Shown here in pieces: positions 1-38,734 of a DNA stretch of 38,734 nucleotides. Both the position numbers and the translations under genes were made by a program. The stretch lies in NCBI GenBank assembly GCA_029862125.1, contig JAOTXY010000027.1, forward strand, positions 1 through 38,734, read 5' to 3'. Numbering within the stretch: the first letter of the stretch is position 1; each line of letters starts with the position of its first letter. Under the pieces are notes generated by a model. That model saw only the letters and a program-made list of their open reading frames with translations. It had not been told where the DNA came from and made no database searches. The stretch is from Gammaproteobacteria bacterium (lineage in GTDB: Bacteria > Pseudomonadota > Gammaproteobacteria > GCA-001735895).

Positions 1-2
1 AT

Positions 3-1346
3 TTTGCCGATACACTGCAGTTTCTCGACGACACCCACCGCTATGTTTACAGCCAGCTGGACAATGAAATCCTGTGGGCCACCAGTATGCCCTGCGTGGT
101 CGAGGGTGATGCGAGTATACCTATCGCCGAGTACGGTACCTCCAACGCGGCACAGATGAAATCCGCCTACCGCAGGGGTCTCGGGCATCGTTACGGGCGC
201 ATGATGCAGGCTATCGCCGGGGTCCATTTCAACTATTCCTATCCCGAAGAATTCTGGTCGCTGTACCAGTCGATACTCGGCGACGAGCGCGATCCAGGGA
301 CCTTTATTTCCGAGTCCTACATCGGCATGGTGCGCAACCTGCAGCGCTTCGGCTGGCTGGTGCCCTACCTGTTCGGTGCATCACCGGCAATTTGCGCATC
401 CTTCCTCGGCGCCTCTCCAACTTCGCTTAAAAAATGGTTCAAGTATTCCTATTACGCACCCTACGCAACCTCGTTGCGCGTCGGTGATATCGGTTACCAG
501 AACAACAAGGAAGGCGAGGCCGGCATCAAGGTTGATTACAACAGTCTGCAGGGTTACGTCGATAGCCTGGCGCACGCGATTTCGACGCCCTACCCCGAGT
601 ATGAAAACATTGAGCTGATCCGGGACGGCAAGTGGCAACAGCTGAATGCCAACATCCTGCAGATTGAAAACGAGTATTACTCGAGTGTTCGACCGAAACA
701 GATCCTGCAAGGTGAAGAGAAACCGTCGCTGGCGCTGGCGAAGCGCGGCGTGGCCTATATCGAACTGCGCTCGCTCGACGTCAATGCCTACCAGCCGCTC
801 GGCATCAGCGAAGAACAGATGCGCTTCCTGGAATCGTTTTTGCTGTTCAGTTTGCTTTCTCCCAGCGACCCCTACGACGATGCCGAGCTGGTTGAGATCA
901 AGCACAACATCAACGCGGTTGCCGAACGGGGTCGCGACCCCGCATTAAAATTGCGACGCGCCGGTGGAGAAGTGTTATTGCGTGACTGGGCAAACGAAAT
1001 TTTCGACCAGATGACGGCAGGCTGTGACCTGCTGGACAAGGATGCCGAGGTGCACTATTACTGCGATGCGCTACAAAAACAGCGCGCCAAGATTGCCGAT
1101 GCGGACCTGACCCCCTCTGCCAGAATGCTCGCTGACATGGCCGACAACAAGGAAGAGTTTTACCATTTCGCGTTGCGCAAGTCGCAACAGCATCAGCAGT
1201 GGTTTGCAGAGCGACCGCTAACTGCCAATGATATGGCCGAATTCGAGAAGACGGCGCGCAACTCGATCGAAAAACAGCATGCAATCGAGGCCGCCGACGA
1301 TATCTCGTTCGAAACCTTCCTGCAAAACTACTTCGCACAATCCTGA
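3..1346 (+). CDS. gshA: Glutamate-cysteine ligase, E. coli type (5' end missing)
   Basis: Catalyses ATP-dependent joining of L-glutamate and L-cysteine, the first and rate-limiting step of cytosolic glutathione synthesis. The frame is open from base 3, so the window enters mid-gene. The upstream in-frame residues (FADTLQFLDD...NEILWATSMPC) belong to the protein, and the first in-frame ATG at 87 is internal. Recognisable family segments are NEILWATSMPC, the YRRGLGHRYGRMMQAIAGVH stretch and NYSYPEEFW, all typical of the proteobacterial GshA fold. About 448 residues are visible out of a usual ~520, so roughly 70 N-terminal residues are missing. The C-terminus is intact and ends at a TGA. A palindromic repeat follows the stop within 10 bp. 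No partner gene is visible; gshB is not in the window. Identification is secure. Confidence 0.95.
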   Translation, partial: FADTLQFLDDTHRYVYSQLDNEILWATSMPCVVEGDASIPIAEYGTSNAAQMKSAYRRGLGHRYGRMMQAIAGVHFNYSYPEEFWSLYQSILGDERDPGTFISESYIGMVRNLQRFGWLVPYLFGASPAICASFLGASPTSLKKWFKYSYYAPYATSLRVGDIGYQNNKEGEAGIKVDYNSLQGYVDSLAHAISTPYPEYENIELIRDGKWQQLNANILQIENEYYSSVRPKQILQGEEKPSLALAKRGVAYIELRSLDVNAYQPLGISEEQMRFLESFLLFSLLSPSDPYDDAELVEIKHNINAVAERGRDPALKLRRAGGEVLLRDWANEIFDQMTAGCDLLDKDAEVHYYCDALQKQRAKIADADLTPSARMLADMADNKEEFYHFALRKSQQHQQWFAERPLTANDMAEFEKTARNSIEKQHAIEAADDISFETFLQNYFAQS

Positions 1347-1352
1347 CCTACC

Positions 1353-1376
1353 GTCATGCCGGGCTTGACCCGGCAT
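1353..1376. repeat. REP-like hairpin after gshA
   Basis: A perfect palindromic unit of the GTCATGCCGGG-cttga-CCCGGCAT type lies directly after the gshA stop and could act as a transcript-stabilising or terminating hairpin. It belongs to the repeat family seen throughout the window. An almost identical copy is at 15868-15891. Confidence 0.75.
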
Positions 1377-1507
1377 CCCCATTTTTAGGAGCCATCCCAA
1401 TATTTTCGAGTCATCCCCGCGGAAGCGGGGATCTTGTATCAGTGCCGTAGTGTAAAACGAAGGCTAGTGAAGACTAGTTAGGAGATCCCCGCTTACGCGG
1501 GGATGAC
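1373..1507. repeat. MITE-like element with terminal hairpins and upstream half-copies
   Basis: At 1410-1507 two hairpins, GTCATCCCCGC-ggaa-GCGGGGATC and GATCCCCGC-ttac-GCGGGGATGAC, face each other across about 50 bp of unrelated spacer. This makes a 98-bp element with ~24-bp terminal inverted repeats. Immediately left of it are two degenerate copies of the left arm, at about 1373-1390 and 1391-1409 (GCATCCCC... and GCCATCCC...), spaced 18-19 bp. There is no coding capacity. Confidence 0.7.
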
Positions 1508-1573
1508 TGCTTTTTCTTACTGGGAGGACAATTTTTTGGGCCAGTTCCAGGAGGACGACGGTCTATACCATCA

Positions 1574-2431
1574 TCAGGACAGGAATTCTTCCTGCCAGGC
1601 CTGGTAGCTGGCGTCGCGGGTAACCTGCTTTATCAAATCAGCGCTGGCGAGGCCTTCGAGCTGCGATGGCGGCTTGCCATCGCGCAGGGCTTTCAGCGTA
1701 TCGTGCATCGCCTGCACTGCGGCCATGAAAGGTTGATGCCCCTGCAGGCTGATCCTGACCCCGCATTGGCCCAGGTATTCCAGGTCCTGCAACTCAGCAC
1801 CCGAACCCCCGAGCATGATCGGCGCGGCGAGTTCGGTGGCAATCATTTCAAGTTCCGGTTGAGCCTTTACGCCGACGAACATAATGCCGTCCACCCCGGC
1901 ATCGAGATAAGCCTGCGCACGTCGGATGCCGTCTTCGACTCCATTGGGGCCAACCGCGCTGGTGCGCCCAAGAATAATCAGCTCGGGATCCTGTCGACCA
2001 GCCAAAGCCGCTTTCATTTTGCCGACACCCTCGGGAATTTCCAGAAACTCGGCCGTCTGAGCACCGAAACGTTTTGGCAGCAGCGTATCTTCGATCGTCA
2101 AACAGGCAACGCCTGCCGTCTCCAGTTCTTCGACGGTACGCTTGACATTGAGCGCATTGCCATAGCCGTGGTCGGCATCGACGATTAACGGTAACTCGCC
2201 GGCACGACAGATGCGATGCGCCTGGTCGGTAAACTCCGACAGGGTTAGGACGATGATATCGGGTGAGCCCAATACCGTGAGGGAGGCAATCGATCCGGCA
2301 AACATACCGGCTTCGAAGCCCAGGTCTTCAGCGACGCGCGCCGAAATAGGGTCATAGACCGATCCCGGGTTAATACAGCGATCGCCGTGAAAAATGTCGC
2401 GCAGCTTCTGGCGCCGAGGTGTGCAATTCAT
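1574..2431 (-). CDS. Oxaloacetate decarboxylase-like protein, isocitrate lyase/PEP mutase superfamily
   Basis: Cytosolic TIM-barrel enzyme of the ICL/PEPM superfamily. It most resembles the Pseudomonas-type metal-dependent oxaloacetate decarboxylase subgroup, which releases CO2 from oxaloacetate to give pyruvate. Visible signatures are SVYDPISARVAEDLGFEAG near the N-terminus, the metal-site segment DADHGYGNALN, and the TIEDTLLPKRFG loop. That loop replaces the KKCGH catalytic loop of true isocitrate lyases, so lyase activity on isocitrate is unlikely. I chose the ATG at 2431 because GGAAG sits 7 bases upstream. A GTG at 2461 would add ten residues but has no comparable site. Length is 285 residues, normal for the subgroup. 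It is monocistronic in appearance. Other activities of the superfamily (2-methylisocitrate or phosphonate chemistry) cannot be excluded. Confidence 0.85.
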   Translation of the reverse strand: MNCTPRRQKLRDIFHGDRCINPGSVYDPISARVAEDLGFEAGMFAGSIASLTVLGSPDIIVLTLSEFTDQAHRICRAGELPLIVDADHGYGNALNVKRTVEELETAGVACLTIEDTLLPKRFGAQTAEFLEIPEGVGKMKAALAGRQDPELIILGRTSAVGPNGVEDGIRRAQAYLDAGVDGIMFVGVKAQPELEMIATELAAPIMLGGSGAELQDLEYLGQCGVRISLQGHQPFMAAVQAMHDTLKALRDGKPPSQLEGLASADLIKQVTRDASYQAWQEEFLS

Positions 2432-2500
2432 GCTGTGACTTCCAGTGGATTGAGAGGCCACAGTCTAGCATCTCCCAATACGCTGCTGGAAATGGGGATA

Positions 2501-3487
2501 TCAGGCTTGTTTTGCCATCTTGACCGGCTGTGGGTTATCCAGCTTTTTTTCGTACATCAGCACATCGGCCTCGCGCAACAGGTCGTCAACGAGTGAGTCC
2601 TGGTCGGGTAGCATGCTGACGATGCCATCGGAAAAACAGAGATCATAGCCCCGCTTCGCTTTGGCACTATAGGCTTCAACCTGGCCACGAAAACGCGCCA
2701 CGATCTCGGCTGCGTGATCCTTTTCCGTGTTGGTCAGCAGCACCACGAACTCGTCACCGCCGATGCGCGCAAACACGTCTGAATCGCGAAACGATTTGCG
2801 CATCAGTTCGGCAAACATGACCAGTGCGTGATCACCCTCGGCATGGCCAAACTGGTCGTTGATCGGTTTGAACTTATCGAGATCCAGGAAGACCATTGAT
2901 ACTGGCGTCCCCTGGCGTGCGCACAGGTTGATGCTGTTTTGGGCCAACGAGATAAATCCCCGGCGATTCGAAATCTTGGTCAGGTCATCGATCGTTGCAA
3001 GCTGGATTGCACTTAATTCACCTTCGGCCATTTCCGCCAGGTCGCGTAACATGGTGCAATCTTCTTCTTGCATGGTGCGCGGTTTCTGATCGATGATGCA
3101 AAGCGTACCCAGTTTGTTGCCATCCAGGTAGCGCAGCGGTGCGCCTGCGTAGAAGCGAATCTTCGGTTCGCCGGTTACCAGCGGATTATCGGCAAAGCGC
3201 TCATCTTCAAGCGCATCTTCAATGATAAAAATATCGTTACCGAGAATGGCATGACCGCAAAACGAGATATCACGCCCGGTTTCGCAGGCATCAAGGCCGG
3301 CTTTAGATTTAAACCATTGACGGTTTTCATCGACCAGGCTGACCAGCGCAATCGAGACTCCAAAGACCCGCTGGGCCATGCGTGTCAAGCGATCAAAGCG
3401 TTCCTCGGGATCGGTATCGAGAATATCGGTGGAACGCAATGTCTTGAGGCGCTCCTTTTCGTTAGCAGGTGTATCAGGGGTTTTCAT
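2501..3487 (-). CDS. GAF-GGDEF diguanylate cyclase
   Basis: Predicted cytosolic enzyme that condenses two GTP to cyclic-di-GMP, the second messenger controlling surface attachment and motility. Residues ~25-160 form a GAF sensor domain (VDENRQWFKSKAGLD, SFCGHAIL, and AGAPLRYLDG are typical). Residues ~165-325 form the GGDEF domain. The signature is intact at GGDEF 243-247, and an RxxD inhibitory site (R234-D237) sits exactly five residues before it, so both catalysis and product feedback inhibition should be functional. There is no transmembrane segment. The GAF domain closely resembles those found with 'SFCGHAI' in environmental cyclases; its ligand is unknown. No EAL or effector gene lies nearby. 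The gene stands alone between two repeat-bearing or short gaps. Confidence 0.93.
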   Translation of the reverse strand: MKTPDTPANEKERLKTLRSTDILDTDPEERFDRLTRMAQRVFGVSIALVSLVDENRQWFKSKAGLDACETGRDISFCGHAILGNDIFIIEDALEDERFADNPLVTGEPKIRFYAGAPLRYLDGNKLGTLCIIDQKPRTMQEEDCTMLRDLAEMAEGELSAIQLATIDDLTKISNRRGFISLAQNSINLCARQGTPVSMVFLDLDKFKPINDQFGHAEGDHALVMFAELMRKSFRDSDVFARIGGDEFVVLLTNTEKDHAAEIVARFRGQVEAYSAKAKRGYDLCFSDGIVSMLPDQDSLVDDLLREADVLMYEKKLDNPQPVKMAKQA

Positions 3488-3597
3488 AGTTCTGGCCTGT
3501 TCGTCAAAATTGATGAATACGTTAGGACACTGGGAACTATCGGCAAATCAGCACAATACTTTAATAAAAATCAGGCCATTTCCCCCGCACCCCTTTC

Positions 3598-3780
3598 GTC
3601 ATTCCTGCACAGTACTCCGTCATTCCCGCGCATTACTCCGTCATTCCCGCGCATTACTCCGTCATTCCCGCGCAAGCGGGAATCTTGTAACCAGCCACCC
3701 CTGCAAGATCCCCGCTGACGCGGGGATGACGCAAGTATTTCGGGGATGACGTAAGAGTTTCGCGGATGACGGTGGTGGGA
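3598..3780. repeat. REP/MITE element with both arms expanded in tandem
   Basis: Centre: a hairpin GTCATTCCCGCG-caa-GCGGGAATC at 3661-3684, a short spacer, and a facing arm GATCCCCGC-tgac-GCGGGGATGAC at about 3708-3730. Left side: three head-to-tail 21-bp units of the left arm at 3598-3618, 3619-3639 and 3640-3660 (the last two are identical, GTCATTCCCGCGCATTACTCC). Right side: three 20-bp units of the right arm at 3721-3740, 3741-3760 and 3761-3780 (CGGGGATGAC plus 10 bases). It fills most of the gap between the diguanylate cyclase and the MFS gene. No ORF of interest lies in it. Confidence 0.85.
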
Positions 3781-3781
3781 C

Positions 3782-4936
3782 TCAACGTAAACGCTGCGGT
3801 ATATACCGACAAAACCAGGCGGCGACGATCATCCAGCCCGCGGCGGTCGAAAACACCACCGGCAGGGCGAAAAAATTCAGCAGAACCGCATACAGGCCGG
3901 GTGTCAGTAACTGCCCCGCATCGCGGTAAGTTACGAAAACCGCGGTCATTTCAGAGCGGTCCCCTGCCCTGACCGCCCTGAAGAACAGCACGTTACCGAC
4001 ACCGTCGAGCATGGTCGCACCAAGCGCACAAAATATAAGCAGCACCGATGCAACAGGCGGCTGTTCGACAACCAGGTAGACGACAAAGGTCATTAAGCCG
4101 CACAAACTGAAACCCCAGAACAGCAGTTGTCGAACCCCGAAACGCCGCGCCACCCAGCCCCAGAAAGGCACTGAAAGCGTCCACGCAGTACCGATCGACA
4201 CGATCGCGGCACCGGTCAATTCACCGAGGCCGGATTGCGTCGCGTAGATGGGTGCATAAATGATAAACATCGTCCACCAGCTTGACCTCGCCAGCACCAG
4301 TCCATAGGCCAGCCGCAAACGAGGCTGTTTAAGATAACGCGATAGATATTTCAGTGGATTGACACTGTCGGATTTCGACGCGGGAACGAAAGTCTGCTGC
4401 AAACCGAGCCGGCGAAACACGAAAACGGAGGCAATCATGAAGACAACGCTGGCAACAAACGGCAACTCATGCAGGATTCGAGCCTCGAAATAAACCCCCA
4501 GGAACGGACCAATTGTCAGCGCGAGCACCAGGGCCAGTATTCGCAATGGCTCGAAACTCGTCATTTCGGAGCGCGCAATCCTGCTCAAGACATAAAGCGA
4601 CAGCGTAACCTCGGCCGCGGCAATCGAAAATACGTGAAAAAACAACCCGGCAGAGAATATCCAGACCTGTTCAAACGCCATCAGAATCGCCGAGGCCACC
4701 ATCGTGACGCAGGACAGCAGGTAGGCGGGATATAAACCGATACGCTTTATGATTTGCGGCAGTACCAGGGCCGCGACGATTCCACCGATGCTAACCGCAA
4801 ACAACAACACGCTGGTGTCCTGCGCGTTGCCCATCAATGCATAGGCCTGCAACGGAATGACTGTCAGCAACATGCCGCGCGGCAGGTTTTGCAGGAAAAA
4901 GAAAGCGGCGAAACTGTGTTGCGGGCTAAGCTTCAA
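3782..4936 (-). CDS. Major facilitator superfamily transporter
   Basis: Integral inner-membrane secondary transporter of 384 residues, made almost entirely of hydrophobic helices, consistent with the 12-helix MFS fold. Visible pieces include the first helix region FFFLQNLPRGMLLTVIPLQAY, a cytoplasmic loop IIKRIGLYPAYLL after helix 2, and WVARRFGVRQLLFWGFSL in the second half, which resembles the repeated loop motif. Substrate cannot be deduced. It lies 19 bp downstream of the aldo/keto reductase at 4956-5789 on the same strand, so the two are probably co-transcribed. Its 3' end abuts the repeat array at 3598-3780. MFS membership is clear; subfamily is not. Confidence 0.85.
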   Translation of the reverse strand: MKLSPQHSFAAFFFLQNLPRGMLLTVIPLQAYALMGNAQDTSVLLFAVSIGGIVAALVLPQIIKRIGLYPAYLLSCVTMVASAILMAFEQVWIFSAGLFFHVFSIAAAEVTLSLYVLSRIARSEMTSFEPLRILALVLALTIGPFLGVYFEARILHELPFVASVVFMIASVFVFRRLGLQQTFVPASKSDSVNPLKYLSRYLKQPRLRLAYGLVLARSSWWTMFIIYAPIYATQSGLGELTGAAIVSIGTAWTLSVPFWGWVARRFGVRQLLFWGFSLCGLMTFVVYLVVEQPPVASVLLIFCALGATMLDGVGNVLFFRAVRAGDRSEMTAVFVTYRDAGQLLTPGLYAVLLNFFALPVVFSTAAGWMIVAAWFCRYIPQRLR

Positions 4937-4955
4937 TTCGCGGCCCGCGAGACCA

Positions 4956-5789
4956 CTAGCGCATGCCTAGCCGGATGGGTTGTTCGGGGGCGGGATAGAC
5001 GTTGTTAAGATCGGCCAGGTCCTGCTCGTTGAGTTCGATATCAACCGCCGCAAGATTCTCCTTGATGCGCTCCGGGCGAACCGATTTGGGTATCACCACG
5101 GTATTGGGTTGATGCAGTAACCAGGCCAGCGCGATTTGCGCGTTGGTTGCATCATGTCGCGCGGCAACATCGGCAACAGCCGATGATTGCAACAATGATC
5201 CGCCCTGGTCGAGCGGCGAATAAGCCATCAGCGGCACCCCACGTTGCTGACACCAGTCGGAGACTTCCCATTCCACCTCGCGATGGATGAGATTATAAAA
5301 TACCTGGTTGCAACCTAGATGTTGCTGATCGGCTGGGGGAATACTTTCCAGGTCACCGAGATTAAAATTGCTGACACCAAAGTCACGGATCTTGCCGCTA
5401 TCCTGCAATTCATGCAGCGCTTCGAAGGTTTGCTCGAGGGGGAAACTGCCCGGCCAGTGCAACATATACAAATCGATAATGTCGCAATTCATACGTCGCA
5501 GGCTATTCTCGCAAGCTTCAATGACACCGCTGCGACTAGCATTGTGCGGGTAAAACTTGCTGACCAGGTAAAGTCCATCGCGGCGGCCCTGAATGGCCTG
5601 GCCAATCACTTCCTCGGCCCCGCCTTCACCATACATTTCTGCGGTATCAAGCAGTGTAATCCCTAGATCAAGCGCAGCACGAATCACGTCCGCATCACGC
5701 CCAAATTGCTCGGGGTGTTCACCCATACGCCAGGTGCCGAGTCCAAACACCGGCATGCTGTTACCTGATGGAAGATTTACGTTTCGCAT
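4956..5789 (-). CDS. Aldo/keto reductase (2,5-diketogluconate/methylglyoxal reductase-like)
   Basis: Cytosolic NADPH-dependent carbonyl reductase with a TIM barrel. The full catalytic tetrad is present: D48, Y53, K78 and H111, in the contexts LLDTAEMYGEG, LVSKFYPHN and LYMLHWPG. IPKSVRPERIKENL near residue 230 is the expected cofactor-binding loop. Length (277) fits the small bacterial AKR branch that includes E. coli YeaE and Dkg enzymes. The true substrate is unknown; detoxification of methylglyoxal or other reactive carbonyls is a family-based guess. It starts 131 bp from the divergent DUF481 gene, and the FNR-type box at 5847-5862 lies only 58 bp from its start codon, so oxygen could influence both genes. 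The MFS gene downstream probably shares its transcript. Confidence 0.88.
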   Translation of the reverse strand: MRNVNLPSGNSMPVFGLGTWRMGEHPEQFGRDADVIRAALDLGITLLDTAEMYGEGGAEEVIGQAIQGRRDGLYLVSKFYPHNASRSGVIEACENSLRRMNCDIIDLYMLHWPGSFPLEQTFEALHELQDSGKIRDFGVSNFNLGDLESIPPADQQHLGCNQVFYNLIHREVEWEVSDWCQQRGVPLMAYSPLDQGGSLLQSSAVADVAARHDATNAQIALAWLLHQPNTVVIPKSVRPERIKENLAAVDIELNEQDLADLNNVYPAPEQPIRLGMR

Positions 5790-5846
5790 AGCTTTCTATA
5801 ACGATCATAGTCGATTATTCTTAAATTTCTCGCGGTTGTCATCAGG

Positions 5847-5888
5847 GTTGATTTAAATCAACTTTGCCATCAGTCGCCGTGCTAGGTT
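5847..5888 (+). promoter_or_regulatory. FNR/ANR-type box with extended -10 promoter
   Basis: GTTGATTTAAATCAAC at 5847-5862 is a perfect 16-bp palindrome containing the exact FNR consensus TTGAT-N4-ATCAA. Downstream, TG-c-TAGGTT places an extended -10 at 5883-5888, giving a start near 5895. The box centre (5854.5) would then be at about -41, the classical position for FNR class II activation. A ~25-nt leader precedes the ATG at 5921. The -10 match is modest, as is common at activator-dependent promoters. Confidence 0.65.
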
Positions 5889-5920
5889 ACAGCAAACTAA
5901 AATAAGGGTAAAAATATAAA

Positions 5921-6640
5921 ATGCTTAAAAAGTTGGCACTACTTTTGTTACTGTTTCCCCTGATCTCAATGGCCGCCGACGAAGTCGAGCCAACAGCGAG
6001 CGGATGGAAGGGAGAGGGTGAGTTGGGTTTCACATCGACGTCCGGTAATTCCGATACAGAAAACCTGAACGCCCGCCTTGCCGTGTCCAGGGAATCCGAT
6101 CAATGGAAGCATACAGCCTCATTAGATTCGATTAAAAACGAGACCGACGACGAGACCAGCGCCGATAGCCAGGTAATTAAGGCAAGATCCGAATATAAGC
6201 TCGGTGAAAAATCGTACGCTTTTGGACAGCTACGACTCGAGGACGATGAATTCAGCGGATTCGAGTACCAGAGAACGCTGACCTTTGGTGCAGGTTCACG
6301 TTTTATCGAAAACGACAAACACCTGCTCGATGCCTCCGTCGGTCTTGGTTATCGCAGTTTAAAAGACCGCGAGACCGGAGATACCGAAGAGGACAACATC
6401 GTGACCGCGGGTGTGAAGTACGAATATAAAATTAGCGAAACAGCGATATTCAACCAGGCCATATTGATAGAAGACGGCGACGAAAATACCTACACCGAGT
6501 CCGACACATCGCTCAAAATGAAAATAGAAGGAAACCTGGCGGCAAAAATAAGTTACCTGATTAAGCGTAACTCGGAGGTTCCATCAGGCATCGATAAGAG
6601 CGACAAGATCACAACGGTATCCCTGGTTTACGCTTTCTAA
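5921..6640 (+). CDS. DUF481 outer-membrane protein (YdiY-like, 'salt-induced')
   Basis: Predicted outer-membrane beta-barrel of the DUF481 family, whose E. coli member YdiY is described as salt- or acid-responsive; the molecular role is unknown. A clear signal peptide (MLKKLALLLLLFPLISMA, cleaved before AD at about residue 19) is followed by alternating amphipathic strands such as KGEGELGFTSTSGNSDTENL, the family hallmark, and a C-terminal VSLVYAF ending in phenylalanine, which is the usual barrel-assembly signal. The mature part is acidic. AAGGG lies 11 bases before the ATG. It is preceded by the FNR-type box at 5847-5862, implying induction when oxygen is low. It is convergent with higA, with only 7 bp between stop codons. 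Confidence 0.88.
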   Translation: MLKKLALLLLLFPLISMAADEVEPTASGWKGEGELGFTSTSGNSDTENLNARLAVSRESDQWKHTASLDSIKNETDDETSADSQVIKARSEYKLGEKSYAFGQLRLEDDEFSGFEYQRTLTFGAGSRFIENDKHLLDASVGLGYRSLKDRETGDTEEDNIVTAGVKYEYKISETAIFNQAILIEDGDENTYTESDTSLKMKIEGNLAAKISYLIKRNSEVPSGIDKSDKITTVSLVYAF

Positions 6641-6647
6641 ACAGAGA

Positions 6648-7025
6648 CTATATCTTGCCACGCCGTTTTATGTCCTTGGCGACATCCTCGAGCGCATAGT
6701 CAGGCTCTTTTTCACGAATCTCGAAGGCCTCGATATCGTTGGCGTCTCCCGCAAATGCAGCCTTGATAGCCTTAAGATCAACTTTTTTAGCAGCCTCTTC
6801 CAGGTCATAACTGGTTTGAAGATTCAACCAGAATTCCGGCGAAGTACCAAAAAACTTGGCGATACGCAGGGCCGAATTTGCGGTGATGGAGCGCTTGCCA
6901 TGAACAATTTCATTGATGGCACGCGGAGACATTCCGATCTCACGACCCAGTCGATTCTGGCTTATCCCATGCTCTTGCAAAAATTCCTCCATCAGAACCT
7001 CACCTGGATGAATATTATCTAACAT
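6648..7025 (-). CDS. higA: HigA-family antitoxin (XRE helix-turn-helix)
   Basis: Antitoxin of a type II module. It should bind and neutralise the HigB RNase encoded just upstream, and also bind operator DNA. MLDNIHPGEVLMEEFLQEHG is the diagnostic HigA start, followed by an XRE helix-turn-helix (GISQNRLGREIGMSPRAINEIVHGKRSIT, about residues 20-50) and the family element TSPEFWLNLQTSYDLEEA. At 125 residues it is somewhat longer than the usual ~100, with a lysine- and glutamate-rich C-terminal tail. The SD AGAGGTG lies 5 bases before the ATG, within the 9-bp gap after higB, so translation is independent of higB termination. Gene order toxin then antitoxin is standard for higBA. Confidence 0.93.
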   Translation of the reverse strand: MLDNIHPGEVLMEEFLQEHGISQNRLGREIGMSPRAINEIVHGKRSITANSALRIAKFFGTSPEFWLNLQTSYDLEEAAKKVDLKAIKAAFAGDANDIEAFEIREKEPDYALEDVAKDIKRRGKI

Positions 7026-7034
7026 GCTGCACCT

Positions 7035-7316
7035 CTAATGATAATCAACGATTTCAACACCGGTGGCGCCACCCTCTTTCCATGAAAAGCATATTCGCCA
7101 CTGGTTGTTGATTCGAATGCTGTACTGACCAATACGCCCGCCTTTCAGTTTCTCAAGTCGATTGGAAGGCGGCGTGCGTAAATCTTCTAAATCTCTAGCA
7201 GCATCCAGCATCCTGAGTTTCCGCCTTGCGCGTTGTTGGATATCGCCAGGAAATCCACCCACGCGCTTACCTGAAAAAATAGATTCGGTATTTCTTCCTT
7301 TAAATGACCTGATCAT
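7035..7316 (-). CDS. higB: HigB-family toxin (RelE/ParE fold mRNA interferase)
   Basis: Ribosome-dependent mRNA-cleaving toxin, 93 residues, a normal length. Visible HigB features: the start MIRSFKGRNTESIFSG, the basic segment QQRARRKLRMLDAA, the core RTPPSNRLEKLKGGRIGQYSIRINNQWRICF, and the C-terminal VEIVDYH with the usual terminal Tyr-His. No frame break or missing segment is apparent, so the toxin is probably active. No Shine-Dalgarno sequence precedes the ATG; instead a -10 hexamer sits 7 bases from it, which suggests a leaderless mRNA. higA follows 9 bp later. Autorepression through the tandem repeat upstream is the expected control. Confidence 0.92.
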   Translation of the reverse strand: MIRSFKGRNTESIFSGKRVGGFPGDIQQRARRKLRMLDAARDLEDLRTPPSNRLEKLKGGRIGQYSIRINNQWRICFSWKEGGATGVEIVDYH

Positions 7317-7320
7317 CTAG

Positions 7321-7364
7321 CGACTATAACGCAATACGTTATATAACGCAATACGTTATAGTCG
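7321..7364 (-). promoter_or_regulatory. higBA promoter and tandem operator
   Basis: Two head-to-tail copies of the 17-bp palindrome ATAACGCAATACGTTAT occupy 7326-7342 and 7343-7359. They are bounded by CGACT and AGTCG so that the whole 44 bp is nearly symmetric. On the minus strand, -35 TTGCGT (7351-7346) and -10 TATAGT (7328-7323) are separated by exactly 17 bp, one hexamer in each copy. The start would fall at 7316, the A of the higB ATG. HigA binding here would occlude RNA polymerase. Confidence 0.7.
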
Positions 7365-7588
7365 AATTAAGTCTCTAACCTAAAATGCCATCCGGGTGAC
7401 TACGTACGGAATTCCAACTTTTTAATATCCAGACGCTAGTTACTGTGAGTGGCCTTGAACTTCGTGATCGATCGGCGCGAAGCTGATGCTCGAGATACGA
7501 ATTTAAATTTCCAGTGAAGCTTCGCGTAGCGTTGATCATCGATCGACAATGCCATAACCTGAGCGGATCTAGAGAAAGGTATCCATCC

Positions 7589-8203
7589 ATGAAATCAACA
7601 ACACCATTTCGAACGATTCTTTTTGTGTTTACCGCACTTGTGCTCAGTGCCTGTGCCACCAAGCGGCCGGCTATGGAGTGGCGGGATGAAGGCTTTACAA
7701 CTGCGCTCGATAATATTTTGATTATCGCGGCGATTGAGCGCTCTACTCGGCGCCGGGTATACGAAGATGAGTTCGTCGATGCGCTATCAGCCTTGAAGGT
7801 CGAGGCGACTCCCAGTTACGAGCTGATGACTACGAGCCTGACAATTTCGCGCGAAACGGTAGAAGCGGCGATAAAAGGACAGGATATCGATGCCGTGCTG
7901 GTCACCCGCCTGCTGGGCGTAAAAGAAGAAGAGGTTTACCACCCGCCGACCTATTACGACCATCACCGCAACTACCACAACTACTACACGCATGCGTTAC
8001 AAAGCGATAATCGAGCTTATTACCGAAAATTCAAAGTACTGACGCTGGAAACCAATATTTACGATGCAGCGACGAAAGAACTGGTGTGGTCGATGCAATC
8101 AGAGAGCATCGAGCCATCAGTGCCGCGCAACCTCATCGAGGAGCAGATAAGCCTGACGATACGAACCTTGCAGGCGCGCGGGTTGATCGTGGCAAAAGAG
8201 TGA
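7589..8203 (+). CDS. Uncharacterised lipoprotein, paralogue of the one at 22169
   Basis: Exported lipoprotein of unknown function, 204 residues from the ATG at 7589. That start is chosen because an AAAGG site lies 9 bases upstream and a signal peptide begins at once; the open frame extends 25 codons further upstream without one. The lipobox is LVLSAC with the lipidated Cys at residue 22. The residue after it is Ala, so outer-membrane sorting is likely. The body includes NILIIAAIERSTRRRVYE, ALKVEATPSYEL, AIKGQDIDAVLVTR and ELVWSMQSES, all repeated in the paralogue at 22169-22777 with roughly half of all residues identical. A Tyr/His-rich insert (YYDHHRNYHNYYTH) at about 120-135 is peculiar to this copy. 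SpoIIAA-like and K+-channel genes follow on the same strand. Confidence 0.8.
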   Translation: MKSTTPFRTILFVFTALVLSACATKRPAMEWRDEGFTTALDNILIIAAIERSTRRRVYEDEFVDALSALKVEATPSYELMTTSLTISRETVEAAIKGQDIDAVLVTRLLGVKEEEVYHPPTYYDHHRNYHNYYTHALQSDNRAYYRKFKVLTLETNIYDAATKELVWSMQSESIEPSVPRNLIEEQISLTIRTLQARGLIVAKE

Positions 8204-8242
8204 CCTGGAAAGAGTCGGACTGATTCCGGAAACTAAATCAAG

Positions 8243-8596
8243 ATGATTAAAATTACGCCACACCACAACTACTGTTTGATTGAACCACAAGGTCCCTTGA
8301 CGAAGGACGATTTCGCGGCAATCGCAAGGCAGGTCGATCCGATTATTGAAAGCCAGGGGCAGCTTGACGGGCTGATCATAAAAACCAGGACCTTCCCGGG
8401 ATGGGAAAGTCTCGCTGATGTCATCGAACATTTTCGATTTGTCAGAAATCATCATCACGCAATCGGCAAGGTCGCATTGGTGACGGATGCAAAAGTTGCC
8501 GAAATCTTTCCAGCCATTGTTAGCCACTTCGTAAAAGCCGAGGTCAGGCATTTCGATTTCGAAGATCATGACGAGGCAATTGCCTGGATCACCTGA
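8243..8596 (+). CDS. SpoIIAA-like (STAS-fold) protein
   Basis: Small cytosolic protein of 117 residues matching the SpoIIAA-like family (formerly DUF3478), related in fold to STAS anti-anti-sigma and lipid-binding domains. Characteristic parts are the start YCLIEPQGPLTKDDF, a central LDGLIIKTRTFPGWES, the FRFVRNHHHAIGKVALVTD strand-helix, and the C-terminal VRHFDFEDHDEAIAWI. The phosphorylatable serine of true anti-anti-sigma factors is not evident, so a partner-switch role is not supported. The family's role is unclear. It begins 39 bp after the lipoprotein stop with only a weak GGAA upstream, and may share that transcript. Confidence 0.85.
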   Translation: MIKITPHHNYCLIEPQGPLTKDDFAAIARQVDPIIESQGQLDGLIIKTRTFPGWESLADVIEHFRFVRNHHHAIGKVALVTDAKVAEIFPAIVSHFVKAEVRHFDFEDHDEAIAWIT

Positions 8597-8608
8597 TGAC
8601 ACATTGAC

Positions 8609-8765
8609 GTCAACCCCGCCCTAGACCGAGTCATCCCGCCCTAGACCGAGTCATCCCGCCCAATTCCGAGTCATCCCGGCCCACGACTGAGTCACCCCGG
8701 CCGAAGAGCCGGGATCTTGCAATAGCGGCGCGTTACTAAGATTCGCGCAGGCTTGCGCGGCGTTC
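8609..8765. repeat. REP/MITE element with left arm in four tandem copies
   Basis: Four head-to-tail units beginning GTCA(T/A)CCC(C)GCCC lie at 8609-8629, 8630-8649, 8650-8669 and 8670-8690, each 20-21 bp. They run into a complete left hairpin (GTCACCCCGGC-cgaaga-GCCGGGATC, 8691-8715). The following spacer (TTGCAATAGCGGCGCGTTACTAAGATT) and a decayed right arm match the intact 70-bp copy at 38469-38538. This shows it is an old, mutated copy of the same element with an expanded left end. Confidence 0.8.
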
Positions 8766-8814
8766 CTTCTTGTCGATATGACGCGTGTTTTTGCGGGATT
8801 GATCCTGGCGCCTA

Positions 8815-8842
8815 TTGGTCAACCGGGTTTTCAAGTTAGAAT
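8815..8842 (+). promoter_or_regulatory. Probable sigma70 promoter for the channel-antiporter operon
   Basis: TTGGTC (8815-8820) and TAGAAT (8837-8842) are separated by 16 bp. The predicted start near 8849 gives a short leader to the GTG at 8872. It is the only reasonable hexamer pair seen in the 8766-8871 gap. Confidence 0.4.
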
Positions 8843-8871
8843 ACTGTGCAATCTGAAATCGGAATAATTAC

Positions 8872-9225
8872 GTGGAATTCACCTTTCAATTTATCAAGAT
8901 CTTTCTCTATGGCCTCGAACAGGCGCTACCCATACTCGCGTTTTTGGCACTGTTGGTCGTTCTACTGGGGCAGATCGTCGGTCTGCGCGAATCATGGGGC
9001 CGGTTCGATGCACTTTACTGGTCTTTTATAACCGCTACCACCGTTGGATACGGCGACATTCGCCCGACGCAGAAGCTCTCAAAAATACTGTCGGTTTTGA
9101 TCGCCTTTGTCGGCCTGATCTTCACCGGTATCACCGTTGCGCTCGCCATTAACGCTGCGTCAACTGCTTTTGCCGATATCAACGAAGGTGTTGACCCAAA
9201 AGCAATGATCGAGAAAAAAATATGA
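8872..9225 (+). CDS. Two-helix potassium channel subunit
   Basis: Inner-membrane ion channel of the minimal 2TM type (Ion_trans_2), 117 residues. Layout: TM1 at about 17-37, pore helix WSFITATT, the K+-selectivity filter TVGYGD at 57-62, then TM2 at about 72-93. The cytosolic tail after TM2 is only about 20 residues, so no RCK or cyclic-nucleotide domain regulates it in cis. Translation starts at GTG; a weak GGA lies 8-10 bases upstream. Its stop overlaps the start of the antiporter gene by four bases (ATGA), which implies translational coupling and possibly a shared complex or a functional pair for K+ flux. The tetramer is inferred from the family. Confidence 0.9.
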   Translation: MEFTFQFIKIFLYGLEQALPILAFLALLVVLLGQIVGLRESWGRFDALYWSFITATTVGYGDIRPTQKLSKILSVLIAFVGLIFTGITVALAINAASTAFADINEGVDPKAMIEKKI

Positions 9226-10433
9226 ACGACCACCCGGCGATAATTTTTGCAGCGGCGATGATATTTATTTACGGCCTGTTTTCGAAGGCTGCCGATCGCT
9301 CGCCGGTGACTGCGCCGATGGTATTCGTTACCGTGGGTATCCTGGTCGGACCCGCCGGTTTCGGCCTGTTTCACATGGAGGCCGGCGGCGAACTGGTGCA
9401 CATCCTTACCGAAATCACGCTGATCCTGATCCTGTTCGTCGATGCATCGACCATCAACCTGAAGAAGTTGATAGCGGATCACGCGATTCCGATGCGCTTG
9501 CTATTGATTGGCCTGCCGTTAACGATGCTGCTTGGAACGCTGGTTGCTTATCCTTTGTTCCCCGGGGTCGACATCTGGCTGCTAATACTGATGGCGTTAA
9601 TCCTGTCACCCACCGATGCGGCACTTGGACAGGCCGTAGTAAAAAGCGAAAAGGTTCCTGAGCGCGTGCGACGCTGGATTAGTGTCGAGAGCGGTTTAAA
9701 CGACGGCATTGCTTTGCCACCGATATTCGCCTGTATCGCAGTATTAACGCTTGGAGTGGGCGGCTCCGATAAGCACTGGGTATTATTTCTGCTGCAGCAA
9801 GTGCTGCTCGGCGCCGCAATTGGCGGGCTGATTGGTTGGCTCGGCGGTTACCTTGTGAGCCGATTTTCCGACAGGGACTGGATGAATCATACTTTTCAGC
9901 AACTGGTTTCGGGTTCACTGGCAATCCTGTGCTTTGCTATTGCCGAATCGGTGCACGGCAACGGCTTCATCGCCGCGTTTGCCGGCGGCCTGTTGCTCGG
10001 TACCAGCACCCGCTCCGACGAGATTCGCGAACGCATCCAGGAATTTGGCGAAGCCTTCGGGCAACAGCTCATCCTGTTCGTATTCCTGATATTCGCGATG
10101 GCAATGGTACCGATAGCCATACCCTACTGGGATCTCAACGCCTGGATTTACGCACTGCTAAGCCTGACCCTGATTCGCATGCTGCCGGTGGCGATCAGCT
10201 TGATCGGTTCGAAACTTGGCATGCCTACGATATTATTCGTCGGCTGGTTCGGACCACGCGGCATCGCGTCGGTGTTGTATCTGCTGCTGGTCGCGAACCT
10301 GCTCGGGATCGAGGGTTACGAACGCATTCTCGCCGTAATCGTGCTGACCGTTCTGTTGAGTGTTTTCCTGCATGGCATCAGCTCAGTTCCATTGAGCCAC
10401 CGTTACGGTACCAGTCCCAATAAAGTGGACTAG
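9222..10433 (+). CDS. Cation/proton antiporter, CPA1 (NhaP) family
   Basis: Inner-membrane Na+/H+ or K+/H+ antiporter of 403 residues with about 12 hydrophobic helices. Diagnostic CPA1 segments are LILSPTDAALGQAVVKSEKVPERVR at about residue 126 on (the TDAALG ion-site helix), ISVESGLNDGIALP at about 155-168 (with the essential ND pair), and FGPRGIASVLYLLL near residue 345. There is no C-terminal regulatory domain. The gene overlaps the K+ channel by four bases; K+ rather than Na+ as the exchanged ion is suggested by that pairing but not proven. A 55-bp gap separates it from the next, independently initiated gene. Confidence 0.9.
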   Translation: MNDHPAIIFAAAMIFIYGLFSKAADRSPVTAPMVFVTVGILVGPAGFGLFHMEAGGELVHILTEITLILILFVDASTINLKKLIADHAIPMRLLLIGLPLTMLLGTLVAYPLFPGVDIWLLILMALILSPTDAALGQAVVKSEKVPERVRRWISVESGLNDGIALPPIFACIAVLTLGVGGSDKHWVLFLLQQVLLGAAIGGLIGWLGGYLVSRFSDRDWMNHTFQQLVSGSLAILCFAIAESVHGNGFIAAFAGGLLLGTSTRSDEIRERIQEFGEAFGQQLILFVFLIFAMAMVPIAIPYWDLNAWIYALLSLTLIRMLPVAISLIGSKLGMPTILFVGWFGPRGIASVLYLLLVANLLGIEGYERILAVIVLTVLLSVFLHGISSVPLSHRYGTSPNKVD

Positions 10434-10488
10434 CTCGGAATTCACTTTTTACTATACAATCCGCTGCGTCGAATCAAAGGAGATTGAC

Positions 10489-10938
10489 ATGCTCGATTAC
10501 GTTGCGTTGGGAATCCTAATCTTTGCCGGAGTAACACTGTTCTACGGCATTATCGTCATTCACGACATCCCTTACGAAATAGCGGTGCATCGAAATCATC
10601 CCCACCAGGATGCCATTCACTACGCGGGCTGGGTCAGCCTGTTCACGCTGCATGCGATCTGGCCGTTCCTGTGGATATGGTCCACGCTCTATCGCGAGGA
10701 CCGTGGCTGGGGATTCGAACAGGGCGAAAAAGAGGCAGAAGCCAAACCAGAGGCTGCCGAAGCCGAAGTAGTGCCCATCGAGCCCGTGGCAGGTGCCGCC
10801 GATTCAGAAGTAGTCAGCCCGGAATCGATCGCGATTATACACCATAAGCTCGAGGCTCTCGATGACCGGATCGGGCGCATCGAACAGGCCATTTTGGCTG
10901 CCTCCGAAACAGGTACAACTGACGGAGACCAGGGCTAA
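10489..10938 (+). CDS. DUF3302 inner-membrane protein (YiaW-like)
   Basis: Small membrane protein of 149 residues resembling E. coli YiaW, which is paired with the HlyD-type protein YiaV. Two hydrophobic helices at about 5-23 and 44-64 flank HDIPYEIAVHRNHPHQDAIHYAGWVSLFTLH, the most conserved stretch. After LYREDRGWGF comes an acidic, Ala/Glu/Pro-rich linker (about 80-118) and a short predicted coiled coil (IHHKLEALDDRIGRIEQAILAA); this C-terminal half is longer than I expect for the family. A strong SD (AAAGGAGAT) lies just before the ATG. Its stop shares one base with the start of the HlyD gene (TAATG). The biochemical role is unknown; a helper subunit of an export complex is inferred from context. 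Confidence 0.85.
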   Translation: MLDYVALGILIFAGVTLFYGIIVIHDIPYEIAVHRNHPHQDAIHYAGWVSLFTLHAIWPFLWIWSTLYREDRGWGFEQGEKEAEAKPEAAEAEVVPIEPVAGAADSEVVSPESIAIIHHKLEALDDRIGRIEQAILAASETGTTDGDQG

Positions 10939-11897
10939 TGGATTTACTGCTGATTCTGACTTATACCGCGATTTGTATCGCGATATTCAAGATTTTCAAG
11001 ATTCCGCTCAACAAGTGGAGCGTTCCGACTGCAGTGCTGGGTGGCATTGTCCTGATCGGGGCGCTGATCCTGTTCATGAATTACAATCACCCCTACTCGG
11101 AAATGAGTCGGCAGTATTTCGTCACCACGCCAATCGTGCCCAACGTCACCGGCCAGGTGATCGAAGTACCAGTAACCGGTAACGAACTGCTCAACAAGGG
11201 TGACACGCTATTCAAGCTAGACCCAACGCCTTTCCAGAACAAGGTCGATTCGCTCAAGGCCCGTGTTCAGGCTGCTAAAACCGAACTGGAGCGCGCCGAC
11301 AAACTATTCAAGGCAAAGGCAGGCAGCAAGCGTGACCTCGACCTGGCCGCCGCGAGTCTCGACGATCAGCAGGCGCAGCTCGCACTGGCTGAATACAATC
11401 TCAGTCAAACCACGGTGCGCGCCCCCGCCCGGGGTTTTGCCACCCAGGTAATACTGCGACCCGGCATGCGCGCCGCGAGCCTGCCGTTGCGGCCGGTGAT
11501 GATATTCGTCAGCGCCGAGGGCAACTACCTGGTCGCCTGGTTTCGACAAAACAGTTTGCTGCGCCTCGAAGTCGGTAGCGAGGCTGAAGTCGCGTTTGAT
11601 GGCATTCCAGGCACCGTTTTCAGCGGCGAGGTGCAGCTGGTGTTTCCGGCACTGGCCGAAGGCCAGGTGCAGGCAACGGGGAACCTGATCAATCCGAATA
11701 TGGCGCCGCGTCCGGGTCGCGTTCCGGTGTTGATCAATATCACCGACCCCAGGTATGAAGCCTATGCCGACCGGGTACCCGGTGGTTCCTACGCACAGGC
11801 GGCGATATACAGCGAACATTTCCATCACGTCGCGATCATGCGCAAGATTCTGCTGCGCATGTCCGCGTGGATGAATTACCTGTTCCCGTTCCACTAG
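10938..11897 (+). CDS. HlyD/EmrA-type membrane fusion protein (YiaV/YibH-like)
   Basis: Periplasmic adaptor of a tripartite export system, 319 residues. Two N-terminal hydrophobic helices (about 1-20 and 30-52) anchor it in the inner membrane. The biotinyl-lipoyl half-motif VTGQVIEVPVTGNELLNKGDTLFKLDPTPF at about 70-100 is followed by an alpha-hairpin coiled coil (about 101-155), the second lipoyl half (TTVRAPARGFATQVILRPGM), and a beta-barrel. It should bridge an inner-membrane component and the outer-membrane factor encoded 11 bp downstream. It is coupled to the DUF3302 gene by a one-base overlap. No transporter subunit is encoded in the operon. Confidence 0.9.
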   Translation: MDLLLILTYTAICIAIFKIFKIPLNKWSVPTAVLGGIVLIGALILFMNYNHPYSEMSRQYFVTTPIVPNVTGQVIEVPVTGNELLNKGDTLFKLDPTPFQNKVDSLKARVQAAKTELERADKLFKAKAGSKRDLDLAAASLDDQQAQLALAEYNLSQTTVRAPARGFATQVILRPGMRAASLPLRPVMIFVSAEGNYLVAWFRQNSLLRLEVGSEAEVAFDGIPGTVFSGEVQLVFPALAEGQVQATGNLINPNMAPRPGRVPVLINITDPRYEAYADRVPGGSYAQAAIYSEHFHHVAIMRKILLRMSAWMNYLFPFH

Positions 11898-11908
11898 GGT
11901 AAATCGCG

Positions 11909-13309
11909 ATGACTAACCGGATTTTGTACTACCCTGCCCTGGTGATTTTGATTGCTGCTTGCGCCAAACCTCAACCCAGTCCAACCACCGAGGAAGTCGT
12001 CGAAGCGGCGCTACCCGAAACCACCGAAATCGCACCAAGCTTCACCCAGGTGCCGAGCTGGAGCGATATCATAGCCGAAGGCGCGGTCAAGGATGGCTGG
12101 CTGAAAACCTTCGGCGATGCCGAGCTCGAAAAAATTGTCGCCGAGGCATTGCAGAATAATCGTGAACTGGCTGCGGCCGGCGCCAACCTCGACGCTGCGG
12201 CTGCGCTCGCAACCCAGGCCGGAGCACGCCTGATACCGGCCGTTAATGTCGGTGGTGGTGCGCAGAGTACCGACCGCGGTGACAACACTACCAATACCTC
12301 GGGTGCCGCGCTCAATGTTCAGTGGGAACTCGATATCTGGGGCAAGCTGAGTTCGGCGGCAGCAGCGGCAGATGAGGCTTACCGTGCCACCGAAGCCGAT
12401 CTTGAAGCAGCGCGCCAATCGCTGGTGGCGCAAACCGCTAAAGCCTGGTTTCTCGCCACCGAGGCCAACTTGCAACTCGCATTGTCCGACGAAGCCGTCA
12501 AGATATACGAAAAAACGCTCGAAATTGTCGAAACCCGGGTTGAAGTCGGCGCCGGTTCACCGCAGGATGTTTTCCTCGCGAAAGCCGATCTCAATGCCGC
12601 GAAGGAACGCCAGCGCCAGGCAATTGGTGCTTTGACCCAGTCGGTGCGCAGCATCGAAGTGATCCTCGGGCGCTACCCGTCGGCTGAACTCGAGGTCGCG
12701 CGCGAATTTGTACCGACGCCCCCCGGCATCCCCGTCGGCATTCCGGCGCAACTGCTCGAACGTCGACCGGACCTGATTGCCGCCGAGCGTCGTGTGGCCG
12801 CGGCTTTTCAACGTATCGAGTCGGCCAGGGCCGCGAAATTACCGGGCGTCGCGCTAACCGCCTCCGGCGGCTCGTCCAGCAACGAACTACTCGACCTGAT
12901 CGGCGTCAGCAGCAACTTTTTCTCGCTCGGCGCTAACTTCGTCGCTCCGCTCGATCTGGGCGGTGGTCTCGAGGCCCAGGTTGAGATCGAAACCGCACAG
13001 CAGCAGGCTGCGTTGGCCAACTACGGGGGCATCGCATTACGCGCCTTCAACGAGGTTGAGTCGGGATTAACCAACGAACAACTGTTGCTCGAGCGCGAAG
13101 CGTTTCTCGCCGCCGCGGTGGACAATAATAGTAACGCGCTGGATGCCGCCAAAACCCAGTATGACGCGGGCGCAATCGATTTTCTGAGTGTATTGCAAAT
13201 GCAGGCGCGTACGCTAAATTCGCGCATCTCGTTAATCAGACTCAAGAACGCGCGGCTCGCGCAACGCGTAGACTTGCACCTCGCGCTCGGCGGCAACTTC
13301 ACCGAGTAA
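11909..13309 (+). CDS. Outer-membrane efflux lipoprotein, NodT/OprM class
   Basis: TolC-like outer-membrane channel, 466 residues. The signal peptide ends in a lipobox (LIAAC, Cys18), giving a lipid-anchored factor as in OprM. The two OEP repeats are visible: WLKTFGDAELEKIVAEALQNNRELAAAGANLDAA, then WELDIWGKLSSAAAAADEAYRATEADLEAARQSLVAQTAKAW, and in the second half QLLERRPDLIAAERRVAAAFQRIESARAAKLPGVAL, the classic NodT phrase. It forms the third gene of the DUF3302-HlyD-NodT operon, 11 bp after the HlyD stop. Export of small molecules is expected; the substrate is unknown. The gene is followed by a repeat element rather than a clear terminator. Confidence 0.93.
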   Translation: MTNRILYYPALVILIAACAKPQPSPTTEEVVEAALPETTEIAPSFTQVPSWSDIIAEGAVKDGWLKTFGDAELEKIVAEALQNNRELAAAGANLDAAAALATQAGARLIPAVNVGGGAQSTDRGDNTTNTSGAALNVQWELDIWGKLSSAAAAADEAYRATEADLEAARQSLVAQTAKAWFLATEANLQLALSDEAVKIYEKTLEIVETRVEVGAGSPQDVFLAKADLNAAKERQRQAIGALTQSVRSIEVILGRYPSAELEVAREFVPTPPGIPVGIPAQLLERRPDLIAAERRVAAAFQRIESARAAKLPGVALTASGGSSSNELLDLIGVSSNFFSLGANFVAPLDLGGGLEAQVEIETAQQQAALANYGGIALRAFNEVESGLTNEQLLLEREAFLAAAVDNNSNALDAAKTQYDAGAIDFLSVLQMQARTLNSRISLIRLKNARLAQRVDLHLALGGNFTE

Positions 13310-13331
13310 CTCGACATCTCGCATAGAGCCT

Positions 13332-13441
13332 GTCATCCCGCGGCTACTTAATGAGTGTCATCCCGCGGCTCGACCGCGGGATCCAGGATTGAATGAATTT
13401 CCTCTGGACCTCTGGATACCGCGGTCGAGCCGCGGTATGAC
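13332..13441. repeat. MITE-like element with one extra left half-arm
   Basis: The element proper spans 13357-13441. Left hairpin GTCATCCCGCGGctcgaCCGCGGGATCC and right hairpin GGATACCGCGGtcgagCCGCGGTATGAC face each other. A truncated copy of the left arm (GTCATCCCGCGGCTACTTAATGAGT) precedes it at 13332-13356, a 25-bp unit. It is non-coding and lies between the NodT gene and the coiled-coil gene. Confidence 0.8.
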
Positions 13442-13560
13442 AGAATTGGTTCCATAGCACCGGTACCCCTTTTTATGACTCCGATCAATTCGAGCCCTGT
13501 CTTATTTTCTGCCATGGTTTTAAAATGCCAGGACCATGCTGAATATTTCATATCGAATTC

Positions 13561-14559
13561 ATGACTAATACAGTCGACCTGTTAGCCACCGCCAGTCGTT
13601 TCGCAATTGCTGCGGCGATTGTCTATTTTGCTTACCAGCTGGCACAGATCAACGACAAGGTCGAAGTGGTCACGCAGTCCATCGACCAGGTGTCGCAGCA
13701 TATTGAACCGACGCTCGAAGAAGCGAAAGCGATACGCCTGGAAATTGCCGAGGCGCGCAAACTGGTCCCACGAATCCTGGACGAAGTCGCCGAGGTACGA
13801 AAGCAATTACCACCGGTAGTAGTCGAGATTGCCGAAGTGCGGAAACAGATTCCACCAATCCTCGCACAGGTCGATGCCATCAATAACCAGATTGATCCGA
13901 TTCTTAAACGGGTCGACAAATCTTTCGCCGTGATTGACGATACCAACAGGCAAATACCGCAAATCATAAAGTCAACCGACAATGCCGTCGCCGCGCTCAA
14001 CCAAACCCGCGAGCAAATCGCTCCCCTGGTACCATTAACTCTGGAGGAAATCAGGCTGAGCCGAGAAAAAATAGATCCAACCCTGGACCGGGTCGATGAC
14101 CTGGTCGAAGACGCCTACTTCAAGGCGCAGGAAACCATTACCTCCGCTCAGGCTGCCGGCCAGCAAGCCAGCGAGGGTGCGGTCAAGGGATTTTTTACCG
14201 GCATCATCAAGTTGCCCTTCGAACTGGTCGGCACCCTGGCCTCGCCTATTCTCAAAAATATCGATAAGGACGTGGCCAAACAGTTAACCGAAAAAGATGT
14301 CGACCTGATGGGCGACGCTGGCAAGCGCGTGGCCGAATCCGGAAAAATCGGCAAGGTACAACGTTGGGAGAATCCGAAGTCCGGTAACTCGGGCTCGATT
14401 ACGTTGATACGAAAATTCAAAATCGACGATACGGCCTGCGTCGAAGCAAGAATTACGATCAGTAATCGGCGCAAGGAAATTTTGGACAAGCTCGAAAGCT
14501 ACTGCCGAGGTGACGACGACCAGTGGATACTCGCCACGGAAATCAAACAAAAAGAATAA
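13561..14559 (+). CDS. Membrane-anchored coiled-coil protein with proline-punctuated heptads and a surface-antigen-like tail
   Basis: Not assigned to a named gene. One N-terminal helix (about 8-28) would anchor it in the inner membrane. Residues ~30-190 form a long helix with the motif I/L/V-x-P or I-P-x recurring at 48, 69, 83, 97, 111, 132, 153 and 171. The intervals are 21, 14, 14, 14, 21, 21 and 18 residues, nearly all multiples of seven. An Ala/Gly-rich segment follows at about 190-210 (AQAAGQQASEGAVKGFFTGIIKLP). The last ~65 residues (RWENPKSGNSGSI, DTACVEARITI, ESYCRGDDDQWILA) resemble the C-terminal domain of 17-kDa/RT0821-type surface antigens, with a conserved Cys pair. A scaffold or envelope-spanning role is inference. 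No good SD precedes the ATG. Confidence 0.75.
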   Translation: MTNTVDLLATASRFAIAAAIVYFAYQLAQINDKVEVVTQSIDQVSQHIEPTLEEAKAIRLEIAEARKLVPRILDEVAEVRKQLPPVVVEIAEVRKQIPPILAQVDAINNQIDPILKRVDKSFAVIDDTNRQIPQIIKSTDNAVAALNQTREQIAPLVPLTLEEIRLSREKIDPTLDRVDDLVEDAYFKAQETITSAQAAGQQASEGAVKGFFTGIIKLPFELVGTLASPILKNIDKDVAKQLTEKDVDLMGDAGKRVAESGKIGKVQRWENPKSGNSGSITLIRKFKIDDTACVEARITISNRRKEILDKLESYCRGDDDQWILATEIKQKE

Positions 14560-14576
14560 TTCTGATGACAGTTACG

Positions 14577-15692
14577 TCATTTTCCTGACTCTTCCTCATC
14601 GTCTGAATCCACAGGCTCGACTGGCTGTTTACGGTAATACACTTCCGGCAGGTAATCCTTGAAAGCAATCCCGTATAGCTCCCAGATGGTGATAAACAGT
14701 GAAGCGATCAGGGGGCCGATAAAGATACCGGCGATGCCGAACATTATGATGCCACCAAGGGTACCGAAAAAAATCATCAGTTCATGCATCTTGGTGTCCT
14801 TGCCCACCAGTATCGGGCGTAAAACATTATCCAGGCTACCGACAATCAAACCGCAGAAAACCAGCAACCCTACTCCGGCGCCGACACTGCCCTGCATGAT
14901 CAGGATGATCGAGGCGGGAAGCCACACCATTGCTGAACCGACGCTCGGTATTACCGACAGCACAGCCATGATCGTACCCCAGAACACGGCGTTGTCGATG
15001 CCGGCAACGGCGAATGCAATGCCTGCGAGGCCGCCCTGTAATACGCCGATCATCAAACTTCCCTTCAACGTTGCGCGCGTGACCGAAGTGAACTTGTTCA
15101 GCATCAGGCTTTCGTCGTCGCTATTCAATGGCAGGTAATAAAGAATCTTTTTGATCAGCTTGTCACCGTCCATCTGGAAAAAGTACATGGTGTACAGAAA
15201 GACAAAAGTCATGAACAGGAAGTTGGCCGTGCCCAGTGTTGCCTGGGAAAGACCGCCCACGATCCAGTTGCTGATCATACCCACGAGCTGTCCCGCCTTC
15301 TCCAGGATGATTCCGCGGTATGGCTCGATGTATTCGTAAAACGGTAGCTGCTGCAGATAAGCTGTTAGCTCGTCGGGCTGTTCCAGGTTCTGCTTGATCC
15401 AGGGAGTTACCGCCTGGCCAACATCGATCGCCTGTCCGACGATGAGCCCGACCAACAGCAACATAGGAATTAACACGACAACGATCATCAGCAATAGCGT
15501 GGTCACTGAAGCGAAATGCCGGTGCCCTTTGAACAGGATTTTCAAGCGCCGATAAACCGGTCGCGCCATTGCGCTGAATAGCCCGGCAAGAAAGATGGCC
15601 ATCACAAATGGACTAATCATCGACAGGAATAGTGCCGATATGGCAACTAGCATCAACACTAAAATTGATTTATTGACATAATCCTGGGTCAT
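14577..15692 (-). CDS. AI-2E family (PerM/UPF0118) permease
   Basis: Inner-membrane protein, 371 residues, with about eight hydrophobic helices. Family markers include the N-terminal pair LVAISALFLSMISPFVMAIFLAGLFSA, PVYRRLKILFKGHR, the long periplasmic segment with WIKQNLEQPDELTAYLQQLPFYEYI, and the C-terminal GGIIMFGIAGIFIGPLIASLFITIWE that is diagnostic of UPF0118. Members have been linked to autoinducer-2 export, Na+/H+ exchange and general solute permeation; the substrate here is unknown. GGAGG lies 8 bases before the ATG. The acidic C-terminus (PVDSDDEEESGK) is cytosolic. It is convergent with the coiled-coil gene, with 17 bp between stops containing a small ATGAC/GTCAT inverted repeat. 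Confidence 0.9.
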   Translation of the reverse strand: MTQDYVNKSILVLMLVAISALFLSMISPFVMAIFLAGLFSAMARPVYRRLKILFKGHRHFASVTTLLLMIVVVLIPMLLLVGLIVGQAIDVGQAVTPWIKQNLEQPDELTAYLQQLPFYEYIEPYRGIILEKAGQLVGMISNWIVGGLSQATLGTANFLFMTFVFLYTMYFFQMDGDKLIKKILYYLPLNSDDESLMLNKFTSVTRATLKGSLMIGVLQGGLAGIAFAVAGIDNAVFWGTIMAVLSVIPSVGSAMVWLPASIILIMQGSVGAGVGLLVFCGLIVGSLDNVLRPILVGKDTKMHELMIFFGTLGGIIMFGIAGIFIGPLIASLFITIWELYGIAFKDYLPEVYYRKQPVEPVDSDDEEESGK

Positions 15693-15867
15693 CTATTTTT
15701 CCTCCGCACCGTTAAGGCCGTCTCATCCAGTAGAACACTGGCAACAAGGCGATTATGCAACAAGGCGATGACCAGTGGAGATTTTTTCCGCAAAAATCGA
15801 CAGGCTGCAAAGCCGTGACAATCGAAATTTGGGTAACTCATCATTGGCGATGGTTGAGGGTGCCCAC

Positions 15868-15891
15868 GTCATGCCGGGCTTGACCCGGCAT
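15868..15891. repeat. REP-like hairpin
   Basis: GTCATGCCGGG-cttga-CCCGGCATC, nearly identical to the copy after gshA at 1353-1376. It lies in the 214-bp gap 15693-15906, just past the stop of the minus-strand lipoprotein gene, where it could serve as that gene's 3' hairpin. The rest of the gap shows nothing recognisable. Confidence 0.75.
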
Positions 15892-15906
15892 CTTGTGAGC
15901 CAAATC

Positions 15907-16305
15907 TTACATGTCCGCGCTTCCCTGTTCGAAATAGGCCGAAAGCGATCCCTGCGGGCTAATCTCGAGGACACCGCGCAATGGAAACATCGTGTCCATT
16001 GTCGCGGGCACCTCGAGCACAAATTCATTTGTCTGGCGGGCGGAATTGCCGAACACCCAGGTAATCCGGATCGGGTTTTTCATGTATCGGCGGCTGGGAA
16101 TCTTGTTTGAACAAATTCCAAGCGGTGCAATATTACCGCAACTAAACCCGCGGCCTGTTTCGCTCACGCTGATCTGCACGTCCTGGATCAGTTCACGCGT
16201 TTTATTGGCAATCAAAATTTCATTGTAAAAATATTGCGGCTCTTTAACGGTCGCACAGGCCGACAAAAATATCCCGAGCATCAGAATCGTGTATATTTTT
16301 ATCAT
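15907..16305 (-). CDS. Hypothetical lipoprotein
   Basis: Predicted lipoprotein of 132 residues with a clear signal peptide and lipobox (IFLSAC, lipidated Cys17). The mature part contains a beta-rich domain: EILIANKTRELIQDVQISVSETGRGFSCGNIAPLGICS, two cysteines likely to form a disulfide in the periplasm, and VFGNSARQTNEFVLEVPATM. I do not recognise a characterised family; the pattern resembles small immunoglobulin-like envelope lipoproteins. Its ATG overlaps the TTG that opens the fragment on the other strand by one base. A REP-like hairpin follows its stop. Confidence 0.7.
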   Translation of the reverse strand: MIKIYTILMLGIFLSACATVKEPQYFYNEILIANKTRELIQDVQISVSETGRGFSCGNIAPLGICSNKIPSRRYMKNPIRITWVFGNSARQTNEFVLEVPATMDTMFPLRGVLEISPQGSLSAYFEQGSADM

Positions 16306-16529
16306 TGTTAAAACCTGCTAATCTCTCGCCCGCTAAATTCAACCAGAAAATTGATCAGATTGCTTTTCGCCTGGAATTGCAACGCGATGACCAGGGTAAC
16401 GAGAAAATCGCCTGGCATGGCCTGGTTGATGGCAAACTACAGACGATATACGTTGATCCCTATACCAGTTTCTGGAAACGCTTCGGCGTCGGCTTTATGC
16501 GAATTATCCCGATTGAATCGCAGATTTAA
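16305..16529 (+). pseudogene. Remnant of a phospholipase D/cardiolipin synthase C-terminus
   Basis: A 74-codon frame opening at TTG 16305, without a plausible SD. From about residue 14 it reads KIDQIAFRLELQRDDQGNEKIAWHG, then a Tyr-Val-Asp-Pro segment and FWKRFGVGFMRIIPIESQI to the stop. This pattern (AyRLEL, L.W, Y..EP.TSFW.RF, lPIE.qL) is how ClsC/YmdC-type PLD-superfamily cardiolipin synthases end. No HKD motif or other part of such an enzyme is present upstream; that space is taken by the opposing lipoprotein gene. I interpret it as the last ~65 codons of a decayed gene. A genuine small protein is the alternative. Confidence 0.5.
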
Positions 16530-16557
16530 GGAGCCATTAAGGTGACTGCCACTAATT

Positions 16558-17445
16558 CTAGAAATAATAGCTTCCAAATAGCAAGAATCCGCGATTACTA
16601 TCGGACAAGCTGCCGCTCCAGTCGCCGTCATCAGCGTCCAGGTCGGTGCTGGTTCTCGCGATACCCAGGCCCAGTGCAAAACCACTAACATATCTGTACT
16701 CGACGTTGAGTTCGTAATTCAGCAATGTGCCTTCCAGTGCATCGTCAATATCGATAAAAAAAGTTTCGGAAAGGTAATGCACCGACCAGTTTGGATTGAT
16801 TTTATAAGCCAGGCGAAAGCCAAAGGTCGGCAATGGCGCGCTGACATCTGACGCTGAAGACGCAGCACCGCTGGCAAGACTGGTTTCAAAGTCATAACTA
16901 TTTATGTTCAGCCCCGCCGACAGGCTTAGCTCAACCGTGGGCGAATGGTAAAACGAATAAGCGTAGCCTAATCTTAACAGGTCAAACTTGAACTGGGATT
17001 TTACCAGGTCACCAACGACATATGACTCATCCCCGATGTCGATGTCAATATCGATTATTTCCGAGCCCTTGCGGTCGGTGCTAAAGGTCGAAAAGTCGAT
17101 GCGATGACGCTCGTTGAATCGATAGTAAGCGTCGATTCTGGCTGTCGAAACGCTATCATCGCCTCCCAGGTCACTGTCAAAACTGACCGAGGTGCCAACC
17201 CCAGAGGAGCCGAAAACTGCAAAGTCTGTATCTGCCGAGGTGATATTATACGAGGACAGGCGAACCATAAATTTTTCCGAGAAAGCCACGTCCTTCAAAT
17301 TTTCAGCCGCCAGTGTGTTTGTCACCAGCAGGCTGGATAACAGCGAAATTGTGGCACTGCGAACGGTTAACCTTGGAAGATTACATCTGAAATAAACCAC
17401 TACCGCGGCCTCACGAATCAGAATTGAGAATCGAATATAACGCAT
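16558..17445 (-). CDS. Outer-membrane beta-barrel protein
   Basis: Predicted outer-membrane barrel of unknown function. The signal peptide is SATISLLSSLLVTNTLAAEN, cleaved near LAA. The frame is open upstream to the ATG at 17445, but a GTG at 17400 would give a more compact signal sequence, so the start is uncertain. The mature protein alternates hydrophobic and polar residues (ARIDAYYRFNERHRIDFSTFST, FDLLRLGYAYSFYHSPTVELSLSAGLNI, NYELNVEYRYVSGFALGLGIAR) and ends in FGSYYF, a standard barrel-assembly C-terminus. Loops are rich in Asp. About eight to ten strands are likely. It is divergent from the Omp85-type gene, 62 bp away. Confidence 0.75.
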   Translation of the reverse strand: MRYIRFSILIREAAVVVYFRCNLPRLTVRSATISLLSSLLVTNTLAAENLKDVAFSEKFMVRLSSYNITSADTDFAVFGSSGVGTSVSFDSDLGGDDSVSTARIDAYYRFNERHRIDFSTFSTDRKGSEIIDIDIDIGDESYVVGDLVKSQFKFDLLRLGYAYSFYHSPTVELSLSAGLNINSYDFETSLASGAASSASDVSAPLPTFGFRLAYKINPNWSVHYLSETFFIDIDDALEGTLLNYELNVEYRYVSGFALGLGIARTSTDLDADDGDWSGSLSDSNRGFLLFGSYYF

Positions 17446-17507
17446 CGATATTGCTATTTAAACTGCTTCGAGTAATTTAGGACATATTAGTATTGGCGCA
17501 CACCTAA

Positions 17508-18767
17508 ATGGACCAACACCCTTGTTTAACAAGCGTACTGATGGCTACAATACTGCTACTACCCGCAGGTTCATGTGTTGCCGATTTGATCGTGCGTGAA
17601 CTGGGGCGTGAGAATGGCGAACCCACACCCTATGCAGTCCCTTATGCATTCGCCTCCGAGGCAATGGGTTTTGTGCTCGGGATTGGCGGCGGCATCAGCG
17701 GGCTACCGCAGGAACAAAACAGCTTCATTGCAACTGCCCTGGTCAGCGACGAGGACGCCGCCGCGGTTTACGCCTATTTCAACGACTACCAGTTTTCCGA
17801 TATTCCGCGCCTGTTTCTCGATGCCAGTATCGGGCTTGGGGATTTTCCACAGCAGCGTGCTTATATCGAACCTGCACCGCCGGGTGACGACCCTCCTGCC
17901 GGTAGTAACGATTCTGCATCGAATAATTATCTGAATGCCGAGGGTTACTCGAACTGGATCGAGCTCGATTTCAAGTACGTGCTCGATATCGGCCACGCCA
18001 AGTATACCCCGATCAATATTTACACGCTCAGCAATGGTTTGCTGGTCGGCGGCGCCAGTGGCGGCGGCGTCTTTAATCCTTTTAAATCAGGCCGCAGCTA
18101 TGTCCAGGCCTCGCTGTTTCATCACGATCGTGACTACGACGATTTCACATCCTCGCTTCGCCTTAAAACCACGGGTTTCGGTTTATCGTACAAATACGAC
18201 AACACCGATTTCCCAGTGAATCCCAGCAACGGCAGTATCCTCAACATTGGAATCAAGCATGATCCGGGATTTTACGACGACGAAAGCTGGACCGTCGGCG
18301 AGATTGAATTCAGCCATTTTATCAACCTACCGAGTAATGAATACACTGAGCAGCGGGTCCTCGCAATCAACACCTGGGCAGCTCATACGTTCAGCGACGA
18401 TTTCCCGCCCCACTACTACGGAGTTACCCTCGGCGGCCTGTATCGACTGCGCGCGTACCCGATCGAACGCTTCCACGATACCAGCGCAATCTATTACTCG
18501 GCCGAGTATCGGGTCATCCCCAAATCCGACTTATTACGCAAGCTTACCTGGCTCGATTTTGTTAACCTGCAGTGGTGGGAAGTCGCTACTTTTGTGGAAA
18601 TTGGGCGGGTCGCTCCCGAGTGGGATTTCGACGAGTTGCATGACTCGATGAAATCCGATATTGGTATAAGTTTTCGTGTCATGGCCAACAACGATATTGG
18701 TCGCCTCGACCTGGTCTGGTCGGAAGATGACGCCGCAGCCTGGTTAATGTATGGACATCCGTTCTGA
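17508..18767 (+). CDS. Omp85/BamA-type surface-antigen barrel without POTRA domains
   Basis: Outer-membrane protein of 419 residues that looks like the C-terminal barrel (Bac_surface_Ag) of the Omp85/BamA/TamA superfamily. The signal sequence MDQHPCLTSVLMATILLLPAGSCVA precedes the mature part. Recognisable pieces are PYAFASEAMGFVLGIGGG, TGFGLSYKYDNTDFPVNPSNGSILNIGI (a barrel repeat in this family), YYGVTLGGLYRLRAYPIERFHDTSAIYYSAEYR, which corresponds to the conserved G-G-x-x-x-xRGY region, and the final WLMYGHPF. There is no room for POTRA repeats, so it is a short stand-alone barrel. Its last 17 bases overlap the start of pldA in another frame, indicating coupled expression. Function is unknown; a role in outer-membrane lipid or protein traffic is inference. 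Confidence 0.8.
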   Translation: MDQHPCLTSVLMATILLLPAGSCVADLIVRELGRENGEPTPYAVPYAFASEAMGFVLGIGGGISGLPQEQNSFIATALVSDEDAAAVYAYFNDYQFSDIPRLFLDASIGLGDFPQQRAYIEPAPPGDDPPAGSNDSASNNYLNAEGYSNWIELDFKYVLDIGHAKYTPINIYTLSNGLLVGGASGGGVFNPFKSGRSYVQASLFHHDRDYDDFTSSLRLKTTGFGLSYKYDNTDFPVNPSNGSILNIGIKHDPGFYDDESWTVGEIEFSHFINLPSNEYTEQRVLAINTWAAHTFSDDFPPHYYGVTLGGLYRLRAYPIERFHDTSAIYYSAEYRVIPKSDLLRKLTWLDFVNLQWWEVATFVEIGRVAPEWDFDELHDSMKSDIGISFRVMANNDIGRLDLVWSEDDAAAWLMYGHPF

Positions 18768-19695
18768 ATACCTGAAATTGTGTGTGACCTGTTTCTGCCT
18801 GGTTGTGCTGCTGCTCGCGAGCCCGTTACTGATGGCTCAGGCGGCCGATGCAGAACCGGAGGCCGAGGAGACCGGCTCGCTGGTTAAAGAACGCATCAAG
18901 CGCGAGCGCGAGGCACAGGATAACCGCGCGGTTTTGCTCGCGCATAAACGCAACTATGTGCTGCCACTAACCTACGCCGATCAACCCAACGACGATGTAT
19001 TCGAGGCGGGGAGCAGCGATTTTGGCGAAGATCTCGACAATCTCGAAATACAGTTTCAGCTCAGCCTCAAGGCACCGATAGCCGAAGGATTATTTACCGA
19101 GGAGGACGTACTGTTTTTCGGTTTCACCGTGCGGGCCTTCTGGCAGGCCTACAACCAGGAAATATCTGCGCCGTTTCGCGAAACCAACTACGAACCTGAA
19201 ATCTACTGGGCCACCCCGGTACCCTGGGAAATCCTCGGTGGTGATGCCAGCTTCGTCGCAATAGGTCTGTCGCACCAGTCGAATGGTCGCAGCCTGCCGT
19301 TTTCACGTAGCTGGAACCGGCTCTACGCGGGAATTGCCTGGGAACGCTGGCGCTACGTCTTTGCCCTGAAAGCCTGGTGGCGCATTCCCGAGGACGATAA
19401 AGACGATCCGCTCGATCCGGACGGTGATGACAACCCGGATATCGAGGATTACCTCGGCAACTTCGAGTTTACCGTCGCCTATCGGAAATTCGATCAAGAG
19501 GTGGCGGTCATGCTGCGCAACAATCTCGACAGCGACGAAAATCGAGGTGCGATTCAGGTCGACTGGACCTTTCCCCTGCACCGACGCTTTCGCGGCTACG
19601 TTCAGTATTTCAACGGCTATGGCGAAAGCCTGATCGATTACAACGCCGACATCGAGCGTATCGGTATCGGCATCCTGCTGTCGGATTTACTATAG
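18751..19695 (+). CDS. pldA: Outer-membrane phospholipase A (OMPLA)
   Basis: Outer-membrane enzyme with phospholipase A1/A2 and lysophospholipase activity, active as a calcium-dependent dimer and used to clear phospholipids misplaced in the outer leaflet. The signal peptide ends near MAQA (residues 28-31). The catalytic triad is intact: H175 and S177 in GLSHQSNGRS, N189 in SRSWNRLY; the Ser-Asn spacing of 12 equals that of E. coli OMPLA (144/156). The barrel follows with EPEIYWATPVPW, YAGIAWERWRYVFALKAWWRIPED and an Asp-rich loop at about 212-225. A charged linker (EAEETGSLVKERIKREREAQ, about 37-56) precedes the barrel and is unusual. The gene overlaps the Omp85-type gene by 17 bp. Confidence 0.95.
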   Translation: MDIRSEYLKLCVTCFCLVVLLLASPLLMAQAADAEPEAEETGSLVKERIKREREAQDNRAVLLAHKRNYVLPLTYADQPNDDVFEAGSSDFGEDLDNLEIQFQLSLKAPIAEGLFTEEDVLFFGFTVRAFWQAYNQEISAPFRETNYEPEIYWATPVPWEILGGDASFVAIGLSHQSNGRSLPFSRSWNRLYAGIAWERWRYVFALKAWWRIPEDDKDDPLDPDGDDNPDIEDYLGNFEFTVAYRKFDQEVAVMLRNNLDSDENRGAIQVDWTFPLHRRFRGYVQYFNGYGESLIDYNADIERIGIGILLSDLL

Positions 19696-19766
19696 CCCAT
19701 GCAACGGCCTTCGTTTTCCGGTAGTCTAGCCGCACAACGCAAATACTAATAATCAAGCGGGGCCGC

Positions 19767-22112
19767 GTGCGAATAAGAAAGCCTGTTTTCAGATCCGTCC
19801 AATTACTGCCTGGGCTGTTGTTTTGCTGGATATTCCTCGGCATTTCATCGCCGGTTTCGGCGCAAATGGTACCACCGGACAGAGATGAATCCGCCGCTGT
19901 CGAGATCCCCGAGAACCTGACCCGGGAGCAGGTGCGTGACCTGATCGCGCGCCTGTCCGATGATCAGGTGCGCAAACTGATTATTAACCAGCTCGACAAG
20001 GCAGCAATCGATGAGGAGCAGGCCGCGCTCGAAACCGCGTACGTCGGGCATCTGCGCGAGGGCATCCACTCTGCCAAGCGATCACTCGTGCGTGTATTTA
20101 CATCCGAAGACTCGATTCATGCGCTACCGGCAAAAATCTGGCACGGGATTACTGACAATGGCCGCACCAGCGGTACCTTCCTGCTGTTTCAACTCCTGGG
20201 CTTGTTATTTGCGGGATTTGCGGTCGAGCGATTGGCCAAAGGAATACTGGAAAGAACGACATCGAAACCGGTCGAGTTCGCGAGCCTGGGTAAGAAATTC
20301 GACCTGGCCTGCCTCGGCACGGCGCTGGGCCTGGTCGAGCTGGGAGCTTTTGCCGCTGGAGCCTATATTTTCGTTGCGATTTCGAGCCAGCACGCCCCTG
20401 CGGCACAAAGTTTCTGGCACGAGGTGATCATGTGCGTGTTGTTGATAAAACTGGTGCTGCTGGCAGTGCGCCAGGTCGCCGCCCCGAGTCGGCCCGAAGC
20501 GCGTCTGGTGATGATTACCGACGGTACCGCTCGGCAAGCCTGGGGCTGGGCGCTAATCCTGATGGCATCGATGGTCCTGCCGCTGCCCCTGATTCAGATA
20601 GCCGTTGAGTACAGCGCCAACGCCGACGAGGATCTGTTTCTGAATATTTTATTCCGCAGCATTTTCATAGTCGCAATCATCGTGCTGATCTTTCACCTGC
20701 GCCACTACGGCGCCGGGCTGATTGCGGGTGATCGTGAAAACGTCGGCGCAATGCGCCAAACGCTCGCACGAATCTGGTGGATGCTGGCGATCGTTTACAT
20801 AATACTGATCTGGCTCATGGCAATGGGGAAACGCGCCGCCACCGGCGAATCGTCGATGTTGCCGGGCCTCGGCAGCCTGGCTCTGTTCGCCGCAATTCCC
20901 TTCCTCGACATGGGACTAAAACAACTGGTGAACTGGTATTTTGAACCCAAACCCAACGACAACGAAGCCAGTGATGAAGCCTCGAGCGTAGACATTGCCG
21001 AGAGTGAAACTGCCATCGAGGCAGAAGCGCAACTCACAGCCAGTGCCGAAGAAGAGGTATCCGTGCCGCAAATCGAGGCCGGCTACAAAGCCATCGCGCT
21101 ACGCAAGCTCAGGGTGTTGCTGGTGCTCGCGTTGCTGGCAGTTTTCGTGCGCCTTTGGAACATTGATGTTGTGGCACTCACAGCACAACTGGTTGGCCAA
21201 CGTTTTGCGGGTGCGCTGTTCGATATCAGCCTGACGATTCTTCTGGCCTGGGCCCTATGGGGGGTTATCCGCATTTCGATCGAACGCAGGCTCGAAGAGG
21301 AAAAGGGACCCGAGACCGAAACCGAGGAAATCGAAGCCGGCGGCCTCGGCGGGACGCGTACCGAGACTATCCTGCCGTTGATCCGTGCCTTCATTAAGAT
21401 CACGTTGATCGTCATGACCGTGATGGTCTGCCTGTCGGCGCTCGGGGTTAACATTGGCCCGCTGATCGCCGGAGCCGGTGTGGTCGGTCTCGCAATCGGG
21501 TTTGGCGCACAAACGCTGGTGCGCGATATCGTCTCCGGATTTTTCTACTTGATGGACGACGCGTTTCGCATCGGCGAGTATGTCGTCATCGACCAGATTC
21601 GCGGTACGGTGGAAAAAATTTCGGTGCGCTCGTTTCAGCTGCGTCACCATAACGGTCCCGTGCATACCATCCCCTATGGCGAGATCCGCAGCCTGACCAA
21701 CTGGAGCCGCGACTGGGCGATCATGAAATGCGAGCTGCGCGTTCCGTTCGAAACCGATATCGAGAAAGTACGCAAGATGATCAAGAAGATTGGCATCGAA
21801 ATGATGGAAGACCCGCAGTGGGGGCCACTCATGCTGGGCCCGGTTAAATCGCAAGGCGTCAACCGCATGGACGATTCGGCGCTGATCATCCGCTTCAAGT
21901 TCATGGCGGTGCCGGGACAACAGTATTTGATCCGACGCGAGGCGTTTGCGCGCATCCAGCGCGCCTTCGAAGCCGCAGGCATCCACTTCGCACCGCGGCG
22001 CGTGCTGGTCGAGGCGACCACACCGAAGGAAGCGGTCGAGGCCGCGGGCGCGGTGCTCGATCAGGAAGTCGAAGGACAGAAAGGCGCGGCGCACAAAGCC
22101 GACGAGCCCTGA
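19767..22112 (+). CDS. MscS-family mechanosensitive channel, large type
   Basis: Inner-membrane channel of 781 residues, much longer than MscS (~286) and closer to the multi-helix YbdG/YbiO/MscK-like members. It starts at a GTG, and a signal sequence runs to SPVSAQ (about residue 32). The periplasmic domain at about 35-115 includes NLTREQVRDLIARLSDDQVRKLI. There are about eight hydrophobic helices, then the pore helix at about 565-590 (GAGVVGLAIGFGAQTLVRDIVSGFFYLMDD, with the Gly/Ala-packed face of MscS TM3). The beta domain DDAFRIGEYVVIDQIRGTVEKISVRSFQLR and the alpha/beta cytosolic vestibule to about 760 follow. An acidic cytosolic loop lies at about 393-435. It should gate on membrane tension and release osmolytes. 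The paralogous lipoprotein gene follows closely. Confidence 0.93.
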   Translation: MRIRKPVFRSVQLLPGLLFCWIFLGISSPVSAQMVPPDRDESAAVEIPENLTREQVRDLIARLSDDQVRKLIINQLDKAAIDEEQAALETAYVGHLREGIHSAKRSLVRVFTSEDSIHALPAKIWHGITDNGRTSGTFLLFQLLGLLFAGFAVERLAKGILERTTSKPVEFASLGKKFDLACLGTALGLVELGAFAAGAYIFVAISSQHAPAAQSFWHEVIMCVLLIKLVLLAVRQVAAPSRPEARLVMITDGTARQAWGWALILMASMVLPLPLIQIAVEYSANADEDLFLNILFRSIFIVAIIVLIFHLRHYGAGLIAGDRENVGAMRQTLARIWWMLAIVYIILIWLMAMGKRAATGESSMLPGLGSLALFAAIPFLDMGLKQLVNWYFEPKPNDNEASDEASSVDIAESETAIEAEAQLTASAEEEVSVPQIEAGYKAIALRKLRVLLVLALLAVFVRLWNIDVVALTAQLVGQRFAGALFDISLTILLAWALWGVIRISIERRLEEEKGPETETEEIEAGGLGGTRTETILPLIRAFIKITLIVMTVMVCLSALGVNIGPLIAGAGVVGLAIGFGAQTLVRDIVSGFFYLMDDAFRIGEYVVIDQIRGTVEKISVRSFQLRHHNGPVHTIPYGEIRSLTNWSRDWAIMKCELRVPFETDIEKVRKMIKKIGIEMMEDPQWGPLMLGPVKSQGVNRMDDSALIIRFKFMAVPGQQYLIRREAFARIQRAFEAAGIHFAPRRVLVEATTPKEAVEAAGAVLDQEVEGQKGAAHKADEP

Positions 22113-22124
22113 GCAGAATTTCGC

Positions 22125-22172
22125 ATGAGCGACTCCGACAAACCAGTAAATCGACCCAGTAACAACCCATGA
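22125..22172 (+). CDS. Possible 15-codon leader ORF coupled to the lipoprotein
   Basis: ATG at 22125 opens a 15-codon frame (MSDSDKPVNRPSNNP) whose TGA overlaps the lipoprotein start codon in an ATGA arrangement. The lipoprotein ATG itself has no visible SD, so ribosomes finishing this frame could reinitiate there. It may be only a chance frame. Confidence 0.3.
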   Translation: MSDSDKPVNRPSNNP

Positions 22173-22777
22173 ATAAATCCATCTTGATAAAAGCAGCTAC
22201 CCTGGCCCTGACAGTGCTCGTGATAGCGGGCTGTGCGAACACGAAGCCAATTGGAGAGTGGAGTAACAAGAGCTTTTCAGGTAATTTGAACAACATTCTG
22301 ATTATCGGTGTTACCTCGCGCTCAGACCGTCGACAGGTATTCGAGGCTAAGTTTGTCGAAGGGCTCGCGGCATTGAAAGTTAAAGCAACCCCGAGTTATG
22401 AACTTATTGAGTCTTCCTTGTACCTGTCACGCGCGGTTGTCGAAAATGCGATCAAGGGGCAAGATATCGAGGCTGTTCTGGTCACACGCATCGCGGGCGT
22501 CAAGGAAAAGGAAGTTTACCGCGCACCGGACAACCAGGATGAAAATCTAAGCTATTTCAGTTACTACGATAAGTCCTTCCACCAGGCAAACGATGGCTAC
22601 ACCGCGCAGTACCGTACAGTAGCACTTGAAACCAATCTCTACGATACCGAATCGGGCGATCTGGTCTGGTCGATGCAATCAGAGACCATGGATGCTTCAC
22701 AGCCCCGCCAGGTGATCGAAGATCAGATCGAGTTAACGATCAATACCCTGGCCAAACGTGGTTTGATCGGCGAATAA
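22169..22777 (+). CDS. Uncharacterised lipoprotein, paralogue of the one at 7589
   Basis: Lipoprotein of 202 residues with lipobox LVIAGC (Cys22, the same position as in its paralogue at 7589-8203). Shared segments include NILIIG...RSDRRQVFE, ALKVKATPSYELIESSLYLSR, AIKGQDIEAVLVTRIAGVKEKEVYRAP and LVWSMQSE, with about half of all aligned residues identical. The Tyr/His-rich insert of the other copy is replaced by a segment rich in Asn, Asp and Tyr. Even at DNA level a 19-base stretch in the LVWSMQSE region is identical. It sits 56 bp downstream of the MscS-family gene, probably in the same transcript, whereas the paralogue precedes a K+ channel. No known function. Confidence 0.82.
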   Translation: MNKSILIKAATLALTVLVIAGCANTKPIGEWSNKSFSGNLNNILIIGVTSRSDRRQVFEAKFVEGLAALKVKATPSYELIESSLYLSRAVVENAIKGQDIEAVLVTRIAGVKEKEVYRAPDNQDENLSYFSYYDKSFHQANDGYTAQYRTVALETNLYDTESGDLVWSMQSETMDASQPRQVIEDQIELTINTLAKRGLIGE

Positions 22778-22796
22778 GAAAATAGGGGAAAGGCTA

Positions 22797-23051
22797 CTAG
22801 TTTCTTAATGAGCCGCCTCGAATTACCGTTTCGGGCAACTCATCCGGCAAAGGGCTAGCATGCATATATTTAATGTTGTTGGTCGGTATCACGTATAATT
22901 TCTCATCGACCTCGATAGCGATCTGGTTGGCTTCTATCGCCTCCTGAACTCGTTTTGCCAGTAACAAGGGGTTGCCTCCCTGCTCCGGGAAATTAATCGA
23001 CATGTCACTGCCATCCATAAAGTAAATGGTTAACAGTCTTTTGTTATCCAT
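22797..23051 (-). CDS. Small conserved-looking hypothetical protein
   Basis: An 84-residue cytosolic protein with no family that I can name. Its sequence is typical of a real small protein: a beta strand LLTIYFMDGSDMSINFPEQG, a helix PLLLAKRVQEAIEANQIAIEVD, another strand KLYVIPTNNIKYMHASPLP and a short tail ending GGSLRN. This beta-alpha-beta layout recalls short proteins that bind a partner or ligand. An AGGAGTGACTG sequence precedes the ATG, giving a plausible SD. It lies downstream of the MBL-fold gene on the same strand, but a REP hairpin at 23109-23134 separates them, and it is convergent with the lipoprotein gene. Confidence 0.7.
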   Translation of the reverse strand: MDNKRLLTIYFMDGSDMSINFPEQGGNPLLLAKRVQEAIEANQIAIEVDEKLYVIPTNNIKYMHASPLPDELPETVIRGGSLRN

Positions 23052-23108
23052 ACAGTCACTCCTGTATCAGTAAGTTTCAGGGAGATAAAAATTTCTCGCT
23101 CATAAATC

Positions 23109-23134
23109 GTCATTCCCGCTTACGCGGGAATGAC
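23109..23134. repeat. REP-like perfect hairpin
   Basis: GTCATTCCCGC-ttac-GCGGGAATGAC, a fully self-complementary unit of the window's repeat family, lies just past the stop of the MBL-fold gene. It could stabilise or end that transcript. Confidence 0.8.
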
Positions 23135-23144
23135 ATCTTAAATA

Positions 23145-23975
23145 TTAATACACCGCGCCGGATTCTTTCAGGTGGCGCGCCATGCCCTGTACATTGAGCT
23201 CGCGCCACTGGTCGTAGGAGCCCCAGTCTTTATATTTAGCCATTGTTACGCTGGTTTTGAGTTCGTCGACTGACTTTCCAGCCTTTAACCCCTTGAGCAC
23301 CGATGCGCGCAATTCCTCGAGATAAACCAGGCCTGCAGCTACATCTCGCTTATTACCAACCGGGCCATGCCCACCGATCAGGAAATCGAAATCGAGTGCA
23401 TTGACCTTTTTGACCTGCTCGATCCAGTGATCGACGTTGGAGCCCGGAAAGTCGCGGTAAAACAGTCGCTTGGCACTGACTGCATCGACGACGAATGCTA
23501 CGTCATCGGGGCGCACCACGGTGGCTATCAGGTCGTTGCCATGGCCGGGTCCGAGATAGGTCAATTCGAAAGTTTTGCTGCCCACGGTAAAGCTGGTTTT
23601 ATCGTCGAAGCGCATCGTCGGCTCCATCAAATCAATATCCTCCGGCGCGTTCCGATGTGCAATCACGTTCGGCACATCGCCGTATTCGGTGCCACCGGAA
23701 GCATGATCACCGTGGCTATGGCTGTAAATCAGGTGCGTAATCGGCTCATCGGTAATCTTGGCGATTTCGGCCTTGAGCCACCTTGCAGCCTCTTGATTGA
23801 TCGGATCAGTTACTACTACACCCTCCCCGGTTACAACAAACATGTTCACATGGAATTTATTTTGAAAGCGGTAAACGTCACCGGTGACACGCGTGATTTC
23901 GCGCTTGACGTCCTGTGCAAACGCAGCGCTCGTGCCCAAAGACAGTATTACCAATGTCATGAGTAGTCGTTTCAT
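23145..23975 (-). CDS. Secreted MBL-fold metallo-hydrolase
   Basis: Periplasmic metallo-beta-lactamase-fold hydrolase of 276 residues. The start at 23975 is favoured by GGAGG nine bases upstream and an immediate signal peptide (MKRLLMTLVILSLGTSAAFA, 20 residues). The longer open frame reaching 24068 overlaps the divergent gene. The metal-binding signature is HSHGDH in LIYSHSHGDHASGGTEYGD, with a second-site His in PGHGNDLIA and the C-terminal GGHGP. The phrases VYRFQNKFHVNMFVVTGEGVVVTDPINQEAA and FLIGGHGPVGNKRDV match the SoxH/quinoprotein-associated MBL subgroup. Substrate is not predictable; classical beta-lactamase activity is unlikely. The divergent gene encodes a redox-type cyclase, 72 bp away. 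Confidence 0.87.
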   Translation of the reverse strand: MKRLLMTLVILSLGTSAAFAQDVKREITRVTGDVYRFQNKFHVNMFVVTGEGVVVTDPINQEAARWLKAEIAKITDEPITHLIYSHSHGDHASGGTEYGDVPNVIAHRNAPEDIDLMEPTMRFDDKTSFTVGSKTFELTYLGPGHGNDLIATVVRPDDVAFVVDAVSAKRLFYRDFPGSNVDHWIEQVKKVNALDFDFLIGGHGPVGNKRDVAAGLVYLEELRASVLKGLKAGKSVDELKTSVTMAKYKDWGSYDQWRELNVQGMARHLKESGAVY

Positions 23976-24047
23976 TACTTGTTCCCTCCTTTCGGTTTTA
24001 TCGGTTGTGATATCTCGGACCCGCGTTTTCTGATTTAATTCCGGGTC

Positions 24048-25718
24048 ATGACGAACTTTGAATCCCAACTGCGCCTCGGCACCGGACTCATCCTGGCATT
24101 ATACGTGGTGCAGCACCTGGTTAACCATAGCTTTGGCATCGTTTCGATCGAGGCCGCGGAAGCTTATCGCCAGACCGTGGGAGCAATGTTCCAAAACCTG
24201 CCAGGACAGGTCTTGCTTTACGGCTCACTGCTGTTTCATGCCTCCATTGCATTGCGGTCGATTTACCGGCGTTCGAGCCTGCGCATGTCGCTATGGCAAT
24301 CTCTGCAATTGTTGCTGGGCCTGTCTATCCTGCCGCTGGTGGTTGGGCACGCCGTCAGTAATCGTGGTTATGATCTGCTCGGGGACATCGACCCCAATTA
24401 TTACTACGTGGTCACTTCCCTGGCATTGAAACCGGTGGTGCTGGCCAAACTAGTGCTGCTGATTTCAGTGATCTGGATTCACATGGTCATCGGTCTGCAC
24501 TTCTGGCTGCGAATTAAAAACGGCTACCAGCGTTATGTACCCTATGCCTACACGCTGGTGGTCCTGGTGCCAGCGCTCGCCTATGTCGGTTTGTTCAGCA
24601 TGCTGCAACAGGCCAGCACCTGGCTCGATGACCAGCAACGACTCGATCAGATCTACGCGGCGAATACTGCAATGGACCCGCGAGATGTAGAATTATTACG
24701 CGGACTCGAGCTACAAGCCTGGATTGTCATGGCCGCCTTGCTGGTCCTGACATTGATTGCGCGCCAGTTCAGGCTATGGTACCAGGCGCGCCAGGGCACC
24801 TACTGCATTACCCACAGCGACGGTGCCAAAGTCCGGGCATTGAACGGGGTTTCGCTGCTCGAGGCGTTGCGCAATGCTCGTATCCCGCACGCGTCGGTTT
24901 GTGGCGGGCGTGCGCGTTGCACCACCTGTCGCGTGCACGTTGGCAGCGGCCTGGCGGAGCTCGATCCACCCAACGAACTGGAAGCGAAGGCGCTAACACG
25001 TATCAAGGCCAGCGAGGATGTTCGTCTCGCTTGCCAATTGCATCCGAAATCGGATCTCGAGATAACTCCGTTGGTGATGGCGAATCAATCACTCAGCGCT
25101 ACCTTACACAGCGGTGGTGTTGGGGGTCACGAAGAGTACGTGGTTTCGATGTTCGTCGATATGCGCGGCTCGACCAACCTCGGCGAGCGCGTGCTGGCCT
25201 ACGATGTGGTATTTATCCTGAATCGTTTTTTCACCGAACTTTCCAGCGCACTATCGGATTCAAACGGCCACTATGCCCAATTTGCCGGAGACGGCCTGAT
25301 GGCATTGTACGGGCTCGATCCCGAGCACAAGTCACGCGCCTGCCAGGATGCACTCGACGGCGCGCGCGAAATGTTTCGCCGTATCGATAAATTGAACGAT
25401 CAGTTAAAACGCGAATTCGGCGAAAGCATTCAGATGGGCATCGGCATTCACGGCGGCGACGCCATCGTCGGCACCATGGGACCGCCAAAAACCCCACTGC
25501 TGACCGCGGTCGGTGACAACGTCAATATTGCCGCGCGGCTCGAGTCGCAAACCAAGGAAATCGGTTGTGATTTGATCGTTTCGGTGTCAACCCTGGAAGC
25601 AGAGTCCATCGACTTTCCGGCCGATAATGTGCGGCAGGTAGAAGTCCGCGGCCGCGATAATCATGTGCGCGTCTGCACCTTCAGCCGTGACCAGTTTCCC
25701 GGAGGCAATCAAGACTGA
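24048..25718 (+). CDS. Membrane class III nucleotide cyclase with cytochrome b-like anchor and [2Fe-2S] domain
   Basis: Predicted redox-responsive adenylate or guanylate cyclase, 556 residues. Residues 1-245 hold about six helices resembling succinate dehydrogenase cytochrome b subunits; H23, H27, H64, H101, H145 and H151 lie in or near helices and could ligate heme b. Residues ~250-345 form a ferredoxin domain with C285-x5-C291-x2-C294 and C329, the adrenodoxin-type spacing. Residues ~362-550 form a class III catalytic domain: metal aspartates D371 (FVDMRGSTN) and D415 (FAGDGLMALYG), and transition-state N493 and R497 (GDNVNIAARLES). The substrate-specifying Lys is replaced by Q411, and the second specificity position is T486, as in class IIIb enzymes. 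This suggests electrons from the quinone pool or periplasm control cyclic-nucleotide output. Confidence 0.88.
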   Translation: MTNFESQLRLGTGLILALYVVQHLVNHSFGIVSIEAAEAYRQTVGAMFQNLPGQVLLYGSLLFHASIALRSIYRRSSLRMSLWQSLQLLLGLSILPLVVGHAVSNRGYDLLGDIDPNYYYVVTSLALKPVVLAKLVLLISVIWIHMVIGLHFWLRIKNGYQRYVPYAYTLVVLVPALAYVGLFSMLQQASTWLDDQQRLDQIYAANTAMDPRDVELLRGLELQAWIVMAALLVLTLIARQFRLWYQARQGTYCITHSDGAKVRALNGVSLLEALRNARIPHASVCGGRARCTTCRVHVGSGLAELDPPNELEAKALTRIKASEDVRLACQLHPKSDLEITPLVMANQSLSATLHSGGVGGHEEYVVSMFVDMRGSTNLGERVLAYDVVFILNRFFTELSSALSDSNGHYAQFAGDGLMALYGLDPEHKSRACQDALDGAREMFRRIDKLNDQLKREFGESIQMGIGIHGGDAIVGTMGPPKTPLLTAVGDNVNIAARLESQTKEIGCDLIVSVSTLEAESIDFPADNVRQVEVRGRDNHVRVCTFSRDQFPGGNQD

Positions 25719-25775
25719 TCGAACCCGGGTCAATCTTTGGTTATCATAGCGCTGCGTTAACTTTCCGGATCGACC

Positions 25776-26771
25776 ATGCAACAAAGAAAAATCGGCCCTT
25801 TTTCCGTTTCCGCGATCGGCTTCGGCTGTATGAACGTGTCGATGGGTTACGGCCCACGCATCGACGAAGCCGAAGCCGGCAAGCTGTTCAATGCCGCACT
25901 GGACCAGGGTTACACCTTTCTCGACACCGCGTCCCTGTATGGCCTCGGTCATAACGAGAGCCTGATCGGCGAGTACCTCGCTAGTCGACGTGACGAGTAT
26001 GTGCTCGCAAGCAAGTGCGGATTTTCCCGCACCGAGGATGGCAACACGGTGATGGATGGTCGCCCCGAAATCCTCGCGCAAACCTGCGAGGACAGCCTGC
26101 GGCGGTTGAACACCGACGTGATCGACCTCTATTACCTGCACCGCATCGATCCGAAGGTGCCAGTCGAGGAAAGCGTCGGAGCACTGGCGCAACTGCTTGA
26201 ACAGGGCAAAATCAAAACCATCGGCCTGTCTGAAATCAGCTCGGAGAGCTTGCGGCGCGCACACGCGGTGCATTCGATCACCGCGGTTCAATCGGAGTAT
26301 TCGCTGTGGACCCGTACACCCGAGCGCAAAATCCTGGCAACCTGTGACGCACTGGGAATCGCCTTCGTATCTTTCTCGCCCCTGGCGCGGCAGTTTCTGA
26401 CCGGCAAGTGCCAGGATGTCACGACGGTGCTGGACGACGATATCCGCGCCACCATTGCGCGTCCGCGTTTTGAGCCGGAAAATTTTGCGCACAATGAAAA
26501 GTTGCTCATCCCCTTCGGTGAAATTGCAGCACGTCTCAGTTGCAGTATGGCGCAGCTGGCTTTGGCCTGGCTGCTCGCACAAGGCGATAACATCATCCCG
26601 ATTCCAGGCACCAAGCACATGGACTGGATGATCGAGAATGCGGGTGCTGATGATATCGAGCTGAGTTCCACCCTGGTTGATGAACTCGACCTGTTGATCA
26701 ACGAAAACACGGTCGCCGGAAACCGCTACACCGACGCGCTGATGGCGTCGACCGATTCAGAGAAGGATTAG
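25776..26771 (+). CDS. Aldo/keto reductase (Tas/YajO-like branch)
   Basis: Cytosolic NADPH-dependent reductase of 331 residues in the larger AKR branch that includes YajO, Tas and pyridoxal reductases. The tetrad is complete: D50, Y55, K80 and H122 (FLDTASLYGLGHNE, LASKCGF, YYLHRIDPKVPVEES). Other family phrases are KIKTIGLSEISSESLRRAH, VQSEYSLWTR, FVSFSPLARQFLTGK and the cofactor loop IIPIPGTKHMDWMIENAG. The next gene, the aconitase X large subunit, begins 6 bp later, so the three genes 25776-28437 form an operon. In that setting the reductase may act on a product of the dehydratase, for instance a cyclic imine or keto acid; this is inference. Confidence 0.9.
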   Translation: MQQRKIGPFSVSAIGFGCMNVSMGYGPRIDEAEAGKLFNAALDQGYTFLDTASLYGLGHNESLIGEYLASRRDEYVLASKCGFSRTEDGNTVMDGRPEILAQTCEDSLRRLNTDVIDLYYLHRIDPKVPVEESVGALAQLLEQGKIKTIGLSEISSESLRRAHAVHSITAVQSEYSLWTRTPERKILATCDALGIAFVSFSPLARQFLTGKCQDVTTVLDDDIRATIARPRFEPENFAHNEKLLIPFGEIAARLSCSMAQLALAWLLAQGDNIIPIPGTKHMDWMIENAGADDIELSSTLVDELDLLINENTVAGNRYTDALMASTDSEKD

Positions 26772-26776
26772 GGCAA

Positions 26777-28021
26777 ATGAAGTTAAGCCGTAAGGAACAG
26801 GCGATGCTCGATGGCGAGCTTGGCGAACCGCGGCGTTGGGCGATGGAGCACATGCTCCAGGTGGGTCGTTTCTTCGATGCCGTCGACTTCGTCGAAGTGA
26901 CACAGGCGCACATCATGGCCGATACCGAGTCGCTCGGCGAAGCCGGGGTCGCTTTCCTCGAGAACCTGATGGCCTACCCGCCAGGCGAACGCCAGGTGCG
27001 CATCCCGATGATTACCGATCCGCGCGGCATCGATTTTTGTCACTACCAACGCCTCAAGCAAACCGACGAGATGGCCGTGCTCGAACAGCGCACCATCGAA
27101 GCCTTCGAATCCATGGGCATCCTGATGACCAACACCTGCATCAACTACCAGACTATCATGCCGCCGGTGCGCGGTGAGCACCTTGCCTTCGGCGATACCG
27201 GCGTCGTCATCTACTGCAACAGCGTGCTCGGTGCCTATTCCAATTTCGAAGGTGGGCCGTCAGCGCTCGCCGCCGGATTGACAGGGCGCACCCCACGCTA
27301 CGGATTACATCTCGACCAGAATCGCAGGGCGACACGGCGCTTTCACATCGCGCATCAACCAGAGCATCTGTCTGACTGGGGTGCGCTCGGCGGCATCGTT
27401 GGGTCACACTCGGGATCCTACTGGGAAGTCCCGGTAATCGAAGGCATCGAATCCCTACCGGGATCCGATGAAATGAAACACCTGGGTGCCGCGATGGCGA
27501 GCTTCGGCTCGGTACCGCTGTTTCACCTGGTCGGCGTCACTCCGGAAGCGCCCACCCTGGAATCGGTTTGTGATCCCGTATCGCTTGAAGCTGAAGTCAT
27601 CGGTGAAGCCGACCTCGAGGCCTTTTTCGCTCGCTATGGCGGCAAGGGTGAAAAAGTCGACGTGGTCGTTTTTTCCGCACCCCAGCTCTCATTGATGGAG
27701 ATGCAGTCACTCGCCGAGTTGCTCGATGGTAAAACACTGCATCGAGATACCGACCTGCTCGCAGTGACAAGCCCGGTGGTCGCGGCCGATGCCCGCCGCT
27801 TGGGGCTGGTCGAGCGCATCGAATCCTCCGGCGCGTTAGTGCTCGAGGGCATGTGCTTCTACCAGAGCTACGCGCGCGAAATGGGCGAGGCCAACGGCTG
27901 GAAGCGGCTCATGACGAACTCGGTCAAGCTGACCAATATTATCGGTGGCTATGGTTACGAGCCGACGCTTTCCAACATGGAGAACTGTGTCGCGTCGGCG
28001 ATTGCCGGGGAGATTGTTTAA
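26777..28021 (+). CDS. Aconitase X, large (catalytic) subunit
   Basis: Catalytic subunit of the aconitase X type (formerly DUF521), 414 residues. The family comprises hydro-lyases; characterised bacterial members dehydrate cis-3-hydroxy-L-proline and archaeal ones dehydrate mevalonate 5-phosphate. Visible family parts: MLDGELGEPRRWAMEHMLQVGRFFDA at the N-terminus, TNTCINYQTIMPPVRGEHLAFGDTGVVIYCNSVLGAYSNFEGGPSALAAGLTGRTPRYG in the middle (active-site region with Cys residues near the substrate), and GWKRLMTNSVKLTNIIGGYGYEPT near the C-terminus. The small swivel subunit follows with a one-base overlap (TAATG), the expected two-gene arrangement. Proline-type substrate is the default guess, but no proline racemase or pyrroline reductase is nearby. 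Confidence 0.9.
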   Translation: MKLSRKEQAMLDGELGEPRRWAMEHMLQVGRFFDAVDFVEVTQAHIMADTESLGEAGVAFLENLMAYPPGERQVRIPMITDPRGIDFCHYQRLKQTDEMAVLEQRTIEAFESMGILMTNTCINYQTIMPPVRGEHLAFGDTGVVIYCNSVLGAYSNFEGGPSALAAGLTGRTPRYGLHLDQNRRATRRFHIAHQPEHLSDWGALGGIVGSHSGSYWEVPVIEGIESLPGSDEMKHLGAAMASFGSVPLFHLVGVTPEAPTLESVCDPVSLEAEVIGEADLEAFFARYGGKGEKVDVVVFSAPQLSLMEMQSLAELLDGKTLHRDTDLLAVTSPVVAADARRLGLVERIESSGALVLEGMCFYQSYAREMGEANGWKRLMTNSVKLTNIIGGYGYEPTLSNMENCVASAIAGEIV

Positions 28022-28437
28022 TGACAACAATCGAACTGAAGTGTCACGTTGGCGTTGGACCCGAGGTTTCGGGCGAGGCGCTCGTCACCGACGACAATTT
28101 TTCGGCGCGCTACGATCTCGACCGCATCGCCGGGATTTTTTCACGCCCGCAGCACAAGCTCGCGGGTCTTAGTTATGTCGACAAGATCATGGTGTTCAAC
28201 ACTGCCAAGGGCGGCGTCGCATCAGCCTGGATGCTGCACGAAATGAAGTCGCGCGGAATCGCACCCAGGGCGATCCTGTTCAACAACGTCAACCCGATCC
28301 TGGCGCAGGGCGCGGCGCTCGCTAACATGGCGCTGTGCGACCGCTTCGACGATGGCGATGTCACACAACTGATCAAAACCGGGGACCAGGTCAAGGTGAA
28401 TCCCGAGGCCGGTCGGGTGACGATTCGACGGGACTGA
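28021..28437 (+). CDS. Aconitase X, small swivel subunit
   Basis: Swivelling domain (formerly DUF126), 138 residues, that closes over the large subunit to form the active site. The conserved core is present: the start KCHVGVGPEVSGEALVTDDNFSARYDLD, SGxF-like segment AGIFSRPQHKLAGLSYVDKIMVFNTAKGGVASAWMLHEM (the TxKGGxxSA loop with the catalytic-type serine), and FNNVNPILAQGAALANMALCDRFD. The start at 28021 overlaps the last base of the large-subunit stop; the frame is open upstream within that gene, but no better initiation site exists. The stop is followed within a few bases by a stem-loop at 28438-28457. Confidence 0.9.
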   Translation: MTTIELKCHVGVGPEVSGEALVTDDNFSARYDLDRIAGIFSRPQHKLAGLSYVDKIMVFNTAKGGVASAWMLHEMKSRGIAPRAILFNNVNPILAQGAALANMALCDRFDDGDVTQLIKTGDQVKVNPEAGRVTIRRD

Positions 28438-28460
28438 GCGCTAACACCTGTTAGCGTTAA
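28438..28460 (+). terminator. Possible terminator hairpin after the aconitase X operon
   Basis: CGCTAAC (28439-28445) and GTTAGCG (28450-28456) form a perfect 7-bp stem around ACCT, extendable with a wobble pair. Only TTAAAT follows, not a strong U-tract, so termination may be weak. Confidence 0.4.
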
Positions 28461-28485
28461 ATGCTGCCCGGAAAATTCGCGGCAC

Positions 28486-28494
28486 TGGTACAAT
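28486..28494 (+). promoter_or_regulatory. Possible extended -10 promoter for the CNNM gene
   Basis: TG-g-TACAAT at 28486-28494 matches an extended -10 with five of six core bases. The start would be near 28501, leaving a ~47-nt leader. There is no convincing -35, as is usual for extended -10 promoters. Confidence 0.3.
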
Positions 28495-28547
28495 AGCGGT
28501 ACCCGGCAAGCAGCTGAAATTCTTGTGTACGTCCATATATAACGCCT

Positions 28548-29600
28548 ATGACACTGTTAATTTTTTACCTGGCGATCGCAATTGGTGTTTCCTTCCTGTG
28601 CTCGATTCTTGAAGCCGTACTGCTTTCGGCCACACCCAGCTATGTCGAAACGCTGAAATCCGAAAGGCCACGTGCCGGCACGGTTGTCAACCGCGTCAAG
28701 GACCGGGTCGACGAATCGCTGGCCGCGATCCTGATCCTCAATACCTTTGCCCATACCATGGGTGCGTTCGGTGTCGGTGCGCAGGCGCTCACGGTGTTCG
28801 GCCCACAATGGGAAACGCTGATCGCGGTATTACTGACGCTCGCGATTCTGTACTTTTCCGAGATCATTCCGAAAACCCTGGGAGCAACCTTCTGGCGCAC
28901 GCTGATCATACCCGCCTCGTTTCTGATCCTGTGGCTGGTCAAGCTGGTGTACCCGCTGGTCTGGATTTCCTCGCACCTGACGAAGTTGTTTGGCCGCAAC
29001 TCAGAAACCGATATTACGCGTGAGGAAATTATCGCGATGGGGACGCTTGGAAAAAAGGGCGGCGCACTGATTGCGCGTGAAAACGAATACCTTTCCAACG
29101 TGCTGAGCCTGCGCGAAGTGCCAACCGAGGAAGTACTGACACCGCGCACCGTGGTGCACATGCTCGACCAGAACATGAGTGTCAGCGAAGCGCTCAACGA
29201 CCCCAAGACACCGCAATTCTCGCGCATGCCGGTATACGACGAGGACCCAGAAAACATTACCGGCAAGGTGTTGCGCCACGATCTGTTCATGGCCGAGCGC
29301 AGCGGACACGGTGGCGAACCGGTTAAAAATTTCGCCATGGAGATACTCGGAGTATCTGAAAAACTGCCGGTGGTTCATTTACTCGAGCTCATGCTCAAGA
29401 ACCGCGTGCACCTGTGCCTGGTCGAAGACGAGTTCGGCCAGACCTCTGGCATCGTCACGCTCGAGGATGCAATCGAAACCCTGCTCGGGCGCGAAATCGT
29501 CGACGAAAGCGATACCGTCGAGGACATGCAGGAGCTGGCACGCGACAAGTACCGCAAACGCCTGCGCGACAACAAGAACAAACCGGAAACGCGCAGCTAA
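28548..29600 (+). CDS. CNNM/CBS-domain protein (magnesium/cobalt efflux or HlyC/CorC-related)
   Basis: Inner-membrane protein of 350 residues with a CNNM (DUF21) transmembrane domain and a CBS pair. About three or four helices fill residues 1-140; the family signature SILEAVLLSATPSYVETLKSER and ILYFSEIIPKTLGATFWRTL are clear. The CBS pair follows at about 195-315: EEVLTPRTVVHMLDQNMSVSEALND and LVEDEFGQTSGIVTLEDAIETLLGREIVDE. There is no C-terminal CorC_HlyC domain; the protein ends in a basic tail (KYRKRLRDNKNKPETRS). Relatives transport Mg2+ or Co2+, and the CBS pair normally senses adenine nucleotides. The gene appears monocistronic. Confidence 0.9.
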   Translation: MTLLIFYLAIAIGVSFLCSILEAVLLSATPSYVETLKSERPRAGTVVNRVKDRVDESLAAILILNTFAHTMGAFGVGAQALTVFGPQWETLIAVLLTLAILYFSEIIPKTLGATFWRTLIIPASFLILWLVKLVYPLVWISSHLTKLFGRNSETDITREEIIAMGTLGKKGGALIARENEYLSNVLSLREVPTEEVLTPRTVVHMLDQNMSVSEALNDPKTPQFSRMPVYDEDPENITGKVLRHDLFMAERSGHGGEPVKNFAMEILGVSEKLPVVHLLELMLKNRVHLCLVEDEFGQTSGIVTLEDAIETLLGREIVDESDTVEDMQELARDKYRKRLRDNKNKPETRS

Positions 29601-29626
29601 CAGTGAGCCATTATATCCACGTCAGT

Positions 29627-29666
29627 CCGAGTGGTTTTAGGCCACGCTGGTTTCGGTGATTTTTTT
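29627..29666 (+). terminator. Probable terminator after the CNNM gene
   Basis: GTGG/CCAC around TTTTAGG, enclosed by CCGA...TCGG with a bulge, is followed by a seven-T run at about 29660-29666. The bulged stem makes the call moderate. Confidence 0.4.
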
Positions 29667-29786
29667 ATTATTCCGATTTTGCCTGACACCCGACAGAATT
29701 CCGAACAATGCTTGACTCAGGCATCCGAATCTCCTTAGATAAGCGCGATGTACAAACTGAGTCATTGATCGAACGAGATTGAATCG

Positions 29787-30794
29787 ATGGGTGTCCCCTA
29801 TCTCGACTGCAGCAGCGAAACCAGCGAAATCCGTGAGCCGGCTGGCGACAGGCTGGTCTGGCTTGCGAGCGACATCGATTCCAACGACTACCTGGTCACC
29901 CCGAACGATGCAGCGCTTGCTGAAATCGAGCAGCTTGCTCATTTCTTTACAGATAATCCGCTGCCGTTGTTGCAACGCAAGCTCGAAGAATTGGAGCTTC
30001 CAACCTGTCGGGCATTAATGGCGCAGATGAAATCGATCCTCGACGACGGTGTCGGTTTTGCAGTGCTCGATCGCTTACCAGTGGATGACTACCCGATCGA
30101 TACACTGCTCGAGGTTTACTGGGTGCTCGGCCAGTGCATCGGTCGCCCGGTGGCACAGAAATGGAGCGGCGAGATGATTTACAACGTTTCCGACACGGGT
30201 GCCGATTATGCTTATGGTACGCGCGGATCGTATACGTCGGTCGAACTCAATTTTCACACCGACAACGCCTTCGCGCGCATGGTGCCTGATTACGTCGGCC
30301 TGTTCTGTCGCCACCCGGCGAAAAGCGGCGGCGTCAGTCGTTTTTGCAGCCTTTACTCGGTGCATCAACGCATGCTCGAGCAATATCCAGAAGAGCTCGC
30401 TCGCCTCTACCAACCAGTGCTGTACGACCGCCAGAAAGAACATCGCGATGGTGCCGAGCCGATTTGTCTAGCGCCCTATTTCAGCTGGTGCAATGAGCGT
30501 ATGTTTGCACGCGCCAATGCATCGCTGATTCGCAAGGGTTACGAAGTTGCCGGTGAGCCCATGGATGAACCGTTAATCCGGGCTCTAAACGCCATCGATG
30601 AAGTCTGCGATTCAGCAGACTTGTGGTACGAGGCGCCACTGAAACGCGGTCAGATTCAGTACCTCAACAACCACGAAGTCGGACATTACCGCAGCGCCTT
30701 CGAAGATTACGACGAACCCGAACGCAAGCGTCATCTATATCGACTCTGGCACCGCGAGGCCGGCAGCAGCAGTTACGACGGCCAAAACCTTTAA
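29787..30794 (+). CDS. TauD/TfdA-family Fe(II)/2-oxoglutarate dioxygenase
   Basis: Predicted non-heme iron dioxygenase of 335 residues that would hydroxylate or oxidatively cleave a small acidic or betaine-like substrate using 2-oxoglutarate and O2. The facial triad is visible: H157 and D159 in FHTDNAFARMVPDYVGLFC, and H300 in LNNHEVGHYRSAFEDY. R319 in RHLYRLW is the expected 2-oxoglutarate anchor. Features such as QKWSGEMIYNVSD and CRHPAKSGGVSRFCSLYSVHQRM match the family. The ~85-residue N-terminal extension contains a helical segment with no recognised domain. It is monocistronic. No sulfonate or betaine transporter is nearby, so the substrate remains open. Confidence 0.88.
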   Translation: MGVPYLDCSSETSEIREPAGDRLVWLASDIDSNDYLVTPNDAALAEIEQLAHFFTDNPLPLLQRKLEELELPTCRALMAQMKSILDDGVGFAVLDRLPVDDYPIDTLLEVYWVLGQCIGRPVAQKWSGEMIYNVSDTGADYAYGTRGSYTSVELNFHTDNAFARMVPDYVGLFCRHPAKSGGVSRFCSLYSVHQRMLEQYPEELARLYQPVLYDRQKEHRDGAEPICLAPYFSWCNERMFARANASLIRKGYEVAGEPMDEPLIRALNAIDEVCDSADLWYEAPLKRGQIQYLNNHEVGHYRSAFEDYDEPERKRHLYRLWHREAGSSSYDGQNL

Positions 30795-30795
30795 T

Positions 30796-31027
30796 GTCAT
30801 TGCGGCCCCCGAGCCCATCGTCGTCATTGCGGCCTTCCTTTTACGTCATCCCGTGGCTTGACCCGATGCGTCGGACCGACGGGATCCAGAAATAAGATTT
30901 ATTTGCGATCAAGGTAACCAACTGGATACTGCGGTCAAGCCGCGGTATGACAAAGCTGCGTTACCTTAAACTGTCATTCCATACCGCATGCGGCCCACTT
31001 AGCGACCGTTCGACGTATCGGGATGAC
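30796..31027. repeat. Cluster of REP/MITE elements with two extra left half-arms
   Basis: Left half-arms beginning GTCATTGCGGCC start at 30796 and 30823 (units of 27 and 22 bp). A MITE-like element follows at 30845-30951: left arm GTCATCCCGTGGCTTGACC..., right arm GGATACTGCGGTCAAGCCGCGGTATGAC. A second, decayed GTCATTCC...GGGATGAC unit spans 30973-31027. It fills the gap between two convergent genes. The MITE's right-end core recurs again at 31044-31054, inside the next gene. Confidence 0.75.
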
Positions 31028-31039
31028 GTTGAAACGGGT

Positions 31040-32470
31040 TTAGCCGCGGTATCCAAACAGCCTGTTTTGAATAATTTCCTCGGCGACCCCGTCCGGCACA
31101 CATTCTTCCCATTGTCCCCGGCCGTTCTGTAGCTGCTTGAGGACGTTGCGCGAAAAAATCTTGAACAACTCGTGATCGCTCGAGTCGATCCCGAAGATGA
31201 AATTGTTCTCCAGCAGATGCTGGTATAGGTGCTTCAGGTTTTGTGCCAGCTTTATGTTCTTGAAATCGGTATATTCACCCGCTTGATCAACTTCCGGGTA
31301 AACCAGCAGGCGGGTATGGTCAGGAAACAGTTTGCCGAATCCCTCGAGGATTCCGCCTTCAACCCCGCGGTAGCTGCTTTCATCAAAAATTTGCCGGATG
31401 TTAACAATACCGACGACGATACCAATCTGCATATTGGTAAACTGTCTGAAATAGGCGCGCATCGAGAAGTAGCGCGTGTAATCGGTAATCATCACGCTGT
31501 AACCGAGCGAGTTCAGCAACCGAACGCTGGCAATTATATCCTCTTCCGAAACCATCAGGTCGTTGCCATGTATATCATTGAGTGAAATTTCTGCCAGGGC
31601 GACGCTGTTCTTTTCGGTCACTCCGTCCAGTTTGCAGAAGAACTTCAACCCCTGCTCGATCATGTCGACATTCAGGCGGGTAACCGGTCTGAAGGTACCT
31701 CGAATAGTCAGCACATTTTTCTTGTACAGCATTTCCGCGGGGATCACGACCGATCCATCCGGCTTGAACATAATGGCGCGCGTTTTCCAGCTACGGATCA
31801 GGTGCAGGTTGATGGCACGATTGTCGACCTCTTCGAAATAAGGACCGTAAAATTCGATCGAATCGATTTCAATGCGCCCCTGTTCGAGGTTGTCGGTCAG
31901 CGATTCGATGATGGTTTTTGCATTTTCGAAGTAATAGTAAGCAGCGTAGATCAGGTTGACGCCGAAAATACCCATTGCCTGTTGCTGGCGTTCCGCATTG
32001 TCGTCACGCATGCGTATATGGACGATGATGTCGGAAGGCTCGGCGGCTGGATACATCTGTGCCCGGATGCCACACCAGGCATGGCATTCGTTGTCACCCT
32101 TGAAACTCTTCGCCGCGACTGTCGCGCCGTAGGCAAAAAAGCGTGACGCCTTGGAGCGGGATTTGCCCACCCGCTCAACAACCAGTTGAAATTCCTTTTC
32201 CAGCATCGCCTCCACCCGCGACCGGCTTACGTAACGACGGTCTTCCTGTACGCCATAAATGGCATCGGAGAATTTCATGTCGTAGGCGGACATGGTTTTA
32301 GCGATGGTCCCCGCGGCCGCTCCCGCCTTGAAAAACTGCCGCGCCACTTCCTGGCCGGCACCAATTTCGACGATGGTGCCGTACTTTTTTTCATCAAGGT
32401 TTATGCGCAGTGCCTTGTCCGTCGTGGTGCGGGTGCTGGTATTTTTATCTTCTACGTTTTCGTTATTCAT
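31040..32470 (-). CDS. Conserved-looking protein of unknown function (476 residues)
   Basis: I cannot assign a function. The N-terminal quarter has a well-ordered block (LRINLDEKKYGTIVEIGAG, then QEVARQFFKAGAAAGTIAKTMSAYDMKFSDAIYG), followed by SRSRVEAMLEKEFQLVVERV, RFFAYGATVAAKSFKGDNECHAWCG, and NLIYAAYYYFENAKTIIESL. It is soluble, with no signal peptide or transmembrane helix. My recollection is that relatives occur in several phyla with inconsistent database names, so names transferred by homology should be distrusted. The last codons (LFGYRG and stop) coincide with the repeat-family core GGATACCGCGG, so a repeat may form its 3' end. It lies 60 bp downstream of gnd, with its own perfect -10. 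Confidence 0.7.
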   Translation of the reverse strand: MNNENVEDKNTSTRTTTDKALRINLDEKKYGTIVEIGAGQEVARQFFKAGAAAGTIAKTMSAYDMKFSDAIYGVQEDRRYVSRSRVEAMLEKEFQLVVERVGKSRSKASRFFAYGATVAAKSFKGDNECHAWCGIRAQMYPAAEPSDIIVHIRMRDDNAERQQQAMGIFGVNLIYAAYYYFENAKTIIESLTDNLEQGRIEIDSIEFYGPYFEEVDNRAINLHLIRSWKTRAIMFKPDGSVVIPAEMLYKKNVLTIRGTFRPVTRLNVDMIEQGLKFFCKLDGVTEKNSVALAEISLNDIHGNDLMVSEEDIIASVRLLNSLGYSVMITDYTRYFSMRAYFRQFTNMQIGIVVGIVNIRQIFDESSYRGVEGGILEGFGKLFPDHTRLLVYPEVDQAGEYTDFKNIKLAQNLKHLYQHLLENNFIFGIDSSDHELFKIFSRNVLKQLQNGRGQWEECVPDGVAEEIIQNRLFGYRG

Positions 32471-32521
32471 GAGGCAAGTTAACTCTTGTTGTTGAATGCG
32501 TGCGGAATCTCAGGAACACTG

Positions 32522-32527
32522 ATTATA
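32522..32527 (-). promoter_or_regulatory. -10 element for the 476-residue protein gene
   Basis: On the minus strand TATAAT occurs at 32527-32522, immediately after the gnd stop. The start would be near 32515, with a ~45-nt leader. The region 17 bases upstream (CTTCAA) is a poor -35. Confidence 0.4.
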
Positions 32528-32530
32528 TAC

Positions 32531-34015
32531 CTAGACGTCATAAGTTGAAGAGGCGGTGTCACCACCGCGCCCAGTCCAGTTGGTATGAAAGAACTCGCCG
32601 CGCGGTCGATCGATACGTTCGTAAGTATGTGCGCCAAAATAATCACGTTGCGCCTGCAACAGGTTGGCAGGCAGGCGTTCCGAGCGGTAACCGTCGAAAT
32701 AGCTCAGCGCGGCCGTCAGTGAAGGCGAGGCAATGCCCTGGCAGACTGCAGCGGCGACGACGCGTCGCCAGCCTGCCTGTGCGCCTTCGACCTTTTCGCG
32801 GAAGTAAGGAGACAATAATAAATTTGGCAGGCCCGGGTCTTCATCAAAAGCCTTTTTAATGCGGCCCAGGAAAACCGAGCGAATAATACAACCACCCCGC
32901 CACAACAGGGCGATGCCTCCATAATCCAGGTTCCAGCCGTACAGCCCGGCGGCTTCGCGCATCAGCAGGTAACCCTGCGCATACGAAACGATCTTGGAGG
33001 CCAGCAAGGCCTGTCGAATGTCCTCAATAAAGGCCTTCCTATCACCGTCGAAGTTGCGCTCAGGGCCATTGAGCAGGCGGGATGCCTGCACGCGTTCTTC
33101 CTTTTGCGCAGACAAGAAGCGCGCAAACACTGCCTCCCCGATCAGGGTCAGAGGAATCCCGAGCTCGAGTGCCGATATGCCGGTCCATTTACCGGTTCCT
33201 TTCTGGCCGGCAGTATCGAGAATACTTTCAACCAGGGGTTCACCGTTTTCTTGATATGCCAGGATGTCGCGCGTAATCTCGATCAGGTAACTGTCAAGTT
33301 CACCCTCGTTCCACTCGGCAAATACCTCGTGCATCTCGCCCGCGGACATGCCCAGCAGCTCTTTCATGATTTGATAGGCTTCACAGATTAACTGCATATC
33401 ACCATATTCGATGCCGTTGTGGACCATCTTGACAAAGTGACCCGCGCCACCCTCACCGACCCAGTCGCAGCAAGGAGTGCCATCTTCAACCCGGGCCGCG
33501 ATGCTCTGAAAGATCGGCTTGACCGCTTCCCAGGCGGCGGCCGAACCCCCGGGCATGATTGACGGACCGGTCAACGCACCCTCTTCGCCGCCGGAAACCC
33601 CGGTACCGATAAACAGCAGGCCTTTGTTCTCCAGGTAGCGGGTGCGGCGGATACTGTCCTCGAAATGGGCGTTACCACCATCGATGACGATATCGCCGGG
33701 ATCGAGGTGCGGGATGAGTTGCTCGATAATATCGTCTACCGGCTGTCCGGCCTTGACCATTAACATGATCTTGCGCGGTGACTCGAGGGATACCACCAGC
33801 GCTTCCAGCGAATGCGCTCCACGAATATTCTTACCCGCGGCACGACCATTGATAAAGTCGTCGACCTTGTCTATCGAGCGGTTATAAGCGGTCACCGTGT
33901 AACCCTTACTTTCCATGTTCAGGCTCAGGTTTTCACCCATTACCGCAAGGCCTACCAGGCCGATGTCAGAAAGTGTCTTCATATTCGAGGAATCGTCGCC
34001 GTTAGATCGGGGCAT
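32531..34015 (-). CDS. gnd: 6-phosphogluconate dehydrogenase, decarboxylating
   Basis: Oxidative pentose-phosphate enzyme that converts 6-phosphogluconate to ribulose 5-phosphate and CO2, with NADP+ reduction, in the cytosol. Domains in order: Rossmann N-terminus (IGLVGLAVMGENLSLNMESKGYTVTAYNR), VIDGGNAHFEDSIRRTRYLENKGLLFIGTGVSGGEEGA, then the catalytic helix GGAGHFVKMVHNGIEYGDMQLICEAY with the conserved Lys, His and Glu, and the C-terminal all-helical part ending in the substrate tail (AQRDYFGAHTYERID). Length is 494 from ATG 34015, which has GGTGG four bases upstream. A second ATG at 33982 (MKTLSDIGL) would match the usual N-terminus better but lacks an SD. The 348-bp leader region upstream contains a terminator and hairpins. 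Confidence 0.95.
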   Translation of the reverse strand: MPRSNGDDSSNMKTLSDIGLVGLAVMGENLSLNMESKGYTVTAYNRSIDKVDDFINGRAAGKNIRGAHSLEALVVSLESPRKIMLMVKAGQPVDDIIEQLIPHLDPGDIVIDGGNAHFEDSIRRTRYLENKGLLFIGTGVSGGEEGALTGPSIMPGGSAAAWEAVKPIFQSIAARVEDGTPCCDWVGEGGAGHFVKMVHNGIEYGDMQLICEAYQIMKELLGMSAGEMHEVFAEWNEGELDSYLIEITRDILAYQENGEPLVESILDTAGQKGTGKWTGISALELGIPLTLIGEAVFARFLSAQKEERVQASRLLNGPERNFDGDRKAFIEDIRQALLASKIVSYAQGYLLMREAAGLYGWNLDYGGIALLWRGGCIIRSVFLGRIKKAFDEDPGLPNLLLSPYFREKVEGAQAGWRRVVAAAVCQGIASPSLTAALSYFDGYRSERLPANLLQAQRDYFGAHTYERIDRPRGEFFHTNWTGRGGDTASSTYDV

Positions 34016-34152
34016 AATACCACCGGCTCGATTCAGCCAATATAAAAGATGAACTTTTGCTGATTATTAAAGTTTAGACTGGCCTCGCAGGATCAAGACA
34101 GGCAAACAGCCATGCATCATGTAAGCCACAAGCATGGATTCATTTCGGGAAT

Positions 34153-34178
34153 AAAAAACCCGACCGGGGAGATCGGGT
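34153..34178 (-). terminator. Rho-independent terminator on the minus strand
   Basis: Minus-strand ACCCGA (34178-34173) and TCGGGT (34163-34158) form a 6-bp stem with a 9-nt C-rich loop (TCTCCCCGG), followed by six T (34158-34153, sharing the last stem base). It points toward gnd but lies 138 bp upstream of it, so it would end a transcript beginning between about 34180 and 34300. Confidence 0.6.
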
Positions 34179-34267
34179 AAAATTTGTTCTGAACTAAGGG
34201 GTTAGTGATTACCATCTTAACCAATCACGGTTAAGATTGCGGAGAATTAGTTCACAGCAAAAAGCGC
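34153..34267 (-). ncRNA. Candidate small RNA or gnd leader
   Basis: This lies in a 348-bp gene-free gap (34016-34363). From a possible start near 34267, the minus strand carries a perfect 9-bp stem ATCTTAACC/GGTTAAGAT (34237-34229 and 34222-34214) and ends in the terminator at 34178-34153. The six-base loop of the stem (GTGATT, 34228-34223) is exactly complementary to AATCAC at 34210-34205 just downstream, giving an alternative fold. The terminator loop TCTCCCC resembles an anti-Shine-Dalgarno loop, as found in some regulatory RNAs. No ORF of note is present. It could be a free sRNA of ~115 nt or a gnd attenuator. Confidence 0.3.
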
Positions 34268-34273
34268 AAAAAC

Positions 34274-34301
34274 TTTACAAAGTAATTAATTGGCCTGCCA
34301 A
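34274..34301 (-). promoter_or_regulatory. Possible promoter for the minus-strand RNA
   Basis: Minus-strand TTGGCA (34301-34296) and TGTAAA (34279-34274) are separated by 16 bp. The -35 matches five of six consensus bases, the -10 four of six. The start would be near 34267. Confidence 0.3.
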
Positions 34302-34363
34302 CGAGCGCCCGACAGTGTCAGAATCCGGGGCCAGAAGGCGAAGCCAGGAGCGACCCAACTTCG

Positions 34364-34786
34364 ATGAAGGTTTTTTATTCCGTTCTACTGCTGTTACTGC
34401 TAAACGCCTGTGCAAAACCGTTGCAACCGGACAACTACGGCGATCTGATCTCTGCAACCCGGATGGATCAGGACACTTTCCAGGTGTCCTCCCCTGGCAG
34501 CGCGAACAGCGAGGACGAAAAATCGGTCGACCTCTCGTTGCTGAGGAGCGCGGAGATAGCGCTTGAAAACGGTTTCAACTATTTCGTGATAATAGAGAGC
34601 GACGGTCAGCAAGATAGCGCATACGAAGCGACAACTTATGGTGACGAAACTTACTCACACTCGGATCCCGGCACCACCAACACCATCGTTTGCTTTAAAC
34701 AAAAGCCGCAAGGTTTCGCCTACGTGGCACTATTCGTCAAAGCCAGCCTGCGCTCCAAGTACAACCTCGATCAGGTTGCTGAATAA
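34364..34786 (+). CDS. Small lipoprotein (CC0125/CC1285-like)
   Basis: Lipoprotein of 140 residues with lipobox LLLNAC (Cys16). The mature region includes the segment SLLRSAEIALENGFNYFVIIESD, which is typical of a family of envelope lipoproteins often annotated CC0125/CC1285; it forms a helix followed by a beta strand carrying the conserved Ala-Glu and Phe. A Ser/Thr/Tyr-rich variable loop (SAYEATTYGDETYSHSDPGTTNT) follows. Function of this family is not known to me. An AGGAG is 13 bases upstream, too far for a strong site. Its last two codons and stop fall inside the left arm of a perfect 21-bp palindrome, so mRNA end and stop codon are in one hairpin. Confidence 0.78.
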   Translation: MKVFYSVLLLLLLNACAKPLQPDNYGDLISATRMDQDTFQVSSPGSANSEDEKSVDLSLLRSAEIALENGFNYFVIIESDGQQDSAYEATTYGDETYSHSDPGTTNTIVCFKQKPQGFAYVALFVKASLRSKYNLDQVAE

Positions 34787-34833
34787 TTCGTAACGTCATC
34801 CCGGCGAAAGCGGGGATGACGTTACGAATTATT
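34782..34833. repeat. Perfect 21-bp palindrome with REP core, spanning a stop codon
   Basis: The arms at 34782-34802 and 34813-34833 are exact reverse complements around a 10-nt loop. The inner part is the repeat-family core GTCATCCCggcgaaagcGGGGATGAC. The outer 12 bases (AATAATTCGTAA) come from the end of the lipoprotein gene, including its TAA at 34784-34786, and are inverted on the other side. No T-run follows. Confidence 0.85.
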
Positions 34834-34922
34834 ATCTAAAGAAGAATTGATCTATGTCGGTAATCTTTCGCCGATAAAGGCATATCCTAATTCATGTCTT
34901 AAAAAATTGGGAAGGTGTGGAA

Positions 34923-35357
34923 ATGTCCATATGTGTCGTTGTTGCAGATAGCAGTAAAGCGCGAATCCTGGTGGCAGAGAGCGGGAACAGCCCTTTATCC
35001 GATGAAAGAGATTATATTCATCCCGAAAGTCGCCTTAAAGAACAAGACCTGGTTAGCGATGGCCCAGGTAGCGAATCGGATTCGGGAGGCTTCGGTAAAC
35101 ATTCGATGGGGCATGAAAAAGCAGCCCATCAGAAGGAGGCAGAAGCTTTTGCACATGAATTACGTGATGAGATCGATAAGCTCCGACGAAACAGTGATCT
35201 GCGTCGAATCTACCTGGTCGCATCACCGAAATTTCTTGGGTTGCTGCGTTCCAGTATCAATAAGCAGTGTGCAGAGTTACTCTCGGGCGAGGTAAACAAG
35301 GACCTGGTCGATCACAGTATTGAAGACATCCGTTCTCATTTACCAAACCGGCTATGA
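34923..35357 (+). CDS. Host attachment protein-like (baeRF-related)
   Basis: Cytosolic protein of 144 residues belonging to the so-called host attachment family, whose members are related to peptide-chain release factor-like (baeRF) folds and have no settled function. ICVVVADSSKARILVAESG is the typical opening, followed by a charged variable region (KEQDLVSDGPGSESDSGGFGKHSMGHE), the helical EAEAFAHELRDEIDKLR, and LRRIYLVASPKFLGLLRSSINKQCAELLSGEVNKDLVDHSIEDIRSHLPNRL. ATG 34923 is preferred to the GTG at 34917 because GAAGG lies seven bases before it. The name implies surface attachment in plants; a general stress role is as likely. It is convergent with the ligase gene; a hairpin lies between. 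Confidence 0.85.
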   Translation: MSICVVVADSSKARILVAESGNSPLSDERDYIHPESRLKEQDLVSDGPGSESDSGGFGKHSMGHEKAAHQKEAEAFAHELRDEIDKLRRNSDLRRIYLVASPKFLGLLRSSINKQCAELLSGEVNKDLVDHSIEDIRSHLPNRL

Positions 35358-35366
35358 CCGATATCG

Positions 35367-35390
35367 GTCATTCCCGCACAAGCGGGAATC
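35367..35390. repeat. REP-like hairpin between convergent genes
   Basis: GTCATTCCCGC-acaa-GCGGGAATC, a perfect family unit between the stops of the host-attachment gene and the acyl-CoA ligase. CTCTTAATATG follows on the plus strand, so it could act as a modest bidirectional terminator. Confidence 0.75.
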
Positions 35391-35403
35391 TCTTAATATG
35401 TCG

Positions 35404-36942
35404 TTATTTTTCTATAACTGAATTTGCAATCAGTTCGGGTAGTTTCAGGCGCAATATCTTGCCCGAGGGCCCTTTTGGCAAATCGTCGAAGAAGTAAATA
35501 ATCTTGGGCGCCTTGTACTTACCTACCCCGGCTTCGCAAAACGCCTTGAGTTCATCCTCGCTACACTGGTAACCATCGCGAACCACCACGCAGGCGACCA
35601 CTTCCTGGCCGTAATTCTCATCGTCGACACCGACCGCGGCGGCTTCAAGAATCGCTTCGTGCTTGTAGAGCACATCGTCGATTTCACGCGGCGCGATGTT
35701 TTCACCACCGCGAATAATCAACTCCTTGGAGCGACCGGTGATAAAGATATAGCCTTCCTCGTCTTTCCTGCCTAAATCACCCGTGTAGAACCAGCCATCC
35801 CTGATCGATTCATGGGTCGCTTGCGGATTCTTGTAATAGAGCTCAAGCAGGTTGCTGCCGCGAATAATGATTTCGCCGACCACTTGAGGTGGGCACTCGT
35901 CGCCCTTGTCATCGACGATAATGATGTCGTTGCCATAGGGCAATCCGACCGAACCCGGTTTGCGTGCTGCCGGCGGCAGGGGATTACTTGCCACAGTACC
36001 CGCGGTTTCTGTCAGTCCTAGGGTTTCGATCATCGGTATCTTGAAAACCTGTTCCCACTGTTCCAGCGTGACCGCCGCCAGCGGGGCCGACGCCGAGCGC
36101 ACGAATCTGAGTGCGGCGAGACGTTCGTCATTACCGAAATCGAACGGCTCCTGCGCGGCACGATCCAGCAGGTACTTGATAATGGTCGGAACGATACTGC
36201 TCCAGGTGCAATGATTCTCGGCGACCAGTCGCCAGTAGTCGGTCGCGCTGAAGCGCTTCGGCACGACCACGCTGCCGCCGCTGTATAGCGGCGCCATCAC
36301 CGTTACCATGGCACCATTGATGTGATATACCGGCAATACACACAGCGCCCGGTCATCCGCCTTCAGTTGATGCCCCTCGGTCACGTTGCGCCCACCACTG
36401 GTAACTGCGCGATGGCTCAGCATCGCACCTTTCGGCAAGCCAGTCGAACCGGAGGTATACAGCAACAGCGCGATATCATCCGCTGTTGGCGGCGCAGGAC
36501 TGGCCACAGGGGATTCACTGCCTGGCCAGGCCGGTCCTGCCTCGTCGGCGGTTTCGAGGACCCGGATCGGGCGCTCGATTTGTGCCATGATCTCGGCGAG
36601 CTTGTCGCGATACTCGGGTGCCACGAACACGACTTCAGAATCCGAATGGTCGAGCACATGCACCAGCTGCACCGTACCCGCGACGGCATTGAGTGGCACG
36701 ATTACGCGGTTACTCGCCATGACCCCGAGAAACAGTTGCAACGTCCAGTAGCCATTGTTCAACAGAAATGCGACTTTTGCCCCTTGCGACAGACCCAGCC
36801 GGTCCAGCTGCAGACCCACATTTTCAACTGCCGACTTCAACTGCGCAAAGCTGAGCGAATCACCACTCTCGGGTGCGATCAGAAACTCGCGATCAGGTGA
36901 CGCATCGGCATGCTGCTCGATGCAGGCGCGAACCGTTTCCAT
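35404..36942 (-). CDS. AMP-forming acyl-CoA ligase, probable sulfoacetate-CoA ligase
   Basis: Class I adenylate-forming enzyme of 512 residues that activates a carboxylate to an acyl-AMP and then an acyl-CoA. Motifs in order: P-loop LLYTSGSTGLPKGAMLSHRAV (about residues 160-180), VLPVYHINGAMVTVMAPLYSGG, ETLGLTETAGTVASNPLPP, GWFYTGDLGRKDEEGYIFITGRSKELIIRGGENIAPREID, and the catalytic lysine in KGPSGKILRLKL near the C-terminus. It lies 2 bp after the acylating aldehyde dehydrogenase on the same strand. That pair matches the sauS-sauT arrangement of sulfoacetate degraders such as Cupriavidus, where SauT makes sulfoacetyl-CoA. Substrate identity rests only on this pairing; a fatty or aryl acid is the alternative. 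Confidence 0.82.
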   Translation of the reverse strand: METVRACIEQHADASPDREFLIAPESGDSLSFAQLKSAVENVGLQLDRLGLSQGAKVAFLLNNGYWTLQLFLGVMASNRVIVPLNAVAGTVQLVHVLDHSDSEVVFVAPEYRDKLAEIMAQIERPIRVLETADEAGPAWPGSESPVASPAPPTADDIALLLYTSGSTGLPKGAMLSHRAVTSGGRNVTEGHQLKADDRALCVLPVYHINGAMVTVMAPLYSGGSVVVPKRFSATDYWRLVAENHCTWSSIVPTIIKYLLDRAAQEPFDFGNDERLAALRFVRSASAPLAAVTLEQWEQVFKIPMIETLGLTETAGTVASNPLPPAARKPGSVGLPYGNDIIIVDDKGDECPPQVVGEIIIRGSNLLELYYKNPQATHESIRDGWFYTGDLGRKDEEGYIFITGRSKELIIRGGENIAPREIDDVLYKHEAILEAAAVGVDDENYGQEVVACVVVRDGYQCSEDELKAFCEAGVGKYKAPKIIYFFDDLPKGPSGKILRLKLPELIANSVIEK

Positions 36943-36944
36943 GG

Positions 36945-38378
36945 TCAGTCTTTCCCGTAACGGTCGAGGTACGCGCCGAACAGGTCTTGCTCGGAAGGTT
37001 TGTCTTCGTCAATTTCCCTGACCAGGTGGGTTATATTGATGAAATGCCGATAGTTCAGATTTTCGCTGATACTGTTGCCACCCCAGGTGCCACAGCCCAT
37101 GCTCAGGGTGAAATTGAGCGCATTGTTGAAACTGCCGCCGTTGCCGAAGGTGTGTGCCTGGTTGACAAGTACACGTACCACGTCGAGTTTCTCGGCGAGT
37201 CGCGTCGGTTGCGACTGGTTGCCGGTATGAATGCCGCAGGAGTGCCCCCTGCCCTGCACGTTCAGAATATCGGTTACCAGTTTAACCGCATGGTCGAAAT
37301 CATGCGCGCGGTAAACCGTCAATACTAGCGATAGTTTTTCATCAGCAAAATTGGAATTCGGATCGAAGTCTTCCTCGACCATGAAAAAACGTGCCTGTTT
37401 AGCCTTTTCGTCAAGCCCGACACCGGCCGCAAATACATCAGCATCCCTGGCAATCAGGTCGCGATTAAGATTGCCGTCGACCCAGAGCTTGTCGGCAATC
37501 AACGACTTTTCGTCGTTGCTGCAGCGATAACCACCGGCGGCCTCGAGCGCGGTGATTGCATCCTCGTAGACATCGTCGAGAATCACGAGCGAATTTTCGG
37601 AAGAACAGGAAGTTGAATTATCGAAGGTTTTGGATGCACAGATTTTCCCGGCGGCATCGGCCAGGTCAGCGCTGCTGTCGATGATGACTGGCACATTGCC
37701 CGCCCCAACCCCGATTGCTGGCGTGCCACTGCTGTAGGCCGCGCGCACGTTATTCTGTGAGCCGGTGGCAACGATCAAATCCACCTGCTCCATCAGCAAC
37801 CGGGTCATGTTGCGCGATACCGGTTGCGGCAGAATTTGCACCAGATCTTCGGGTGCCCCCACTTTTGCGAGTGCAGCGCGCATCAGCTCAACCGTTGCAT
37901 TGGTACTACTCCATCCTGCCGGCGAAGGTGCGATCACGATCGCATTGGCGCCTTTGAGCGCCATCATGGTCTTGTTGACGGGGGTTGCGGCGGGATTAGT
38001 GGACGGCGTAATCGCGGCGACAACACCCACCGGTTTGCCATACTTAATCATACCGTTACCGAAATCGTCTTCAATGATACCGACGGTGCGCACCCGCATC
38101 AGGTCACGCAGAGTACCGAAGGTCTTGCGCTGGTTTTTGATCACCTTGTCGTCGGCGTTGCCGATACCGGTGTCGGCGACCGCCTGCTCGGCGAGTCGCC
38201 TTGCATTCTCAGGTTTGTACACGGACCAGGCAACCGCGGTGACGGTTTCGTCGACACGTTTCTGGTCGGCGCCGGCAAATTGTTGCATTGCGTTGCGCGC
38301 ACGCTCGATAAGCTGCGCCACGCTCGCTACTTCATCGTCGCTGGCGTTGGTTACTGCGGACATTGCCGGCTTGGCCAT
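36945..38378 (-). CDS. sauS: CoA-acylating aldehyde dehydrogenase, probable sulfoacetaldehyde dehydrogenase
   Basis: CoA-dependent aldehyde dehydrogenase of 477 residues, likely interconverting sulfoacetaldehyde and sulfoacetyl-CoA with NAD(P). The catalytic Cys258 lies in TFDNSTSCSSENS. Other landmarks are the cofactor-binding GKPVGVVAAITPSTNPAATPVNKTMMALKGANAIVIAPSP, GVGAGNVPVIIDSSADLADAAGKI, and a C-terminal part NFTLSMGCGTWGGNSISENLNYRHFINITHLVR with a conserved GTWGGN. This profile fits the SauS/EutE/AdhE-type acylating branch, not the classical glycine-rich ALDHs. AGGGG lies 8 bases before the ATG. With the ligase 2 bp downstream it forms the core of a sulfoacetate route; xsc and pta are not in the window. 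Propanal or acetaldehyde conversion cannot be excluded. Confidence 0.85.
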   Translation of the reverse strand: MAKPAMSAVTNASDDEVASVAQLIERARNAMQQFAGADQKRVDETVTAVAWSVYKPENARRLAEQAVADTGIGNADDKVIKNQRKTFGTLRDLMRVRTVGIIEDDFGNGMIKYGKPVGVVAAITPSTNPAATPVNKTMMALKGANAIVIAPSPAGWSSTNATVELMRAALAKVGAPEDLVQILPQPVSRNMTRLLMEQVDLIVATGSQNNVRAAYSSGTPAIGVGAGNVPVIIDSSADLADAAGKICASKTFDNSTSCSSENSLVILDDVYEDAITALEAAGGYRCSNDEKSLIADKLWVDGNLNRDLIARDADVFAAGVGLDEKAKQARFFMVEEDFDPNSNFADEKLSLVLTVYRAHDFDHAVKLVTDILNVQGRGHSCGIHTGNQSQPTRLAEKLDVVRVLVNQAHTFGNGGSFNNALNFTLSMGCGTWGGNSISENLNYRHFINITHLVREIDEDKPSEQDLFGAYLDRYGKD

Positions 38379-38449
38379 ATCAAAACCCCTGACGCTCTAG
38401 GAAGAGCGCAAGTTTACCCGTAGCGTCTGTGATTTCAAACCGTACCGGC

Positions 38450-38538
38450 GTCATCCTCCATCTATGTAGTCATCCCCGCGTAAGCGGGGATCTTGCAATG
38501 CTGGCTCGTTATAAGATCCCCGCTTGCGCGGGGATGAC
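38450..38538. repeat. Intact 70-bp MITE-like element with one extra left half-arm
   Basis: The element at 38469-38538 has left hairpin GTCATCCCCGC-gtaa-GCGGGGATC, spacer TTGCAATGCTGGCTCGTTATAA, and right hairpin GATCCCCGC-ttgc-GCGGGGATGAC. A truncated left copy (GTCATCCTCCATCTATGTA) precedes it at 38450-38468, a 19-bp unit. It is the cleanest copy in the window. The region 38539-38674 shows only a further half-palindrome (GGCCGCAATGAC near 38596-38607). Confidence 0.8.
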
Positions 38539-38674
38539 AGTAGTGAATTGAAGGGATGGCGATAAGGAATTGCGCGGTCCGACGTATCGGCTCGAAGGCC
38601 GCAATGACGGAGTCCCGGCTTCCCAAAAGCCCGGGAGCTGATAAGATGCGGCGCTTGCTTCGAGGACTACCGGT

Positions 38675-38734
38675 TTGTTTGCAGAATACGGACCCTGGAT
38701 CGTGGCCTGGTGCTTTTTTGCGCTGTGCTGCGGG
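38675..38734 (+). CDS. Start of a membrane protein (partial), possibly TauE/SafE-like
   Basis: A TTG at 38675, with GAGG nine bases upstream, opens LFAEYGPWIVAWCFFALCCG to the window's end. That is a plausible short N-terminus plus first transmembrane helix. Length and position would suit a TauE/SafE-type sulfite exporter, which often accompanies sulfonate genes. With only 20 codons this is weak, and the start could be elsewhere. Confidence 0.35.
   Translation, partial: MFAEYGPWIVAWCFFALCCG

Follow-up and report, generated by a model that had tools for sequence, protein, structure and literature searches.

A putative redox-controlled class III nucleotide cyclase with a conserved glutamine at the substrate-lysine position in an uncultured gammaproteobacterial genus

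The gene described here is a single intact open reading frame with an ATG start, located in a 38,734-nucleotide stretch of DNA (the window), and encodes a protein of 556 aa. Judged from its sequence and by analogy with characterized relatives, this protein is likely to be a membrane-bound CyaC-type class III adenylate cyclase under redox control, within a subgroup that carries Gln at the substrate-selecting Lys position (Gln-type). A six-helix membrane anchor, a [2Fe-2S] ferredoxin domain and a class III cyclase domain follow one another in this order (Table 1), the ligand and catalytic residues are conserved, and so is the Gln subgroup.

The initial annotation had reported membrane His residues, adrenodoxin-type Cys spacing and a complete catalytic set in one chain. 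This combination is indeed seen in the reading frame, and all residue numbers given (C285, C291, C294, C329, Q411 and T486) are right upon indexing of the translation. As orthologues with 69 to 95% identity retain every one of the ligand, catalytic and substrate-position residues, this pattern is not due to chance. The description of the protein as a cytochrome b-like anchor joined to a ferredoxin domain and a class III cyclase is likewise supported by domain matches and conserved residues. An AlphaFold model of the window protein, run together with three close homologues, reached a mean pLDDT of only 36 and was not taken into a fold search. A single-sequence scan of a collection of genome contigs recovered only four loci, all of the same genus, and a scan of the region upstream of the cyclase gene for promoters and terminators found none.

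Table 1. Coordinates of the cyclase gene, its domains and related features (window positions unless a locus is named)
Feature	Coordinates	Strand	Basis
Complete cyclase gene (6TM anchor, Fer2, class III cyclase)	24048..25718	+	ORF and domain calls; full-length same-genus orthologues, 69-95% identity
Six-helix membrane anchor, residues 1-248	24048..24791	+	Hydropathy; positive-inside loops; invariant His
[2Fe-2S] adrenodoxin/NqrF-type ferredoxin domain, residues 261-334	24828..25049	+	Pfam Fer2; NqrF model; conserved Cys
Class III nucleotide cyclase domain, residues 364-539	25137..25664	+	Pfam Guanylate_cyc; alignment to PDB 2w01/1wc0; family comparison
Q411 codon (Lys position in ordinary adenylate cyclases)	25278..25280	+	Residue indexing; 1wc0/2w01 alignment
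Aldo/keto reductase and split (two-gene) aconitase X	25776-28437		
MscS-family gene	19767-22112		
Second-group member L034	G029:C1:642508-644157; related loci L027-L032		
Anchor-ferredoxin and MscS pairs	L110:2232-5602; L152:2769-6113; L195:2217-5614		
Membrane protein gene 5' of the L110 pair (G009)	L110:33-2228		

Hydropathy analysis of the anchor identified six hydrophobic stretches, with predicted helices at about residues 10-32, 52-70, 83-104, 124-152, 164-187 and 218-240. Nine columns are invariant across 39 diverse family anchors, and four of these are His: H23 in helix 1, H64 in helix 2, H101 in helix 3 and H145 in helix 4. Loss of the His ligands in homologues, which would have counted against a heme-bearing anchor, was not observed. 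Four invariant membrane His are what is expected, by sequence, for two hemes b, with H23/H101 probably forming the outer and H64/H145 the inner pair, a layout that resembles those of diheme succinate dehydrogenases and fumarate reductases. H27 and H151 were also considered as ligands; H151 varies and H27, while nearly invariant, is lost in four relatives, and H23 is for this reason the preferred candidate. The best PDB match of the anchor profile was succinate dehydrogenase subunit C (6lum_C), at a nonsignificant E value of 0.04; in this weak alignment H101 and H145 fall on SdhC His residues. The match to Pfam Sdh_cyt was similarly weak (best E value, 0.057). The predicted cytosolic loops bear Lys and Arg and almost no acidic residues, while acidic residues are more frequent in the outer loops; this positive-inside pattern agrees with cytosolic termini and predicts a cytosolic location for the ferredoxin and cyclase domains.

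The ferredoxin domain was matched by Pfam Fer2 over exactly the residues listed in Table 1 (E value, 1e-8, over the curated cut-off), and its closest NCBIfam model was NqrF (residues 228-340; E value, 2.3e-12), a respiratory [2Fe-2S] subunit. The four Cys are spaced C-x5-C-x2-C-x34-C in the window protein and are kept in 78/78 related sequences, with a family-wide spacing of x5-x2-x33-36.

The cyclase domain likewise coincides with a match to Pfam Guanylate_cyc (E value, 1e-15, over the curated cut-off). Alignment with Spirulina CyaC (PDB 1wc0) places the metal-binding residues at D371 and D415 and the transition-state residues at N493 and R497, and the metal Asp, Asn and Arg are retained across the window clade and all its orthologues where readable. 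The proposed replacement of the substrate Lys by Gln, with Thr as partner, was confirmed: a gap-free alignment sets Q411 opposite the substrate-selecting Lys of 1wc0 ('yaQfagDglmalyg' over 'vdKfvgDaimalyg'), T486 falls on its Thr partner, and no Lys aligns at position 411 in the subgroup. In PDB 2w01 the corresponding residue is Glu ('idEfmGD'); we take this entry to be the guanylate cyclase Cya2, and its record says adenylate cyclase. With Q411 and T486, the protein has neither the canonical adenylate cyclase pair (Lys with Asp or Thr) nor the canonical guanylate cyclase Glu, which occurs at this position in 0/78 relatives.

Whether Q411 is subgroup-specific had been left for an alignment to decide, and it does mark large conserved subgroups. 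Among 64 full-length family members the residue is Gln in 40, Lys in 21 and another in 3; as a Gln-type query was used to collect these relatives by similarity, the counts are not population frequencies. Gln is found in 19 of the 43 full-length members outside the window's genus and in each of the 21 genus members placed in the tree, of which 14 belong to the orthologous group of the window protein and 7 to a second group with 44% identity. Gln with a Thr partner also occurs in a clade that includes Cupriavidus and Burkholderia and in a second made up of further gammaproteobacterial genomes, with 'NQ[FL]' motifs, and a more distant group (L041, L042 and L044) combines Gln with Ser. The plasmid copies of Rhizobium etli, Phyllobacterium and Sinorhizobium sp. 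RAC02 are Lys-type. Two other positions follow the same division: residue 375 is Ser or Trp in 42/42 Gln-type sequences (S375 in the window protein) and Phe in 27/27 Lys-type sequences, and at residue 410 each of the three Gln groups has Ala or Asn where the Lys-types have Asp. By these comparisons Q411 is a conserved clade trait and not an oddity of the window protein, and a variant this stable and coordinated speaks for a functioning enzyme and against decay.

The tree requires two changes for Gln, and a single origin is not rejected (p-AU, 0.458). A swapped-in cyclase domain was considered and discarded, as the cyclase domains of Gln-type and Lys-type members of the family group together in a single clade. 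At the Lys position, Gln is also present in L004 and L006, two unrelated cyclases from the same genome; as the general survey of class III cyclases was biased toward high-scoring Lys-types, we claim no background frequency of Gln. In three divergent members of the family (L091, L092 and L094), Ser, Ala or Thr replaces the Lys and the Asn is lost, and L092 lacks the Arg as well; from their sequences, these proteins probably combine an intact redox anchor with a cyclase that is inactive or altered. A further set (L075 to L084) consists mostly of short ferredoxin-cyclase proteins of about 300 aa without the heme anchor, and its tested members are sister to the anchored family in the tree.

The fixation of Q411 in whole clades and its covariation with residues 375 and 410, which looks coordinated near the active site, could mean that the Gln-type subgroup has a changed or relaxed nucleotide choice and forms cGMP or mixed cyclic nucleotides under redox control. 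Q411 removes a residue thought to select adenine, which weakens the case for a preference for ATP. We nevertheless consider such a change unlikely. The known guanylate cyclase signature is Glu and not Gln, as in Cya2, the partner residue remains Thr or Ser as in ordinary class IIIb adenylate cyclases, and Gln recurs in the unrelated cyclases of the same genome. In addition, Mycobacterium tuberculosis Rv0386 has Gln for the substrate Lys and acts chiefly as an adenylyl cyclase, with GTP turnover as a minor side activity. The architecture of Rv0386, which includes ATPase and HTH domains, differs from that of the window protein, and its partner residue is Asn. By analogy, cAMP is the most likely product.

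Two other readings question either end of the molecule. A cyclase domain that is noncatalytic or very weak, with the redox module regulating something else, would fit the missing catalytic residues of L092 and L094 and the occurrence of anchor-ferredoxin modules without any cyclase, but the complete retention of metal Asp, Asn and Arg in the window clade makes this very unlikely. We give the least credence of all to the idea that the anchor does no redox chemistry and serves simply as a membrane tether or as a sensor of a lipid or ligand, a role put forward for other 6TM cyclase anchors. The likeness to SdhC is weak by sequence and the hemes are putative, as this idea would have it; against it stand the four invariant His at the positions expected of a diheme SdhC-type protein, the linked [2Fe-2S] domain with its fully conserved Cys, and a characterized homologue, Sinorhizobium meliloti CyaC, that has two hemes b.

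If the protein is a redox-controlled adenylate cyclase, electrons would pass between the protein and the quinone pool, possibly close to the outer face of the membrane, equilibrate over the outer (H23/H101) and inner (H64/H145) hemes b and then reach the cytosolic [2Fe-2S] domain adjoining the catalytic domain. The charge or shape of the cluster could alter the pairing of the two cyclase domains in a homodimer and switch cAMP synthesis on (when oxidized, by analogy with CyaC) or off. We infer the heme content, the His pairing, the direction of the switch and ATP as the main substrate from these comparisons. One of the cNMP-binding proteins encoded in the genome would then read the cAMP formed; with 14 matches to cNMP-binding domains alongside 16 to class III cyclases, the genome has cAMP receptors at hand. 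Of the earlier proposal that the molecule reads quinone or periplasmic redox state and adjusts cAMP or another cyclic nucleotide, it is the quinone part that gains support, through kinship with S. meliloti CyaC.

In the orthologous loci of the genus, the cyclase gene is usually divergent from a gene for a metallo-beta-lactamase-fold protein with a signal-peptide-like start. Directly downstream in the window lie genes for an aldo/keto reductase and a split aconitase X, and this order is kept in most genus orthologues. The second genus group (about 44% identity) has the same architecture in another gene context, with Q411 and Ser at position 486, and one genome (G029) carries both the window-type and the second-group cyclases.

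An MscS-family gene (781 aa) is located 2 kb upstream of the window cyclase. G004 retains it close to the cyclase (61% identity), and it is missing from several orthologous loci. Stand-alone anchor-ferredoxin proteins without a cyclase were found in three distantly related Pseudomonadota (L110 in G009, L152 in G137 and L195 in G786), each encoded directly 5' of, and overlapping or abutting, a large MscS-family channel gene. The three paired channels share 40 to 50% identity over nearly their full length, and the window MscS is 43 to 46% identical to them over the channel core. A redox-coupled channel is conceivable from this pairing, which may be fresher than the cyclase architecture; a literature search for the combination of anchor-ferredoxin and MscS returned nothing relevant. 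In G009, a gene for a 731-aa membrane protein with GGDEF-EAL domains recognized by eye precedes the pair by a gap of 3 bases, which suggests one operon with c-di-GMP signaling.

Redox-controlled cyclases of the CyaC kind would, on this evidence, occur across an uncultured gammaproteobacterial genus, with the window copy in a conserved neighborhood. The split between Lys-type and Gln-type clades offers a compact natural experiment on nucleotide choice in class III cyclases. An altered or relaxed choice in the Gln-type is possible from its sequence, and if the Gln-type turned out to favor a different nucleotide, the respiratory chain would be linked to a second messenger that is not cAMP.

That related heme-anchor cyclases had been described before is borne out by two systems. 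Cluster 1 of the 6TM-ferredoxin class IIIb adenylate cyclases, with Rhodopseudomonas palustris Q132R4 as its type, was based on 30 alpha- and betaproteobacterial sequences according to the part of the 2016 eLife account that describes it (PMC4821796). As portrayed there, cluster 1 shares with the window protein a cytochrome b-like anchor with spaced His, a ferredoxin module and a class IIIb cyclase, and the split between Gln and Lys goes unmentioned in that part of the account; unlike this alpha- and betaproteobacterial set, the window protein comes from an uncultured gammaproteobacterial genus. The architecture is already known, and the Gln subgroup is a sound detail and not yet a new function. 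The named members carried on plasmids of Rhizobium, Sinorhizobium and Phyllobacterium are of the Lys-type. Their identity to the window protein is only about 36%, which, together with the subsignificant SdhC match, counts against the CyaC-type reading. No CycR-type regulator was found among the annotated neighbors of the window gene. S. meliloti CyaC (SMc01818) is a diheme-B, [2Fe-2S], quinone-responsive and cAMP-forming enzyme that is activated by oxidation (PMC10463352). Compared by its description, it has the same parts in the same order as the window protein, namely, a hexahelical anchor, a [2Fe-2S] domain and a C-terminal class III cyclase.
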